A DNA stretch of 64,000 nt from Halorhodospira halochloris (lineage in GTDB: Bacteria; Pseudomonadota; Gammaproteobacteria; Nitrococcales; Halorhodospiraceae). Positions 1-64,000 of the stretch are shown here, in pieces. The notes beneath the pieces were generated by a model. The model saw only the letters and a list, made by a program, of their open reading frames with translations. It was not told where the DNA came from and did no database searches. The position numbers and the translations under genes were made by a program. The stretch spans positions 1,900,501 to 1,964,500 of the forward strand of contig NZ_AP017372.2 in the NCBI RefSeq assembly GCF_002356555.2, read 5' to 3'. Position 1 is the stretch's first letter; every line of letters starts with the position of its first letter.

Positions 1-31
1 GGGCAGAAAAAACTGTTCACAGAGGAATGCC

Positions 32-817
32 ATGAACGATAATTCAGACAGTTGGGTAACTTATGAGCACCCACTTAACGAGCGCATGCGTACCTTACTG
101 CGCCTGGAGTTCCTTATCGAGACCGCCGGCACTGCTATGCAAAGGCGCGACAGCATTGACAGCCGCACGGCTGTTGAGGCTTTTATACATACACTGCAAC
201 TTCTCGATCGCGGCGAGGTACGCTCAGAAGTTATCAAAGAGCTCGACCGGTTAAGCAGCAATCTCAGCCGTTTGAGTAGCACCGGCGGAGCTCCCGAACA
301 AGGCACTAGCGCAGATGTTGACGAGTGCCGCCGACTGCTGCGCCGCGTAGGCGAACCCGATGCTGCTTTGGGCGGAGTTCTGCGTGAAGATGAACTGCTC
401 GCACTGATTTCGCAGCGCTTCGGGGTTGGGGCAGGCACCTGCAGCTTTGACTTGCCCAGCTACCACCGCTGGCTCTCTCGCCCCTATGAACAGCGACTTG
501 CCGACATGCAACGCTGGTACGATAGTTTCGCCGATCTGCGCGCAGCGGTACTGTTCGCCTTACGCGTACAGCGCGAAGCTCAGCCGTTCAGCTCTGAGAT
601 TGCGGAGAAGGGGGCCTGGCAGAGGCGCACCCCGTATGACGAAGCGCAAATTCAGATGTTGCGCCTGCGCGTCACCTGCAGCGATACGGTAATACCGGAG
701 ATAAGCGGCAACCGGCATTTGATAACCATCCGCTTCTTGCGTCAACCAGATACTATGACCCGGCCTCAGGCCGTGCATGATAACATCAACTTTCAACTCG
801 CCCTCTGTTCGCTATAG
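32..817 (+). CDS. zapD: Cell division protein ZapD
   Basis: 261 residues, slightly longer than the E. coli protein (247). It starts with the family hallmark EHPLNERMRTLLRLEFL (about residues 13-29), followed by RGEVRSEVIKELDR (about 60-73), LREDELLALISQR and CSFDLPSYHRWL in the middle, and ISGNRHLITIRF near the end. ZapD is a cytoplasmic FtsZ-binding protein that bundles FtsZ filaments at the division ring. The ATG is preceded by AGAGG at a suitable distance. The gene converges on the thiE-like gene with only 13 bp between them, so the usual yacG neighbour is absent at this end. Its upstream partners lie outside the window. Confidence 0.95.
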   Translation: MNDNSDSWVTYEHPLNERMRTLLRLEFLIETAGTAMQRRDSIDSRTAVEAFIHTLQLLDRGEVRSEVIKELDRLSSNLSRLSSTGGAPEQGTSADVDECRRLLRRVGEPDAALGGVLREDELLALISQRFGVGAGTCSFDLPSYHRWLSRPYEQRLADMQRWYDSFADLRAAVLFALRVQREAQPFSSEIAEKGAWQRRTPYDEAQIQMLRLRVTCSDTVIPEISGNRHLITIRFLRQPDTMTRPQAVHDNINFQLALCSL

Positions 818-830
818 AGGGATTGGTGAG

Positions 831-1445
831 TCACGGCAATAGGCCGCGAATCGCTGCAATGCCCTGAGCACCGTGCACCTTGGCGGTATGCAAGTCTGCA
901 GCAGCAACACCGCCGAGGGCATAGACCGGCAAATCCACCTGAGCTACCGTAGCGGCGAATCCCTGCCAACCGATCGGCTGACGTCCAGGGTGGCTAGGCG
1001 TCGAGTGCACCGGGGAGAGGACTGCAAAATCGACACCTATGTCAGCAGCACGCTGCAACGACTCGACGCCATGACAGGAGGCTCCAACCCAGGCAAAAGG
1101 CCGCAACCGCTGCTCTATGCCCTTTTCAAAGAGCCTACTTTCGCTCAAATGGAGACCATCTGCTGCGATTTGTTCGGCAAGCCACGGTTCGCGATTAACT
1201 AGCATAGGGATGCCGTTCTCCCGGCATAGAGCATATAGCTCGGTGGCAAGCTCCAGGAAAGATTGATCATCCAGGTCGTGTCGGCGCATCTGCAACCAGC
1301 CGACCCCCGGATCAAAGAACGAGCGTCTTATCAGATCCAGCCACGCCTGCCAGTCATCGGGCTGAGTAGGAGTAATTAAATAGAAGTCGGGTAATTGTCG
1401 AGGTTTCCCAGCACTTGCAGGCAATCTAGCTCCGGTACTCGGCAT
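831..1445 (-). CDS. ThiE/TenI-type thiamine-phosphate-synthase-like domain protein
   Basis: 204 residues with a TenI/ThiE TIM-barrel pattern: FYLITPTQ at the start, WLQMRRHDL, GIPMLVNRE, ADGLHLSES, WVGASCH, DFAVLSPVHSTPSHPG and YALGGVAAADL. In many gammaproteobacteria the gene after argJ is a fusion of a MutT/Nudix domain with this domain; here only the ThiE-like half is present and no Nudix box is visible. The ATG lies inside the end of argJ (20-bp overlap), suggesting translational coupling in a secA-argJ-thiE-like operon. Function is uncertain: it may be a degenerate partner of the missing pyrophosphohydrolase rather than a true thiamine synthase. Confidence 0.85.
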   Translation of the reverse strand: MPSTGARLPASAGKPRQLPDFYLITPTQPDDWQAWLDLIRRSFFDPGVGWLQMRRHDLDDQSFLELATELYALCRENGIPMLVNREPWLAEQIAADGLHLSESRLFEKGIEQRLRPFAWVGASCHGVESLQRAADIGVDFAVLSPVHSTPSHPGRQPIGWQGFAATVAQVDLPVYALGGVAAADLHTAKVHGAQGIAAIRGLLP

Positions 1446-2634
1446 TTATTCGCACATATTCGGCGGTCAAATCGCAAGTCCAGACAGTTGCGTTAGAGTT
1501 ACCGCGCTGCAAATCAATGGTTACCGCTACTTGAGGGCGCGCCAACTCAGCTGCGGCGGCTGCCTCATCGTAGTTGTTGCTGCGGCCGCCATGTTCAGCG
1601 ATAAGCTGCTCGCCAAAAAAAAGGCGCAGTCGGTTGACATCAAGATCAGCAATGCCTGCCCGCCCCACCGCTGCCAAGACTCGGCCCCAGTTTGGATCAG
1701 CAGCTGCTAGAGCAGTCTTGACCAACGGTGATTCCGCTACCGTAAAGGCAACCTGCTCCGCCTCGGCACTACTTACCGCGGAACGCACCTCGACCTCCAC
1801 CAGGCGCGATGCGCCCTCGCCATCAGCGGCTATAGCCTTCGCCAAATCGATGCAGACAGCATCCAAGGCCGCCTGAAAACGCTCAAAATCGGCACCCTCT
1901 CCTTCGATTTCAGGACCCACACCGGTAGCTGCGAGCAGACAGGCATCATTAGTCGATGTATCCCCATCGACACTAACCCGATTAAAAGAAAGGCCGACCG
2001 AGTGGCGCAGTGCTCGATCGAGAGCAGTATCGCTCAGCCCGGCATCGGTGGCGATAAAAGCCAACATGGTCGCCATATTCGGACGGATCATCCCCGCCCC
2101 CTTAGCTATGCCGGTAATGGTACAGGGCCCGCCACTAAGCTCGAAGTGCAAGCTAACCTGCTTAGCTCGAGTATCGGTTGTATGGATAGCCCAGGCAGCA
2201 TCTTCCCAGCCATCCTCACGCAGATCGGCGCAGACATTAGGGATGGCCGCTGCCACCCGCTCGACCGGCAATGGTTCACCGATAATGCCGGTAGAAAAAG
2301 GGATCACCTGCTCAGGGGCACAGTTACAATTATCAGCCACCGCCCGACAACAGGCCAGGGCATCCGGTTCGCCACGCTCACCGGTACCGGCATTGGCGTA
2401 ACCGGTGTTGATCAGCAGGTAACGCGGCGCATTACTGCTAAGATGGCGCTCAGCTATCCATACCGGCGCGGCACGGAACTGATTGCGGGTAAAGACAGCA
2501 CCAGCCTTACTACCCGCGGCTAGCTCGATAAGGGTTAAATCTGGCCGTCCAGGCTGCCTAATACCGGCACATACACTACCAACGCGGACGCCGGCGACCG
2601 GCTGCGGAGTGATGGAATGTTGACAAGGGCTCAT
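1426..2634 (-). CDS. argJ: Arginine biosynthesis bifunctional protein ArgJ (glutamate N-acetyltransferase / N-acetylglutamate synthase)
   Basis: 402 residues, normal for ArgJ. It transfers the acetyl group from N-acetylornithine to glutamate in the cyclic arginine pathway, and bifunctional members can also use acetyl-CoA. The autoproteolysis site is visible as KGAGMIRPNMATMLAFIATD, with the predicted cut between Ala188 and Thr189 giving the alpha and beta chains. Other conserved stretches are LINTGYANA (about 74-82) and STGIIGE (114-120). The ATG directly follows the secA stop codon, with GGAAG in the secA end as ribosome binding site. An ArgA/ArgE pair of the linear pathway is also present at 46.5-49.0 kb. 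Confidence 0.96.
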   Translation of the reverse strand: MSPCQHSITPQPVAGVRVGSVCAGIRQPGRPDLTLIELAAGSKAGAVFTRNQFRAAPVWIAERHLSSNAPRYLLINTGYANAGTGERGEPDALACCRAVADNCNCAPEQVIPFSTGIIGEPLPVERVAAAIPNVCADLREDGWEDAAWAIHTTDTRAKQVSLHFELSGGPCTITGIAKGAGMIRPNMATMLAFIATDAGLSDTALDRALRHSVGLSFNRVSVDGDTSTNDACLLAATGVGPEIEGEGADFERFQAALDAVCIDLAKAIAADGEGASRLVEVEVRSAVSSAEAEQVAFTVAESPLVKTALAAADPNWGRVLAAVGRAGIADLDVNRLRLFFGEQLIAEHGGRSNNYDEAAAAAELARPQVAVTIDLQRGNSNATVWTCDLTAEYVRINAEYRS

Positions 2635-5577
2635 CTACAACTTCCCGCAGCAGTGCTTGTACTTCTTGCCCGAGCCGCAGGTGCAGGGCTGATTACGGCC
2701 GACCTTAGGTGATTCACGCACCACCGTATCGCTGGTCGCTGCACCACCTTGGCCCTGCTGGCCCGCACTCGACTGCGCCCGGTTACCGTCTTGCTGAGCC
2801 GAGCGCGGCCGCGCCTGAGCAACATCAGCACGAGTAGTACCACCAGCGGTGGCACTGCCCATTTGTCCAGCCGAACCACTACCAGCTGTCTGCCTACCGT
2901 CTCCTGAGGCGGCGGCGCTTGCCCCAGGGCTCATGCCCAGGGCGGCCCCTACTCCAGTGCCGCGGCCGGCAGCTGCCGCGGCGCTGCCATCGGCTGCATT
3001 CTGGCGCAACTGCTCAAGGCGCTCAGCCTCTCGCCGACGCTCCTCGTTAAGCGCCTCCACGTCCTCTTCAGCCTGAACCTTGGTCCGCAGCAAGACCGCT
3101 ACCGCCTCGCGCTTGAGCCCCTCCAGCATCCGCTGGAACATCTCAAAAGCGTCCTTCTTGAACTCCTGCTTGGGATTGCGCTGCGCGTAGCCGCGCAAGC
3201 TAACCCCCTGGCGCAGATAGTCCATAGCGGCAAGGTGCTCCTTCCAGTGTTTATCGAGCACCTGAAGCATTACCGCCTTCTCGAAGTGGCGCAGCACCTC
3301 CTTGCCGGCCTGCTGCTCCTTCTCTTGATAGGCCTTCTCAACCTCATCATGGATGCGCTGACGCAAGGTCTCCTCATGCAGGCTATCGTCTTCATCAAGC
3401 CAACGCTGGAGCGGCATAGGCTGGCCGAATTCATCAGCCAGGACCTTCTCCAAGCCGGCAACATCCCACTGTTCATCTATCGACCCCGGCGGGATATATT
3501 CAGATATCACCTTATCGATAACATCTTCCCGGATCGCCTCACAGGTCTCGGCCACGTCGTCCGCATCAAGCAGTTCATTGCGCTGCTCGTAGACCACCTT
3601 ACGCTGGTCATTGGCGACATCATCGAACTCGAGCAGGTGCTTGCGCATATCAAAGTTGTGCGCCTCAACCTTGCGCTGGGCATTCTCGATGACCCGCGAC
3701 ACCATCCTCGATTCTATGGCTTCGCCATGCTCCATGCCTAAGCGCTGCATCATTGTCGACATCCGCTCAGAGGCAAAGATGCGCAGCAGCGGATCCTCCA
3801 GCGAGAGATAAAAACGTGTCGAACCCGGATCGCCTTGACGCCCGGATCGCCCACGTAACTGATTATCTATCCGCCGCGACTCATGGCGCTCGGTGCCGAT
3901 AACGTGTAAGCCACCGGCCTCAACCACTTGATCGTGACGTTGCTGCCACTGCTCCTTGCGCCTAGCGATCTCCTGTTGATCGGCGTCTTCACCAAGCTCT
4001 GCCAACTCAGCATCCAGATTCCCACCGAGGACAATATCAGTACCCCGACCAGCCATATTTGTAGCTATAGTTACCGTCGCCGGGCGCCCAGCGTCGGCGA
4101 TGATTTGCGCCTCGCTCTCATTATGCTTGGCATTGAGGACATTGTGGTCGATATTTGCCTGCTTGAGGGCACTGGAGACCCGCTCTGAGGCCTCGATCGA
4201 GGTTGTGCCGACCAGCACCGGCTGACCGCGGCTGACACAGTCCTTGATATCAGCGACTATGGCATCAAACTTCTCTTCGTTGGTGCGATAGACTAGATCG
4301 TTATTATCTTCCCTAACCATCGGCTGGTGGGTCGGTATTGACAACACCTCCAGTCCATAGATGTGGTGAAACTCAAACGCCTCGGTATCGGCGGTACCGG
4401 TCATGCCGGCGATCTTCTCGTAGAGGCGGAAGAAATTCTGATAGGTAATCGAGGCCAGGGTCTGGTTCTCGGCCTGAATCGGAACCCCCTCTTTGGCTTC
4501 CACCGCCTGGTGCAGGCCATCCGACCAGCGCCGCCCCGGCATGGCCCGACCGGTGAACTCGTCGACAATAACGATCTGATTGTCACGTACCAGATAGTGA
4601 ACATCCTTCTGATACACCGTGTGCGCCCGCAGCGCGGCGGTCAAATGGTGCACCAGATTGATATTTCGGGCGTCGTAGAGCGACTCCCCCTCACCGAGCA
4701 ACCCTTCGGCACGCAGCAGTTGCTCGGCATGATCGTGACCCTGCTCGGTAAGGAAGGCCTGGCGTGATTTCTCATCAATCTGGTAGTCGCCCGGTGGCTC
4801 CTCTTCATCATCCGGGCTAGCCTGGCGCTCAGGAGGCTCGAGCTTGGGCACCACCCGAGTCATCGCCTCGTATAACTCACCCGGCTGCTCAGCAGGGCCA
4901 GAGATAACTAACGGGGTTCGCGCCTCGTCGATAAGGATCGAGTCGACCTCATCTATGAGGGCATAGTAGAGGTCGCGTTGCACCTTATCTTCCTTGCGGA
5001 AGGCCATGTTATCGCGCAGATAGTCGAAGCCCAGCTCGTTATTTGTGCCGTAGGTTACGTCGGCCTGATAAGCTGCGACCTTCTCCTCGCGCGGTTGACG
5101 GGAGACCACAACCCCGACTTCCATACCGAGAAAACGGTAGATCTTGCCCATCCATTCGGCATCGCGGCGCGCCAAATAATCGTTTACGGTAACCACATGG
5201 ACGCCGCGCCCGGTGAGTGCGTTAAGATAGACCGGCAGGGTGGCGACCAAGGTCTTGCCCTCACCGGTCTTCATCTCGGCTATATTACCTTGGTGAAGCA
5301 CCATGCCGCCGAGCAGCTGGACATCGAAATGGCGCAGACCCAAAGTACGATTGGAGGCCTCACGGACGACGGCAAACGCCTCTTCGAGAATATCGTCAAG
5401 GGTCTCACCGGCAGCCAGGCGGCGTTTGAATTCATCGGTTTTGGCGCGCAGTTGCTCATCGCTAAGTTGCTGGATCTGCGGCTCCAACTCGTTGATGTTA
5501 GCGATGCGTTTACGCAGCCGCTTCAGGGCGCGGTCATTGCGGGTTCCAAAAACTCTCTTGATTATAGTCTGTAGCAT
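2635..5577 (-). CDS. secA: Protein translocase ATPase SecA
   Basis: 980 residues, longer than E. coli SecA (901). It is the motor that pushes preproteins through SecYEG at the inner membrane. Visible landmarks are the Walker A motif MKTGEGKT (102-109), the preceding [13 protein letters not shown], the DEAD-type box [16 protein letters not shown], the nucleotide-binding-domain-2 stretch [10 protein letters not shown] with [13 protein letters not shown], and the C-terminal zinc motif [13 protein letters not shown]. The extra length sits in a low-complexity Ala/Gly/Ser/Gln linker between the helical scaffold and the zinc tail. It is the first gene of the secA-argJ-thiE-like operon and is divergent from dciA. 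Confidence 0.98.
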
Positions 5578-5666
5578 AGTTCGTTTGTCACATTCGCTCG
5601 GCGATTTTGATGCCCACAGGATACAGATAATGGCGCTTGATTGGTAATGGTGGAGACTAAGAACTG

Positions 5667-6212
5667 ATGTCTAAATCAGCTGGAGGCACCGCAAGAACAC
5701 AGACGCAGGCCGCCAAAAACAGCCCCAAACCGGCTTCACGACCACCTGCACTGACCATTAAACCGGCCCTAGAGTCGCGCCAAGGCAAGCTGTACCGGCT
5801 AGCACCACGCTTGAACTCCAACCCAGGGACCCTCAAATCCCTAATCGATCATGCCCGCGAACTCGACGGCCTGCGTCGGCGCATGCAGTTCGCTCTCCCC
5901 GACGAGATGCGCGGGCGCTGGCACCTGGCCCGGCTGGATGAAGAGGAGATGGTGTTGGTAGCCCAAAGTGGAGGCTGGGCAACGCGACTACGCTACCTCT
6001 CGCGCTTGCTGCAGGATACAGCGCAGCGCATTGGCGCGCCGCGACCGCACCGGGTGAGTATTCGGGTCGCCAGGGAGAGTAAGCGACGCAGCACCCTACA
6101 GCCACCAGGGCCAATAAGCGATCAGGCCAGCCGAACGTTACAACGAGCCGCCTCTGCCACCGCCGATCCGCGACTACGGGCAGCCTTTGAGCGATTAGCA
6201 TCGCGGCGCTAG
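5667..6212 (+). CDS. dciA: DUF721 / DciA-type helicase-loading protein
   Basis: 181 residues. The central part, from [21 protein letters not shown] to a region with [26 protein letters not shown], is the DUF721 pattern: a KH-like fold ending in a conserved W-x-T-RLRY stretch. DciA proteins interact with the replicative helicase DnaB in bacteria lacking DnaC. Location next to secA is common in gammaproteobacteria. The N- and C-terminal tails are basic and probably disordered. The gene is divergent from secA with about 90 bp between the starts and converges on the acyltransferase gene (stop codons nearly adjacent). Confidence 0.85.
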
Positions 6213-6213
6213 C

Positions 6214-6936
6214 TTAACCCAAAGCCCGCGCAACCCGAGCCCGCGACTCATCGGCTATTTGCCGGCGCGGCCTATCAGCGGGCTCAAGCGGCTCGAGGAA
6301 GGTAATCTCAACCTCAACTTCGCGCCTGCCTGCCAACCACCACACGCTCTTTAACATATTATACTCAGGCACAAGGTGCCCCAAATCGCCATTAGCACTC
6401 AGATAGCGAATAGCTACCGGCTGAACCAGGGCCTGCGCGTCGTAGGCAGCCTTAAACAACCGCGGACGGAAAGGCAGCAGGCCACGATCCTGATTAATCC
6501 GCCCTTCAGGAAAAAAAATGACTGTTTCACCTGCCCGCAAACGCTCAGCAATTTGCTGCGTCGCCCGCTCTGCGGCACCGTTAGCGCCGCGCCCAATGAA
6601 TAAAGTACCTAACCAGGAGGCAACCAGGCCAATAATGGGCCAACTCTTAACTTCGGCCTTACTTAAAAAACAAGCGTCAAAACTCGCCTTCAGGGCGACG
6701 ATATCCAGCCACGACAGATGATTGGCTACGCATAACGCACCCTTGAGCGGTTTACCATTTTGGTGCAGGCGCACTCCAAATAGGATCAACAAGGCCCTAC
6801 TCCACACAGTCGCCGCCGCTCTACCGGCCCGCGTAGAGCCAAGCGCTGCCCCACCAACCCAGAAAAAACCGCTCACCAGGTGGAGCAAAATCAGGGGGCA
6901 GATCAGTGCTGCAAAGATGTGGCGTAAGAGGATCAT
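6214..6936 (-). CDS. Lysophospholipid (1-acylglycerol-3-phosphate) acyltransferase family protein
   Basis: About 240 residues with an N-terminal membrane anchor (ILLRHIFAALICPLILLHLV). The PlsC-family motifs are clear: NHLSWLDIVAL gives the catalytic NHX4D box, and FPEGRINQ corresponds to the substrate-binding FPEGT/R box. Such enzymes acylate lysophosphatidic acid or related lysolipids at the inner membrane. I chose the ATG at 6936 because it overlaps the upstream stop as ATGA, with GGAGG about 14 nt upstream; an in-frame GTG at 6963 with a closer GAGG is an alternative. It is probably co-transcribed with the DUF1631 gene. The exact acyl acceptor cannot be told. Confidence 0.88.
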   Translation of the reverse strand: MILLRHIFAALICPLILLHLVSGFFWVGGAALGSTRAGRAAATVWSRALLILFGVRLHQNGKPLKGALCVANHLSWLDIVALKASFDACFLSKAEVKSWPIIGLVASWLGTLFIGRGANGAAERATQQIAERLRAGETVIFFPEGRINQDRGLLPFRPRLFKAAYDAQALVQPVAIRYLSANGDLGHLVPEYNMLKSVWWLAGRREVEVEITFLEPLEPADRPRRQIADESRARVARALG

Positions 6937-8369
6937 TCGCCGTGGCCTAACCTCCGATCGCACAACCGCCTCATCACTCGTGACAGGCCAGCGTCAAGCA
7001 GCTTTTCATCATCGAGAACCTTAGCCTCGCCCTTAGCAATAGACCCAGCAAGCTCCTCTGGCGTGCGCTCCAGAACCTTAAAGCCGGCTCGATCACAAAA
7101 CACCATGGTACCTTTGGCGTCTTTGCCAGCTAGGCGGGCTCGCAGCGGATCATCTGCAAAGCAGTTAAACTCAAACCAAGTGCCCTCAGCGAGTTTATCC
7201 AGAGAACCGAAATCTTCAGGCCGAGGAGAGCTATCGCCAGGCTCATCATTAGCGCTGATCCGCCTAAGCTCAGGGTCATCCTCAATCAAGCACTTAAGAT
7301 ATTCCCCTTCCAAAGCACGGAGTATCTTTGTCAGCTCGATCGGCTCCTGCATAACCAAATATAGGCCATCGGTAAGCTCGTGGAGCAGCAGCGGAATCTC
7401 CAGCACCAGGCGTTGCCGGGCGAGTTCGTCATAGGGCGCCTGAAAGCTCCAGACCAGGCGTTCCATAACAGCACAATTGCGCACCCATTCATCCGAATCA
7501 GGCCCCTCTCCTACGTAGACTAGAAGCAACAATCGTGCCCAATTATCCCTGATCAGCTGCTCCACCATTGGGGGAACTCTGCGCCCAGCTAGGCAGCGCT
7601 CAATCTCGCGCTCAACCCTAGCGCGGCCCTGCTCCACCTTCTGCCTACTGCGTCTTGCCCGGGCAACAAAATCGACCTCTTGACTAGCCGCAGCGGTCTG
7701 CTCGGTGTCGCTATCGCCTGAGGAGGGCGTGCCCTGCTCACCAGCTTCACCAGCCAATATTGAATAGGCAGCACGGTAGAATTGCGGCAGCAGCTGCTCG
7801 AGTTCCTCGGCAAGGATGTCTAAGGCCAGGCGATGGTGATGGGCATCAATCTGAGCCATATGGCCGACACGTAAATACAAATCGGCCACATGCTCTGGGT
7901 GCAAAGGGCTATTGTCGGGGGTAACGGCACCGCGCCCCATCAACTTGCCGAGCAGCTCGGAAGAGCTATGCGCTTGGCTAATTAAGTGGCGACAAAGGCG
8001 CTCGACGAAGACTTGTTCGCTGCTGGCATCAGGCGCCACAACGGTAGGCTGTGTAAGTTGCGGATCGATCAGTGCCCGGAAACGAAAGTCTATCCCAGCT
8101 CGCAGCACCTCTTCCATATCGTGGCGATGGAGCCGGAAACTAAGCTCGGATTTACGGTATTCCGCCAACAACTGAGCAGAGCCTTCGCCACGCTCACAGG
8201 CTTGGGCGAAGAGCTCCTGAGCACGCGCCAAGGCATTGCGCAGGGCACTTACCAAGTGCTTTTCCATCTCCCGGCGCAATCTCTCAACGGCATACGGGAC
8301 GCCAAATCCGAGCCCGTCATCGCGCCTGGTCAGGTATACAACTCTGCTGTCTTCACTTGCTCTTCCCAT
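6933..8369 (-). CDS. DUF1631 family protein
   Basis: 478 residues. The central block REIERCLAGRRVPPMVEQ, followed by DNWARLLLLVYVGEGPDSDEW, and the later VWSFQAPYDELARQRLVLEIPLLLHELTDGL are typical of DUF1631 proteins. The C-terminal part (GTWFEFNCF...RARLAGKDAKGTMVFCDRAGFKVLERTPEELA) resembles a PilZ-like beta module. Family members are often 700 or more residues, so this is a short version. No enzymatic motif is visible and function is unknown. It is divergent from the mrp operon and overlaps the following acyltransferase gene by 4 bp if that gene starts at its ATG. Confidence 0.8.
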   Translation of the reverse strand: MGRASEDSRVVYLTRRDDGLGFGVPYAVERLRREMEKHLVSALRNALARAQELFAQACERGEGSAQLLAEYRKSELSFRLHRHDMEEVLRAGIDFRFRALIDPQLTQPTVVAPDASSEQVFVERLCRHLISQAHSSSELLGKLMGRGAVTPDNSPLHPEHVADLYLRVGHMAQIDAHHHRLALDILAEELEQLLPQFYRAAYSILAGEAGEQGTPSSGDSDTEQTAAASQEVDFVARARRSRQKVEQGRARVEREIERCLAGRRVPPMVEQLIRDNWARLLLLVYVGEGPDSDEWVRNCAVMERLVWSFQAPYDELARQRLVLEIPLLLHELTDGLYLVMQEPIELTKILRALEGEYLKCLIEDDPELRRISANDEPGDSSPRPEDFGSLDKLAEGTWFEFNCFADDPLRARLAGKDAKGTMVFCDRAGFKVLERTPEELAGSIAKGEAKVLDDEKLLDAGLSRVMRRLCDRRLGHGE

Positions 8370-8436
8370 GGCCTAGCACTGCCCTCCTTACTCCCCAAAC
8401 AATACCACCCTTCGCCTGCAATCTGAACAAGTTACC

Positions 8437-8465
8437 TTGCTGACGACAAAAAAATAGGGTATCTT
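8437..8465 (+). promoter_or_regulatory. Candidate sigma70 promoter of the mrp operon
   Basis: TTGCTG (8437-8442), a 17-bp spacer and TATCTT (8460-8465) lie about 50 bp before the mrpA ATG in the divergent gap with the DUF1631 gene. Match and spacing are reasonable; no mapped start supports it. Confidence 0.5.
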
Positions 8466-8512
8466 GCCGCGTCAATGTCTACCCGACGAGACCGTCAGGA
8501 GTTCGGCCTCGA

Positions 8513-10846
8513 ATGCTATTAGCGGTAATCTCTGGATTCATACTCGCAGCTCTGGTGCCGTGGCTCCATCACCGTTTAGGAGACCGCGCAGGTTGGTTCT
8601 ACGCCCTGCTGCCGGCAGTGCTAACGGTCTATTTCGCCTCCTTCCTGCCACAGATCACAGCAGGTGATACGGCCCACTTCCACTATACCTGGGCACCCGG
8701 CCTGGATTTGGACCTCTCCTTTTACGTTGACGGCCTATCGCTGCTCTTTGCCCTGCTAATCAGCGGCATCGGCACCTTCATACTCATCTACGCCAGCGAC
8801 TACCTCGCCGGGGACGAGCGCCAACCGCGCTTCTACGTCCATATGCTGGCGTTCATGGCCTCAATGCTCGGCCTGGTCCTCTCCGATAACCTGATCGCAC
8901 TGTTCATCTTCTGGGAGCTGACCAGCATCACCTCCTACATGCTGATCGGCTACGACCATGAGAGCAAGTATGCTCGCAAGTGCGCCCTGCAGGGCTTGAT
9001 AGTCACCTTTGGCGGTGGTCTGGCCCTGCTCGCCGGGTTCATCATGATGGCCGTTGCGGGCGACAGCTATACCATCACCGAGCTGCTCAATAACGGCGAT
9101 GTAATCCGCGAGCACGACTGGTATCTGCCACTGTTGCTGCTGATTCTCATCGGCGCCTTCACCAAATCGGCCCAGTGGCCTTTCCACTTCTGGCTGCCCA
9201 ATGCCATGGCCGCACCGACGCCGGTCTCCGCCTATCTTCACTCAGCGACCATGGTAAAGGCTGGCGTTTATCTGCTTGCTCGCCTCCACCCGGCCATCGG
9301 GGCCACAGAGGCGTGGATAATCATCTGCTCACTCTTTGGCGCGGTAACCATGCTCACCGGCGCCTACCTTGCCGTACGCAGCACTCAGATTAAGCGCGTA
9401 CTCGCCTACTCCACTGTGATGGCTTTAGGCACTCTGACCATGCTCGCCGGCATCGGCACTGAGAAGGCAATGATCGCCTTCGGCGCCTTCCTCCTTGCCC
9501 ACTCACTCTATAAGGGCTCTTTGTTCATGGTGGCGGGGGCTCTCGATCACGAGACCGGCACCAAAGACGTAACCAAGATGCGTGGGCTGGTGCAGGCAAT
9601 GCCCTTGACCGCCATCGCCGCAGCCGTTTCAGCGCTATCGCTGGCAGGTATACCGCCGCTGTTCGGCTTTATCGGCAAGGAGCTGATGCTTGAATCAGTG
9701 GTAGCTGCGCCACATTTAGCCACCCTGCTGACTGTCATGGCCACTGCCACCGCAGTGTTGGTAGTGGCCGTCGCCGCCATCGTCGCGGTACGGCCGTTTT
9801 ACGGAGAGCTGAGTGAAACCCCCAAACAGCCCCATGAGCCGCCCTATGGCATGCTCGCCGGCCCGGCGGTGCTCGGCCTGCTCGGGCTATTCTTCGGCCT
9901 GGCTCCAGGGGTTCCGGGCGAGAGCCTAATCGCGGCAACCGCTTCATCGCTAGCCGGCGAACCCATTGAGGCCAACCTCGCCCTCTGGCACGGCGTAAAC
10001 CTACCCTTGATCCTGTCGCTCTTTGCGATCCTCGTCGGCGCCATTATTTACCTGAACTGGGAGCGTGTACGCGGATTCATGGCGCGCTTTGACTGGCTCC
10101 ATGAGCGCGGCCCCGAGGCCGGCTATGAGAAGATGATGGACGGAATGGTCTGGTCGGCTGACTGGCAGACCCGTATCCTTCAAAACGGCTATCTACGCCA
10201 CTACATAACCACTACCGTACTGACTCTGGTGGTTCTGGTGGGCTATACACTCATAACCAGATTCGATGGCAGCTTCGCCTCGGCGCTTGATGTCCGTTTC
10301 TATGAGTGGATTGTCGCCGGTGTCTTAGTCGCGGCAGCCATATTTGCCTGCCGCACCGACTCAAGGCTCGGCTCGGTTGCCGCCATAGGGGTAGTCGGCT
10401 TCGCTATAGCCCTGCTATTTATCTTGTTCAGTGCACCGGACTTGGGCATTACCCAGATCCTGGTCGAGACGCTGACCGTGATCCTGCTGGTGCTGGTACT
10501 CTTCCGGCTGCCTGGGTTCATGAACTTCTCCACGCCGCTGCAGCGTCTGCGCGATGCCGCGGTGGCCGGGGTCCTAGGCGTCTTGGTGACAGCCTTATTG
10601 CTGGTAACAATCGACTATCAGTTCGCCGAGCCTATCTCGCAATACCATCTAGAACAGAGTGTGCCGTTGGCGCACGGCCATAACGTCGTCAATGTCATCT
10701 TGGTCGATTACCGCGCTCTTGACACCTTGGGTGAGATATTTGTCGTCGCCCTCGCCGCAATCGGGGTATTTGCCATGCTCAAGTACACCACCGGCAGCTG
10801 GAATCAGGATCGCCGCCGGCAAGAGGAAGAAGGAGAGGAGTCATGA
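8513..10846 (+). CDS. mrpA: Mrp-type Na+/H+ antiporter subunit A
   Basis: 777 residues, almost entirely membrane segments. The N-terminal two thirds are NuoL-like: [17 protein letters not shown] carries the conserved transmembrane glutamate (about 135), and [32 protein letters not shown] plus [14 protein letters not shown] carry the conserved lysines (about 218 and 249) and histidine of the proton path (listed here as separate pieces). The C-terminal third has the MbhD/MbhE-type helices found in full-length MrpA. Mrp complexes exchange Na+ for H+ and confer salt and alkali tolerance. AGGAG precedes the ATG. The stop overlaps mrpB as ATGA. A separate mrpB makes this the seven-gene type, not the type with MrpA and MrpB fused. 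Confidence 0.95.
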
Positions 10847-11277
10847 TCCAAGCCGGCTCGCTCATCCTTTCGACAATGGCGCGGGTGCTACTCCCGCTGC
10901 AGTTGATATTCTCAATATTTATGCTGCTGCGCGGTCACGACCTGCCGGGGGGTGGCTTTATCGCCGGCTTGATCGGGTCAGCCGCGTTCATACTCTACCT
11001 GTTCGCCTTCGGTGGCGCCGCAACCCAGTCCTTACTGCGGGTTGACCCCCGTACCATCGCTGGCGTTGGTCTAGTTATTGGGACCCTGGCAGCGGTGCCG
11101 CCTATCTTCATCGGCGAGCCGTTTTTCACCGCGCTGTGGTGGTACCCATATATCCCACTAATCGGTGAGGTAAGCATCAATACCCCGCTGATCTTCGATA
11201 TTGGTGTCTACCTGACCGTCATCGGCTCGGTACTGACCATCGTCATCTTTCTCGCGGAAGCGGAAGAGGAGGAGTAG
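10843..11277 (+). CDS. mrpB: Mrp-type Na+/H+ antiporter subunit B
   Basis: 144 residues with about four membrane segments. The MnhB-family signature [20 protein letters not shown] is at about residues 27-46, followed by a hydrophobic run ending in an acidic tail (AEAEEEE). It is a required structural subunit of the antiporter. It overlaps mrpA by 4 bp and is 4 bp ahead of mrpC. Confidence 0.95.
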
Positions 11278-11281
11278 GCCG

Positions 11282-11629
11282 ATGGAACCTCTAATGGCCG
11301 TACTCGTCGGGATAATGTTCGCCGCCGCAGTCTACATGATGCTGCGTCGCTCAATAGTCAAACTGATCATTGGCCTGATCCTGTTATCCAACGCCGCGAA
11401 TCTGCTCTTTTTCACCGCGGCAGGGCTAACCCGGGGCGCACCGCCGTTGATTCCCCTTGATGCTGAGGGACCGGTCGGCGCAGTTGCAGACCCGCTACCG
11501 CAGGCACTGATCCTGACCGCTATTGTGATCGCATTCGGCGTTCTCTCATTCGCCCTGGTGCTGATCAACAAGGCTTATCAGGTAGTGCAAGCCGATGATC
11601 TCGACCAGATGAAGGATACCGATACGTGA
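11282..11629 (+). CDS. mrpC: Mrp-type Na+/H+ antiporter subunit C (NuoK-like)
   Basis: 115 residues, three predicted membrane helices in the NuoK-like arrangement. Conserved pieces include [21 protein letters not shown] and, in the last helix, [20 protein letters not shown]. The Asp-rich tail ([10 protein letters not shown]) is cytoplasmic. Its stop overlaps the mrpD ATG by one base. Confidence 0.94.
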
Positions 11630-13140
11630 TGCCAGAAGTCGCCATACCCGTACTGCTACCGCTGCTGATGGGGGCCATCTCGCTGGCCGTCCATCGCCAT
11701 GTGGTGCTGCAGCGCTGGCTCGGTGTCATCGGCACCGGCGCCCTGCTCGCTAGCACCTTATGGCTGCTCCACACAGTCTGGCATGAAGGCGTAGTGGTGA
11801 TGCACATGGGCGACTGGGAGGCGCCGTTTGGCATCACCCTAGTCGCCGATCTACTCGGTGCCATCATGGCTGTGCTCACCGGCATCATGGGGTTTGCCAC
11901 TGCCATCTACTCGACGGCGACCACCCCGCGCGGCCATGAGCACTTTGGCCACTGGCCGCTGCTACACCTGCTTCTCGCTGGCGTTGCAGGCGCCTTTTTG
12001 ACCGGCGACATCTTTAACCTCTATGTCTGGTTTGAGGTAATGCTAGTCGCCTCGTTTGCGCTGCTCATCCTCGGCGGTGAACGGGCGCAAATGGAAGGGG
12101 CGATCAAGTACGTTACCCTCAACCTGCTCTCATCGATGATCTTTCTCTCGGCGGTAGGTATCACCTACGGCCTGGTCGGCACCCTGAACATGGCCGACAT
12201 CGCGGTCAAACTCGCCGACGTCGATCAGCCGGGGCTGGTGACAGTGCTGGCGATGATGTACATGGTCTCGTTCGGCATCAAGGCGGCGGCATTTCCGCTA
12301 TTTTTCTGGCTGCCGGCGAGTTACCATACCCCGCCGGTGGCGGTCTCAGCGCTCTTTGCCGGTCTGCTGACCAAGGTCGGCGTCTACGCCCTCTACCGGG
12401 TATTCACGCTGATCTTCACCCATGAGGTCGATTTCACCCACGAGATCCTCCTCTGGGGCGCCGGCCTAACCATGCTTACCGGCGTACTAGGTGCTGCGGC
12501 CCAGTTTGAGGTCAGGCGCATCCTCTCGTTTCACATTATCAGCCAGATTGGTTACATGATCATGGGGCTGGCACTGTTCACCCCGCTGGCGATAGTCGGT
12601 GGCGTCTTCTATATAGCTCACCACATCATCGTCAAAACCAATCTGTTCTTAGTTGCTGGTGCCGCCTATCGCATGCTTGGCAGCTATGAATTGCGGGATC
12701 TCGGCGGCCTCTACAAGCATAGGCCGTTCCTCGGTTTCTTATTCATGGTACCGGCGCTCTCCCTGGCCGGATTACCGCCGCTATCCGGCTTTCTAGCAAA
12801 ATTCTTGGTCATCCGCGCCGGTGTTGAAGAGGCCTCTTGGGGTATAGTATTTGTCGCCCTGCTCACCGGTCTGCTCACCCTCTACTCGATGATCAAGATC
12901 TGGGGCGAGGCGTTTTGGCACGGTGTGCCCGAACATGTCAGCGATACCGGGGCACTTACCGGTGAGCGACCAGACCCGGAGTTGTGGAAGCTCTACCTGC
13001 CGATAATCGGTCTTGCTGCGCTAACGCTGTTCATCGGCCTTTACGCGCAACCGCTCTACGAGCTTGCCGAGGCGTCGGCCAAGCAGCTGCTTGATCAGCA
13101 GGTCTACATAGAAGCGGTACTCGGGGAGGGTCAATCGTGA
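11629..13140 (+). CDS. mrpD: Mrp-type Na+/H+ antiporter subunit D (NuoN-like)
   Basis: 503 residues from the ATG at 11629; an overlapping in-frame GTG at 11626 is possible. The protein is NuoN/NuoM-like with about 14 helices. GDIFNLYVWFEVMLVASFALL contains the conserved membrane glutamate (about 136, matching the essential glutamate known in Bacillus MrpD). FGIKAAAFPLFFWLPASYHT and LLTKVGVYALYR carry the conserved lysines. With MrpA it forms the proton and ion-moving part of the complex. The stop overlaps mrpE (GTGA). Confidence 0.95.
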   Translation: MPEVAIPVLLPLLMGAISLAVHRHVVLQRWLGVIGTGALLASTLWLLHTVWHEGVVVMHMGDWEAPFGITLVADLLGAIMAVLTGIMGFATAIYSTATTPRGHEHFGHWPLLHLLLAGVAGAFLTGDIFNLYVWFEVMLVASFALLILGGERAQMEGAIKYVTLNLLSSMIFLSAVGITYGLVGTLNMADIAVKLADVDQPGLVTVLAMMYMVSFGIKAAAFPLFFWLPASYHTPPVAVSALFAGLLTKVGVYALYRVFTLIFTHEVDFTHEILLWGAGLTMLTGVLGAAAQFEVRRILSFHIISQIGYMIMGLALFTPLAIVGGVFYIAHHIIVKTNLFLVAGAAYRMLGSYELRDLGGLYKHRPFLGFLFMVPALSLAGLPPLSGFLAKFLVIRAGVEEASWGIVFVALLTGLLTLYSMIKIWGEAFWHGVPEHVSDTGALTGERPDPELWKLYLPIIGLAALTLFIGLYAQPLYELAEASAKQLLDQQVYIEAVLGEGQS

Positions 13141-13610
13141 TTCCATTTGCCCTGAATGTTGTTCTGGCCGTTATCTGGTTGGTCCTGACAGCCAACGTTA
13201 CGGCACCCAACGCCCTGTTCGGCTTAATACTGGGCTATATAGCGATAGCTATGATGCAGGTCCAGTTCCCCATATTCGCCGGCTATGCCCAGCGGGTGCC
13301 CCGATTCATACGCTTCGTCTTCTTCTACATATGGGAGATGATCAAGGCCAATGCGCGGGTCGCCTACGATGTTCTAACCCCGGAGTGGGGAATCCGCCCC
13401 GGCGTTATCGCCATCCCCCTGGAGGCGCATACTGACGGCGAGATCACGGTGCTCGCCAACCTGATTAGCCTGACACCGGGGACACTCTCACTGGACGTCT
13501 CCACTGATCGCCAAGTGCTTTACATACATGCCATGTATATCTACGACGAGGTTGAGCTGCTCGAGGAGATCAAAGAGCTTGAGCGGCGGGTGCTGGAGGT
13601 GATGCGCTGA
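13137..13610 (+). CDS. mrpE: Mrp-type Na+/H+ antiporter subunit E
   Basis: 157 residues beginning with a GTG preceded by GGAGG nine bases upstream. Two N-terminal membrane helices precede a soluble domain with the MnhE pattern PGVIAIPLEAHTDGEITVLANLISLTPGTLSLDV. The gene overlaps mrpD by 4 bp and mrpF by 1 bp, showing tight translational coupling of this operon. Confidence 0.94.
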   Translation: MIPFALNVVLAVIWLVLTANVTAPNALFGLILGYIAIAMMQVQFPIFAGYAQRVPRFIRFVFFYIWEMIKANARVAYDVLTPEWGIRPGVIAIPLEAHTDGEITVLANLISLTPGTLSLDVSTDRQVLYIHAMYIYDEVELLEEIKELERRVLEVMR

Positions 13611-13882
13611 TGGTCGAGATCGCCGCCTATCTGGTATTTGCCATGCTCTCGGTAGCCTTGGTACTGGCACTGATCAGGCTGATGAAAGGACCCATGTTGC
13701 CCAATCGGGTCGTTGCCCTGGAGTTGATCGCATCACTGTTAGTGGGCTTTATTGCCGTCTACGCGATCCACACCGGCGTCGATGATTTCATTGATGTAGC
13801 CATAGTCCTGGCGCTACTCGCCTTCATGGCTGCCGTAGGCTTCGCCCGCTATCTGGAGAAAGGGGGGCCCCGAGATGACTGA
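13610..13882 (+). CDS. mrpF: Mrp-type Na+/H+ antiporter subunit F
   Basis: 90 residues, three membrane helices. RLMKGPMLPNRVVALELIAS is the characteristic loop after helix 1, and DDFIDVAIVLALLAFMAAVGFARYLEKG is the typical last helix. It overlaps mrpG by 8 bp. Confidence 0.94.
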   Translation: MVEIAAYLVFAMLSVALVLALIRLMKGPMLPNRVVALELIASLLVGFIAVYAIHTGVDDFIDVAIVLALLAFMAAVGFARYLEKGGPRDD

Positions 13883-14267
13883 GATGCTGCAAGAAGCCTT
13901 TACCGCGTTGCTTCTCCTGCTCGGCGGGGGTCTGATGCTTATAGCGGCCATAGGTGCACTGCGACTGCCTGATCTGTTGACGCGCATGCACGCCACCACT
14001 AAAGCCGGGGCCTTGGGTGCATCGCTGACCATTGCTGCAGTCGCAGTCCACTTCGCAGACGTCGAGATTACCGCCAGGGCTTTGGTGATTATTGTATTTA
14101 TTGTGCTCACTGCACCGGTAGCCGCACATGTGATCGGTCGTGCCGGCTATTTCGTCGGCGTTCCGCTGTGTGATGGAACTGTCAAAGATGAACTGCGCGA
14201 TCGCTATGACCCGGAGAGCCATGTCCTCGATAGTGGCCTCACTGAGGATTCAAAGCGCCGGCGATAG
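13875..14267 (+). CDS. mrpG: Mrp-type Na+/H+ antiporter subunit G
   Basis: 130 residues, three membrane helices and a polar C-terminal tail. The MnhG/PhaG signature GALRLPDLLTRMHATTKAG is at about residues 27-45. It is the last gene of the operon and converges on the usp gene, with about 95 bp between the stops. No clear T-run terminator is visible in that gap. Confidence 0.94.
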   Translation: MTEMLQEAFTALLLLLGGGLMLIAAIGALRLPDLLTRMHATTKAGALGASLTIAAVAVHFADVEITARALVIIVFIVLTAPVAAHVIGRAGYFVGVPLCDGTVKDELRDRYDPESHVLDSGLTEDSKRRR

Positions 14268-14363
14268 ATCCTTGAAGATGCTTGGCGATCCTCGGCGTCC
14301 GTATGGGACTGAATAAGGCGTAAGAGCGGATGGCGCCGCGCCATCTAGTCTATAATTGCCTAA

Positions 14364-15221
14364 TCAGTCGCGCACCATCAGTATGTCAGTCTGTAACTCG
14401 TGGAGCAGACGAGTCGCCAAGCTGCCTAGCAGCACATTACCCCACCGGCCACGGCCGTGGTTACCCAAAACAACCAGATCCGGATCAAGGGTTTCAATGG
14501 CGTTAACGGTAACTGTCTTCGGATGACCGGCGTGGACCTCTAACTTAACCGCCTCAGGAGCCAGACCAGCCTCAGTGACAAAGCTGTTCAACCGCTCCTG
14601 TGCCTCTTTGTGGAGCTTAACATAGTGCTGATGGACGCGATCTTCGCTCACCCCAGCAGCGCGCATCCTATCCAGCGCTTCGGTTTCGAGGACGTGGATG
14701 ATATGCATCTCGGCCTCGGCGAACCAATCAGCGGCTTTATGCAAGGCGGCCAAGGCACAATCTGAGAAGTCGGTTGCCATCACTATTTTTTGGTATGGCT
14801 CCTCGCTATCCCGACGGACAACTAGTGTAGGTGTCTCAGCATGACGCACCAGCTGCTCGGCAGTAGTACCCAATAACCATTCCTTGACTTGCTGCTTGCC
14901 GTGGGCTCCGACTACCAACAGATCGGCGTTGTCCTCATCGGCAGCGCGGACCAGCTCACCTACGGTATCGCCGATCAGGACCCGTGGCGTAGCTCGATAA
15001 CCAGGGGTGCTCTCCTGAAGCCTTTGCTCAGCTACAGCGCTTAATATTGAGACCGGATCTGGTGAGCTACTAACAGCAGGTGAGAGGCCGGGGAAACTGC
15101 TCTCAATGACATGCACAGCTCCCAGTTCGGCATCGAACTGCTCGGCCAGCTGCGCCGCTCGCTGCCCTGCCCTCTCAGCCCGCTCAGATAGGTCGCTGGC
15201 GAAGAGTATCTTGTTGAGCAT
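14364..15221 (-). CDS. Tandem universal stress protein (two UspA domains)
   Basis: 285 residues made of two Usp domains. The first (about 1-140) has VGAHGKQQVKEWLLGTTAEQ and the second (about 145-285) GNHGRGRWGNVLLGSLATR; both fit the G-2x-G-9x-G(S/T) ATP-binding motif, so both halves look able to bind nucleotide. Usp proteins help cells survive starvation, oxidative or osmotic stress; the mechanism is usually unknown. AAAGGA lies ahead of the ATG. Location between the Mrp operon and lgt fits stress adaptation, but no functional link is shown. Confidence 0.9.
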   Translation of the reverse strand: MLNKILFASDLSERAERAGQRAAQLAEQFDAELGAVHVIESSFPGLSPAVSSSPDPVSILSAVAEQRLQESTPGYRATPRVLIGDTVGELVRAADEDNADLLVVGAHGKQQVKEWLLGTTAEQLVRHAETPTLVVRRDSEEPYQKIVMATDFSDCALAALHKAADWFAEAEMHIIHVLETEALDRMRAAGVSEDRVHQHYVKLHKEAQERLNSFVTEAGLAPEAVKLEVHAGHPKTVTVNAIETLDPDLVVLGNHGRGRWGNVLLGSLATRLLHELQTDILMVRD

Positions 15222-15313
15222 AATCTGTTCCTTTGTCTGTTAGCTTCTCTGCTTCGCTTTTCTGAGTTGTTTTTCTGGATCGTTTTTTGGCTTTGTTTTC
15301 TCCGGCAGTTTAC

Positions 15314-16102
15314 CTAGTTTTTAAGGCGCTGGCGATATGCCCACCAGATTAGGCCGCAGCCAATCAATATCATCGGCAGCGTCAGCAAGTGCCCCATAGT
15401 CAGCCAGCCGAAAGCAAGGTAGCCGATATGATCATCCGGCATGCGGAAAAACTCCACGAAGCCGCGGAATATGCCGTATGCGGCAAGGAAAAGTCCGGCA
15501 ATGGCACCCCGGGGGCGGGGCTTGGCAGAGAACCACCAGAGGAGGATAAAGAGGGCTATGCCTTCTAAGCCCATTTGGTAGAGTTGCGAGGGGTGGCGCG
15601 GTTCAGGTCCGAGTGGTTCGTAGACCATTGCCCAGGGTACGTCGCTGGCCCTGCCCCAGAGTTCGCCATTGATGAAGTTTCCCAGACGCCCGGCCCCTAG
15701 GCCTATGGGGACTAGAGGAGCACCGAAGTCGGCGAGGCGCAGCAAGTCTATTTGGTGGCGCCAGGCGTAGAGGACGAGCATCAGGGTTACGCCGATTAGG
15801 CCACCATGGAAGGACATGCCGCCTTCCCAGAGGCGCAGTAGGGCGAGGGGATCGTTGAGCAGGCCGGTAAAGTTGTAGAATAGGTGGTAGCCAATTTTAG
15901 CGCCTAGTACTACGCCGATGGCGCCAAAGAAGATTAGGTCGTCTACTTGTTGTGGGGTGACGGGGCTATCGGCTCTTTTGGCGCGCCATCTTCCCAGTCC
16001 CCAAGCTGCGGCGAATCCGACGATGTACATTAGGCCGTACCAGTGGATGGCTACGGGGCCTATTTCGAGGGCTATTGGGTCGATGTTGGGGTAGGTTAGC
16101 AT
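15314..16102 (-). CDS. lgt: Prolipoprotein diacylglyceryl transferase
   Basis: 262 residues with about seven membrane segments. Key motifs are [11 protein letters not shown] near the N terminus, MSFHGGLIG (the catalytic His region), and [14 protein letters not shown] (the Lgt signature). The enzyme adds diacylglycerol to the lipobox cysteine of prelipoproteins; likely substrates in this window include the two lipoproteins at 53.4-55.6 kb. In many gammaproteobacteria thyA follows lgt directly; here lgt borders the repeat array and thyA lies at 49 kb on the other strand. No good ribosome binding site is seen before the ATG. Confidence 0.96.
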
Positions 16103-16223
16103 TTGGTGTGTTTGGTGGTTGTGGCTGTTCGGGGATTTTAGCAGTATCTTGTTTTGGTTGTTTAGTTTCTGGGGTTAGGGCTCGAGGTTTCAGCTCTTTG
16201 TGGTTCCTGGCTTACCCCCGAAT

Positions 16224-16740
16224 GGCCCCTACCTCCCCCGACCTCGTGCCAATCGCTCCGCAGCCGCGTTACTTCGCCAAGCCCTGCTGAAGCGCGAAAT
16301 CCAGCGTTTCAGCCTCCAGCCTTAGTGGCCCTCCCTCCCCCGATCTCGTGCCGATCGCTTCGCTATCGCGTTACTCCGCCAAGCCCGGCTGAAGCGCGAG
16401 ATCCAGCGTTTCAGCCTCCAGCCTTAGTGGCCCTCCCTCCCCCGATCTCGTGCCGATCGCTTCGCTATCGCGTTACTCCGCCAAGCCCGGCTGAAGCGCG
16501 AAATCCAGCGTTTCAGCCTCCAGCCTTAGTGGCCCTCCCTCCCCCGATCTCGTGCCGATCGCTTCGCTATCGCGTTACTCCGCCAAGCCCGGCTGAAGCG
16601 CGCATCCTTGCGCGCACAGCCGGCGCTCGCATCCATGCGAGCGCCCTACGGGGCTCTTTGGCTGCGTAACGCTGCTTCGCTAAAGGCACGAGATCGGGGG
16701 AGGGAGGGCCACTAAGGCTGGAGGCTGGAGGCTGGAGGCT
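16224..16740. repeat. Palindromic array repeat with 102-bp tandem units (copy 1)
   Basis: Four tandem units of about 102 bp (starting near 16224, 16325, 16427 and 16529) each begin with a GGCCC(T/C)(A/C)CCTCCCCCGA(T/C)CTCGTGCC-like head. The final unit runs into two hairpins, GCGCGCATCC-TTGCGCGC and GCGCTCGCAT-CCATGCGAGCGC, then closes with the inverted copy of the head (GGCACGAGATCGGGGGAG) and repeated GGAGGCT. The whole is therefore a large palindrome. Seven related copies follow in the array. Open frames inside it are repeat translations, not genes. Confidence 0.85.
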
Positions 16741-17277
16741 GTCAAAATTATCCCAGGTTAAACGCTCTTAGTCGGTTTAATTTGTCCGGTTATCAGCGTG
16801 CCAGGCGGGGTATACAAGGAAGCTCATGCCCGAGCTAGAGTATTTTTTATACCAGGCTAAATAAAACGAGGCGCCAGGGATGGCAGCTTCCCTGCCCACA
16901 CATCCCTAGCGCGCCCATCCCATTGCCAGCATCCGTGCCCTGACTAGCGCAATCCTTCACGCCTCCTTGTCTCGACATGCCCCTAGCCGCGCCTGGCAAT
17001 CCTTTGCCCTGACCTTAAAGCAGATCGCACACATCCATGTGCTTTGACCACTGCCAAGGGGTGCTATGCGCTTCCTGCGCGGCGCGGTGGGGGCGGCTTC
17101 CATGCCCCGAATGCAGGAGCAATACTACTCCCAAATCGTAACCTGGCCAATGGGAAAAGTTCCCTATTTATATGGGAATTTTCTGAAATTTAGCAGCTAG
17201 TGGTTATCAGGATGTGAACTATATGGTGGCATAATGCGAGTAGTGGACACATTTATTACCGGAGGGAGAAGTTGACC
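16741..17277 (+). repeat. Conserved non-coding leader of solo RpnS gene (copy 1)
   Basis: About 537 bp, present nearly unchanged before each stand-alone RpnS gene. Fixed landmarks are GTCAAAATTATCCC at the start, AAAACGAGGCGCCAGGGATG, a CAGGGA...TCCCTG hairpin, GCGCTTCCTGCGCGGCGC, the GGGAA/TTCCC/GGGAA motif (17152-17178), and GGTGGCATAATG just before the ribosome binding site. CATAAT may be a -10 box, but no -35 with good spacing was found. No plausible reading frame is conserved, so a regulatory region or structured RNA is likelier than a gene. Confidence 0.75.
17152..17178 (+). promoter_or_regulatory. Alternating GGGAA / TTCCC / GGGAA motif in the leader
   Basis: GGGAA-AAG-TTCCC-TATTTATAT-GGGAA. 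The middle TTCCC can pair with either flanking GGGAA, giving two mutually exclusive hairpins or a multi-part operator. The same arrangement occurs in all seven leaders (near 19714, 23374, 25719, 26972, 30757 and 33510). Confidence 0.45.
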
Positions 17278-17595
17278 ATGGCCAAGATTGCCCACGAACC
17301 AGTAAAACGCGCCATGAGCCGCATTCGTGAACTCAGGGCCGACGAGGAAGCCCGCCGGCTAGCTTTCGTCAGAGAACGGGCTCTACGCGATGAGGTTTCG
17401 CAGCTCAATGAGGCTAGACAAGAAGGCCTGGAAAAAGGCGAGCAAATTGGCTTGGAAAAAGGAGAGCGATTGCGCGCTGAGAAGACCGCCCGAAACCTTA
17501 TAAAAACTAATGCACTAAGCGATGAACAGATCGCCCAGGCAACCGGCTTAACTCAGGGGGAAGTAGCTCAGCTTCGTGCAGAACGGCAGGAATAG
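17278..17595 (+). CDS. Solo RpnS-like antitoxin (C-terminal Rpn domain only), copy O1
   Basis: 105 residues equal to the C-terminal third of the neighbouring Rpn nucleases, starting at the same MAKIAHEPVKRAMSRIREL. The variable tract is of the LEKGE type with two units, then ERLRAEKTARNLIKTNAL and the constant tail DEQIAQATGLTQGEVAQLR. The start is fixed by the ribosome binding site GGAGGGAG upstream of the ATG. It lacks the nuclease domain entirely. In E. coli the equivalent part (RpnS) is made from an internal start and inhibits full-length Rpn; here it is its own gene. It lies 68 bp before an RpnL whose tract is of the other (QEG) type. One head residue differs (RELRADEE instead of RELSADEE). 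Confidence 0.75.
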   Translation: MAKIAHEPVKRAMSRIRELRADEEARRLAFVRERALRDEVSQLNEARQEGLEKGEQIGLEKGERLRAEKTARNLIKTNALSDEQIAQATGLTQGEVAQLRAERQE

Positions 17596-17663
17596 CACCT
17601 CTTGTAGCTGTGCTAAACTGAGCCATCTAAATCTATGTGGCTAGCTCTAAGTACTCTATTTAA

Positions 17664-18509
17664 ATGGCCGAACTACTCTCCCCTACTAACGACTACGTCT
17701 TCAAACGCCTCTTTGCCGAAGCACCAGACCTGTTAGTAGATTTGATCAACGACCTGCGCCCAGATCTGCCCGATATTGCCAGCGTTGAGGTCCTCAACCC
17801 CAATATTGAACCGAATGAGTTAACCGGCAAGTACATAATCCTCGATGTCCTGGCTCGCGATGGGCAAGGGCACTGCTACAATGTCGAGATACAAGTGCGC
17901 CGTTATGGAGCTTGGCACAAGCGCGGGCTCTTCTACCTGGCCCGCACACTCGGCTTGCAGCTTGGCGCTGGTGAGGACTACCAGCAACTAAGAGCCGCAG
18001 TAGGATTGCACCTGCTTGATTTTGACCTCTTTACGGCAAATCAGGCCGAGCTTGAGCAGGCGCTATGGCGCTTTGAGATGCGCGATGAGAGACAGCCCGA
18101 GGTCACGCTCGGGAACATCTTGCAGATGAACCTGATCGAACTTAATAAGGCCGATCGTTTAGGGCTACCTGAGGGCCCGCTGCGTGCCTGGATTACATTT
18201 TTCACCCACTGGCGGGAGGAGTTGACCATGGCCAAGATTGCCCACGAACCAGTAAAACGTGCCATGAGCCGCATTCGTGAACTAAGTGCTGACGAGGAAG
18301 CCCGCCGGCTCGCTTTCGTCAGAGAACGGGCTCTACGCGACGAGGTTTCGCAGCTCAATGAGGCTAGACAAGAAGGACGACAAGAGGCTAACGCCGAAAC
18401 CGCCCGAAACCTAATCGAAATTAACGCACTAACCGATGAACAGATCGCCCAGGCAACCGGCTTAACTCAGGAGCAAGTTTCTCAACTGCGTGCTGAACAG
18501 CAGGGCTAA
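17664..18509 (+). CDS. Rpn family recombination-promoting nuclease (RpnL) with internal RpnS, copy L1
   Basis: 281 residues of the TIGR01784-like Rpn/PD-(D/E)XK family. The nuclease core is NDYVFKRLF (9-17), Asp61 in YIILDVLARD, and Glu75/Gln77 in CYNVEIQVRR, matching D-x13-E-x-Q. It probably cuts DNA; E. coli relatives are toxic nucleases active in phage defence. No Shine-Dalgarno sequence is seen before the ATG, whereas codon 189 (18228) is an ATG with GGAGGAG six bases upstream, so a separate RpnS (18228-18509) is expected. The variable tract is the shortest of the QEG type (RQEGRQEANAE). A degenerate form of the upstream palindrome lies at 17602-17618. Confidence 0.88.
   Translation: MAELLSPTNDYVFKRLFAEAPDLLVDLINDLRPDLPDIASVEVLNPNIEPNELTGKYIILDVLARDGQGHCYNVEIQVRRYGAWHKRGLFYLARTLGLQLGAGEDYQQLRAAVGLHLLDFDLFTANQAELEQALWRFEMRDERQPEVTLGNILQMNLIELNKADRLGLPEGPLRAWITFFTHWREELTMAKIAHEPVKRAMSRIRELSADEEARRLAFVRERALRDEVSQLNEARQEGRQEANAETARNLIEINALTDEQIAQATGLTQEQVSQLRAEQQG
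18215..18230 (+). promoter_or_regulatory. Internal ribosome binding site and start of RpnS inside copy L1
   Basis: GGAGGAG (18215-18221), six spacer bases, then ATG at 18228 in the frame of the nuclease gene (codon 189). The same signal recurs in the other family-1 copies at 22555, 28073, 29060, 31868, 34668, 38981 and 40004. Confidence 0.8.
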
Positions 18510-18552
18510 CACTTATTTTGTTGCACGCCCCGAGAAGATGGCTGGCGCGGCT

Positions 18553-19050
18553 TTACCGGAAGACCTCTTCTATGCTGTTAGCGGTCAGTATATTGATAAG
18601 CCACTGCTGGATTGTCGGCTCATCAGCCTGCTCGACCCTAGGGCGGTATTGCTCCGCTGCTTCCTTACCAAACTTCTGTTCGAGTAGCAAAAGAAGGGAT
18701 TTACCTTCACCAGCCAATAGGCCTTCTTGGCGACCCTCCTGGCGACCTTCTTGGCGACCTTCCAGCCGACCCTCCTGTTTCCACTCCCTCTCCCACTCAT
18801 TCATACGTTCAGCTAGCATCTCATTTACCTCCTCAAGGTCCTGCACTTCTTCCCAATCGAAGAGTTTTGAATCAGCGAAGGGTTTACGGCGCAGCAGCAC
18901 GCGCTGTATCCAGATGGCAAACTCTCGTCGGATAGGGCGCTGCTCCGGTTTGACCAGCCACTTGCTGAGGGTGGCGACGATAGAGCGCATATCATCCGGC
19001 GTGCGGCTGTGTTCAAGCCTGAACAGGGCATGAACCAAGCTGTGCAGTTC
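18553..19050 (-). pseudogene. Truncated family-2 Rpn gene keeping only the C-terminal (RpnS-like) part, copy F1
   Basis: It matches the last ~165 residues of the full gene at 23870-24877; the first ~170 residues, including the nuclease core, are missing, and the sequence ends at a breakpoint near 19050 followed by AGACGATAGATAG. The internal start of the full gene (AGGAGG, eight bases, ATG at 18819) is intact and would give an 88-residue protein of MLAERMNEWEREWKQEG, QEG repeats and a DUF4351-like tail. It converges on L1. The toxin is lost but the antitoxin part may still be made. Confidence 0.75.
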
Positions 19051-19106
19051 AGACGATAGATAGATTGCACCATCGCGACAACGTGGTCCACAGCCTCGCC
19101 GACTAA

Positions 19107-19305
19107 TGGCCCCTACCTCCCCCGATCTCGTGCCGATCGCTTCGTTATCGCGTTACTTCGCCAAGCCCGGCTGAAGCGCGCATCCTTGCGCGCACAGCCG
19201 GCGCTCGCATCCATGCGAGCGCCCTACGGGGATCTTTGGCTGCGTAACGCTGCTTCGCTAAAGGCACGAGGTCGGGGGAGGTAGGGCCACTAAGGCTGGA
19301 GGCTG
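19107..19305. repeat. Palindromic array repeat (copy 2, single unit)
   Basis: A head GGCCCCTACCTCCCCCGA, both internal hairpins, and the inverted head GGTCGGGGGAGGTAGGGCC. It has one unit only, unlike copy 1, and lies between a truncated family-2 gene and a leader. Confidence 0.8.
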
Positions 19306-19803
19306 TCAAAATTATCCCAGGTTAAACGCTCTTAGTCGGTTTAATTTGTCCGGTTATCAGCGTGCCAGGGGGGGGGGGTACACAAGGAAGCTCATGCCCG
19401 AGCTAGAGTATTTTTTATACCAGGCTAAATAAAACGAGGCGCCAGGGATGGCAGCTTCCCTGCCCACACATCCCTAGCGCGCCCATCCCATTGCCAGCAT
19501 CCGTGCCCTGACTAGCGTAATCCTTCACGCCTCCTTGTCTCGACATGCCCCTAGCCGCGCCTGGCAATCCTTTGCCCTGACCTTAAAGCAGATCGCACAC
19601 ATCCATGTGCTTTGACCACTGCCAAGGGGTGCTATGCGCTTCCTGCGCGGCGCGGTGGAGACGGCTTCCATGCCCCGAATGCAGGAGCAATACTACTCCC
19701 ATAGCGTGGCCTGGCCAATGGGAAAAGTTCCCTATTTATATGGGAATTTTCTGAAATTTAGCAGCTAGTGGTTATCAGGATGTGAACTATATGGTGGCAT
19801 AAT
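19306..19803 (+). repeat. Conserved leader of solo RpnS gene (copy 2), split by the IS1380 element
   Basis: Nearly identical to the first leader up to GGTGGCATAAT; the last ~42 bp, with the ribosome binding site, lie on the far side of the insertion sequence (21528-21569). A poly-G run (about 19369-19377) is the main difference. Confidence 0.8.
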
Positions 19804-21522
19804 TCTGAATCCGTGATGTCCACGCCTAAATGCGCCATAACTAGTTGAACATAGGGTATAATATCCAGATCAATGGCGCACCCGTTAGGTGAACAGATGG
19901 ACCCGGTTAATTTTCGTATTGAACGTACGCAGCGCGTTCTCACTGGCCAGGCCGGACTAGCGCTTGTGGGGCGGGCGCTCAAGCGCTTTGCCCGTGTTGA
20001 GCAGCATATCGACCCGAAGTTCCCGGTCCGTGGGGCAGCGCTGCCGAATAGCGATATACTGACGTCCTACCTAGGGCTTCTTTGCCAAGGTAAGAGTGAT
20101 TTTGAGGCGATAGAGTCTTACCGTAGCGAGCCATTCTTCGCCGCCTCGCTTGGCCTTCGATCGGTCCCCTCCTGCAGCCGCCTGCGCCAACGACTCAATG
20201 AGTTCGCTGCCGAGGACGGTGCGCTGGAGGCGATCGACGAATTCAACGTTGATCTGCTAGCCCGCTCCCGGGCGCCGATTGAGGCGCTGGACACTGGCCA
20301 TGTGGCACTGGATATCGATGTCTTCACCATGGACAACTCGAACACGCGTAAGGAGGGCGTCTCACGGACCTACGCTGGCTTTGACGGCTATTCGCCAATT
20401 GCCGCTTACCTGGGCGAGCAGGGCTGGTGCGTTGGGTTAGAGTTGCGTGAGGGATCGGTACACTCAGCAGCAGAGACGGACTATGTGCTTGAGCGGGCCC
20501 TTCCCCGGGCGGCGCGGCTGACCGATGAGCCGTTGCTGGTGCGCATGGACAGCGGATTTGACTCGGCGGCGCTGTACAGTTTTATGAATGCCTTCTCCGA
20601 AAAGCGTCAGGCTACTGGGGTCGCGCCGGTGGAATATCTGGTCAAATGGAATCCCCGCAAGGAAGGGGTCGGCGCTCTGATCGAGGCGGCGCTGGCCGAT
20701 GAAGATCGGATCTGGTGCATTCTACGCAAGGGCAAGCGCATGGCGTTACTCGATGAGTGCATCACCCGGCGCACTCGTGATGGCCAAAACATTGAGCTGC
20801 GCAGGGTAAGCCGGGTCGTCGAGCGCACCATCGAACCCGGCGGTCAGTATTTGCTCATGCCCGATTACGAGGTAGAAGTCTTCCTGGCCACGCTGGACGC
20901 TGCCGATGTGCCGGCTTGGAAGGTGGTGAGACTCTACGAAGGGCACGGCATCCACGAGCAGTTCCACTCGGAGATAAAAACCGATCTAGATCTGGAGCGG
21001 CTGCCCTCGAGGAGATTCAGGACCAACGACGCAGTACTGACGTTGGCGGCTGTGGCCTACAATCTACTGCGCCTGATCGGACAAAACGCTTTGCTTGCCG
21101 AAGATGCGCCGGTGCGCCACCGCGCCAAGCGCCGGCGGCTGCGCACAGTAATCCAAGAGATGATCACAGTAGCCGCCATGCTAGTCTCCCACGCTCGCCA
21201 GAAGGTCCTGAGTTTTGGCTACCACTGCCCGGCCTATGCCTATTTCGAGCGGCTTTACCGCGAATGGTCGGTGCCCGGCTGAGACAATCAAGCCGTAAGT
21301 TGCCCTCTGACATGCCGTAAGCCTCTCTAGAATAACGCTGGTAACGCGCCGGCGGGATGGGGCTCGCCTAAAACATGCTGCAGAAGGTCAGACCAGGGGT
21401 GAAAGAGCGAAATTGGCGGCGTCTGGGTGCCGCGAAATAAACTAATCCACCTCCTTTGGGAGTAAATATGGCTTGATTATGATGATGAACTATAGCGCCG
21501 GGGCGAATTTCACGGATTCAGG
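19804..21522 (+). mobile_element. IS1380-family insertion sequence
   Basis: 1719 bp with terminal inverted repeats TCTGAATCCGTGA at the left and, read inward from the right, CCTGAATCCGTGAA. It is flanked by a 5-bp direct repeat ATAAT (19799-19803 and 21523-21527). Removing it restores the leader sequence seen in the other copies, so the insertion is recent and precise. The target contains the CATAAT box before a solo RpnS gene. Confidence 0.92.
19873..21282 (+). CDS. IS1380-family transposase
   Basis: 469 residues (about 457 if the second ATG at 19897... is used). DDE motifs are in order: Asp in HVALDIDVFTMDNSNT, with the following KEGVSRTYAGFDGYSPIAAYLG typical of IS1380; Asp in LLVRMDSGFDSAALY; Glu in GIHEQFHSEIKTDLDLERLP. 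The frame is intact, so the element may be active. It is the only large gene of the element. Confidence 0.93.
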   Translation: MAHPLGEQMDPVNFRIERTQRVLTGQAGLALVGRALKRFARVEQHIDPKFPVRGAALPNSDILTSYLGLLCQGKSDFEAIESYRSEPFFAASLGLRSVPSCSRLRQRLNEFAAEDGALEAIDEFNVDLLARSRAPIEALDTGHVALDIDVFTMDNSNTRKEGVSRTYAGFDGYSPIAAYLGEQGWCVGLELREGSVHSAAETDYVLERALPRAARLTDEPLLVRMDSGFDSAALYSFMNAFSEKRQATGVAPVEYLVKWNPRKEGVGALIEAALADEDRIWCILRKGKRMALLDECITRRTRDGQNIELRRVSRVVERTIEPGGQYLLMPDYEVEVFLATLDAADVPAWKVVRLYEGHGIHEQFHSEIKTDLDLERLPSRRFRTNDAVLTLAAVAYNLLRLIGQNALLAEDAPVRHRAKRRRLRTVIQEMITVAAMLVSHARQKVLSFGYHCPAYAYFERLYREWSVPG

Positions 21523-21569
21523 ATAATGTGAGTAGTGGACACATTTATTACCGGAGGGAGAAGTTGACC

Positions 21570-21923
21570 ATGGCCAAGATTGCCCACGAACCAGTAAAAC
21601 GCGCCATGAGCCGCATTCGTGAACTAAGTGCTGACGAGGAAGCCCGCCGGCTCGCTTTTGTCAGAGAACGGGCTCTGCGCGATGAGGTCTCGCAGCTCAA
21701 TGAGGCGAGAAAAGAAGGCGAGCAAGTAGGCCTGGAAAAAGGCGAGCAAATTGGCTTGGAAAAAGGCGAACAAATTGGCTTGGAAAAAGGCGAGCGATTG
21801 CGCGCTGAGAAGACCGCCCGAAACCTTATAAAAACTAATGCACTAAGCGATGAACAGATCGCCCAGGCAACCGGCTTAACTCAGGGGGAAGTAGCTCAGC
21901 TTCGTGCAGAACGGCAGAAATAG
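21570..21923 (+). CDS. Solo RpnS-like antitoxin, copy O2
   Basis: 117 residues with head MAKIAHEPVKRAMSRIREL, a KEGEQVG start, three LEKGE units, and the tail DEQIAQATGLTQGEVAQLR. The GGAGGGAG ribosome binding site is kept, but the upstream leader is cut off by the IS1380 element; expression may now depend on that element. It is followed 68 bp later by RpnL copy L2, whose tract is QEG type. Confidence 0.75.
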   Translation: MAKIAHEPVKRAMSRIRELSADEEARRLAFVRERALRDEVSQLNEARKEGEQVGLEKGEQIGLEKGEQIGLEKGERLRAEKTARNLIKTNALSDEQIAQATGLTQGEVAQLRAERQK

Positions 21924-21929
21924 CACCTC

Positions 21930-21946
21930 GTTTAGCTGTGCTAAAC
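21930..21946. promoter_or_regulatory. Conserved 17-bp palindrome before RpnL genes
   Basis: GTTTAGC-TGT-GCTAAAC sits between the preceding stop and the RpnL start. The same site is at 27444-27460, 28433-28449, 31241-31257, 34041-34057 and 39377-39393; slightly changed forms are at 17602-17618 and 35064-35080. It could be an operator or a short RNA hairpin; no T-run follows, so a strong terminator is unlikely. Confidence 0.55.
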
Positions 21947-21990
21947 TGAGCCATCTAATCTATGTGGCTAGCTCTAAGTACTCTATTTAA

Positions 21991-22860
21991 ATGGCCGAAC
22001 TACTCTCCCCTACTAACGACTACGTCTTCAAACGCCTCTTTGCCGAAGCACCAGACCTGTTAGTAGATTTGATCAACGACCTGCGCCCAGATCTGCCCGA
22101 TATTGCCAGTGTTGAGGTTCTTAACCCTAATATTGAACCGAATGAGTTAACTGGCAAGTACATCATCCTCGATGTCCTAGCCCGCGATGGGCAAGGGCAC
22201 TGCTACAATGTCGAGATACAAGTGCGCCGTTATGGAGCTTGGCACAAGCGCGGGCTCTTCTACCTGGCCCGCACACTCGGCTTACAGCTTGGCGCTGGTG
22301 AGGACTACCAGCAACTAAGAGCCGCAGTGGGGCTGCACCTGCTCGATTTTGACCTGTTCACGGCAAATCAGGCCGAGCTTGGGCAGGCGCTATGGCGCTT
22401 TGAGATGCGCGATGAGAGACAGCCCGAGGTTACTCTCGGGAACATCTTGCAGATGAACCTGATCGAACTTAATAAGGCAGATCGTTTAGGGCTACCTGAG
22501 GGCCCGCTGCGTGCCTGGATTACCTTTTTCACCCACTGGCGGGAGGAGTTGACCATGGCCAAGATTGCCCACGAACCAGTAAAACGTGCTATGAGCCGCA
22601 TCCGTGAGCTCAGTGCAGACGAAGAAGCCCGCCGGCTCGCTTTCGTCAGAGAACGGGCTCTACGCGATGAGGTTTCGCAGCTCAATGAGGCTAGACAAGA
22701 AGGGCGACAAGAGGGAATAAAAGAGGGACGACAAGAGGCTAACGCCGAAACCGCCCGAAACCTTATCAAAACTAACGCACTAACCGATGAGCAGATCGCC
22801 CAGGCAACCGGCTTAACACAAGCGGAAGTGGCACAACTGCGTTCTGAACAGCAGGGATAA
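21991..22860 (+). CDS. Rpn family nuclease (RpnL) with internal RpnS, copy L2
   Basis: 289 residues; nuclease residues Asp61, Glu75 and Gln77 all present. Internal ATG at 22555 behind GGGAGGAG gives RpnS 22555-22860. The tract is QEG type with four steps (RQEGRQEGIKEGRQEANAE) and the tail has AEVAQLRSEQQG. The ATG context (TTTAAATGGCC) has no Shine-Dalgarno. The 3' flank differs from most copies: it runs into an AGAATAGCCAAAGAA segment and a truncated palindromic repeat instead of a family-2 gene. Confidence 0.88.
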   Translation: MAELLSPTNDYVFKRLFAEAPDLLVDLINDLRPDLPDIASVEVLNPNIEPNELTGKYIILDVLARDGQGHCYNVEIQVRRYGAWHKRGLFYLARTLGLQLGAGEDYQQLRAAVGLHLLDFDLFTANQAELGQALWRFEMRDERQPEVTLGNILQMNLIELNKADRLGLPEGPLRAWITFFTHWREELTMAKIAHEPVKRAMSRIRELSADEEARRLAFVRERALRDEVSQLNEARQEGRQEGIKEGRQEANAETARNLIKTNALTDEQIAQATGLTQAEVAQLRSEQQG

Positions 22861-22981
22861 AAATAATTTTGCTGATATAGAATAGCCAAAGAACCATCTT
22901 CGAGCGCTTGAACGCCGAAGCTATGGCGCGCCCATTTTGTGCTAGTGTGTGGCTCCAGTATGCCGGCCTTATGCATTATCG

Positions 22982-23129
22982 CCGCTATCGCGTTACTTCT
23001 CCAAACCCGGCTGAAGCGCGAAATCCAGCGTTTCAGCCTCCAGCCTTAGTGGCCCTCCCTCCCCCACCTCGTGCCGATCGCTTCGCTATTGCGTTACTCC
23101 GCCAAGCCCGGCTGAAGCGCGCATCCTTG
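22982..23129. repeat. Palindromic array repeat (copy 3, right half missing)
   Basis: Head units are present but the sequence breaks after GCGCGCATCCTTGCGCGC and joins directly to the middle of a leader. The second hairpin and the inverted head are gone. Confidence 0.7.
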
Positions 23130-23496
23130 CGCGCACATCCCATTGCCAGCATCCGTGCCCTGACTAGCGTAATCCTTCACGCCTCCTTGTCTCGACATGC
23201 CCCTAGCCGCGCCTGGCAATCTTTTGCCCTGACCTTAAAGCAGAGCGCACACATCCATGTGCTTTGACCGCTGCTAAGGGCTGCTATGCGCTTCCTGCGC
23301 GGCGCGGTGGAGACGGCTTCCATGCCCCGAATGCAGGATCAATACTACTCCCAAATCGTAACCTGGCCAATGGGAAAAGTTCCCTATTTATATGGGAATT
23401 TTCTGAAATTTGGCAGCTAGTGGTTATCAGGATGTGAACTATATGGTGGCATAATGTGAGTAGTGACACATTTATTACCGGAGGGAGGAGTTGACC
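23130..23496 (+). repeat. Conserved leader of solo RpnS gene (copy 3, 5' truncated)
   Basis: It begins at CATCCCATTGCCAGCATCC, missing about the first 180 bp of the others. The GGGAA/TTCCC/GGGAA motif and CATAAT are intact; one G is missing in GTAGTGACAC relative to GTAGTGGACAC. Confidence 0.75.
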
Positions 23497-23826
23497 ATGG
23501 CCAAGATTGCCCACGAACCAGTAAAACGTGCCATGAGCCGCATCCGTGAACTCAGTGCAGATGAAGAAGCCCGCCGGCTCGCTTTCGTCAGAGAACGGGC
23601 TCTGCGCGATGAGGTATCGCAGCTAAATGAGGCTAGACAAGAAGGTCGACAAGAGGGTCGACAAGAAGGAATAAAAGAGGGACAAAAAAAAGGACGACAA
23701 GAGGCTAATGCCGAAACCGCCCGAAACCTTATAAAAACTAATGCACTAACCGATGAACAGATCGCCCAGGCAACCGGCTTAACACAAGCGGAAGTGGCAC
23801 AACTGCGTGCAGAACAGCAGGGCTAA
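23497..23826 (+). CDS. Solo RpnS-like antitoxin, copy O3
   Basis: 109 residues, QEG-type tract (three QEG steps, IKEGQKKGRQEANAE) and tail TQAEVAQLRAEQQG. The ribosome binding site GGAGGGAGGAG is stronger than in most other solo copies. Unlike the other solo genes it has no family-1 RpnL behind it; it converges directly on the only complete family-2 Rpn gene, 43 bp from its stop. Confidence 0.75.
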   Translation: MAKIAHEPVKRAMSRIRELSADEEARRLAFVRERALRDEVSQLNEARQEGRQEGRQEGIKEGQKKGRQEANAETARNLIKTNALTDEQIAQATGLTQAEVAQLRAEQQG

Positions 23827-23869
23827 CGCTTATTTTGTTGCACGCCCCGAGAAGATGGCTGGTGCGGCT

Positions 23870-24877
23870 TTACCGGAAGACCTCTTCTATGCTGTTAGCG
23901 GTCAGTATATTGATAAGCCACTGCTGGATTGTCGGCTCATCAGCCTGCTCGACCCTAGGGCGGTATTGCTCCGCTGCTTCCTTACCAAACTTCTGTTCGA
24001 GTAGCAAAAGAAGGGATTTACCTTCACCAGCCAATAGGCCTTCTTGGCGACCCTCCTGGCGACCTTCTTGGCGACCTTCCAGCCGACCCTCCTGTTTCCA
24101 CTCCCTCTCCCACTCATTCATACGTTCAGCTAGCATCTCATTTACCTCCTCAAGGTCCTGCACTTCTTCCCAATCGAAGAGTTTTGAATCAGCGAAGGGT
24201 TTACGGCGCAGCAGCACGCGCTGTATCCAGATGGCAAACTCTCGTCGGATAGGGCGCTGCTCCGGTTTGACCAGCCACTTGCTGAGGGTGGCGACGATAG
24301 AGCGCATATCATCCGGCGTGCGGCTGTGTTCAAGCCTGAACAGGGCGTGAACCAAGCTATGCAACTCGGGTGAGTTATCTTTGCTGAGAAGCGCTCCCTC
24401 ATCGAGAAGCATATAGCGCATCTGAGGCCGGTAGGCAGACAGACCGCCGGGGATGCGCTCGATCAGAGAATCAATATCGGTGGCCGCCGACCAGCGCCGC
24501 TGTCCATTATATAGCACCACGGGCAGTACAGGTGGCAGCTGCCCATCGCTGGTTAGTTTGCCCTGCGCGATAAGATCCTGATAGAGCAGCCCAAGATAGG
24601 TCATCATGCGCACTGCCATAAAATGATCTATGTCGCTTTGAAACTCCAGCAGCAGGTAGACGTAAAGCCACTCTTTGCCCCAGCGCACGCGCCAAATCAG
24701 ATCATCGTGGCGATCACGATAGTCATCGGCAGCGTAGGAACCGTTCTGCTTCTCCAGCGTAGAGAAATCGAGCTCTTTTACCCAATCCTCGCCGACGTAC
24801 TCAACGAGCAGGTCCTTAATCATAACCGGCTGAGAGAAAAACCTCTTGTAGGCCGGGTCGTGATGATTGTTTGTCAA
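23870..24877 (-). CDS. Family-2 Rpn nuclease (Transposase_31-like, DUF4351 tail), full length
   Basis: 335 residues. N terminus HDPAYKRFFSQPVMIKDLL and the core DDLIWRVRWGKEWLYVYLLLEFQS give Asp59, Glu78 and Gln80 of a PD-(D/E)XK site, as in the E. coli RpnA-E type. A stretch of QEGRLEGRQEG repeats (about 262-277) precedes a DUF4351-like tail (LLLLLEQKFG...IEEVF). Codon 248 is an ATG at 24136 behind AGGAGG with an ideal 8-base gap, so an 88-residue RpnS (23870-24136) is likely. It is the only intact copy of this family in the window, unrelated in sequence to family 1 but built on the same gene-within-gene plan. Confidence 0.88.
   Translation of the reverse strand: MTNNHHDPAYKRFFSQPVMIKDLLVEYVGEDWVKELDFSTLEKQNGSYAADDYRDRHDDLIWRVRWGKEWLYVYLLLEFQSDIDHFMAVRMMTYLGLLYQDLIAQGKLTSDGQLPPVLPVVLYNGQRRWSAATDIDSLIERIPGGLSAYRPQMRYMLLDEGALLSKDNSPELHSLVHALFRLEHSRTPDDMRSIVATLSKWLVKPEQRPIRREFAIWIQRVLLRRKPFADSKLFDWEEVQDLEEVNEMLAERMNEWEREWKQEGRLEGRQEGRQEGRQEGLLAGEGKSLLLLLEQKFGKEAAEQYRPRVEQADEPTIQQWLINILTANSIEEVFR
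24134..24150 (-). promoter_or_regulatory. Internal ribosome binding site and start in family-2 Rpn
   Basis: On the minus strand AGGAGG (24150-24145), eight bases, then ATG (24136-24134) in frame with the long protein at codon 248. The same signal survives in all three truncated copies (ATG at 18819, 29747 and 32471). Confidence 0.8.
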
Positions 24878-24968
24878 GTAAGCCTCCGCCGGAGCTGAGT
24901 AAATATAGAATCCTGCCTAGATAGATTGCACCATCGCGCCAACGTGGTCCACAGCCTCACCGACTAAT

Positions 24969-25278
24969 GGCTCCTACCTCCCCCACCTCGTGCCGATCGC
25001 TCCGCTATCTCGTTACTTTGCCAGCCAAGCCCGGCTGAAGCGCGAAATCCAGCGCTTCTGCCTCCAGCCTTAGTGGCCCTACCTCCCCTGATCTCGTGCC
25101 GATCGCTACGCTATCGCGTTACTTCGCCAAGCCCGGCTGAAGCGCGCATCCTTGCGCGCACAGCTGGCGCTCGCATCCATGCGAGCGCCCAACGGGGCTC
25201 TTTGGCTGCGTAACGCTGCTTCGCTAAAGGCACGAGATCAGGGGAGGTAGGGCCACTAAGGCTGGAGGCTGGAGGCTG
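24969..25278. repeat. Palindromic array repeat (copy 4)
   Basis: A head unit, a second head with CCTCCCCTGATCTCGTGCC, both hairpins, and the inverted head ending in GGAGGCTGGAGGCTG. The arms carry CTGATC/GATCAG instead of CCGATC/GATCGG, and both arms changed together. Confidence 0.8.
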
Positions 25279-25839
25279 TCAAAATTATCCCAGGTCAAGC
25301 GCGTCAACATCATCTCAGATTGGCCGCTTTTCACCGGTTTAATTTGTCCGGTTATCACAGCGCGGGTCTTAAGTCTTAAAGACGCTCATGCCCGAGCGAG
25401 AGGATGTTTTACACAATACCCAATAAAACGAGGCGCCAGGGATGGCAGCTTCCCTGCCCACACATCCCTAGCGCGCCCATCCCATTGCCAGCATCCGTGC
25501 CCTGACTAGCGTAATCCTTCACGCCTCCTTGTCTCGACATGCCCCCAGCCCCGCTGGCAATCCTTTGCCTGAATCCTAAAACAGCCTGCACACATCCATG
25601 TGTTTTGACCACTGCTGAGGACTGCTATGCGCTTCCTGCGCGGCGCGGTGGGGGGCGGCTTCCATGCCCCGAATGCAGGATCAATACTACTCCCAAATCG
25701 TAACCTGGCCAATGGGAAAAGTTCCCTATTTATATGGGAATTTTCTGAAATTTAGCAGCTAGTGGTTATCAGGATGTGAACTATATGGTGGCATAATGTG
25801 AGTAGTGGACACATTTATTACCGGAGGGAGGAGTTGACC
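25279..25839 (+). repeat. Conserved leader of solo RpnS gene (copy 4)
   Basis: Full length. Its first 150 bp belong to a second subtype that contains CAACATCATCTCAGATTG and CGCTTTTCACCGGTTTAATT, shared with copies 5, 6 and 7 but not 1 and 2. Confidence 0.75.
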
Positions 25840-26121
25840 ATGGCCAAGATTGCCCACGAACCTGTAAAACGCGCCATGAGCCGGATTCGTGAACTCAGTG
25901 CTGACGAGGAAGCCCGCCGGCTCGCTTTCGTCAGAGAACGGGCTCTGCTCGACGAGGTCTCGCAGCTCAATGAGGCTAGACAGGAAGGCGAGCAAATTCG
26001 CGCTGAGAAGACCGCCAGCAACCTAATCGAAATTAACGCACTAACCGATGAACAGATCGCCCAGGCAACCGGCTTAACCCAAGAGGAAGTAACACAACTG
26101 CGTGCAGAACAGCAGGGATAA
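25840..26121 (+). CDS. Solo RpnS-like antitoxin, copy O4 (shortest tract)
   Basis: 93 residues, the shortest of the group: the tract is just QEGEQIRAEKTASNLIEINAL, with no full LEKGE unit, followed by the constant tail. The head has ALLDEVSQL in place of ALRDEVSQL. It keeps GGAGGGAGGAG. The following RpnL and family-2 gene are absent; only a short remnant of family-2 5' flank (about 26155-26235) separates it from the next palindromic repeat. Confidence 0.72.
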   Translation: MAKIAHEPVKRAMSRIRELSADEEARRLAFVRERALLDEVSQLNEARQEGEQIRAEKTASNLIEINALTDEQIAQATGLTQEEVTQLRAEQQG

Positions 26122-26236
26122 AACTAATTTTGTTAATCTAGAATAGCCAAAAAAGGGCGTGAACCAAGCTGTGCGGCTCAGACGATAGGTAGATTGCACT
26201 ATCGCGCCAACGTGGTCCACAGCCTCACCGACTAAT

Positions 26237-26535
26237 GGCCCCTCCCTCCCCCGACCTCGTGCCAATCGCTCCGCTATCGCGTTACTTCGCCAAGCCCGGC
26301 TGAAGCGCGAAATCCAGCGTTTCAGCCTCCAGCCTTAGTGGCCCTCCCTCCCCCGATCTCGTGCCGATCGCTTCGCTATCGCGTTACTCCGCCAAGCCCG
26401 GCTGAAGCGCGCATCCTTGCGCGCACAGCCGGCGCTCGCATCCATGCGAGCGCCCTACGGGGCTCTTTGGCTGCGTAACGCTGCTTCGCTAAAGGCACGA
26501 GATCGGGGGAGGGAGGGCCACTAAGGCTGGAGGCT
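26237..26535. repeat. Palindromic array repeat (copy 5)
   Basis: Two head units with CCTCCCTCCCCCGA, both hairpins, and inverted head GATCGGGGGAGGGAGGGCC. Arms match each other over about 35 bp. Confidence 0.8.
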
Positions 26536-27095
26536 GTCAAAATTATCCAAGGTCAAGCGTGTCAACATCACCTCAGATTGACCGCTTTTCACCGGTTTAA
26601 TTTGTCCGGCTATCACAGCGCGGGGATTAACTCTTAAAGACACTCATGCCCGAGGAATAATATGTTATAAAAGGCCCAATAAAACGAGGCGCCAGGGATG
26701 GCAGCTTCCCTGCCCACACATCCCTAGCGCGCCCATCCCATTGCCAGCATCCGTGCCCTGACTAGCGTAATCCTTCACGCCTCCTTGTCTCGACATGCCC
26801 CTAGCCGCGCCTGGCAATCCTTTGCCTGGATCCTAAAACGGCCTGCACACATCCATGTGCTTTGACCACTGCCAAGGAGTGCTATGCGCTTCCTGCGCGG
26901 CGCGGTGGGGGCGGCTTCCATGCCCCGAATGCAGGATCAATACTACTCCCATAGCGTGGCCTGGCCAATGGGAAAAGTTCCCTATTTATATGGGAATTTT
27001 CTGAAATTTAGCAGCTAGTGGTTATCAGGATGTGAACTATATGGTGGCATAATGTGAGTAGTGGACACATTTATTACCGGAGGGAGAAGTTGACC
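26536..27095 (+). repeat. Conserved leader of solo RpnS gene (copy 5)
   Basis: Second leader subtype with ATCCTAAAACGGCCTGCACAC in place of CTTAAAGCAGATCGCACAC; the motif block and CATAAT box are unchanged. Confidence 0.75.
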
Positions 27096-27437
27096 ATGGC
27101 CAAGATTGCCCACGAACCTGTAAAACGCGCCATGTGCCGCATTCGTGAGCTCAGCGCCGATGAAGAAGCCCGTCGGCTCGCTTTCGTTAGAGAACGGGCT
27201 CTGCGCGACGAGGTCTCGCAGCTCAATGAGGCTAGACAAGAAGGTCGACAAGAGGGACTGCAAGAGGGACAAAAAAGGGGGCGACAAGAGGGAATAAAAG
27301 AGGGACGACAAAAGGCTAACTCCGAAACCGCCCGAAACCTTATAAAAACTAATGCACTAAGCGATGAACAGATCGCCCAGGCAACCGGCTTAACTCAGGG
27401 GGAAGTAGCTCAGCTTCGTGCAGAACGGCAGAAATAG
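27096..27437 (+). CDS. Solo RpnS-like antitoxin, copy O5
   Basis: 113 residues with head variant AMCRIREL and a QEG-type tract (RQEGRQEGLQEGQKRG then RQEGIKEGRQKANSE). It is followed by the inactivated RpnL copy L3, whose tract is also QEG type, so this is one of few matched pairs in the array. Confidence 0.75.
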   Translation: MAKIAHEPVKRAMCRIRELSADEEARRLAFVRERALRDEVSQLNEARQEGRQEGLQEGQKRGRQEGIKEGRQKANSETARNLIKTNALSDEQIAQATGLTQGEVAQLRAERQK

Positions 27438-27506
27438 CACCTCGTTTAGCTGTGCTAAACTGAGCCATCTAATCTATGTGGCTAGCTCTAAGTACTCTAT
27501 TTAAAT

Positions 27507-28426
27507 GGCCGAACTACTCTCCCCTACTAACGACTACGTCTTCAAACGCCTCTTTGCAGAAGCACCAGACCTGTTAGTAGATTTGATCAACGACCTGCGC
27601 CCAGATCTGCCCGATATTGCCAGTGTTGAGGTCCTTACCTTAACCCAATATTGAACCGAATGAGTTAACCGGCAAGTACATAATCCTCGATGTCCTAGCC
27701 CGCGATGGGCAAGGGCACTGCTACAATGTCTAGATACAAGTGCGCCGTTATGGAGCTTGGCACAAGCGCGGGCTCTTCTACCTAGCCCGCACACTCGGCT
27801 TGCAGCTTGGCGCGGGCGAGGACTACCAGCAACTAAGAGCCGCAGTAGGATTGCACCTGCTTGATTTTGACCTCTTTACGGCAAATCAGGCCGAGCTTGA
27901 GCAGGCGCTATGGCGCTTTGAGATGCGCGATGAGAGACAGCCCGAGGTTACTCTCGGGAACATCTTGCAGATGAACCTGATCGAACTTAATAAGGCAGAT
28001 CGTTTAGGGCTACCTGATGGCCCGCTGCGTGCCTGGATTACCTTTTTCACCCACTGGCGAGAGGAGTTGACCATGGCCAAGATTGCCCACGAACCAGTAA
28101 AACGTGCCATGAGCCGCATCCGTGAGCTCAGTGCAGATGAAGAAGCCCGCAGGCTCGCTTTCGTCAGAGAACGGGCTCTGCGCGATGAGGTCTCGCAGCT
28201 CAATGAGGCGAGACAAGAGGGACTACAAGAAGGACAAAAAAAGGGACGACAAGAGGGACTGCAAGAGGGACTGCAAGAGGGACAAAAAAAAGGTCGGCAA
28301 GAGGCTAACGCCGAAACCGCCCGAAACCTTATAAAAACTAATGCACTAAACGATGAACAGATCGCCCAGGCAACCGGCTTAACTCAGGAGGAAGTAGCTC
28401 AACTGCGTTCTGAGCAGCAGGAATAG
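27507..28426 (+). pseudogene. Rpn nuclease with destroyed toxin half, copy L3
   Basis: Two lesions hit the nuclease domain: a 4-bp insertion near 27637-27650 (CCTTACCTTAACCC where the other copies have CCTTAACCCC) and a GAG to TAG change at 27731-27733, exactly the catalytic Glu75 codon. Full-length toxin cannot be made. Everything from the internal start onward is intact. Upstream palindrome and start context are like those of copy L2. Confidence 0.9.
28073..28426 (+). CDS. RpnS-like antitoxin surviving inside the broken L3 gene
   Basis: 117 residues from the internal ATG with GAGAGGAG upstream. The tract is a long QEG type (LQEGQKKGRQEG, LQEGLQEGQKKG, RQEANAE) with tail NDEQIAQATGLTQEEVAQLR. 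With the nuclease half dead, this locus is effectively another solo antitoxin, about 70 bp ahead of intact copy L4. Confidence 0.7.
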   Translation: MAKIAHEPVKRAMSRIRELSADEEARRLAFVRERALRDEVSQLNEARQEGLQEGQKKGRQEGLQEGLQEGQKKGRQEANAETARNLIKTNALNDEQIAQATGLTQEEVAQLRSEQQE

Positions 28427-28495
28427 CGCCTCGTTTAGCTGTGCTAAACTGAGCCATCTCTTCTAGGTGGCTAATGCTAGATATACCCTACTTCC

Positions 28496-29437
28496 ATGAC
28501 CGAACTACTCTCCCCTACTAACGACTACGTCTTCAAACGCCTCTTTGCCGAAGCACCAGACCTGTTAGTAGATTTGATCAACGACCTGCGTCCAGATCTG
28601 CCCGATATTGCCAGCGTTGAGGTCCTGAACCCCAATATTGAACCGAATGAGTTAACCGGTAAGTACATCATCCTCGATGTTCTGGCCCGCGATGGGCAAG
28701 GGCACTGCTACAATGTCGAGATACAAGTGCGCCGTTATGGAGCTTGGCACAAGCGCGGGCTCTTCTACCTAGCCCGCACACTCGGCTTACAGCTTGGCAC
28801 TGGTGAGGACTACCAGCAACTGCGAGCCGCGGTAGGGCTGCATCTGCTCGATTTTGACCTGTTTACGGCTAATCAGGAAGAACTTGAGCAGGCGGTATGG
28901 CGCTTTGAGATGCGCGATGAGAGACAGCCCGAGGTTACTCTCGGGAACATCTTGCAGATGAACCTGATCGAACTTAATAAGGCCGATCGTTTGGGGCTAC
29001 CTGAGGGCCCGCTGCGCGCCTGGATTACATTTTTCACCCACTGGCGGGAGGAGTTGACCATGGCCAAGATTGCCCACGAACCAGTAAAACGTGCCATGAG
29101 CCGGATTCGTGAACTCAGTGCTGACGAGGAAGCCCGCCGGCTCGCCTTCGTCAGAGAACGGGCTCTGCGCGATGAGGTATCGCAGCTCAATGAGGCGAGA
29201 CAAGAAGGCGAGCAAGTAGGCCTGGAAAAAGGCGAGCAAATTGGCTTGGAAAAAGGAGAGCAAATTGGCCTGGAAAAAGGCGAACAAATTGGCTTGGAAA
29301 AAGGCGAGCGATTGCGCGCTGAGAAGACCGCCCGAAACCTTATAAAAACTAATGCACTAACCGATGAACAGATCGCCCAGGCAACCGGCTTAACACAAGC
29401 GGAAGTGGCACAACTGCGTGCAGAACAGCAGGGCTAA
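28496..29437 (+). CDS. Rpn family nuclease (RpnL) with internal RpnS, copy L4
   Basis: 313 residues; catalytic Asp61, Glu75, Gln77 present. The start is of the second type (ACTTCCATGACC), again without Shine-Dalgarno. Internal ATG at 29060. Its tract is LEKGE type with four units, the longest of that type among RpnL genes. Small core changes (NQEELEQAVWRF, LGTGEDY) mark it as slightly divergent. It is the second of two RpnL genes in tandem (L3-L4) and converges on truncated family-2 copy F2. Confidence 0.88.
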   Translation: MTELLSPTNDYVFKRLFAEAPDLLVDLINDLRPDLPDIASVEVLNPNIEPNELTGKYIILDVLARDGQGHCYNVEIQVRRYGAWHKRGLFYLARTLGLQLGTGEDYQQLRAAVGLHLLDFDLFTANQEELEQAVWRFEMRDERQPEVTLGNILQMNLIELNKADRLGLPEGPLRAWITFFTHWREELTMAKIAHEPVKRAMSRIRELSADEEARRLAFVRERALRDEVSQLNEARQEGEQVGLEKGEQIGLEKGEQIGLEKGEQIGLEKGERLRAEKTARNLIKTNALTDEQIAQATGLTQAEVAQLRAEQQG

Positions 29438-29480
29438 CACTTATTTTGTTGCACGCCCTGAGAAGATGGCTGGTGCTGCT

Positions 29481-29978
29481 TTACCGGAAGACCTCTTCTA
29501 CGCTATCAGCGGTCAGTATATTGATAAGCCACTGCTGGATTGTCGGCTCATCAGCCTGCTCAACCACAGGGCGGTATTGCTCCGCTGCTTCCTGACCAAA
29601 CTTCTGTTCGAGTAGCAAAAGAAGGGATTTACCTTCACCAGCCAATAGGCCTTCTTGGCGACCCTCCTGGCGACCTTCTTGGCGACCTTCCAGCCGACCC
29701 TCCTGTTTCCACTCCCTCTCCCACTCATTCATACGTTCAGCTAGCATCTCATTTACCTCCTCAAGGTCCTGCACTTCTTCCCAATCGAAGAGTTTTGAAT
29801 CAGCGAAGGGTTTACGGCGCAGCAGCACGCGCTGTATCCAGATGGCAAACTCTCGTCGGATAGGGCGCTGCTCCGGTTTGACCAGCCACTTGCTGAGGGT
29901 GGCGACGATAGAGCGCATATCATCCGGCGTGCGGCTGTGTTCAAGCCTGAACAGGGCGTGAACACAGCTGCGCAGTTC
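29481..29978 (-). pseudogene. Truncated family-2 Rpn gene keeping the RpnS-like part, copy F2
   Basis: Same breakpoint region as the copy at 18553-19050, with GAACACAGCTGCGCAGTTC at the junction. The internal start at 29747 (AGGAGG plus 8 bases) is intact, giving 88 residues. Differences from the full copy include FGQEAAEQYRPVVEQ and the end ADSVEEVFR. Confidence 0.75.
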
Positions 29979-30035
29979 AGACGATAGATAGATTGCACCA
30001 TCGCGCCAACGTGGTCCACAGCCTCACCGACTAAT

Positions 30036-30320
30036 GGCCCCTACCTCCCCCACCTCGTGCCGATCGCTCCGCTATCTCGTTACTTCGCCGAGCCCGGCTG
30101 AAGCGCGAAATCCAGCGTTTCTGCCTCCAGCCTTAGTGGCCCTACCTCCCCCGATATCGTGCCGATCGCTTCGCTATCGCGTTACTCCGCCAAGCCCGGC
30201 TGAAGCGCGCATCCATGCGAGCGCCCTACGGGGCTCTTTGGCTGCGTAACGCTGCTTCGCTAAAGGCACGAGATCAGGGGAGGCAGGGCCACTAAGGCTG
30301 GAGGCTGGAGGCTGGAGGCT
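30036..30320. repeat. Palindromic array repeat (copy 6)
   Basis: Two heads and the inverted head (GATCAGGGGAGGCAGGGCC). The GCGCGCATCC hairpin is fused with the second hairpin (GCGCGCATCCATGCGAGCGC), a deletion of about 28 bp. Confidence 0.78.
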
Positions 30321-30880
30321 GTCAAAATTATCCCATGTCAAGCGTGTCAACATCATCTCAGATTGACCGCTTTTCACCGGTTTAATTTGTCCGGTTATCA
30401 CAGCGCGGGGATTAACTCTTAAAGACGCTCATGCCCGAGCAAGAAAATTTGTTATGCAAGGCCCAATAAAACGAGGCGCCAGGGATGGCAGCTTCCCTGC
30501 CCACACATCCCTAGCGCGCCCATCCCATTGCCAGCATCCGTGCCCTGACTAGCGTAATCCTTCACGCCTCCTTGTCTCGACATGCCCCTAGCCGCGCCTG
30601 GCTCCTTTGCCTGGATCCTAAAACGGCCTGCACACATCCATGTGCTTTGACCACTGCCAAGGAGTGCTATGCGCTTCCTGCGCGGCGCGGTGGGGGCGGC
30701 TTCCATGCCCCGAATGCAGGATCAATACTACTCCCATAGCGTGGCCTGGCCAATGGGAAAAGTTCCCTATTTATATGGGAATTTTCTGAAATTTAGCAGC
30801 TAGTGGTTATCAGGATGTGAACTATATGGTGGCATAATGTGAGTAGTGGACACATTTATTACCGGAGGGAGAAGTTGACC
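30321..30880 (+). repeat. Conserved leader of solo RpnS gene (copy 6)
   Basis: Second subtype, with a 4-bp shortening (GCGCCTGGCTCCTTTGCC). The motif block is unchanged. Confidence 0.75.
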
Positions 30881-31234
30881 ATGGCCAAGATTGCCCACGA
30901 ACCTGTAAAACGCGCCATGTGCCGCATTCGTGAGCTCAGCGCCGATGAAGAAGCCCGTCGGCTCGCCTTCGTCAGAGAACGGGCTCTGCGCGATGAGGTA
31001 TCGCAGCTCAATGAGGCGAGACAAGAAGGCGAGCAAGTAGGCCTAGAAAAAGGCGAGCAAATTGGCTTGGAAAAAGGAGAGCAAATTGGCTTGGAAAAAG
31101 GCGAGCGATTGCGCGCTGAGAGGACCGCCCGAAACCTTATAAAAACTAATGCACTAACCGATGAACAGATCGCCCAGGCAACCGGCTTAACACAAGCGGA
31201 AGTGGCACAACTGCATGATGAACTGCAGGGATAG
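30881..31234 (+). CDS. Solo RpnS-like antitoxin, copy O6
   Basis: 117 residues, head variant AMCRIREL, LEKGE tract with three units, RAERTARNL, and an altered end AQLHDELQG. The same altered end occurs in the IS21-split copy L7, which suggests exchange of 3' ends between copies. It precedes RpnL copy L5, also of the LEKGE type. Confidence 0.75.
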   Translation: MAKIAHEPVKRAMCRIRELSADEEARRLAFVRERALRDEVSQLNEARQEGEQVGLEKGEQIGLEKGEQIGLEKGERLRAERTARNLIKTNALTDEQIAQATGLTQAEVAQLHDELQG

Positions 31235-31303
31235 CTCCTCGTTTAGCTGTGCTAAACTGAGCCATCTCTTCTGGGTGGCTAATGCTAGATATACTCTACT
31301 TCC

Positions 31304-32161
31304 ATGACCGAACTACTCTCCCCTACTAACGACTACGTCTTCAAACGCCTCTTTGCCGAAGCACCAGACCTGTTAGTAGATTTGATCAACGACCTGCGCC
31401 CAGATCTGCCCGATATTGCCAGTGTTGAGGTTCTTAACCCTAATATTGAACCGAATGAGTTAACTGGCAAGTACATCATCCTCGATGTCCTAGCCCGCGA
31501 TGGGCAAGGGCACTGCTACAATGTCGAGATACAAGTGCGCCGTTATGGAGCTTGGCACAAGCGCGGGCTCTTCTACCTAGCCCGCACACTCGGCTTACAG
31601 CTTGGCGCTGGTGAGGACTACCAGCAACTAAGAGCCGCAGTGGGGCTGCACCTGCTCGATTTTGACCTGTTCACGGCAAATCAGGCCGAGCTTGGGCAGG
31701 CGCTATGGCGCTTTGAGATGCGCGATGAGAGACAACCCGAGGTCACGCTCGGGAACATCTTGCAGATGAACCTGATCGAACTTAATAAGGCCGATCGTTT
31801 AGGGCTACCTGAGGGCCCGCTGCGCGCCTGGATTACATTTTTCACCCACTGGCGGGAGGAGTTGACCATGGCCAAGATTGCCCACGAACCAGTAAAACGT
31901 GCCATGAGCCGTATTCGTGAGCTCAGTGCAGATGAAGAAGCCCGCCGGCTCGCTTTCGTTAGAGAACGGGCTCTGCGCGACGAGGTTTCGCAGCTCAATG
32001 AGGCTAGACAAGAAGGCCTGGAAAAAGGCGAGCGATTGCGCGCTGAGAAGACCGCCCGCAACCTAATCGAAATTAACGCACTAACCGATGAACAGATCGC
32101 CCAGGCAACCGGCTTAACTCAGGAGGAAGTTTCTCAACTGCGTTCAGAACAGCAGGGCTAA
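31304..32161 (+). CDS. Rpn family nuclease (RpnL) with internal RpnS, copy L5
   Basis: 285 residues; active-site residues intact. Internal ATG at 31868. Tract is LEKGE type with a single unit, so it differs from its upstream solo gene O6 by two units. The 5' core is nearly identical to copy L2 (for example NQAELGQALWRF), while the start context is like L4, another sign of mosaic exchange. It converges on truncated family-2 copy F3. Confidence 0.88.
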   Translation: MTELLSPTNDYVFKRLFAEAPDLLVDLINDLRPDLPDIASVEVLNPNIEPNELTGKYIILDVLARDGQGHCYNVEIQVRRYGAWHKRGLFYLARTLGLQLGAGEDYQQLRAAVGLHLLDFDLFTANQAELGQALWRFEMRDERQPEVTLGNILQMNLIELNKADRLGLPEGPLRAWITFFTHWREELTMAKIAHEPVKRAMSRIRELSADEEARRLAFVRERALRDEVSQLNEARQEGLEKGERLRAEKTARNLIEINALTDEQIAQATGLTQEEVSQLRSEQQG

Positions 32162-32204
32162 CACTTATTTTGTTGCACGCCCCGAGAAGATGGCTGGCGC
32201 GGCT

Positions 32205-32702
32205 TTACCGGAAGACCTCTTCTACGCTATCAGCGGTCAGTATATTGATAAGCCACTGCTGGATTGTCGGCTCATCAGTCTGCTCGACCCTAGGGCGGTA
32301 TTGCTCCGCTGCTTCCTTACCAAACTTCTGTTCGAGTAGCAAAAGAAGGGATTTACCTTCACCAGCCAATAGGCCTTCTTGGCGACCCTCCTGGCGACCT
32401 TCTTGGCGACCTTCCAGCCGACCCTCCTGTTTCCACTCCCTCTCCCACTCATTCATACGTTCAGCTAGCATCTCATTTACCTCCTCAAGGTCCTGTACTT
32501 CTTCCCAATCGAAGAGTTTTGAATCAGCGAAGGGTTTACGGCGCAGCAGCACGCGCTGTATCCAGATGGCAAACTCTCGTCGGATAGGGCGCTGCTCCGA
32601 TTTGACCAGCCACTTGCTGAGGGTAGCGACGATCGAGCGCATATCATCCGGCGTGCGGCTGTGTTCAAGCCTGAACAGGGCGTGAACACAGCCGCGCAGT
32701 TC
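32205..32702 (-). pseudogene. Truncated family-2 Rpn gene keeping the RpnS-like part, copy F3
   Basis: Third copy with the same end point. Internal start at 32471 intact. Changes include VKSEQRPI and VEQTDEPT compared with the full copy. Confidence 0.75.
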
Positions 32703-32759
32703 AGACGATAGATAGATTGCACCATCGCGCCAACGTGGTCCACAGCCTCACCGACTAAT

Positions 32760-33064
32760 GGCTCCTACCTCCCCCACCTCGTGCCGATCGCTCCGCTATC
32801 TCGTTACTTCGCCGAGCCCGGCTGAAGCGCGAAATCCAGCGTTTCTGCCTCAAGCCTTAGTGGCCCTACCTCCCCTGATCTCGTGCCTTTAGCGAAGCAG
32901 CGTTACGCAGCCAAAGAGCCCTGTAGGGCGCTCGCATGGATGCGAGCGCCGGCTGTGCGCGCAAGGATGCGCGCTTCAGCCGGGCTTGGCGGAGTAACGC
33001 GATAGCGGAGCGTTTGGCACGAGATCAGGGGAGGTAGGGCCACTAAGGCTGGAGGCTGGAGGCT
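32760..33064. repeat. Palindromic array repeat with inverted centre (copy 7)
   Basis: The outer arms are in the usual order, but the segment 32888-33015 between CTCGTGCC and GGCACGAG is reversed relative to all other copies: it reads TTTAGCGAAGCAGCG first and ends with CGATAGCGGAGCG. This is what flipping by recombination between the inverted arms would give. Confidence 0.85.
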
Positions 33065-33630
33065 GTCAAAATTATCCCATGTCAAGCGTGTCAACATCAT
33101 CTCAGATTGACCGCTTTTCACCGGTTTAATTTGTCCGGTTATCACAGCGCGGAGATTAACTCTTAAAGACGCTCATGCCCGAGCAAGAGAATGTGTTATG
33201 CAAGGCCCAATAAAAACGAGGCGCCAGGGATGGCAGCTTCCCTGCCCACACATCCCTAGCGCGCCCATCCCATTGCCAGCATCCGTGCCCTGACCAGCGT
33301 AATCCTTCACGCCTCCTTGTCTCGACATGCCCCCAGCCCCGCATGACAATCCTTTGCCTTGACCTTAAAGCAGGCCGCGCACATCCATGTACTTCGGCCA
33401 CTACTGCTAAGAGCTGCTATGCGCTTCCTGCGCGGCGCGGTGGGAGCGGCTTTCATGCCCCGAATGCAGGATCAATACTACTCCCAAATCGTAACCTGGC
33501 CAATGGGAAAAGTTCCCTATTTATATGGGAATTTTCTGAAATTTAGCAGCCTTCGGTTATCAGGCTGTGAACTATGTGGTGGCATAATATGAATAGTGGA
33601 CAGATTTATTACTGGCGGGAGGAGTTGACC
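33065..33630 (+). repeat. Conserved leader of solo RpnS gene (copy 7, most divergent)
   Basis: Second subtype with several changes near the 3' end (GCAGCCTTCGGTTATCAGGCTG and GCATAATATGAATAGTGG). Before the start it reads TTTATTACTGGCGGGAGGAG, intermediate between other leaders and the coding sequence ahead of codon 189 in RpnL genes. Confidence 0.75.
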
Positions 33631-34034
33631 ATGGCCAAGATTGCCCACGAACCAGTAAAACGTGCCATGAGCCGTATTCGTGAACTCAGTGCTGACGAGG
33701 AAGCCCGCCGGCTCGCTTTCGTTAGAGAACGGGCTATGCGCGATGAGGTCTCGCAGCTCAATGAGGCGAGACAAGAAGGCGAGCAAATTGGCTTGGCAAA
33801 AGGAGAGCAAATTGGCTTGGAAAAAGGAGAGCAAATTGGCTTGGAAAAAGGCGAACAAATTGGCTTGGAAAAAGGCGAACAAATTGGCCTGGAAAGAGGC
33901 GAGCGATTGCGCGCTGAGAAAGACAGCCCTAAACCTTTATAAAAACTAATGCACTAACCGATGAACAGATCGCCCAGGCAACCGGCTTAACTCAGGAGGA
34001 AGTAGCTCAACTGCGTTCTGAGCAGCAGGAATAG
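33631..34034 (+). pseudogene. Frameshifted solo RpnS-like gene, copy O7
   Basis: It has the longest LEKGE tract (five units counting LAKGE and LERGE variants) and the strong GGCGGGAGGAG site. After ERLRAE an extra A near 33920 (GAGAAAGAC instead of GAGAAGAC) shifts the frame, so translation stops at 33942 and the constant tail ending at 34034 is lost. Confidence 0.8.
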
Positions 34035-34103
34035 CACCTCGTTTAGCTGTGCTAAACTGAGACATCTCTTCTAGATGGCTAATGCTAGATATACTCTACT
34101 TCC

Positions 34104-35057
34104 ATGACCGAACTACTCTCCCCTACTAACGACTACGTCTTCAAACGCCTCTTTGCCGAAGCACCAGACCTGTTAGTAGATTTGATCAACGACCTGCGCC
34201 CAGATCTGCCCGATATTGCCAGCGTTGAGGTCCTTAACCCCAATATTGAACCGAATGAGTTAACCGGCAAGTACATAATCCTCGATGTCCTAGCCCGCGA
34301 TGGGCAAGGGCACTGCTACAATGTCGAGATACAAGTGCGCCGTTATGGAGCTTGGCACAAGCGCGGGCTCTTCTACCTGGCCCGCACACTCGGCTTGCAG
34401 CTTGGCGCGGGCGAGGACTACCAGCAACTAAGAGCCGCAGTAGGATTGCACCTGCTTGATTTTGACCTCTTTACGGCAAATCAGGCCGAGCTTGAGCAGG
34501 CGCTATGGCGCTTTGAGATGCGCGATGAGAGACAGCCCGAGGTTACTCTCGGGAACATCTTGCAGATGAACCTGATCGAACTTAATAAGGCAGATCGTTT
34601 AGGGCTACCTGATGGCCCGCTGCGTGCCTGGATTACCTTTTTCACCCACTGGCGAGAGGAGTTGACCATGGCCAAGATTGCCCACGAACCAGTAAAACGC
34701 GCCATGAGCCGCATTTGTGAACTAAGTGCTGACGAGGAAGCCCGCCGGCTCGCTTTCGTCAGAGAACGGGCTCTGCGCGATGAGGTCTCGCAGCTCAATG
34801 AGGCGAGACAAGAGGGACTACAAGAAGGACAAAAAAAGGGACGACAAGAGGGACTGCAAGAGGGACTGCAAGAGGGACAAAAAAAAGGTCGACAAGAGGG
34901 ACTGCAAGAGGGACAAAAAAAAGGTCGGCAAGAGGCTAACGCCGAAACCGCCCGAAACCTTATAAAAACTAATGCACTAACCGATGAACAGATCGCCCAG
35001 GCAACCGGCTTAACTCAGGAGGAAGTAGCTCAACTGCGTTCTGAGCAGCAGGAATAG
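34104..35057 (+). CDS. Rpn family nuclease (RpnL) with internal RpnS, copy L6
   Basis: 317 residues, the longest RpnL. Active-site residues intact. Internal ATG at 34668 behind GAGAGGAG. The QEG tract holds three QKKG-containing blocks, one more than copy L3. One head change (SRICELSADEE). It is followed in tandem by the IS21-split copy L7. Confidence 0.88.
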   Translation: MTELLSPTNDYVFKRLFAEAPDLLVDLINDLRPDLPDIASVEVLNPNIEPNELTGKYIILDVLARDGQGHCYNVEIQVRRYGAWHKRGLFYLARTLGLQLGAGEDYQQLRAAVGLHLLDFDLFTANQAELEQALWRFEMRDERQPEVTLGNILQMNLIELNKADRLGLPDGPLRAWITFFTHWREELTMAKIAHEPVKRAMSRICELSADEEARRLAFVRERALRDEVSQLNEARQEGLQEGQKKGRQEGLQEGLQEGQKKGRQEGLQEGQKKGRQEANAETARNLIKTNALTDEQIAQATGLTQEEVAQLRSEQQE

Positions 35058-35126
35058 CACCTCGTTTAGCTGTACTAAACTGAGACATCTCTTCTAGATG
35101 GCTAATGCTAGATATACTCTACTTCC

Positions 35127-35229
35127 ATGACCGAACTACTCTCCCCTACTAACGACTACGTCTTCAAACGCCTCTTTGCCGAAGCACCAGACCTGTTAGT
35201 AGATTTGATCAACGACCTGCGCCCAGATC
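35127..35229 (+). pseudogene. 5' part of Rpn copy L7, cut by IS21-family element
   Basis: The first 34 codons (MTELLSPTNDYVFKRLF to RPD) are present before the insertion. The other part is at 38516-39370. An imperfect form of the 17-bp palindrome is at 35064-35080. Confidence 0.9.
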
Positions 35230-35309
35230 TGCTCATTCCGGTGATCGTGACCGCTGATTCCGCTGATCGTGACCGATGTCACCACCGACACCACACTGGA
35301 GCCTATTTT

Positions 35310-35648
35310 TTACTCTGACCGGTCACGATCAGTCAACTCGGCGACGTTTTGAGTAGTATTGGTAACCTCACCTCCTTCGTTACTGCGTAACGTAATTTTC
35401 ATGTCGTAGAAGTCATTTTGCTGCGCACCATCGAGGGTTTTGAGCACCTGTTCAGTAGCATCCTCAATGATCTGCTCTAGAAAGGCCCGCTGCGTTACGC
35501 CGTAATAGTGAGCTAGGCGTTTAAGGCCGATCTTGGCTCTGTGATGGATCATCATGTTGATTCTTTCGAGCATCTGCTGCTCGTCGTCAAAGCCCTTGAG
35601 ATGGCGTTGACGGTAGGCTTGTTGGCGCTGAGCGTTGGTCTTGGGCAT
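35310..35648 (-). CDS. IS21 passenger, small basic protein of unknown function
   Basis: 112 residues from an ATG with GGAG seven bases upstream. The N terminus is basic (PKTNAQRQQAYRQRHLKG), followed by RINMMIHHRAKIGLKRLAHYYGVTQRAFLEQIIEDATEQVL, which looks like a short helical DNA-binding domain (possibly ribbon-helix-helix-like, unproven). It lies downstream of istB on the same strand. A 15-bp palindrome sits directly before its ribosome binding site, which would suit autoregulation. I do not recognise the family with certainty. Confidence 0.65.
   Translation of the reverse strand: MPKTNAQRQQAYRQRHLKGFDDEQQMLERINMMIHHRAKIGLKRLAHYYGVTQRAFLEQIIEDATEQVLKTLDGAQQNDFYDMKITLRSNEGGEVTNTTQNVAELTDRDRSE
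35378..35392. promoter_or_regulatory. 15-bp palindrome in IS21 passenger region (site 1)
   Basis: CGTTAC-TGC-GTAACG, inside the 3' half of the passenger gene. Confidence 0.5.
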
Positions 35649-35657
35649 GGTTATCTC

Positions 35658-35672
35658 CGTTACGCAGTAACG
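35658..35672. promoter_or_regulatory. 15-bp palindrome before the passenger gene (site 2)
   Basis: CGTTAC-GCA-GTAACG, ending about ten bases before the passenger ATG on the minus strand and abutting its ribosome binding site; a possible operator. Confidence 0.55.
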
Positions 35673-35842
35673 CTTTATACGGACCACATCTGGACGACTA
35701 AGCGCCCGCGGGTCATCGTGGCCGCGTGGTAAAACCTAGTAGCGGTGCACAAAAGCCCTTCTAGGCCATAGGTACGCCGCCACAGGCGGTGCTGCCGACA
35801 GGTGTGCTGAGGCTTAGTGGCAGAGCCTGGCATAGCAACCTG

Positions 35843-35857
35843 CGTTACGCAGTAACA
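35843..35857. promoter_or_regulatory. 15-bp palindrome at the istB 3' end (site 3)
   Basis: CGTTAC-GCA-GTAACA, overlapping the istB stop codon; one base short of perfect. Confidence 0.45.
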
Positions 35858-36618
35858 CTATTGTGTGAGTTTGCGTCACCGCCAATAGCCTCAGAGTGCT
35901 GCTTGCGCATTGATTCACCACTGAGCTTGAGCCGATGTGCCCCGTGCAGAAGGCGATCGAGGATGGCATCAGCGAGCGTTGCCTCGCCGATGTATTCGTG
36001 CCAATGCTCAATAGGGAGCTGACTGGCGATTAGCGAGGAGCGTTGGCCGTGGCGCTGCTCAATCACCTCCATCAGATCCTGACGCTGAGAGGCAGTCATC
36101 TTTTGAAGCCCCCAATCGTCGAGGATAAGCAAATCCATTTTGAGCAGCCGGTTCATCAAGCGAGGATAGGAACCGTCGCCGTGGGCGATGCGCAGCTGCT
36201 CAAACAGCGTCGGCAACCGCAAATAGCGTACCGAGAGCCCTTGGCGGCACGCCTGGTTGCCGAGAGCGCAGGCCAACCAGGTCTTGCCACAGCCGGTGGG
36301 GCCGGTGATGCAGAGGTTGTGAGCGTTGCGGATCCAGCCGCACTGAGCCAGTGCCGCCATGCTCGATTTCTCTAAATCCCTGGGGTGGCGGTAATCGATA
36401 TCCTCGACACAGGCTTGGACTCGGAGCTTAGCCTCCTTGAGCAAGCGGTTCAGCCGCCGGTTCTCGCGGTAGAGCACCTCTTGCTCGACTAGCATAGCGA
36501 AGCGTTGTTCGAAGGGAAGTTCGTAGGTTTCAGGCTGTGCCTGTTGCTGCTCTAGCGCGTGGAGCATGCCGACGAGCTTGAGAGCGCGTAGTTGTTCGAT
36601 TGTCTGTTGATGGAGCAT
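35845..36618 (-). CDS. istB: IS21-family transposition helper ATPase IstB
   Basis: 257 residues from the ATG preceded by GAGGGGG. It has the N-terminal LKLVGMLHALEQQ region, Walker A GPTGCGKTWLACALG, Walker B LLILDDWGLQKM, and the downstream QRHGQRSSLIASQLP stretch of DnaA-like IstB proteins. It is the ATP-dependent regulator that directs IstA to target DNA. Starts 13 bp after istA. Confidence 0.95.
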   Translation of the reverse strand: MLHQQTIEQLRALKLVGMLHALEQQQAQPETYELPFEQRFAMLVEQEVLYRENRRLNRLLKEAKLRVQACVEDIDYRHPRDLEKSSMAALAQCGWIRNAHNLCITGPTGCGKTWLACALGNQACRQGLSVRYLRLPTLFEQLRIAHGDGSYPRLMNRLLKMDLLILDDWGLQKMTASQRQDLMEVIEQRHGQRSSLIASQLPIEHWHEYIGEATLADAILDRLLHGAHRLKLSGESMRKQHSEAIGGDANSHNSVTA

Positions 36619-36631
36619 GGCAAGGTCCCCC

Positions 36632-38170
36632 TCAGTGGTAGTAGTCAGCGCCGCGGACATTCGTGTGAGCCGGTAGCTCGTCTGCAGAGTCGCTTTCCGG
36701 CTCCAATGGCAGTTGGTCGAGCCCCTGCTTGATGATGGAGGCGACGCTCTTATAGCTAGTGGCACCGATTGCTAAGGCCCGCACACAAGCCGCCTCTAGG
36801 CGGGGACGACCGAAGCGTCGGGATAGATTCAGCAGCCCTAAACAGGCGCGGTAGCTATGCTCGGGGTGGGGGCGGTTGTATAGCTGCTGCTCGACGAGCT
36901 CGGCGGTAGCCGGACCAACCGCCGCTGCCCAGTGCATGAAGCGCTGCGGCGACCACTCGCGATGGGCCTGATGGGACCTCGGCATGTGCTCGATCACAGT
37001 AGAGTAGCGCCCCTGAGCGTGACGGGCATGGCTAGCGACCCGCTGACCTTTGTGTAGAATCTCCACCGCAGTAGCGCTAATGCGTAACTCCAGCATATGA
37101 CCGACTAGAGCGTGCGGGACGCTGTAAAAGCGCCCCTCATATTCAACGTGGTAGTCGATGCCTGGCTTAGCTCTGTGCCACTCGGCGTACTCGTAGGCCT
37201 CACGGGGCAGTACGCCCAGGGCTGGGCGATCCAAAGACTCAAACAAATCCCTACGGCTCTCGCTGCGACCTTGAAAGGGGCGTTCGTTGAGCACCGGTAG
37301 CAGTTCGCAGATGGCCTGATTAAGCTCCGCTAACGAGAAAAACGTATGATGACGCAGCCGCGCTAAAATCCACCGTTCGACTACCTGGACGGCCACTTCT
37401 ACCTTGGCTTTGTCCTTCGGTTTGTAGGGGCGAGCGGGCAGTATGGCGGTATTGTAGTGGGTCGCCATATCTGCATAGGTATCGTTGACTTTGGGGGCGT
37501 AACGATCTGCCCTCGTCACAGCAGCCTTGAGATTGTCAGGAATCAGAAGCCGCGGTACACCGCCGAAAAAGCGCAGCATCCGCTGATTTGAGGCAATCCA
37601 GTCCGGCAGAGACTGACTCCAGGTGGCTTCGGCGTAGGTATAGCTTGAAGCCCCAAGGACACCGACAAAGATCTGGGCAAGGCGCACTGCACCGGTATCG
37701 CGTTCGTTTACCGCTACCGTCGTGCCGCAGTAGTCGAGGAACGCCTTCTCTCCAGCGCGGTGGTGTTGCCGCATACTACGCTTTTGCCGCGAGCGCCACT
37801 GGCGATAACGGTGGCAATAATAGCTGTAACGGTAAGCCCGCTCACCATAAGTGGCAGCATACTCACCCCACAGCAGCTGCAGCGTCACCCCTTTGCGCTT
37901 GAGCTGTTGATGGATCTGGAAGCAGTCAGGCTCCACAAAGCCGCGCTGCGGCTGCTCAGAGGGGTAGAGCAGCGCCTCCAGTCGCGCCTCATCAACACCC
38001 TCGGGAAGCGGCCAATAGAGACCCTGTGCCTTGGCCAGGCTGACATACTTGCTAACTGCCCCTTTGGAGAGCTTACAGACTCGAGCAATCTGCTCATGAC
38101 TCAGACCGGCTTGGTACTTGAGGCGCAACACTTCGGTAATCTTCTTCATTCGAACCCTCTCCGTTGGCAT
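36632..38170 (-). CDS. istA: IS21-family transposase IstA
   Basis: 512 residues from the ATG with GGGAG six bases upstream. An N-terminal helix-turn-helix (YQAGLSHEQIARVCKLSKGAVSKYV) is followed by the integrase core: Asp in KAFLDYCGTTVAV, Asp in RLLIPDNLKAAV, Glu in KDKAKVEVAVQVVERWI. The C-terminal beta-barrel region includes GRFYSVPHALVGH. The frame is intact, so the element may be active. Confidence 0.95.
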   Translation of the reverse strand: MPTERVRMKKITEVLRLKYQAGLSHEQIARVCKLSKGAVSKYVSLAKAQGLYWPLPEGVDEARLEALLYPSEQPQRGFVEPDCFQIHQQLKRKGVTLQLLWGEYAATYGERAYRYSYYCHRYRQWRSRQKRSMRQHHRAGEKAFLDYCGTTVAVNERDTGAVRLAQIFVGVLGASSYTYAEATWSQSLPDWIASNQRMLRFFGGVPRLLIPDNLKAAVTRADRYAPKVNDTYADMATHYNTAILPARPYKPKDKAKVEVAVQVVERWILARLRHHTFFSLAELNQAICELLPVLNERPFQGRSESRRDLFESLDRPALGVLPREAYEYAEWHRAKPGIDYHVEYEGRFYSVPHALVGHMLELRISATAVEILHKGQRVASHARHAQGRYSTVIEHMPRSHQAHREWSPQRFMHWAAAVGPATAELVEQQLYNRPHPEHSYRACLGLLNLSRRFGRPRLEAACVRALAIGATSYKSVASIIKQGLDQLPLEPESDSADELPAHTNVRGADYYH

Positions 38171-38263
38171 CGCCGTCTCCCTCTTCAATAGGTAAGTAAA
38201 GACAGCGGTTATGCCGATTTAAGACTAAGGATTCCAGTGGGTTCGATGATATTCCGCACCAAC

Positions 38264-38410
38264 GTGACCGCGGTTTACGGCATCGTGACCGCGATTTACG
38301 TGATCGTGACCGCGATTTACGTGATCGTGACCGCGATTTACGTGATCGTGACCGCGATTTACGTGATCGTGACCGCAGTTTGCGCGATCGTGACCGCGGT
38401 TTACGCAAAG
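38264..38410. repeat. Seven 21-bp repeats at the IS21 right end
   Basis: GTGACCGCGATTTACGTGAT plus one base, repeated at 38264, 38285, 38306, 38327, 38348, 38369 and 38390; the first and last two are diverged. Further CGGTCACG boxes in the opposite orientation run to 38500. They probably bind IstA. As 21 is a multiple of three, the plus strand is open here and reads into the Rpn sequence beyond the element. Confidence 0.85.
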
Positions 38411-38515
38411 GAGATCAAAATCGGTCACGTTCAAACGGAAAACGCGGTCACGTTGGCTCGGAATTCCCGGTCACGTTCACGCGGAAAACGCGGTCACGAT
38501 CGTCCGGAATACGCA

Positions 38516-39370
38516 GATCTGCCCGATATTGCCAGTGTTGAGGTTCTTAACCCTAATATTGAACCGAATGAGTTAACTGGCAAGTACATCATCCTCGATG
38601 TCCTAGCCCGCGATGGGCAAGGGCACTGCTACAATGTCGAGATACAAGTGCGCCGTTATGGAGCTTGGCACAAGCGCGGGCTCTTCTACCTGGCCCGCAC
38701 ACTCGGCTTGCAGCTTGGCGCTGGTGAGGACTACCAGCAACTAAGAGCCGCAGTGGGGCTGCATCTGCTCGATTTTGACCTGTTCACGGCAAATCAGGCC
38801 GAGCTTGAGCAGGCGCTATGGCGCTTTGAGATGCGCGATGAGAGACAGCCCGAGGTTACTCTCGGGAACATCTTGCAGATGAACCTGATCGAACTTAATA
38901 AGGCAGATCGTTTAGGGCTACCTGATGGCCCGCTGCGTGCCTGGATTACCTTTTTCACCCACTGGCGAGAGGAGTTGACCATGGCCAAGATTGCCCACGA
39001 ACCAGTAAAACGTGCCATGAGCCGCATCCGTGAGCTCAGTGCAGATGAAGAAGCCCGCAGGCTCGCTTTCGTCAGAGAACGGGCTCTGCGCGATGAGGTC
39101 TCGCAGCTCAATGAGGCGAGACAAGAGGGACTACAAGAAGGACAAAAAAAGGGACGACAAGAGGGACTGCAAGAGGGACTGCAAGAGGGACAAAAAAAAG
39201 GTCGACAAGAGGGACTGCAAGAGGGACAAAAAAAAGGTCGACAAGAGGCTAACGCCGAAACCGCCCGAAACCTTATCAAAACTAACGCACTAACCGATGA
39301 ACAGATCGCCCAGGCAACCGGCTTAACACAAGCGGAAGTGGCACAACTGCATGATGAACTGCAGGGATAG
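38516..39370 (+). pseudogene. 3' part of Rpn copy L7 after IS21 insertion
   Basis: It continues in register from codon 34, so Asp61, Glu75 and Gln77 are all still encoded, but the native start lies beyond the IS. An open frame runs in from the IS end (from about 38237) and would fuse VTAIYVI repeats to the nuclease domain. The internal RpnS (38981-39370) is intact, with a long QEG tract and the altered end AQLHDELQG also seen in copy O6. Confidence 0.88.
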
Positions 39371-39439
39371 CTCCTCGTTTAGCTGTGCTAAACTGAGCCA
39401 TCTCTTCTGGGTGGCTAATGCTAGATATACTCTACTTCC

Positions 39440-40321
39440 ATGACCGAACTACTCTCCCCTACTAACGACTACGTCTTCAAACGCCTCTTTGCCGAAGCAC
39501 CAGACCTGTTAGTAGATTTGATCAACGACCTGCGCCCAGATCTGCCCGATATTGCCAGCGTTGAGGTCCTGAACCCCAATATTGAACCGAATGAGTTAAC
39601 CGGCAAGTACATCATCCTCGATGTCCTAGCCCGCGATGGGCAAGGGCACTGCTACAATGTCGAGATACAAGTGCGCCGTTATGGAGCTTGGCACAAGCGC
39701 GGGCTCTTCTACCTAGCCCGCACACTCGGCTTGCAGCTTGGCGCTGGTGAGGACTACCAGCAACTGCGAGCCGCAGTAGGATTGCACCTGCTCGATTTTG
39801 ATTTGTTTACGGCAAATCAGGCCGAGCTTGAGCAGGCGGTATGGCGCTTTGAAATGCGCGATGAGAGACAACCCGAGGTCACGCTCGGGAACATCTTACA
39901 GATGAACCTGATCGAACTTAATCAGGCAGATCGTTTAGGGCTACCTGATGGCCCGCTGCGTGCCTGGATTACATTTTTCACCCACTGGCGGGAGGAGCTG
40001 ACCATGGCCAAGATTGCCCACGAACCAGTAAAACGTGCCATGAGCCGCATCCGTGAGCTCAGTGCAGACGAAGAAGCCCGCCGGCTCGCTTTCGTTAGAG
40101 AAAGGGCTTTGCGCGATGAGGTATCGCAGCTAAATGAGGCTAGACAAGAGGGTCGACAAGAAGGAATAAAAGAGGGACAAAAAAAAGGACGACAAGAGGC
40201 TAACGCCGAAACCGCCCGAAACCTTATCAAAACTAACGCACTAACCGATGAACAGATCGCCCAGGCAACCGGTTTAACTCAGGGGGAAGTTTCTCAAATG
40301 CGTGATGAGCAGCAGAAATAA
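39440..40321 (+). CDS. Rpn family nuclease (RpnL) with internal RpnS, copy L8
   Basis: 293 residues; Asp61, Glu75, Gln77 intact. Internal ATG at 40004 behind GGGAGGAG (the following TTG is CTG here: GAGCTGACC). QEG tract RQEGRQEGIKEGQKKGRQEANAE and the end GEVSQMRDEQQK. It is the last complete copy. The palindrome at 39377-39393 precedes it, and the 3' flank (AGAATAGCCAAAAAA) is like that of copy L2. Confidence 0.88.
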   Translation: MTELLSPTNDYVFKRLFAEAPDLLVDLINDLRPDLPDIASVEVLNPNIEPNELTGKYIILDVLARDGQGHCYNVEIQVRRYGAWHKRGLFYLARTLGLQLGAGEDYQQLRAAVGLHLLDFDLFTANQAELEQAVWRFEMRDERQPEVTLGNILQMNLIELNQADRLGLPDGPLRAWITFFTHWREELTMAKIAHEPVKRAMSRIRELSADEEARRLAFVRERALRDEVSQLNEARQEGRQEGIKEGQKKGRQEANAETARNLIKTNALTDEQIAQATGLTQGEVSQMRDEQQK

Positions 40322-40387
40322 AAGTAATTTTGCTGATATAGAATAGCCAAAAAACTACCTTCGGGCGCCTGAACGCCGAAGCAGCTC

Positions 40388-40540
40388 GCCCACCTCGTGC
40401 CGAACGCTCCGCTATCTCGTTACTTCGCAAGCCCGGCAGAAGCGCGCATCCTTGCACACACAGCCGGCGCTCACATCCATGCGAGCGCCCTACGGGGCTC
40501 TTTGGCTGCGTAACGCTGCTTCGCTAAAGGCACGGGAGGT
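40388..40540. repeat. Palindromic array repeat remnant (copy 8)
   Basis: A single shortened head (CCCACCTCGTGCCG), the two hairpins with base changes (GCGCGCATCCTTGCACAC), and CTAAAGGCACGGGAGG. It marks the right end of the dense array. Confidence 0.7.
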
Positions 40541-40674
40541 GGCATGGACCGCTCCGCACATCAGCCTCATGGGATCGGTCGGTGGCATTAGAGAATTGAT
40601 TGGCCCCACGACGCAACGCGTGCAGCTGCCGCATCGAGTTCTTCCTCATCGGGTGCAAGCAGTGGGGAATAAGT

Positions 40675-40703
40675 CTTGAAATTATCTGCCCAAAACCTTA
40701 CAT
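40675..40703 (+). promoter_or_regulatory. Possible heat-shock (sigma32-like) promoter of hsp20
   Basis: CTTGAAA (40675-40681), 14 bases, then CCTTACAT (40696-40703). The first half matches the sigma32 -35 box well, the second only partly. Confidence 0.3.
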
Positions 40704-40798
40704 CCGCTAATAGCCGAGGAAGGAAGGAAGAGCGGAAGTCGCAGAGCTGATTGGTAAGATTCGGTCAACGGTCAGACGGAAAAAAGGAGGTGATGGCT

Positions 40799-41314
40799 AT
40801 GATGGTACGTCGTAACCTCTCTCCGGTGACCAGAGCGGATCTGCACAATCGGGCGGCGAATCGGGACATGACGGCACGTGACCCCTTTACGGCGCTGCAG
40901 TCCGAGATGATGCGCTTCTTTGATGATCTGCGCCGTGGAGCGGGGGATCCTTCTGCTGAGATCGGTCCTCGTGTTATGGCACCTAGCGTTGAAGTGCAGG
41001 AGGATGACAATAACCTCTACGTCGTAGCGGAGCTGCCCGGTATGACGGAAAACGACGTCGAACTGACTTTCAGCGACGGCGTACTCCGTATTGCGGGCGA
41101 GAAGCGTGCCGAGCATGAGGATAAGGACGAGGGTCGTCAGGTCCATATAACGGAGCGATCCTATGGGCGCTTCGAGCGGCAGATTCCGCTGAATCGCGCC
41201 ATAGATGAGGATAATGTCAACGCCTCTTTCAAGGATGGCATCCTTACGGTGACCATGCCGAAGGCAGAGGAAGAGCAGCAGGCTCGCCGTATCGAAGTTC
41301 AGCGGGCCGCTTAA
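40799..41314 (+). CDS. Small heat shock protein, Hsp20 / alpha-crystallin family
   Basis: 171 residues from the ATG eight bases after AAGGAGG; ATGs at 40793 and 40802 are alternatives. An N-terminal region with DPFTALQSEMMRFFDDL precedes the alpha-crystallin domain (about 60-160): SVEVQEDDNNLYVVAELPGM, DGVLRIAGEKR, SYGRFERQIPL and the ASFKDGILTVTMPK signature. The tail RIEVQ gives the I-x-I/V motif used in oligomer assembly. It is an ATP-independent holdase chaperone. It lies inside the Rpn array, with a Rpn fragment on the far side. Confidence 0.94.
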   Translation: MMVRRNLSPVTRADLHNRAANRDMTARDPFTALQSEMMRFFDDLRRGAGDPSAEIGPRVMAPSVEVQEDDNNLYVVAELPGMTENDVELTFSDGVLRIAGEKRAEHEDKDEGRQVHITERSYGRFERQIPLNRAIDEDNVNASFKDGILTVTMPKAEEEQQARRIEVQRAA

Positions 41315-41409
41315 GGCCCGGCCCGGCTTGGTTGTCAGCTGAAGAGCTAGCGAGCAGAGTTATGCCGGGCTAGGGGATCTCCTCCCTCTGCCCTGTCTAA
41401 TCGCTGGCT

Positions 41410-41433
41410 GCGGGCGGCTGCCGCCCGCTTTTT
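41410..41433 (+). terminator. Rho-independent terminator after hsp20
   Basis: Perfect 8-bp stem GCGGGCGG/CCGCCCGC with a 3-base loop, followed by TTTTT. Confidence 0.88.
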
Positions 41434-41651
41434 ATATGTGAGGACGCGCAAAAGCGCGCCGGTGCGCTTTGCCGTTATGGGTAAAGCCGTCTCCGCCAGT
41501 AGCCTGGTTTTCTTGAATGGTGGGCAAAAGCGACGACTATTATAGCTTGGTCTCTTTCGGTGGTTACGAGTGAGAACGGGAATCTATGAAGGATGAGCTT
41601 CTCGCACCGGATTTTAATGCAAGATGATTCACACCATAACAACCGGTTCTT

Positions 41652-41945
41652 CCCGATATTGCCAGCGTTGAGGTTCTTAACCCTAATATTGAACCGAATG
41701 AGTTAACCGGCAAGTACATAATCCTCGATGTCCTGGCCCGCGATGGGCAAGGGCACTGCTACAATGTCGAGATACAAGTGCGCCGTTATGGAGCTTGGCA
41801 CAAGCGCGGGCTCTTCTACCTAGCCCTTACACTCGTCTTGCAGCTTGGCGCTGGTGAGGACTACCAGCAACTGCGAGCCGCAGTAGGGCTGCAGCTGCTC
41901 GATTTTGACCTGTTTACGGCAAATCAGGCCGAGCTTGAGCAGGCG
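41652..41945 (+). pseudogene. Rpn nuclease fragment, copy L9
   Basis: It matches codons ~36-133 of the RpnL genes (PDIASVEV to ELEQA), including Asp61 and Glu75, without start or RpnS part. Its left edge is within three bases of the IS21 target point in copy L7. On the right it passes into a segment (GAAGCTATGGCGC...CCGGCCTT) also found near 22918-22972. The open frame over it (41778-42017) is not a gene. Confidence 0.85.
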
Positions 41946-42017
41946 ATGAAGCTATGGCGCACCCATATTCGGGTTAACATGTGGCCCCAAAATTCCGGCC
42001 TTGTGGTTAGCACATGA

Positions 42018-43205
42018 TTAGACTTATCCCTGGATCGATTATATTTGGGCTTTGGCACAGACTAGCCAGTTCACCGATGCGGGGCAAATTCTGGCCAGAG
42101 TACAACATGACCCGATGAGATGGGTTGAAGGATACGCAGTGTGGAAGGCCACAGGGGCCTCCGACCAGGCGGATTTCGATTGAATCCGCGGGTACTGGCA
42201 GCAGTGTGGCGTGGATCCAGTTACCCTTAGGAGACGACTTGGGCTATTGCAATGCCAAGACGATTTCATCGGATGCGAGGGCTCGGGCTAACTACCCAAT
42301 GCTCAAACCGACGAAGTTCTTGATCAAGTAATCATGAAGGGCTAGCGCTGCGACTGGGATTCTGCTATCTCCCATGGCCTATCCATGAGCGAGGGCTGGG
42401 AAGTTAGCCAACGCCAGGAGCTGTATAAGGCCCTTGGCTGTGCTGTATTCCGGTTGATGAGCTCAGGTAGTGAAGGGGTGCAGCTAACGTGCACGCAAGC
42501 GGTCAGTAAGTTGATACGGGCCATTGGTAGGCTACTTGAAGACGACGACGGAACGCTGGATCTTGAACTGCTGCATGTCAGTTCAGTATTTCCCAGGCGG
42601 AGCGCGAATGCCGAGGAGATGCTTAGTTTCTACGAAATCTTGCTTTGTCGGCGTTGGCGAGCGCTTGCGTCATCATCTGGAGCCTCTTATCGAGGCTTAT
42701 CAGCATAGGCGTGGCCTTTAGCGGGGGTCTCATTAAGGCCGCCGTACGAACTAGGCTAGCTAACAGGCTGACAGATAGCGAGTAATAGATAGGCAGATAC
42801 GAGTACTCAAACGTACCCTATAAATTGCTGTCTAACTGGTGACAGCGAAATTTGATCCAACTTAAATAGCATACATATTATCGCAATCGTCACTGGTGTA
42901 AATCACTGGGGAGTGGCCATAACCAAAGTACAACCACTGTCGAGCGCCCACCGTGCTACTCACAGCCGCTGCAGCGACGATTGCAAAAGCGCTCTAATCA
43001 AGCATGTGGTGTCTAACTAGTTCGTCAATGGCCTTCTAATATGAGGACAGCACATCATTTCAAGGTGTAGGGATTACAGAAAAGGGTATGCTGGCAATCC
43101 GCAACCTATATAAAGATCTTCTTGAGGCATCCGGGGAATCCTGCACTCACACTCAGCTAGCGCACAAAACCCATTACTTCAAAGTGCAAAGTGCCTCCAA
43201 AACTT
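42018..43205. other. About 1.2 kb with no convincing gene
   Basis: One possible decayed gene, 42385-42720: residues 1-88 read MSEGWEVSQRQELYKALG... to FYEILLC in one frame, and the next frame continues VGVGERLRHHLEPLIEAYQ, so a single shift would give one protein of ~112 residues. No ribosome binding site and no recognised family. A short open stretch near 42029-42181 (ILARVQHDPMRWVEGYAVW) also looks like coding remnant without a start. Otherwise I see nothing. Confidence 0.4.
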
Positions 43206-43239
43206 CCCCGGTAGGCCACTTTAGGGCGGCCTACCGGGG
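43206..43239 (-). terminator. Hairpin terminator after the outer-membrane protein gene
   Basis: Perfect 12-bp inverted repeat CCCCGGTAGGCC / GGCCTACCGGGG with a 10-base loop. On the minus strand it is followed by AAGTTTTGG, a weak T-run. Confidence 0.7.
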
Positions 43240-43262
43240 TCACTTAAAGCCCCTAACTAAGT

Positions 43263-43790
43263 TTAGAAGCTAAAACCGAAGCCAAGGTTGGCATAAACGC
43301 CGTGTAGGTCGTCAGGATCATCAGGATCACCGAAATCATCCCAATCGCCGTGGGCGCTGCGATATGCAACCTTGGCAAACATCTCTGCATTCTCTGCTGC
43401 CTGGAGAGAGAACCTGCCGAAGATGTCGGCCACGGAAGCGGCATCTTCGTCCTCTTTACCCAACATTATGCCCACACTGGTGGCAAAATCCCCGCCACCT
43501 AAGAACATGTACTCTGCCAGCAGGCCCCTTATCATATTTTCAGATCCACCTTCGCCGGTGATTATCTCATGGTAGGCTCCCAAGCGAAACTGCTCATTGA
43601 GCTGAACGCCGAAATCGATGGTATTGGCGGATATATCACCGTCATCGGCATCAGAATCAAAGGCCGAATAGACAAAAGTGTGCCCATAGTTAAAGAAAAA
43701 AGTATCGTGGTCGGCACTTGCGGTTCCCGCAAACAGCGCAGCAGTTGCACAGACCGTCCCGGCTAGAACGCGTTGTTGGATCTTATTCAT
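43263..43790 (-). CDS. Small outer-membrane beta-barrel-like protein, paralog 1
   Basis: 175 residues from the ATG behind GGAGG. Signal peptide (KIQQRVLAGTVCATAALFAGTASA), then SFFFNYGH-type start TFFFNYGHTFVYSAFDSDAD, alternating hydrophobic strands, acidic loops (DDFGDPDDPDDLHG), and a terminal aromatic GFGFSF as in outer-membrane barrels. About 40% similar by eye to the next gene. Resembles YfaZ-like small barrels in layout, but the family is not certain. Probably localised in the outer membrane; role unknown. Confidence 0.75.
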   Translation of the reverse strand: MNKIQQRVLAGTVCATAALFAGTASADHDTFFFNYGHTFVYSAFDSDADDGDISANTIDFGVQLNEQFRLGAYHEIITGEGGSENMIRGLLAEYMFLGGGDFATSVGIMLGKEDEDAASVADIFGRFSLQAAENAEMFAKVAYRSAHGDWDDFGDPDDPDDLHGVYANLGFGFSF

Positions 43791-43898
43791 AATTTCCTCC
43801 GCTCTTCTTAAAGTCGCCATTTGCCATATAGGTTGACTGCAAAAGGCCCTACAAATGATTAAGCCTCAGTTTGACAATTCTTGCCAAGCGCAAAGAGA

Positions 43899-44426
43899 CT
43901 AAAAGTGAATCCCGAATCCTATGCTGAAAAGTATGCCGTGCAGATCGGAAGCATCAGTACCGTCATCAAATTCTTGGGCAAAATCACTATCCGGTACTGT
44001 TCGGTATGCGAGCTTTGCGTTTATATTAGCCGACTCAGTAGCCATCAAGGCAACCCGCCCGTAGACGTCGGCTATCATACTTGTCTCATCGCCGGTACTC
44101 CCACTGCCAACCATAATCCCCAGATTGGTCATCAAATCACCGGTAGCCAAGGCCTCGTACTCAACACTTATACCCTGTATATCGGCGGTTGTATCGCCAC
44201 CGGTCAACTGTTCGTGGTAAAGGCCAGCGCGCATGTCGTTAGTGATATATGTGCCAAACTCAAAGGTATTAGCCCTTAGGTCCTCATCAATCTCACTGTC
44301 AAATTCAGTGTAGACCGGGGTATGTCCATAGTTAAAAAAGAAGCTGTGGGCGCTTGCGCTGCCCGCTACCAGCAGACCGCTGGCGCACAGTGCGCTACCG
44401 AGATACCTAACCATCTTTTTTTTCAT
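43899..44426 (-). CDS. Small outer-membrane beta-barrel-like protein, paralog 2
   Basis: 175 residues, GGAGG ahead of the ATG. Signal peptide ends at GSASA; the mature part begins HSFFFNYGHTPVYTEFDSEID, parallel to paralog 1, and shares AGLYHEQLTGG, LGIMVG and DLHGILFSIGFGIHF. The two lie on the same strand 108 bp apart, each with its own ribosome binding site, suggesting a local duplication. No terminator-like hairpin was noticed between them. Confidence 0.75.
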   Translation of the reverse strand: MKKKMVRYLGSALCASGLLVAGSASAHSFFFNYGHTPVYTEFDSEIDEDLRANTFEFGTYITNDMRAGLYHEQLTGGDTTADIQGISVEYEALATGDLMTNLGIMVGSGSTGDETSMIADVYGRVALMATESANINAKLAYRTVPDSDFAQEFDDGTDASDLHGILFSIGFGIHF

Positions 44427-44627
44427 AATTCCTCCACATGAAACAAGACACTGTCAGCGCAACCAAAATAATCCTTCAGATCAGCCTAGATGAGTCTCCC
44501 GCGGGGAACAAAAAAGCTGCTCTGCTTGTCTTTCTGTAGTTAATGATATTCCCTAAATTACCCCCTGTACAGGGAGACAAATTGACGCATAACGGAACAA
44601 CCGCGTAGCCGCCCTGAATAGAAAGGT

Positions 44628-45521
44628 CTATTCGCTCAGCCTACCCCCGGCGTTGCCACGCTCCGTAGTCAAACGCATCGACAAATCAACCGCGTGCAGG
44701 TGCTTAGTAATCGCCCCTACCGAGATGCGATCGACGCCGGTGTTGGCGAGGCGGCGAACCTGCTCGAGATCGACGCCGCCGGAGACCTCCAGTTGGACTC
44801 GCCCCGCGGCTTGCTCAACCGTTGCCGGCAGGTCGGCAAAATCGAAATTATCCAGCATGACCACATCGGCGCCAGCGGCAATGGCCGCCTCGAGCTGCTC
44901 CAAATTCTCGATCTCCACCGTAACCGGCGCGCCAGCGGCGCGGATGCGGGCCAGTTCGACCGCTGGCGTTAACCCGCCGCAGGCGATTATATGATTCTCC
45001 TTAATCAAATAGGCATCGAAAAGACCAAAGCGATGATTTACCACCCCGCCACAGCGGGTAGCGTACTTTTGCGCATAGCGCAGACCGGGGATAGTCTTGC
45101 GGGTATCGAGGATCTGCGTCGGTGTACCCGCTACGGCATCGGCGAAGAGCCGCGCAGTAGTCGCGGTACCGGAGAGGAACTGGAGGAAATTTAAGGCGGT
45201 GCGCTCACCGGTTAGCAGCGCGCGGGTCGGTCCATGAAGCCGACAGACCACCCCGCCGGGCTCAATCCACTCACCCTCGGCGACCTCCCAGCGCGTGCCG
45301 ATACTCTTATCCAGCCGCCGAAAGACCTCCTCGACCCAGGGGCGGCCGCAGATAACCGCCGCCTCGCGGGCGATAATACTGCCCTGCGCCATCCTGCTCT
45401 CTGGCACCAAATCGGCAGTCAGATCCCCCTTGCCCACATCCTCCTCCAACGCCCTGTCGACATCGGCCTCGATAACGGCTCGCGACGGCTGGGGAACTGA
45501 CTTCAACTCCGTGTCATTCAT
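44628..45521 (-). CDS. nadC: Nicotinate-nucleotide pyrophosphorylase (quinolinate phosphoribosyltransferase)
   Basis: 297 residues from the ATG at 45521, the same length as E. coli NadC; an upstream in-frame start would add 20 unrelated residues. It converts quinolinate and PRPP to nicotinate mononucleotide and CO2 in NAD synthesis. Motifs: ALEEDVGKGDLTADL, ERTALNFLQFLSGTAT, ILDTRKTIPGLRYAQKYAT (active-site Arg/Lys), GGVVNHRFGLFDAYLIKENHI and MLDNFDF, with SVGAITKH at the end. GAGGAG lies about 11 bases upstream. Divergent from the SH3-domain gene. Confidence 0.96.
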   Translation of the reverse strand: MNDTELKSVPQPSRAVIEADVDRALEEDVGKGDLTADLVPESRMAQGSIIAREAAVICGRPWVEEVFRRLDKSIGTRWEVAEGEWIEPGGVVCRLHGPTRALLTGERTALNFLQFLSGTATTARLFADAVAGTPTQILDTRKTIPGLRYAQKYATRCGGVVNHRFGLFDAYLIKENHIIACGGLTPAVELARIRAAGAPVTVEIENLEQLEAAIAAGADVVMLDNFDFADLPATVEQAAGRVQLEVSGGVDLEQVRRLANTGVDRISVGAITKHLHAVDLSMRLTTERGNAGGRLSE

Positions 45522-45671
45522 AAGAGAGTTAACTCCTCGCCTGATTGATATTCCTAGAAGTGCTGCCCGAACGGCAAACAAATTCTCATATTTATAGTAT
45601 GCTCCACTAGCCAGCGACAGACCAAAAATTGCTAGACTAGGGCGTAAAGCAGTCCAACGGGAGCACTTGCA

Positions 45672-46460
45672 GTGCCAATGCCTGGAAAACAGCTTAAATA
45701 CACCACCATTCTGGCAGCCTCAATACTGGCGGCCACCGTGATTCTGCCGCAGGGCGCCCTTGCGCAGCCGGATCCGGCCGAACTGGAGGCCGAAGAGCCC
45801 GAACCGGAGACCGACGCGCTGGAGGTCGAAGAGGGCAAGATCATGCATGTGCGCGATCAGATCTTCGTTCCCTTTCGCAGCGGCCCGACCAACCAGTACC
45901 GCATAATCCGCTTCCTGCCTACCGGCTCACAGCTGGAGACCAAGCGCCCCGATGATGAGGTGATCGAGCAATTCGGCGAGGAGGCTTTGGAGGAGTGGAT
46001 CTACGGCACCCACGGCAACGATGAGGGCTGGGTCCAGGCCCAGTACATGGTCGAGGAGACGCCGGCGCGGATGCGTATCGGCGATGTTGAGGCCGATTTA
46101 GAGAGCGCTCACGATGAGATTGCAGCACTGGAAGATGAACTCGCCGATAAAGAGCAAGCCAAGGAGGAGCTGAACGAAGAGCTCGCCGAGGCCCGGCAGC
46201 AGATCGCCGATCTTGAGTCCGACCTAGAGGCCGCCAGTGATGGCTATCGCCTGGTCCAGGAGAACGACAAACTCAAAGAGCGGATAAACGTGCTGATTGA
46301 GCGGACAGAGAACCTAGAAGAGCGCAATCAGGAGCTGGCTGACCGTGCTAACCGCGACTGGTTCCTGGCCGGCTCAGGGGTCTTGGTCGGCGGTTTATTA
46401 CTCGGGCTGATTCTTCCCCACTTAAGGCCGCGGCGTAAGGGCTGGGGTAGTTCGCTGTAA
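45672..46460 (+). CDS. SH3-domain protein with C-terminal membrane anchor (TIGR04211 / YgiM-like)
   Basis: 262 residues. Signal peptide, acidic linker (ELEAEEPEPETDALEVEEG), a bacterial SH3 domain (about 55-135, DQIFVPFRSGPTNQYRIIRFLPTGSQLE to EGWVQAQYM), a coiled coil (about 140-235) and a membrane helix (WFLAGSGVLVGGLLLGLILP) with basic tail. It is likely an envelope protein. A GTG start has GGGAG eight bases upstream; an ATG six bases later is possible. It is three bases ahead of argE. Confidence 0.85.
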   Translation: MPMPGKQLKYTTILAASILAATVILPQGALAQPDPAELEAEEPEPETDALEVEEGKIMHVRDQIFVPFRSGPTNQYRIIRFLPTGSQLETKRPDDEVIEQFGEEALEEWIYGTHGNDEGWVQAQYMVEETPARMRIGDVEADLESAHDEIAALEDELADKEQAKEELNEELAEARQQIADLESDLEAASDGYRLVQENDKLKERINVLIERTENLEERNQELADRANRDWFLAGSGVLVGGLLLGLILPHLRPRRKGWGSSL

Positions 46461-46463
46461 CCT

Positions 46464-47690
46464 ATGGGCCAAGAACTGCCCGATCTTAAGCAGCTTTTAG
46501 CTGAGCTTATTGCCACGCCGTCGGTGAGCAGCGTCGACCCGCAGCACGATCAGGGCAACCTGGCGGTGATCGAGCTGCTCGCCGGCTGGCTGGAGGAGCT
46601 TGGTTTCGACTGCCAAGTAACCAACCTCCCCGGACAGCCGCATAAGGCGAACCTAATTGCCGCCCTTGAGCCAGCCGCCGTTGATAGCGCCAGAGCCGAC
46701 AATGCTAGCGATACTGGCCGCGGCGGCTTGGCCCTGTGCGGCCACACCGATACCGTACCCTGTAACCCCGAGCTCTGGCAGAGCGATCCGTTTACTCTGA
46801 GCGAGCGCGATGGCCGCCTTTACGGGCTGGGCACCACCGACATGAAAGGCTTTCTGGCGCTAGCCGTGGAGGCCGTCAAGGGGCTAGCGGCCGAGCAGCT
46901 CACCGCTCCGCTGGTGCTACTAGCCAGCGCCGATGAGGAGAGCGGCATGGCCGGGGCGCGGGCGCTGGAGCAGAGCTGGCCGACCCATATCCGCCCCCGC
47001 CAGGCGCTGATCGGTGAGCCGACCGCCAACCTGCCGGTGCACATGCACAAGGGCATGATGATGGAGGCGCTCCATATCGCCGGCCGTTCCGGCCACTCGA
47101 GCAACCCCGAACTCGGGCGCAATGCCCTGGAGCCGATGACCCGGGTGCTGCAGGAGCTGCTCGACTGGCGCGAAGAACTGCGCGCCCGTTATCGCGATGA
47201 GCGCTTCGCCGTCCCCTACCCGACCCTCAACCTCGGCCACATCCACGGCGGTGATAATCCCAACCGCATCTGTGGCTCTGCCGAGCTGCACATAGATTTG
47301 CGCCCGCTACCCGGCATGGCACCCGAGCAGCTTAGGGCCGAACTGCGCGACAGACTGCAGGGCGCGCTCGGCGACGCCGCCACGGACTTAACCATCCGCT
47401 CGCTCTCGGTCGGGCAACCACCGCTCGAGACACCGCGCTCAGCGCCGATCATCGAGCTCGCCGAACGGCTTACTGGCCATCCGGCTAAGGCGGTGGCCTT
47501 CGCCACCGAAGCGCCCTATCTGGCCGAACTGGGTATGGATGTCCTAGTCCTCGGCCCGGGCGATATCGAGTGCGCCCACCAACCCGATGAGTCGCTCGCC
47601 GTCGAGCGCTTGCAGCCGAGTATTGAGCTACTGCGCGGCTTTATCCGCCACTTCTGCATGGAGGAGGCACCGAACCATGCGGCTGGCTGA
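46464..47690 (+). CDS. argE: Acetylornithine deacetylase
   Basis: 408 residues of the M20 metallopeptidase family. Metal ligands lie in LCGHTDTVP (His), LGTTDMKGFLA (Asp) and SADEESGMAG (Glu-Glu), with the dimerisation domain (MHKGMMMEALHIAGRSGHSSNP...) inserted at about 190-300 and the final ligand His in IECAHQPDES. ArgE removes acetate from N-acetylornithine in the linear arginine pathway. The related DapE is possible, but pairing with argA supports ArgE. It overlaps argA by 14 bp. Longer than E. coli ArgE (383) through an inserted Ala-rich loop (about 70-90). Confidence 0.9.
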   Translation: MGQELPDLKQLLAELIATPSVSSVDPQHDQGNLAVIELLAGWLEELGFDCQVTNLPGQPHKANLIAALEPAAVDSARADNASDTGRGGLALCGHTDTVPCNPELWQSDPFTLSERDGRLYGLGTTDMKGFLALAVEAVKGLAAEQLTAPLVLLASADEESGMAGARALEQSWPTHIRPRQALIGEPTANLPVHMHKGMMMEALHIAGRSGHSSNPELGRNALEPMTRVLQELLDWREELRARYRDERFAVPYPTLNLGHIHGGDNPNRICGSAELHIDLRPLPGMAPEQLRAELRDRLQGALGDAATDLTIRSLSVGQPPLETPRSAPIIELAERLTGHPAKAVAFATEAPYLAELGMDVLVLGPGDIECAHQPDESLAVERLQPSIELLRGFIRHFCMEEAPNHAAG

Positions 47691-49032
47691 TCTCAACCCC
47701 GAACACTTTGTTGACTGGTTGCGCCACGCCGCCCCCTACGTCAACGCCCATCGCGGGCGCACCTTCGTCATCAACTTCCCCGGCAGCACCCTACACGGCC
47801 CGGAGATCGAGGGCCTGATCCACGACCTGGCGGTTCTCGTCAGCCTCGGCGTGCGCCTGGTGCTAGTCCCGGGCGCCCGTCCGCAGGTCGAACGGCGGCT
47901 GCACCAGCGCGGCATCGACTCGCACTACGCCGGCGGCTCGGCGGCCAACGGCGGGCTGCGGGTCACCGACGCCGCAGCGCTGGAGTGCGTCAAGGACGCG
48001 GTCGCGGAGGTGCGCACCGAGCTTGAGGCCCGTCTGTCCATCGGCATCGCCCCCTCGCCGCTGGCCGGGCTGAACATGCGGGTCGTCTCCGGCAACACCA
48101 TCACCGCCCGCCCGGTGGGAGTGCGCGATGGCATCGACCACCTCTACACCGGTGAGGTGCGCCGAGTCGATGTAGAGGCACTGCGTCAGCGCCTGGCCAA
48201 TGACGACATCGCCCTGATCTCGCCGCTCGGCTACTCGCCAACCGGCGAGATATTCAACCTCTCCGCCGAGTCGGTGGCACTCGCAGCCGCCGAGCAGCTC
48301 GGCGCCGATAAGCTCATCCACCTCTCCACCCACGCCCCGGTAAAGGACGCCTCCGGTAACACCATCCGCGAGCTTACCCCCGCCGAGGCCCGGCAACGGC
48401 TGCACGATAACGCCGGCGAGCAGCCGCCCACCGCCCGGCGGCTGCTGCACAGTGCCGCGCAAGCCTGCGATGCCGGGGTAAAGCGGGTCCACCTGCTCGA
48501 TCGCCGCCAAAATGGCGCGCTGCTCCTTGAACTCTTCACCCGCGATGGCGTCGGCACCCTCCTCGCCCCGCAACCGTTTGAGAGCCTGCGCACCGCGCAG
48601 CTTGACGATATCCCCGGCATCCTTAACCTGATCAGGCCGCTGGAGCAAAGCGGCGCCCTCGTCCACCGCACCCAAGAGCTGCTCGAGGAGCAGATCAGCG
48701 ATTTCACGGTGGCCGAACGCGACGGGGCAATAATCGCCACCGGTGCCCTGATCCCTTGGCCTGCCGAGACTGCTGGCGAGATCGCCTGCCTAGCAGTCGA
48801 CCCCGATTACCAGGGCGCCGGTCGCGCCGCGACGCTGCTCGCTGAGCTAGAGCGCCGCGCCCGGCAGCAGCGACTGGAACGACTCTTTGTCCTGACCACC
48901 CGGGCCGAGCACTGGTTTCGCGAGCGCGGTTTCAACCCCGCCGGCGCCGCCGCGCTGCCGGCGCAACGCCGCGAGCTATACGACACCACCCGCGGCTCAA
49001 AGGTCTTGATAAAGAACACGCTGGAAGAGTAA
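47677..49032 (+). CDS. argA: Amino-acid N-acetyltransferase (N-acetylglutamate synthase)
   Basis: 451 residues from the ATG with GGAGGAGG nine bases upstream. An amino-acid-kinase-like domain (about 1-290: [40 protein letters not shown]) that binds arginine for feedback control is followed by a GNAT acetyltransferase domain (about 305-451: [42 protein letters not shown]). It makes N-acetylglutamate from glutamate and acetyl-CoA. It is coupled to argE by overlap and is 17 bp ahead of thyA. Confidence 0.95.
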
Positions 49033-49049
49033 CGGAGCAAAATAGAGTA

Positions 49050-49883
49050 ATGCACAACTACCTGGAGCTGATGCGCGATATAATCGATAACGGCTCGGTC
49101 AAAGACGATCGGACCGGCACCGGCACCCTGAGCGTCTTCGGCCGGCAGATGCGCTTTGACCTGAGCGCCGGCTTTCCGCTACTGACCACCAAAAAGCTCC
49201 ACCTGCGCGCCATCATCCATGAGCTGCTCTGGTTTCTTAGTGGTGACACCAACATCACCTATCTGAACCAAAACCGGGTCACGATCTGGGACAACTGGGC
49301 CACTGAAGACGGCGATCTCGGCCCGCTATACGGTGCGCAGTGGCGTAGCTGGCCGACCAAAGATGGCCGGACTATTGATCAGATAACCCAGCTCATCGAG
49401 GCGCTGCGCACCAACCCGAGTTCACGCCGGCATATCGTCAGCGCCTGGAATGTCGAATACTTACCGGATGAGTCGATCAGCGCCCAGGATAACGTCCGGC
49501 AGGGGCGCATGGCCCTCGCCCCGTGCCACACCCTGTTCCAGTTCTACGTCGCGGACAACCGCCTCTCCTGTCTGCTCATGGCCCGCAGCCAGGATTTTTT
49601 CCTCGGCACCCCTTTTAACATCGCCAGCTACGCCCTGCTCACCCACATGATCGCCCAACAGTGCGACCTGGAAGTCGGCGATTTCGTCTGGACCGGCGGC
49701 GATGTCCACCTCTACAGCAACCACTTAGAGCAGGCCCGAACGCAGCTCGCCCGCCAACCTCGCCCCCTGCCGCAGCTGCAGATACAACGCCGGCCGAAGT
49801 CGATCTTCGACTACCGCTACGAGGATTTCGCGATCACCGGCTACGACCCCCACCCCGCTATCAAGGCGCCCATCGCGGTCTAA
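49050..49883 (+). CDS. thyA: Thymidylate synthase
   Basis: 277 residues (E. coli 264). Converts dUMP to dTMP using methylene-tetrahydrofolate. Active-site Cys159 is in [24 protein letters not shown] (phosphate-binding Arg region), [31 protein letters not shown] and [11 protein letters not shown] are all present. A ~13-residue insertion near 140-152 ([15 protein letters not shown]) accounts for the length. folA follows, which recycles the dihydrofolate produced. Confidence 0.97.
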
Positions 49884-49892
49884 GGGGGCGGT

Positions 49893-50441
49893 TTGGCAGT
49901 TTCACCAGCAGCAGCGCACCCGATAAACAGCGAGATCGTCCTAGTTGCCATCATGGGCCGCAACCGGGTCATCGGCGATGGCCACACTCAACCCTGGCAT
50001 TTCAAGTGCGACCTGCGCCGCTTCAAAGAGATGACCCGCGGCCACCCGCTGATCCTCGGCCGGAAGACCTTCGCGGCCATCGGCTCTCGCCCACTGCCCG
50101 AGCGGACCCATATCGTCATGACCCGCGACCCCGGGTTAAGCGCACCTGCTGAACCGTCTACTATGTCGGGCGTCTACCCGGCCGCAACGCTCGAACAGGC
50201 CCTGGAGCTTGCCGCAGCCGCGCCCGGCGGCGAGACCATCTTTGTCATCGGCGGCGGCTCTATCTATGAACTGTTTCTGCCCCTTGCCCAGCGTATAGAG
50301 CTAACCGTGGTCGACGACGCGCCGCAAGGCAGTGTCATGTTCCCCGCTATCGACTCAAACTGGCAAGAAGAGACCCGCGACAGTGCAGAAGAGGACGGCT
50401 ATCAACTCACCTTCCTCAGCCTGCGGCGCCAAGCCCCATAG
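49893..50441 (+). CDS. folA: Dihydrofolate reductase
   Basis: 182 residues from a TTG start; no ATG or GTG fits before the first strand. Core: IVLVAIMGRNRVIGDGHTQPWHF, DLRRFKEMTRGHPLILGRKTF (catalytic Asp), FVIGGGSIYELFLPLAQRIELT. It reduces dihydrofolate to tetrahydrofolate, using NADPH. The first ~13 residues (AVSPAAAHPINS) are an extension. GGGGGCGG precedes the TTG. About 10 bp after thyA, so probably one operon from the SH3 gene to folA. Confidence 0.93.
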   Translation: MAVSPAAAHPINSEIVLVAIMGRNRVIGDGHTQPWHFKCDLRRFKEMTRGHPLILGRKTFAAIGSRPLPERTHIVMTRDPGLSAPAEPSTMSGVYPAATLEQALELAAAAPGGETIFVIGGGSIYELFLPLAQRIELTVVDDAPQGSVMFPAIDSNWQEETRDSAEEDGYQLTFLSLRRQAP

Positions 50442-50670
50442 GTTATCGCTTGCCCAACCGCCCTCCCTACTGTAAAAGGGCTCGGGTTATGGTGGGTGAA
50501 GGAAATCAACCCCAAAAAGAAGACTTATTTTACTTTTCTCAACCATGACGTAAGATTGCCGATAAAGGGAGTGCAATGCTTGACGGCGGTTTCGCCCAAA
50601 AGGCCGAGCCCAGAGCATACATGTTAACCATAAATATTATAATTGATATTGCTCTGCCCAGGAGGAGCTA

Positions 50671-51807
50671 ATGAAAAAAAATACTCATATCAATAAGCTA
50701 GCCGCACTGCTAAGTGCAACAGCCCTCGCCGCACCGGTAGCTGTCCTCGCCGATAGCCACGATGAAAACGAAAGGGTAGAAGTCTACGGCTTCGTTAACC
50801 TATCGGTGGATTGGGAAGGTTACGACGGAACAGATGATTCAGAAGACGGCGACCTGGCCATGAATACCGGTTCCTCCCACTTCGGCTTCCGCGGCCAGGA
50901 GGAGCTAGATGGCGGACTGAAGGCCATCTATCAGGCCGAGCTAGAGTGGACCTATACTGGGGATACAAGGGGTACTCCAGGAGAACGGGACGATGAAGAA
51001 TATACCTACTATGATGATGCTAATGATGAACAAACAGGATATATCTCTATAGGAGACAGCTTCATAACCCAAGTCCGCGACAGCTTTGTCGGCCTGGAAG
51101 GCGACTTCGGCCGCCTGACCCTCGGTCGGCAATCTTTATCCAACCAGTTTGTTTGGGATGGGCCAGGTGCAGATTGGATAGCGCAAGTGGGTACGCCAGG
51201 TGAAGCCCTAGGTTTCGGCACCTCTGGCCGCGCAAATAATGTCATCCGCTACACGAACGACTTCGGCGCCATTGGCACCGTATTAAGCTTGGTACCGGGG
51301 CATGGTGAAGACCCCGATGATCACGCTTACAATGCCCGCGCCACATTCAATGATGGGCCTCTATCAAGCGCATTTACACTGTGGCAAGTAACCGATAACG
51401 AGGGCGATGATTTCACCCTCATATCTCTAGCAGGCCGCTATGATTTAGACTTCATGGTCCTATCAGCCCAGTTCTCCGGGCAAAGCCATGATGCTGACGA
51501 TAGCGACCATACGGGAGCCTCGTTTGGCTTTATGATGCCTATGGGTAATACAGGCCGCATTAAGGGCATAGTAAGTCAGTTTATGTCAGATGATGATGAC
51601 GATGACTTCACCACTGTGGCAGCAGGATACGACCATATCTTTAGTGATCGCACCGAACTGCGCCTAGCGGTGGCCGCCACCATAAATGATGAAGAGAGAA
51701 GTAGTACGCCGCATACCCACGGCATGTACGGTCCATCATCCGGGGTAGACCCTGCGGCTGATGAGACACACACCACAGTCAGCGCCAACCTACGCCACTC
51801 CTTCTAA
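50671..51807 (+). CDS. Gram-negative porin 1
   Basis: 378 residues. Signal peptide (NKLAALLSATALAAPVAVLA), then VEVYGFVNLSVDWE, LAMNTGSSHFGFRGQEELDGGLKAIYQAELEW and FVGLEGDFGRLTLGRQSL, as in general (Neisseria/Comamonas-type) trimeric porins. The C terminus HSF supplies the terminal Phe for outer-membrane insertion. Loops are very acidic (SDDDDDDF, DPDDHAYN), suiting a saline medium. AGGAGGAG stands close to the ATG. A strong terminator follows, so it is monocistronic. Confidence 0.92.
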   Translation: MKKNTHINKLAALLSATALAAPVAVLADSHDENERVEVYGFVNLSVDWEGYDGTDDSEDGDLAMNTGSSHFGFRGQEELDGGLKAIYQAELEWTYTGDTRGTPGERDDEEYTYYDDANDEQTGYISIGDSFITQVRDSFVGLEGDFGRLTLGRQSLSNQFVWDGPGADWIAQVGTPGEALGFGTSGRANNVIRYTNDFGAIGTVLSLVPGHGEDPDDHAYNARATFNDGPLSSAFTLWQVTDNEGDDFTLISLAGRYDLDFMVLSAQFSGQSHDADDSDHTGASFGFMMPMGNTGRIKGIVSQFMSDDDDDDFTTVAAGYDHIFSDRTELRLAVAATINDEERSSTPHTHGMYGPSSGVDPAADETHTTVSANLRHSF

Positions 51808-51884
51808 GCTGCTGGACAGGTTGAGCTAGCTTTAAGCTGTCTGCTCCATATAACCAACCACAAGCAGACAGCACTCGCCTCGGG

Positions 51885-51915
51885 CCCGCTAGGTCATCTA
51901 GCGGGTCCTTTTTTT
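51885..51915 (+). terminator. Rho-independent terminator after porin 1
   Basis: Stem CCCGCTAG / CTAGCGGG with 5-base loop, then CC and seven T. Confidence 0.92.
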
Positions 51916-52044
51916 ATCGGGGCATTCGGCAATCGAAAGCCGCCAAAACTCCTGCTCCCACAAAAGTTGTAAATATACTAAATCTGAGATATTATTTAGA
52001 CATTAATCATTTTTGTCTTATATCAATACAAGAGCAGCCAACCT

Positions 52045-53154
52045 ATGCGCAAAAGACTCACAGCAATCGCCACCATTACCGCCTTGTGTTCACCACTTGC
52101 TCTACTCGCAGCCGACAAAGATAAAGAAGAAGAAGGCGTCGAATTCTACGGCCATGTCGGCTACGAACTGCAGTTCCTCGACGATGATATCAGTGAGGCC
52201 GACGGACTCGACTGGGGGGCATACCTCTCCCGCATCGGCCTGCGCAACAGCCACGCAATAAATGACCAACTTAAAGCCACCTACCAGGTAGAAAGCTTTA
52301 TCCTCCACGGCCCGAGTGGCGACAATATAGGCTTTCGTAATACCTATGGCGGCCTGAAGAGCGAGAGCTTCGGCGAGGTCCGGGTCGGGCGCCACGACAC
52401 CCCGTACAAACGAGCCAACCTGCCCTTCTTCGCCGGCGCCAACATGCTCTTCGATAACGCGCAAGGCTCCGGGACAGGACTGGGCCAGTGGAACACCGCG
52501 CTGGGCAAAGATACACCGCAGAATGGCGATTTTGAAACGATTGATCGCAACCGCGGCTTCATCGCCCAGCGCTTCCAGCGCTGGCACGGCACCCTGCACT
52601 ACATCAGCCCGCAAGTCCACGGCCTAACCCTGGAGGCGGCAATGCGCCCGGTGCAGGAAAACGGCGGGGAAGACAACTGGGTCGATTACTCGGCCTCGCT
52701 CACCTACCGCCTCGGCGAGAGCTGGATGTTCAATACCGCCTATGAGAGCGAAGGCGCCATTGACGATGGCGGCAACGGCGGCAGTGGTGTATATCAAACA
52801 TGGCTAGCCGGGGCACTCTTCACCGCTACCGACTGGCTAACAGTCGGCGCCCAGATCGAAAACCTGGACATCGACGTCAACAGCGATATTAATGGCGATC
52901 TGATGCGCCTAATGGTGCCGATCAAGCTGAGCTTCGGCGACTACTACGTCAACACCTTCCTTAAGTACGACGACTTTGATTATGAACACAAACCAGATGA
53001 AAATGTAACAGAAGACGACGACTGGTTCGACATCGGCATGCAGGCCGGCTACTACCTGGATCCGGAGCATAACACCCAGGTCTACGCCGCTGCCGGCAGC
53101 GCCGAGGACATAGAGGCCGTTAACTACGCCGTCGGTTTCCGCTACCAGTGGTAA
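52045..53154 (+). CDS. Gram-negative porin 2
   Basis: 369 residues. Signal peptide to SPLALLAA, a short charged stretch (DKDKEEEG), then VEFYGHVGYELQFLDDD and SFGEVRVGRHDTPYKRA, the loop-3 region typical of the family. It ends GFRYQW, a terminal aromatic. It is only distantly related to porin 1 and more like FmdC/OprP-style general porins. Ribosome binding site is weak (AAGAGCAGCC). The regulatory link to porin 1 is unknown. Confidence 0.88.
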   Translation: MRKRLTAIATITALCSPLALLAADKDKEEEGVEFYGHVGYELQFLDDDISEADGLDWGAYLSRIGLRNSHAINDQLKATYQVESFILHGPSGDNIGFRNTYGGLKSESFGEVRVGRHDTPYKRANLPFFAGANMLFDNAQGSGTGLGQWNTALGKDTPQNGDFETIDRNRGFIAQRFQRWHGTLHYISPQVHGLTLEAAMRPVQENGGEDNWVDYSASLTYRLGESWMFNTAYESEGAIDDGGNGGSGVYQTWLAGALFTATDWLTVGAQIENLDIDVNSDINGDLMRLMVPIKLSFGDYYVNTFLKYDDFDYEHKPDENVTEDDDWFDIGMQAGYYLDPEHNTQVYAAAGSAEDIEAVNYAVGFRYQW

Positions 53155-53284
53155 GCCCCAAGGCTAGCGCGGACTGTCTATGACGTTATTGCGTTATGAC
53201 TCGCCATGGACGGCGAGCGTAGCGCCTTCAGGACGCCTAATAAATCTCCCGGAGCCTATTGATCGCCCCCTGTGTTGAGGCCTT

Positions 53285-53345
53285 GGAGCCGTGGATGGCG
53301 CCATGAAACATCCAGAGATGGATTCACGGCGCCCGCCAAACGGGG
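53285..53345. repeat. Dispersed hairpin repeat (copy 1)
   Basis: Read on the minus strand it contains GCGCCGTGAATCCATC, TTTCATGGCGCCATCC, close to the sequence at 59200-59256. It sits in the gap between porin 2 and the lipoprotein gene, next to another small hairpin (CTCGCCATGGACGGCGAG, about 53202-53219). Confidence 0.65.
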
Positions 53346-53370
53346 CACCTAATCTCTCCGCGACAACAGC

Positions 53371-55398
53371 CTAATAATGAACCCCCGGCCGCGCCTCAAC
53401 CTCAGCCGGCAGCTGATAACCGCCATCGAGCTGCGAGCCCCCTACACCAAACCAGACCATCGCCCCGGGACCAGAATCCAGATCACTCACCCGCACCCCA
53501 AAACCCCAAATATCAAAGCTTCCGCCCAGTTCAATAAACGGATAAGAGTCATCAACCCGCCCCGAAGGCATATCGATATCGGCACCACTATCGTCCCAGC
53601 TGCCCCTTTGCCACGCCTTATTAAGAGTCACCCAGCCGATCCCCATACCGACCGGCTGCCAAAAGCCGACCCCTAAAGACCCCTGCCAATTAAACAGGTC
53701 TAGCGTATCATCGCCGTCGTCTTGGCCACCTTGTCCAGCAGAGGAATACTCAACATCATACTGCTCCCGCCGATAGGCCAACTCACCACCAAAAACAAAG
53801 GGCATGGCACGGGCAAAGTAGTGCGCCGTAGCGCCGAGTTGGAAACTGGCATCGGTGCGCGAGATACCAGATATATCCGCGTCCTCAGCAGCGAAATCGG
53901 CAAAGCTAGCACTGCCATCCTCCACCGGCAGCGAGTAGTCGTCCCCCGGATCACCACCATAAAGGCCGAGGTTCACCCCCCAACGCCAACCAAAATAGTG
54001 CGGGAATCGATCCGGCGGCCTAGCATATTCACGCTTGATCCGCTCATCCTCACGCAGCACTATCTCCTCGACGATATCCTGATAACGCGGATTATCCCGA
54101 GTCACTCGGACCCGATAAGTGCCCGCCTCAGCGGGACGGCGGATCGACCGACTCTCGATCCCATAGCCCTCCAGCCGGATCAGGGCACCGCCTTCAGCAC
54201 TCAGATCAAGCTCACCGAATCGCCGCTCAGTCAACCCGGCGCTGTAAAAGTACGCCGGGGTCGCCGAATCGATACGGATAGTCTCATCTCTCTCGCGGTA
54301 ATCTACCGTACCCTCGATGCGTAACCGGTACTCCCTTCCCTGCTCAAGCTCTACCCGTGCCGGTGTCACGTACTCGCTGCCAGCGATCCGCATGACTGCG
54401 CCGGCCGGCTGGCTATGCAGGTAGAGCACCGCCACATCCTGTTCACGCCACTGACGCGGATAGAGTGTCTCAACCAAACGCTGCTCATCACTGAGCAGAT
54501 TGCGATGGCGGCGCTCACGCCCCTCGACAACCACTTTGACGGCCGAAGTGAGGTCACCAACTCGGCGCTCGTCGGTCCAACCGCCACTATCGGTTACCAG
54601 ACGATAACCATCTATGTTCAGCGTAAGGGATGGCTGAGGCCGCAGTGTCTGCCGATCGAGTACCGCAAAACGCACCCTGGTGCCATCGATGACCGGGACG
54701 ACATGGATACGCTCAAGCGCCTCGCGCGCTGCTTCAGTAAAGTAGCTAGCAAAAGTAGTCTCACCATGCTGGGGGATATAAGCCCGTTCATCAGCCAACT
54801 CTAGCCGCTCAACAGTGGCTAAACCACTCAGGGCACGCTGGAAGCGCAAACCGGGGCGAGAGTCTGGGGTGGCTTCTATGAGCTCCAATTGTGCTAGTGC
54901 GGGGGCTTGTCGCCGGGCCCTGGAGCGCATCTGCTCCATTTGTTCATCGGCTACCCTGACGCTGACCAGCCAGCCGTCTGCGGAGCGTTTCTCGCTGACC
55001 ACCTCGGCCCCTTCAATGACCGCATGGCTCAGCGAGCTTATACTGGATTGGAATTCGAGCTCTTCGGCCAGCTCGATATCGCTATCGTCGGCCTCACCGC
55101 GACGCTGCAGCAAGCGGTATACCTCCCGCTGCTCACCGCGGATGGCAGTAACCACAGCCCCGGCGATCTGATAATAGGCCTCTTGACGGGCTTGCTCAGG
55201 CCTTTCCGCTGCGCCGTAACCGTAAGTGTAGCCCGACTGCTCCTGCTCCTGGAGCTGTCCTCTTAGCTCATCGCCACCAGGCGGGCGGTCACCGTATCCG
55301 GCACACCCGATGAGTGCCGCAAGAGCAATAAGAAGCAACGCGAGGGAGGGCGACCATCTCCCCCATATTGTCACTGGAAAGCCCGGTGAGGCTTTCAC
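53371..55398 (-). CDS. Large lipoprotein with LPP20-like, PEGA-like and beta-barrel-like parts
   Basis: 675 residues, no full-length family recognised. Lipobox LIGC puts the lipidated Cys at 32. Residues ~50-160 (GYGAAERPEQARQEAYYQIAGAVV...SAVEG-like) resemble LPP20 lipoprotein domains. About 320-380 (VLYLHSQPAGAVMRIAGSEYVTPARVELEQGREYRL) is PEGA-like. From ~480 on, many alternating aromatic strands (HYFGWRWGVNLGLYGG, FVFGGELAYRREQYDVEYS, GVGFWQPVGMGIGWVTL) look like a membrane or surface barrel. It is 8 bp after a small lipoprotein gene downstream of rho. Confidence 0.75.
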   Translation of the reverse strand: MKASPGFPVTIWGRWSPSLALLLIALAALIGCAGYGDRPPGGDELRGQLQEQEQSGYTYGYGAAERPEQARQEAYYQIAGAVVTAIRGEQREVYRLLQRRGEADDSDIELAEELEFQSSISSLSHAVIEGAEVVSEKRSADGWLVSVRVADEQMEQMRSRARRQAPALAQLELIEATPDSRPGLRFQRALSGLATVERLELADERAYIPQHGETTFASYFTEAAREALERIHVVPVIDGTRVRFAVLDRQTLRPQPSLTLNIDGYRLVTDSGGWTDERRVGDLTSAVKVVVEGRERRHRNLLSDEQRLVETLYPRQWREQDVAVLYLHSQPAGAVMRIAGSEYVTPARVELEQGREYRLRIEGTVDYRERDETIRIDSATPAYFYSAGLTERRFGELDLSAEGGALIRLEGYGIESRSIRRPAEAGTYRVRVTRDNPRYQDIVEEIVLREDERIKREYARPPDRFPHYFGWRWGVNLGLYGGDPGDDYSLPVEDGSASFADFAAEDADISGISRTDASFQLGATAHYFARAMPFVFGGELAYRREQYDVEYSSAGQGGQDDGDDTLDLFNWQGSLGVGFWQPVGMGIGWVTLNKAWQRGSWDDSGADIDMPSGRVDDSYPFIELGGSFDIWGFGVRVSDLDSGPGAMVWFGVGGSQLDGGYQLPAEVEARPGVHY

Positions 55399-55406
55399 AT
55401 CGGATC

Positions 55407-55622
55407 TCAGTTATCGCGGTCGAGCATCCGCTCCCTGGCGTCATCCTTGCCGCGCTCCAGGTCACGGACCTCTTCATCACGGCGCTCACGCTCGAGCCTC
55501 TCCTGCTCAGCCTCCTGTGCCGCACGCTCAGAGGCATCGTTGGCACAGCCGCTAAGCATAGCCGCTGACAGGCCCAGCGTAGCCACTCCAAATACCGCCG
55601 CCATCAAGGTAATTGCTCTCAT
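55407..55622 (-). CDS. Small lipoprotein with charged helical tail
   Basis: 71 residues. Signal and lipobox LSGC (Cys ~26), then a strongly charged helix (SERAAQEAEQERLERERRDEEVRDLERGKDD). A purine-rich GGGGGAAG is before the ATG. It begins 19 bp after the rho stop and is followed by the large lipoprotein, suggesting one transcript; function unknown. Confidence 0.75.
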   Translation of the reverse strand: MRAITLMAAVFGVATLGLSAAMLSGCANDASERAAQEAEQERLERERRDEEVRDLERGKDDARERMLDRDN

Positions 55623-55641
55623 CTCTTCCCCCCGCCTTTAC

Positions 55642-56901
55642 TCATCGCTTCATAGCCTCGAAGAATTCAGCGTTGGTCTTGTTATCCTTGAGCTTATCCA
55701 GGAGGAACTCGACCGCCGCCACTTCATCCATGTTATGCAACAATTTGCGCAAAATCCAGGTCTTTTGCAACTCTTCGGGGGTCATCAGCAACTCTTCACG
55801 GCGGGTACCGGAGCGGTTGAGGTGGATGGCCGGATAGATCCGCTTCTCGGCGATCTTCCGATCCATGTGCAGCTCCATATTCCCGGTGCCCTTAAACTCC
55901 TCGTAGATCACCTCATCCATGCGCGACCCGGTCTCGACCAAGGCAGTGGCGAGGATTGTCAAGCTGCCGCCCTCCTCGACATTGCGCGCGGCACCGAAGA
56001 AGCGCTTCGGCCGGTGCAGGGCGTTGGCATCGACGCCCCCGGTCAGCACCTTGCCGGATGACGGCACCACCGTGTTATAGGCACGGGCAAGACGGGTAAT
56101 GGAGTCGAGCAGGATGACAACATCCATCTTATGCTCGACCAAGCGCTTGGCCTTTTCGATAACCATCTCGGCGACCTGCACATGGCGCGTAGCCGGCTCA
56201 TCAAAGGTCGACGAGACCGTCTCGGCTTCGAGCACCGAACGCGCGAACTCGGTCACCTCCTCGGGGCGCTCATCGATCAGCAGAACGATTAGATAGCACT
56301 CTGGGAAGTTGGCGTTGATGCTCTGCGCAACATTCTGCAGCATCATGGTCTTACCGGCCTTGGGCGGGGAGACGATCAACCCCCGTTGCCCTTTGCCAAT
56401 CGGCGCGACGAGATCTATGACCCGGGCGGTGAGGTCTTCGGTAGACCCATTGCCCCGCTCCATGCGCATTCGATTACGCGTAAACAGCGGGGTCAGGTTC
56501 TCGAACAGAACCTTGTTCTTGGCTGCCTCGGGCGGTTCATAGTTGATCTGGTCAACCTTAAGCAGCGCGAAATAGCGCTCACCATCTTTGGGAGGACGGA
56601 TCTTGCCGGTGATGGTATCGCCGGTACGCAAGGCGAAGCGCCGGATCTGGCTAGGCGAGACGTATATATCGTCCGGCCCGGCCATATACGAGGCGTCCGC
56701 CGAGCGCAGGAAGCCGAAGCCGTCCTGGAGTATCTCCAGAACCCCGTCGCCATAAATGGAATCACCATTCTTGGCATGAGCCTTGAGAATGGCGAAGATG
56801 ATGTCTTGCTTCCGCGAGCGGGCAGTGCCCTCTATGCCCATTTCTTGGGCAATCTCCAGAAGCTCAGTAGCAGGCTTTCTCTTTAAGTCGGTAAGATTCA
56901 T
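55642..56901 (-). CDS. rho: Transcription termination factor Rho
   Basis: 419 residues, identical in length to the E. coli protein. It is the hexameric RNA helicase that ends transcription. The N-terminal RNA-binding domain has LDGFGFLRS-like [23 protein letters not shown]; Walker A is in [16 protein letters not shown], Walker B in [15 protein letters not shown], the Q loop in [16 protein letters not shown], and the R loop in [23 protein letters not shown] gap of about 170 bp separates it from trxA. trxA-rho adjacency is usual in gammaproteobacteria. Confidence 0.98.
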
Positions 56902-57075
56902 GATTCGCTTTGAGTGCGGGGGAACACGAGCGCGCTTTTACCGGTAAAGGCCTAGACTAAGGCTTGCGCTCCGGATCAGCAGCCGGACTTCGAGGACAAG
57001 GTCTGGGAGCTGGCAGATGGTAGCGCAAATGAATTGTGGAGATAACCACACTGCGGTAAAAAAGCGCCTCTTCCG

Positions 57076-57405
57076 TTAAAGGTTACTGTCGATAAACGCG
57101 GTTAATTGTGACTTGGAAAGGGCACCGACTTTAGTGGCCTCAACATTGCCATTCTTGAACAACATGAGGGTCGGTATGCCGCGAATGCCGTACTTGGGGG
57201 GGGTCTCGGGGTTTTCGTCGATGTTTAGCTTGACTACTTTGAGCTTGCCCTTGTACTCACCAGCTATCTCCTCAAGTATCGGTGCGATCATCTTACAGGG
57301 GCCACACCACTCTGCCCAGTAATCTACTAACACCGGCTCGCTGGACTTGAGCACATCTTCATCAAAGCTTTGATCGCTTGCGTGGACGATAGCACCTTCG
57401 CTCAC
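57076..57405 (-). CDS. trxA: Thioredoxin 1
   Basis: 109 residues including a GTG start with GGAGG nine bases before it. Active site WCGPC in [15 protein letters not shown], cis-Pro in [11 protein letters not shown], and C-terminal [14 protein letters not shown]. It is the general dithiol reductant of the cytoplasm. Length and sequence are close to E. coli thioredoxin. Confidence 0.97.
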
Positions 57406-57590
57406 GATTTATAACCTCCAGGTTCTAATGCAGAACACAAATTACGATGGATTTTCCGTAGACCTCGGAATCCTGTATGGATTTCGGGCATAGCTCTTCG
57501 CTTCATGCCAGGTACTCGGATGCGGGACTATCGAGCCCTTACAGGAGGGCCGACGGGTTTAATTCGAGTTAGAAATTGACGTTAGTACGG

Positions 57591-57619
57591 AAAATAGCTG
57601 CCGGAAGCGCTAATGTCAA
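57591..57619 (-). promoter_or_regulatory. Candidate sigma70 promoter of trxA
   Basis: On the minus strand: TTGACA (57619-57614), 17-bp spacer, TATTTT (57596-57591). The -35 is a perfect match. A transcript starting near 57584 would have a leader of about 180 nt before trxA. Confidence 0.65.
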
Positions 57620-57664
57620 CTATTATAACCTCTAACGGAGCCCAGCAGGCTATCCGGGTTGTTG

Positions 57665-58489
57665 CTAACGCTGCTCCCAGTTAAGAGCTGAGACTAATCG
57701 TTGCCAATCGTAGTCAACATCACCAACGGCAATAAAGTCCGGATTTAGCAGAGAATCTTTTTGGTTATAGCGCAGTTGTTGCAACCCTATATCCATTATG
57801 CGGCCGCCGGCGGCCTCGAGCACGCACTGCGCCGCGCCGGTATCCCATTCGCAGGTCGGCCCAAAGCGCGGATAGAGATCCGCTTCGCCCTGCGCTACTC
57901 GGCAGATCTTCAAGGAGCTGCCGACTGATAACTCATGGTACTCACCGAGGCGTTCCAGGATATTCTCGATCGCCGCCTCACGGTGGGAGCGGCTGACCAC
58001 GACGGTCAACGGCGACTGCGCCCGGCGTGTGGCAATGGTCTGCATACCGTTACTATCGAAACGGTAGGCGCGCTCTCCCGCCGCTGCACTCCAGGTGGTC
58101 GCCAGATCTGGGGCGTGGACCACGCCGAGCACCGGACGGCCATTGTCGATGAGGGCTATATTGACCGTAAACTCGCCGTTGCGCTTGATAAACTCGCGAG
58201 TGCCATCGAGCGGATCAATAAGCCAGTAGTTGTTCCAGCTGCGCCGGGTGACGGCATCGATGTCGTCACCCTCTTCGCTGAGCTGCGGTATATCGGGCGT
58301 CAACCGCCGCAGGCCGGCAGCAATGGTCTCATGAGCGGCGCGATCGGCGCGCGTCAGGGGGGATTCATCGTCTTTCGCCTCGACGGCGAAATCACTACTA
58401 CGATACACCTCGAGGATTCTCTCCCCAGCTGTCTCAGCGATCTCGCGCAGCGGCTCAAGCCAGGTATACCACTCTTGAAGCGCGGTCAT
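57665..58489 (-). CDS. cysQ: 3'(2'),5'-bisphosphate nucleotidase CysQ
   Basis: 274 residues of the inositol-monophosphatase fold. Metal site: QLSEEGDDI, DPLDGTREFIKRNGEFTVNIALI, and WDTGAAQCVLEAAGG. It hydrolyses phosphoadenosine phosphate produced in sulfate assimilation. Slightly longer than the E. coli enzyme (246). It begins 10 bp after nudE, and is probably co-transcribed with it. Confidence 0.93.
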   Translation of the reverse strand: MTALQEWYTWLEPLREIAETAGERILEVYRSSDFAVEAKDDESPLTRADRAAHETIAAGLRRLTPDIPQLSEEGDDIDAVTRRSWNNYWLIDPLDGTREFIKRNGEFTVNIALIDNGRPVLGVVHAPDLATTWSAAAGERAYRFDSNGMQTIATRRAQSPLTVVVSRSHREAAIENILERLGEYHELSVGSSLKICRVAQGEADLYPRFGPTCEWDTGAAQCVLEAAGGRIMDIGLQQLRYNQKDSLLNPDFIAVGDVDYDWQRLVSALNWEQR

Positions 58490-58499
58490 AGGTTCTCCG

Positions 58500-59048
58500 T
58501 TAACGGGCGGCCAAATAATCGCGGGCCAAATAGAGCGCGGCGATGGAGCGTGCTTCGGTAAGCTCCTCTTCAGCGAGCAAGGCGGGAAGTTCGGCCAAGG
58601 GCCAGGGCACGACCTCTATCACCTCCGGCTCATCGCCGGGCAGGCGGTATTCGTAAAGCTCCTCTGCGAGCATGATCTGGGTGCGATGGCCGAAATAGCC
58701 CGGCGCCAATGTCAGATCACGCAAGTGGGTAATCCGCTTAGCACCGTAACCTACCTCTTCCATCATCTCTCGGTCTGCCGCCTGCTGCGGGTTCTCGCCC
58801 GGCTCTACCCGACCTTTAGGCAGACCTAGTTCGTAGCGCTCGGTACCTGCGGCGTACTCACGGATGAGCAGTACCCGCCTATCGTCTGTCACCGGCACAA
58901 CGAGCACGGCACCGTTCGCCCCGCCACCGAGGCGCTCGTATTCGACTTCAACGCCGTTACTAAAGCGCAATCCCACCGCCTCGACCCGGAACAGGCGCGA
59001 ACGGGCGACGATGTTGCGGTATGTAGTTTGCGGGTAGCGCTCAGTCAT
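58500..59048 (-). CDS. nudE: ADP compounds hydrolase NudE
   Basis: 182 residues from the ATG at 59048 (E. coli 186); an upstream in-frame start would add 21 unrelated residues. Nudix box in GLPKGRVEPGENPQQAADRE and MMEEVGYGA. The preceding NGVEVEYERL and following TLAPGYFGHRTQIMLAEELY fit NudE, which hydrolyses ADP-ribose, Ap3A and similar compounds. nudE-cysQ pairing is common in gammaproteobacteria. The ribosome binding site is weak. Confidence 0.92.
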   Translation of the reverse strand: MTERYPQTTYRNIVARSRLFRVEAVGLRFSNGVEVEYERLGGGANGAVLVVPVTDDRRVLLIREYAAGTERYELGLPKGRVEPGENPQQAADREMMEEVGYGAKRITHLRDLTLAPGYFGHRTQIMLAEELYEYRLPGDEPEVIEVVPWPLAELPALLAEEELTEARSIAALYLARDYLAAR

Positions 59049-59157
59049 GCAGGCCGTCTGTAATTTGAAGTCGCTCGGACAGTCTCCGATTGTAACGCGA
59101 CGGGGTGCCACATCTCTAGCGGCAGCCGGGGAATTCCTACCTTCTTTACGGAGTCTA

Positions 59158-59292
59158 TAAGAGCTCCCCCGTAGCCATTTAGCTGTTCCGGTGTGGAGGA
59201 CGCCGTGAATCCATCCCTGGAGGCTTCATGGCGCCATCCTTGGCGCCAAGACCTCCACACCGGAACAGCTAAATGGCTACGGGGAGCTCTTA
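59158..59292. repeat. Large inverted repeat with 41-bp arms
   Basis: Left arm 59158-59199 and right arm 59252-59292 match over 41 bp with a single extra C in the left. The 52-bp centre itself folds (CGCCGTGAATCCATCC...CATGGCG and TGGCGCCATCCTTGGCGCCA). It fills much of the gap between nudE and ackA. Could act as a two-way terminator or be a non-autonomous repeat element. Confidence 0.85.
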
Positions 59293-59345
59293 GAGGCCTC
59301 CTTAGAGGCGTCTTTTCCTAATCTGGCGTATAGGGTTTGAGCAGT

Positions 59346-60527
59346 TTATCGAGACAACAGCGCAATGGTATGCGCCGCGATTACCCGCTCCTCGTCTGTA
59401 GGTATCACCCAGGCGCTAAGCTGGCTCTCGGGGGTAGTAATAAGCGGCCCATTATTTAGGTTAGCCGCTTGATCGAGCTCCATACCAAACCAGTGCAGGC
59501 CATTGACGATACGCTCGCGCACCTCGGCGGCATGCTCGCCGATCCCGGCGGTAAAGATCAGGGCATCGAGTCCACCGAGGGCGGCGGCGAGGCTGCCGAT
59601 TTCGCGCAGGATGCGGTAACAGAACAGCTCTACCGCCTCTGTAGCCGCCGGCTCACTACTGCTGAGCAGCTGACGCATATCGGCGGAGATGCCGGAGACG
59701 CCAAGCAGGCCCGATTCGCGGTAGAGTAGCCGCTCGACCTGTTCCAGGCTCATGCCCTCCATGCGCTGCAGATGGAGTACAACCCCCGGGTCGATATTAC
59801 CGCAGCGCTGGCCCATCGGCAGGCCATCGAGGGCGGTAAAACCCATGGTCGTGGCCACGCTACGCCCCTCATGCAGGGCACAGAGGCTGGCGCCGGCGCC
59901 AAGGTGAGCAACAACGGCCCGCCCGCGGGCGGCGCGCTGATCGTACTCGGGCAGCAGGGCCGCGATGCGCTCGTAGGAAAGCCCGTGGAAGCCGTAGCGG
60001 ATCACCCCGCGCTGTTCGTATTCCCGCGGCAGGGCAAAGCGCTGAGCCACCGCCGGCTGAGTTCGATGGAATGCGGTATCGAAGCAGGCTACCTGGGGCA
60101 GCTCGGGGGCCACCCGGCGCACCGCCTCTACTGCCGCTAGATTGTGCGGCTGATGTAGCGGGGCTAGCGATTCGAGCTCGTGCAAATCGCCCAGTACCGC
60201 ATCATCTATCAGCACCGGCGCGCTATAGTGGCGACCGCCATGGACTATGCGATGCCCCGCCCCGCGCAGGGTCAGTTCACCCAGACTGGAGCGGACGTGC
60301 TCAAGCACCGCACGCAGGGCGCTGTCGTGATCTACCCCGTGGCCAAGATCACTGCTTACCGGTGCCGACTGATGATCTTCCAGGTGTAGCCGCGACGCGG
60401 TGCCGGCCACCCCCACCCCTTCTACCTGGCCGCTTAAATACTCGGTTAAGTCTTGCTCGGTATGGGCATAGACCGCGAACTTTATGCTCGAGGAGCCGGC
60501 GTTGAGTACCAGGATAGCGTCATTCAT
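59346..60527 (-). CDS. ackA: Acetate kinase
   Basis: 393 residues. Interconverts acetyl phosphate and ADP with acetate and ATP. Motifs: ILVLNAGSSSIKFAVY at the start, RIVHGGRHYSAPVLID, CFDTAFHRTQP, RYGFHGLSYERI, HLGAGASLCALHEGRSVATTMGF (in parts) and FTAGIGEHAAEVRERI. It is third in a phaC-pta-ackA operon, 30 bp after pta. Confidence 0.96.
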   Translation of the reverse strand: MNDAILVLNAGSSSIKFAVYAHTEQDLTEYLSGQVEGVGVAGTASRLHLEDHQSAPVSSDLGHGVDHDSALRAVLEHVRSSLGELTLRGAGHRIVHGGRHYSAPVLIDDAVLGDLHELESLAPLHQPHNLAAVEAVRRVAPELPQVACFDTAFHRTQPAVAQRFALPREYEQRGVIRYGFHGLSYERIAALLPEYDQRAARGRAVVAHLGAGASLCALHEGRSVATTMGFTALDGLPMGQRCGNIDPGVVLHLQRMEGMSLEQVERLLYRESGLLGVSGISADMRQLLSSSEPAATEAVELFCYRILREIGSLAAALGGLDALIFTAGIGEHAAEVRERIVNGLHWFGMELDQAANLNNGPLITTPESQLSAWVIPTDEERVIAAHTIALLSR

Positions 60528-60557
60528 AAGCTTATCTATGGATAGAATCCGTTACCT

Positions 60558-61886
60558 TTACAGGTGAGCCAAGCCCCGCCGCTTGCGTTCAGCGACCAGC
60601 ACGGCAATAGCACAAGAGGCCAACCGGGCAATGACATCATCCGCCCGGCTGGTGAGCACGATCGGCACCCGGGCACCGAGGACGATGCCGGCGGCCTCGG
60701 CATCGGCCAGGTAGTAGAGCTGTTTGGCCATCATGTTGCCCGACTCGAGATCGGGGGCAATGAGGATATCCGGGTTCCCGGCCACCTGCGAGGTGATCCG
60801 TTTGGTCCGCGCCGCACTCTCCGAGATGGCGTTATCAAAGGCCAACGGGCCGTCGAGCAAGCCGCCGAAGATCTGCCCCCGGTCGGCCATCTTACACAGC
60901 GCGGCGGCATCGAGGGTCGAGGGGATATCCGGGTTGACCGACTCGGTCGCCGATAGTATTGCCACCCGCGGCTGCTCGACACCGAGGGCGTGGGCAAGCT
61001 CAATGGCGTTCTGGCATATATCGCGCTTTTGGGCCAGACTCGGCGAGATGTTGATCGCCGCATCTGAGATCAGCAGCGGGCGCGGGTAGCTCGGCACATC
61101 CATGGCGTAGACATGGCTGATGCGCCGCTCGGTGCGCAGCCCCTTTTGGCGGTTGACCACCGCCCCCATCAGCTCATCGGTGTGCAGCGAGCCTTTCATC
61201 AGACCTTCGACCTCACCGCGGCGGGCGAGATCGACAGCGGCCTCGGCCGCCTCATGCGAGTGCTCGACATCGATTATCGGCAGATCGCCGAGGTTGATGC
61301 CGGCCTCATCCGCAGCAGCGCGGATCTTGTATTCGGGACCGACTAGGGTCAGCTGCATTAAGCCGTGCTCGGATGCTTGAATGGCGCCGTGCAGGGAGAG
61401 GGCGTCGACCGGATGGACCACCGCCGCACTCATCGGCTCGACGTTATCGGCCATCCGCAAGAGCCGGCGCAGCTGCCGCCGACGACCGCGCGAGGTGCTC
61501 GCCACCATGGAGTCGGTCTCGCCATTGGCGATCTCCTCCGCCGGGGCGCTGACGGTTATCCGGCCACTGATGACCGGTTCGCCGTCTTCGCGGGTGGCCC
61601 GGGCATCGAGGATCACCCGCCGACCATCATCCTGCTTGTCGATCACCTCCAGGGTAACCGTTACCGTATCACCGAGGCCGATACTACCCTCATAGACCAG
61701 CTCCTGCGCCAACGGCACCGTGCCTGGACCAGGCAACTCGGTGCAGACAGCGTTAATAAGCATGGTTCCGGGCCACAGGCCCTCGCCGAGGATACGCATA
61801 TCCTCGTGGTTGAGACGACTGGTGGTCTCTGCCCTATCGCCTATACTTATCTGAGAGTAGGGTCGGTTTTGTGCGCCGTTAGCCAT
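60558..61886 (-). CDS. Phosphate acetyltransferase with degenerate N-terminal MaoC-like domain
   Basis: 442 residues. Residues ~140-442 are a PTA/PTB (phosphate acetyl/butyryltransferase) domain: VVHPVDALSLHGAI, LTLVGPEYKIRAAA, SHVYAMDVPSYPRPLLISDAAIN and NPDILIAPDLESGNMMAKQL. The first ~115 residues resemble a MaoC/hydratase domain (YSQISIGDRAETTSRLNHEDM, then WPGTMLINAVCTELPGPGTV, LGDTVTVTLEVIDKQ). Between NHEDM and WPGTML the ~25-residue segment that normally carries the catalytic Asp and His (D-x-N-P-x-H pattern) is missing, so hydratase activity is doubtful. Acetyl-P and acetyl-CoA interchange with the adjacent AckA is likely. Confidence 0.88.
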   Translation of the reverse strand: MANGAQNRPYSQISIGDRAETTSRLNHEDMRILGEGLWPGTMLINAVCTELPGPGTVPLAQELVYEGSIGLGDTVTVTLEVIDKQDDGRRVILDARATREDGEPVISGRITVSAPAEEIANGETDSMVASTSRGRRRQLRRLLRMADNVEPMSAAVVHPVDALSLHGAIQASEHGLMQLTLVGPEYKIRAAADEAGINLGDLPIIDVEHSHEAAEAAVDLARRGEVEGLMKGSLHTDELMGAVVNRQKGLRTERRISHVYAMDVPSYPRPLLISDAAINISPSLAQKRDICQNAIELAHALGVEQPRVAILSATESVNPDIPSTLDAAALCKMADRGQIFGGLLDGPLAFDNAISESAARTKRITSQVAGNPDILIAPDLESGNMMAKQLYYLADAEAAGIVLGARVPIVLTSRADDVIARLASCAIAVLVAERKRRGLAHL

Positions 61887-61911
61887 AGTAGGTTATCTTC
61901 TCCTTACTCGG

Positions 61912-63666
61912 TTATTTCTGCAGCACATAGGTGCCGGGTGCATCGGCCAACGGCTGATAGGTACCCGAGCTCTGCCCCACGCTCGGCGGGGCGCCACGAT
62001 TACTGGAGTGCTCGCGCAGCCACTGCTGCCAATCCGGCCACCAGGAACCCTGCTTCTGCTCAGCCTTATCCAGGAAAGAGTCGGGTGAGACGTAAGGGTC
62101 GGAAGCCTTGCGCGGCAGGATGCGGAAGGTGCGCCGCGGATGGCCCGGGGGGGTGACTATGCCGGCGTTGTGGCCACCGGTGGTCAAGGCGAAGGTGACA
62201 TCCGCCCGCGGCAGGAAGCGGTTGATCTTGAAGACTGAGCGCCACGGGGCGATATGGTCTTTCTCGGTGCCAATTGCGAAGGTCGGCACTTGAATATCGC
62301 CGATGTGGATGGGCTGGCCGCCGACGTCGTAGCGATCCTCAACGAAGTCGTTGTTGAGAAAGAGCCAGCGCAGGTATTCGCTGTGCATGCGGTAGGGCAA
62401 GCGCGTCAGGTCGGCATTCCAGGCCATCAGGTCGATGACCTTACCGCGGTCACCCATCATGTAGTCGTGGATCAATCGGGAATAGATCAGGTCCTTGGAG
62501 CGCAGCAGCTGGAATGCGCCGGCCATCATGCTGCCATCGAGGTAGCCCTTCTCCCACATCATATCTTCGATGAAGGTCACCTGGCTTTCGTCGATGAATA
62601 GCTCCAACTCGCCGGGCTCGGTGAAATCTGCCTGCGCTGCCAGAAGGGTCATGGACGCTAGGCGCTCGTCGCCGTCGCGGGCCATGGTTGCGGCGGCGAG
62701 CATGAGCAAGGTGCCACCGAGGCAGTAACCGACGCCGTGAACCTTCTGCTCCGGCACGATGCTGGTAACCGCTTCCAGGGCTTCCATGACCCCCTCGCGG
62801 CGGTAGTTGCTCATGCCGAGGTCACGGTCTTCGGAGCCGGGATTTTTCCACGAGATGGTAAAGACGGTGTGGCCTTTGCTGACCAGGTATTCGACCATCG
62901 ATTTGCCGGGCGAGAGGTCGAGGATGTAGTACTTCATGATCCACGCCGGCACGATCAGGATCGGCTCGGGGTGGACGGTCTTGGTGGTCGGCTCGTACTG
63001 GATCAGTTCCATGATGCGGTTGCGGTAGACTACCTTGCCGGGGGTAACAGCCAGGTTTTCGCCTACCTTCCAGTGCTCGCCGCCGACCGGCGGTTTTTTG
63101 GTCACATAGCGCTCGACATCCTCAACGGCGTTGGCCATGCCTCTAGCCAGGTTGGCGCCGCCTTCTTGGAGGGTGCGGGCGAGCACTTCGGGGTTGGTGG
63201 CTAGGTAGTTGGACGGCGAGTAGAGGTCGAGCATCTGCCGACCGATGAAGTTAACAACCTCTTCGTGGTGTTGGGTAACGCCGCGCACGCCAGTCGTGGC
63301 GTCGTGCCACCACTGCTGGGTCAGCAAAAAGCCTTGACTGAGCAGATCGTAAGGCCAGGTTTCCCACTCTTCGGCGGCGAAGCGGTCGTCGTTTGGCCAG
63401 GGCTGGATACAGGGTTGTTCGCAGGTTCCGGTCATGCGACTGATGGCGTAGCTTTGGAAGCTCATCAGGTTCCGTGCCGCTTGATCGGCAAGAGCGACCT
63501 GTTTGCCGGGGTGGGAGGCGAGGTGAACTGCCCAGTCGAAGGTGGCGAGGCTGATGGCGACGGGCGAGAGGCCTTGGCTGATGCGGCCGAGGCCGGCGTT
63601 GTAGAGCCGGTCCAGGGTGTAGGCTTGGCGGTCGCTTTCGTCGGGGTCGAGGACGTATGGGTGCAT
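61912..63666 (-). CDS. phaC: Class I poly(3-hydroxyalkanoate) synthase
   Basis: 584 residues (R. eutropha 589). Polymerises hydroxyacyl-CoA at the granule surface. N-terminal domain includes HPYVLDPDESDRQAYTL; the alpha/beta-hydrolase half has the lipase-like box HGVGYCLGGTLLM with catalytic Cys315, then Asp in AIGTEKDHIAPW and His in TTGGHNAGIV. The single-subunit length and motifs indicate class I. It heads the phaC-pta-ackA operon, 25 bp before pta. No phaA, phaB or phasin gene is visible in the window. Confidence 0.96.
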   Translation of the reverse strand: MHPYVLDPDESDRQAYTLDRLYNAGLGRISQGLSPVAISLATFDWAVHLASHPGKQVALADQAARNLMSFQSYAISRMTGTCEQPCIQPWPNDDRFAAEEWETWPYDLLSQGFLLTQQWWHDATTGVRGVTQHHEEVVNFIGRQMLDLYSPSNYLATNPEVLARTLQEGGANLARGMANAVEDVERYVTKKPPVGGEHWKVGENLAVTPGKVVYRNRIMELIQYEPTTKTVHPEPILIVPAWIMKYYILDLSPGKSMVEYLVSKGHTVFTISWKNPGSEDRDLGMSNYRREGVMEALEAVTSIVPEQKVHGVGYCLGGTLLMLAAATMARDGDERLASMTLLAAQADFTEPGELELFIDESQVTFIEDMMWEKGYLDGSMMAGAFQLLRSKDLIYSRLIHDYMMGDRGKVIDLMAWNADLTRLPYRMHSEYLRWLFLNNDFVEDRYDVGGQPIHIGDIQVPTFAIGTEKDHIAPWRSVFKINRFLPRADVTFALTTGGHNAGIVTPPGHPRRTFRILPRKASDPYVSPDSFLDKAEQKQGSWWPDWQQWLREHSSNRGAPPSVGQSSGTYQPLADAPGTYVLQK

Positions 63667-63729
63667 GGTGGTACCTCTTGGTTGTTGGTTTTGGCTGCTG
63701 GCGGTCTTTGGGAGAGTCTTTTTTTGGGG

Positions 63730-63923
63730 ATGGCCGGCCCTGGAGATTTTCCCCAGAGCTGGCTGCCCTGGGATGCCATCTTCCCGGGGTTGGCTGGTCC
63801 TGGGAGACCTCCCCTGAGTTGGTCAGCCCTGGGAGATCTCCCCCGGGGTTGGCCAGCCCTGGGAGATCTCCCCCGGGGTTGGCCAGCCCTGGGAGATCTC
63901 CCCCGGGGTTGGCCAGCCCTGGG
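63730..63923. repeat. 30-bp tandem repeats upstream of phaC
   Basis: About seven head-to-tail units, each containing CCCTGGGAGATCTCCCC, GGGGTTGGCCAGC; the three nearest the right end are identical and those nearest phaC are decayed. GGGAGATCTCCC is itself a perfect palindrome. The open frame across it (PGLANPGGDL repeats) has no gene-like features elsewhere. Confidence 0.85.
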
Positions 63924-63954
63924 TATGCCAATATGGGGACGCTACAAGCCGTCC

Positions 63955-64000
63955 CTGGAAGCTCTCTGCTCGCCATCCATGGCGAGCAAAGCCCCATATT
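63955..64000. repeat. Dispersed hairpin repeat (copy 3, cut by window end)
   Basis: CCGTCCCTGGAAGCTC then TGCTCGCCATCCATGGCGAGCA, a hairpin with 9-bp arms, related to the centres of the repeats at 53285 and 59200. Confidence 0.6.

Follow-up and report, generated by a model that had tools for sequence, protein, structure and literature searches.

The terminal repeats of parvoviruses occur in flip and flop forms, in which an outer palindrome surrounds two small palindromes and the centre is present in both orientations. Small inversions are also known from chloroplast hairpins, whose loops flip between short inverted repeats. The origin and persistence of long perfect stems is an old puzzle to which template switching is a recent answer, and of this process loop inversions are the most informative trace, though a rare one. 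In the sections cited here, Monttinen and Loytynoja (2022; PMC8794818) describe template-switch mutations in rRNA genes with 69 loop-only inversions, whose loops are typically four nucleotides and in some cases seven to eight. The variabilis GTAG-15 dimers, in turn, have been noted within long palindromes (PMC3733652, excerpts), and the Correia repeat enclosed elements of Neisseria are most commonly 153-157 or 104-108 bp long (PMC2649163, excerpts). Inversion of a Correia element was reported by Elbeyioglu 2017, as cited in the review PMC10969869. REP dimers in long palindromes, inverting MITEs and loop inversion by template switching are therefore already in print.

Here, we compare these systems with two families of palindromic repeats, c1 and c2, from the genome of Halorhodospira halochloris. 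The likeness to parvovirus flip/flop is an analogy only: c1 and c2 are chromosomal and internal, with no terminal resolution known. Chloroplast loop inversions differ in being organellar, scattered single sites, whereas c1 and c2 are repeat families. We know of no sequence relation between Correia elements and c1 or c2. Correia and c2-type elements are alike in being small, with inverted ends, a directional core and a target duplication, and the cited sections on the former do not mention arm covariation (PMC2649163). REP dimers of the GTAG and CGTC families share with c1 and c2 the arrangement of two small hairpins side by side; their palindromes are given as a consensus in the excerpts used, whereas the arms described here are copy-specific and flips are present, and Halorhodospira is absent from the main text of that paper (PMC3733652). 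As in the rRNA cases, perfect stems would be made or kept by copying of one arm from the other, and the loop is reversed with stem and flanks unchanged; unlike those cases, as far as the cited sections go, the loops are 128 and 52 bp long, the elements are dispersed repeats, and the minority orientation reaches 12 of 37 c2 copies (PMC8794818). We found no published paper containing the core sequence, and literature searches on inversion in MITEs, hairpin loops or Correia elements, on template switching and on palindromic repeats of Stenotrophomonas or Marinobacter gave the papers cited here and, among the titles listed, none on this repeat family, which is not proof of absence. As far as these searches show, the size of the loops, the frequency of c2 flips and the combination, in two families of the same genome, of maintained arms with flips are new.

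The centre of one c1 element is reversed between unchanged arms and flanks

The window, i.e. the whole stretch of 64,000 nucleotides analysed here, covers positions 1,900,501-1,964,500 of a single-contig genome of 2,834,560 bp and has a G+C content of 57.0%. An array of rpn cassettes that includes c1 elements spans ~16.2 to ~40.5 kb of the window, and a second array lies at 338-343 kb of the genome. The element at 32847-33056 and its surroundings are organized as follows:

32757-32846, plus strand: half-unit directly upstream of the flipped element, consisting of an arm and the left part of a core in forward orientation; 90-99% identical to other half-units
32847-32887, plus strand: left inverted arm, 41 nt, 98% complementary to 33016-33056
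32888-33015, minus strand: c1 core of 128 bp, in the opposite orientation to the other array copies; two hairpins with ATCC loops within imperfect terminal inverted repeats, from sequence comparison and DNA folding
33016-33056, plus strand: right inverted arm, pairing with 32847-32887
33066-33610, plus strand: intergenic block that follows array elements, from cassette comparison

The original prediction held that the 128-bp centre is turned while the arms and the outer flanks are unchanged, and this was borne out. As its reverse complement, the element is 96% identical to the copies at 16514, 25060 and 26323, 92% to the 19091 copy and 83% to the internally deleted copy at 30123. Unreversed, it reaches only 69-74% against full copies, where a whole-length alignment was reported. 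The reversed centre is limited exactly to 32888-33015, and the flanks (half-unit 32757-32846 on one side, 33066 onward on the other) equal those of other copies, i.e. only the interior is turned. As the two arms are alike over the 35 nt adjoining the core, the breakpoints of the inversion may fall anywhere in the arms. A chance palindrome was rejected, since three shuffled windows contained no inverted repeat of at least 20 nt in the same search. A known RNA family was rejected as well: positions 14000-64000 gave eight Rfam matches at E <= 0.1, of which none reached the gathering score.

The other c1 copies of the window are:

16514-16727, plus strand: forward element, core from 16557; arms 43/43 nt, 100% complementary; preceded by three half-units (16221-16513)
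19111-19286, plus strand: forward element, core from 19135; arms of 24 nt, 96%
23032-23140, plus strand: truncated forward element fused to the intergenic block; core part 23084-23140
25060-25269, plus strand: forward element, core from 25101; arms 41/41 nt, 100%
26323-26536, plus strand: forward element, core from 26366; arms 43/43 nt, 100%
30123-30305, plus strand: forward element, core from 30164; arms of 41 nt at 93%; 27-bp core deletion
40394-40537, plus strand: forward core, nearly armless, core from 40402

Thus, the seven copies that had been said to run in one direction are all present, but only five carry both arms, as one is almost armless (40402) and one is truncated (23084-23140). 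Three more forward copies are located in the second rpn array (genome 338,276, 338,631 and 341,897), and the two arrays together hold nine armed c1 elements, eight with a forward core and one reversed (1/9, in one assembly). The 27-bp deletion in the core at 30164 falls between CGCATCC direct repeats, as judged by eye, and may represent a further slip at the hairpin. A 7-bp unit, GGAGGCT, lies beside the right arm and differs in copy number among elements (16700-16731, 25269-25275 and 30300-30311; by eye). Four c1-like relatives were found in G001; the two that share flanks (L101 and L103) are oriented alike by eye, and the flanks of the other two are not comparable.

c1 cores lie in palindromes with locus-specific arms

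Folded as single-stranded DNA, c1 is predicted to form a long, stable stem that carries two hairpins inside (z -15.3 and -17.7), and a third DNA fold (z -16.4) likewise contained two inner hairpins. The core ends in imperfect inverted repeats and contains two hairpins whose loops are of the ATCC type. The first hairpin, with a 10-bp stem and a 4-nt loop, agrees with the REP/GTAG pattern, and CTAC (GTAG on the other strand) adjoins it in 8 of 12 copies of A1; the second hairpin lacks this tag, and GAAG stands before it in 10 of the 12 copies (both by eye). Because of the untagged second hairpin, we describe c1 as 'REP-dimer-like' and do not file it as a member of the REP/GTAG dimers.

Solitary c1 cores, 81% and 83% identical, occur at genome positions 221,001 and 575,058, the former behind malate synthase and the latter behind an mtnA-like gene (names read from the open reading frames). 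Their arms measure ~42 nt and ~53 nt, respectively; each pair is self-complementary, and its sequence looks different from that of the array's arms and of the other pair. Hence, it appears to be a trait of the family, seen at three kinds of locus, that the c1 core lies in the loop of a palindrome whose arms are specific to the locus. No target-site duplication was visible by eye at the two solitary copies, and c1 was not filed as a MITE.

A second family, c2, retains arm pairing within copies

A scan of 493 kb of the genome for inverted repeats of at least 20 nt with a spacer of up to 300 gave 74 repeats, 68 of which overlapped a c1 or c2 core. Of the remaining six, four appear to be associated with IS elements, one is formed by arms of two neighbouring c1 elements, and one has no explanation. 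A palindrome at L139:12928-13095, which overlaps neither core, has 59-nt perfect arms around a 50-nt AT-rich loop. The c2 copies recorded in the window are:

59167-59284, plus strand: c2 element with 33-nt perfect arms around a 52-bp core, from the inverted-repeat scan of the window
53280-53331, minus strand: copy of the c2 core whose arms have decayed (left limit approximate; arm score 3)

Genome-wide, c2 is represented by 131 exact matches to a 23-nt core pattern; a first look gave 322 candidates, of which 40 were scored, and the copy set used below comprises 117 non-redundant copies, with no copy counted twice. The c1 and c2 cores gave no sequence match to each other at E 0.1, and both hold two hairpins with ATCC loops. 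Many c2 copies are located far from both rpn arrays.

These observations bear on the idea that a dedicated site-specific invertase, or the Rpn nucleases of the array, turn the loop round, either to serve as a switch or in the course of cutting hairpins. The flipped c1 copy does sit in an rpn array, and in the sections cited here purified RpnA has DNA endonuclease activity (PMC10327210) and a contribution of Rpn proteins to RecA-independent transfer is described for E. coli (PMC5350276). However, the cores of the two families do not match, no common arm sequence was seen, and many c2 copies lie away from the arrays; we hold this explanation to be very unlikely.

The arms of c2 pair far better within a copy than between copies, with arm scores of 31.2 and 14.4, respectively, over 67 copies, and of 29.4 and 11.2 over the 63 copies with diverse arms. 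In these 63 copies, the left arms of different copies are only ~50% identical without gaps, and the cores have a median identity of 92%. For c1, the same tendency is only modest (nine array copies; arm distance of 2.1 within and 3.2 between copies, of 40). Among the 101 of 117 c2 copies that pass an arm score of 15, 94.4% of the arm pairs are Watson-Crick. Mismatches show no excess of G.T over A.C (GT and TG 68, AC and CA 75, others 114, of 4575), so that pairing seems to be maintained at the DNA level and not by selection on an RNA from one strand, although transcription of both strands would also equalise the two classes. A transcribed RNA hairpin under selection, with the flip as a neutral accident, would agree with the strong predicted fold (obtained as DNA) and with the conservation of the core. 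It should, however, tolerate G.U over A.C if one strand were selected, and selection on RNA produces no flips; we thus consider it a highly improbable cause of arm pairing.

c2 behaves like a mobile element and its interior occurs in both orientations

The c2 elements are short (~147 bp), dispersed and bounded by terminal inverted repeats, with arms of up to ~47 nt (by eye), and direct repeats of 5-6 bp mark target-site duplications. Direct repeats of at least 5 bp were found at the borders of 44 of 93 measured copies, compared to 9.6 expected from shuffled pairing. Judging from these features, c2 behaves like a mobile element of the MITE type with 5-6-bp target duplications.

By eye, the ends of c2 are asymmetric, one being GGAACC and the other GGTGGCC or GGTGCC, which allowed us to read the orientation of the core against its ends. 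With a loose typing of ends, by which 53 of 117 copies were typed at both ends and 64 were untypable as A or B, we obtained 25 A-left, 12 B-left, 11 AA and 5 BB copies. The interior is thus turned in 12 of the 37 copies with unlike typed ends. Strict typing, restricted to one arm sub-family and a duplication of at least 5, gave 12 A-left, 5 B-left, 2 AA and no BB copies, i.e. 5 of 17 turned. One copy, L200, shows 0/128 interior differences from L150, L152, L159 and L185 and has the opposite orientation.

Part of the minority class could result from exchange of ends by conversion. Like-ended copies make up 16 of the 53 typed, and by our own arithmetic randomly assigned ends would yield about 8 of the 12 B-left copies under loose typing and about 1 of the 5 under strict typing. 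Turning both ends of a single copy in this way requires a reciprocal change or two separate ones.

Alternatively, the orientations could reflect independent history, the reversed c1 copy having inserted the other way round and c2 comprising two old orientation lineages that both spread. The apparent mobility of c2, with its target duplications, would allow for this, and so would a poorly resolved tree. On that tree, however, orientation is scattered (10 changes, compared to 10.3 in shuffles, with 28 of 33 inner branches open), interiors identical at 128 of 128 positions occur both ways, and the reversed c1 copy keeps its neighbours' arms and cassette flanks without a new insertion boundary. 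We therefore regard such a history as quite improbable. An assembly error at a palindrome might be suspected from the single assembly, the long hairpins and the repeated array; yet c2 copies outside the arrays, with unique flanks and intact target duplications, are flipped as well, which makes this extremely unlikely.

Taken together, inversion through the arms is well supported as the origin of the flipped c1 copy, because the interior alone is turned, the flanks are intact and a different repeat family flips likewise.

Template switching at hairpins may account for arm repair and loop inversion

The original prediction attributed the flip to recombination between the arms. Its core, an inversion running through the arms, agrees with the interior-only turn, the intact flanks and the c2 flips in 12 of 37 copies; in the form of a duplex crossover it fits the data less well than template switching. 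Some exchange between the arms is required. The loop would also be flipped if the inverted arms, within one duplex or on sister chromatids, underwent ordinary homologous crossover with or without RecA, and the product would look identical to that of a template switch. Six armed copies of the window have the long, near-perfect arms that this would use (43, 43 and 41 nt at 100%, 41 at 98%, 41 at 93% and 24 at 96%). Loops of 128 bp, and above all the 52-bp loops of c2, look too short for duplex arms to align unmelted, as judged from general knowledge, and plain crossover alone does not explain arms that diverge between copies yet remain complementary within a copy. Crossover thus appears unlikely to us.

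We consider it probable that template switching at the hairpin during replication explains both the arm repair and the loop flips, in c1 as in c2. The element would be a small palindromic repeat of the mobile type, in which a long inverted repeat has a conserved two-hairpin core as its loop. While single-stranded during replication, it would fold into a long hairpin, and the polymerase could change template inside one arm, copy the loop (and arm) off the opposite strand and return to its former template in the other arm. If limited to the arm, the switch would repair that arm against its partner, whereas a switch spanning the loop would leave the loop reversed and arms and flanks as before. 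The observed pattern of a reversed loop, complementary arms and unchanged flanks agrees with this. We infer template switching rather than crossover because it accounts for the repair of arms and the inversion of loops at once, because c1 and c2 need share no recombination site, and because duplex pairing of the arms seems hard to achieve across loops as short as 52 and 128 bp. Exchange of arms and loops is probably still ongoing. Against template switching count that only a single c1 copy is reversed and that the published rRNA loop inversions are few and short.

c2-like repeats are widespread in Gammaproteobacteria

Of 370 gammaproteobacterial genomes sampled, 14 contain the c2 core motif, including H. 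halochloris, which has the most copies; among public genomes, at least 117 stretches carry it. Among the 80 stretches listed (L204-L283), many come from Stenotrophomonas, Xanthomonas, Marinobacter, Arenimonas and Microbulbifer. The motif thus appears to mark a widespread gammaproteobacterial repeat with varying palindromic arms. Across species, 78 c2-like elements have a mean arm score of 18.4 within and 4.0 between copies; 53 of them score at least 15 and 25 score below 15, and for 12 of the latter the score does not exceed that of the best shuffled pairs.

Within genus g189, the element present in G227 appears to be missing from the corresponding site of G380: the flanking matches there are 46 bp apart (among the matches listed). 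The arms of the c2-like copies in this genus are imperfect. As the pattern for a flipped junction is one base off the normal opposite arm, only matches with 0 mismatches count as flips, and no exact flipped junction occurs among the matches listed for G378 and G227, which begin at 1 mismatch. One 2-mismatch match in G227 is a possible flip, and the 19 g189 copies printed were picked by similarity to one copy and are uninformative on flips. The lack of an exact flipped junction among these matches suggests that flipping is not common everywhere.

A wider reading, in which the two families are in constant flip-flop, with arms rewritten and loops turned at copying and the c2-like family shaped likewise across Gammaproteobacteria, is possible but doubtful. 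If it held, arms would drift between copies and yet stay near-perfect within a copy, loop orientation would move toward equilibrium, and the hundreds of c2 copies would form a natural, countable record of template switching. Because its copies are numerous, their asymmetric ends record orientation and the target duplications fix their boundaries, c2 could serve to count the flip rate between strains of one species. The family also carries a warning that covarying arms in bacterial repeats need not imply a functional RNA.

The elements may be fragile places in the rpn array

The rpn cassettes follow the order of a ~545-bp intergenic block, a small ORF, at least one full nuclease gene, an antisense-like block, half-units and the palindromic element, and their composition varies, as not all parts occur in every cassette. 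The small ORF resembles the C-terminal part of the nuclease, and the antisense-like block reads on the other strand like part of another nuclease gene. The cassette adjoining the flipped element contains the one full nuclease gene tested against Pfam:

31304-32161, plus strand: rpn-type gene, PD-(D/E)XK nuclease family transposase (PF12784, E 3.5e-31)

Half-units precede 8 of the 11 array elements, a fusion of core and intergenic sequence lies at about 23125-23140, and several small junctions are located at elements. Because of these half-units and junctions, the palindromic elements may be regarded as fragile places in the array. The further claim that they are hot spots driving array growth goes beyond this: small rearrangements do lie at them, but none of the junctions inspected is a breakpoint that links growth to c1 elements. 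Unequal crossing-over between the similar rpn cassettes of ~2.8 kb explains growth as well, since these have enough length and similarity to recombine in any case, without any need for the elements.

Several features of the cassettes were recorded besides. Small ORFs at 30839-31234, 33574-33942 and similar positions match the nuclease in its C-terminal part and are followed by full rpn genes; they look like the stand-alone RpnS antitoxins described for E. coli in the sections of PMC10327210 cited here. The one small ORF tested had no Pfam match, and short repeats vary within these ORFs (by eye). On the minus strand, 32205-32642 resembles, by eye, the C-terminal half of a further rpn-type protein and ends near the palindromic element; a 171-aa ORF lies antisense to it on the plus strand, and neither strand gave a Pfam match there. 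Finally, an IS21-type element with IstB-like and Mu-transpos_C proteins at 35230-38515 interrupts an rpn gene, and the two parts of this gene share 9 overlapping positions.
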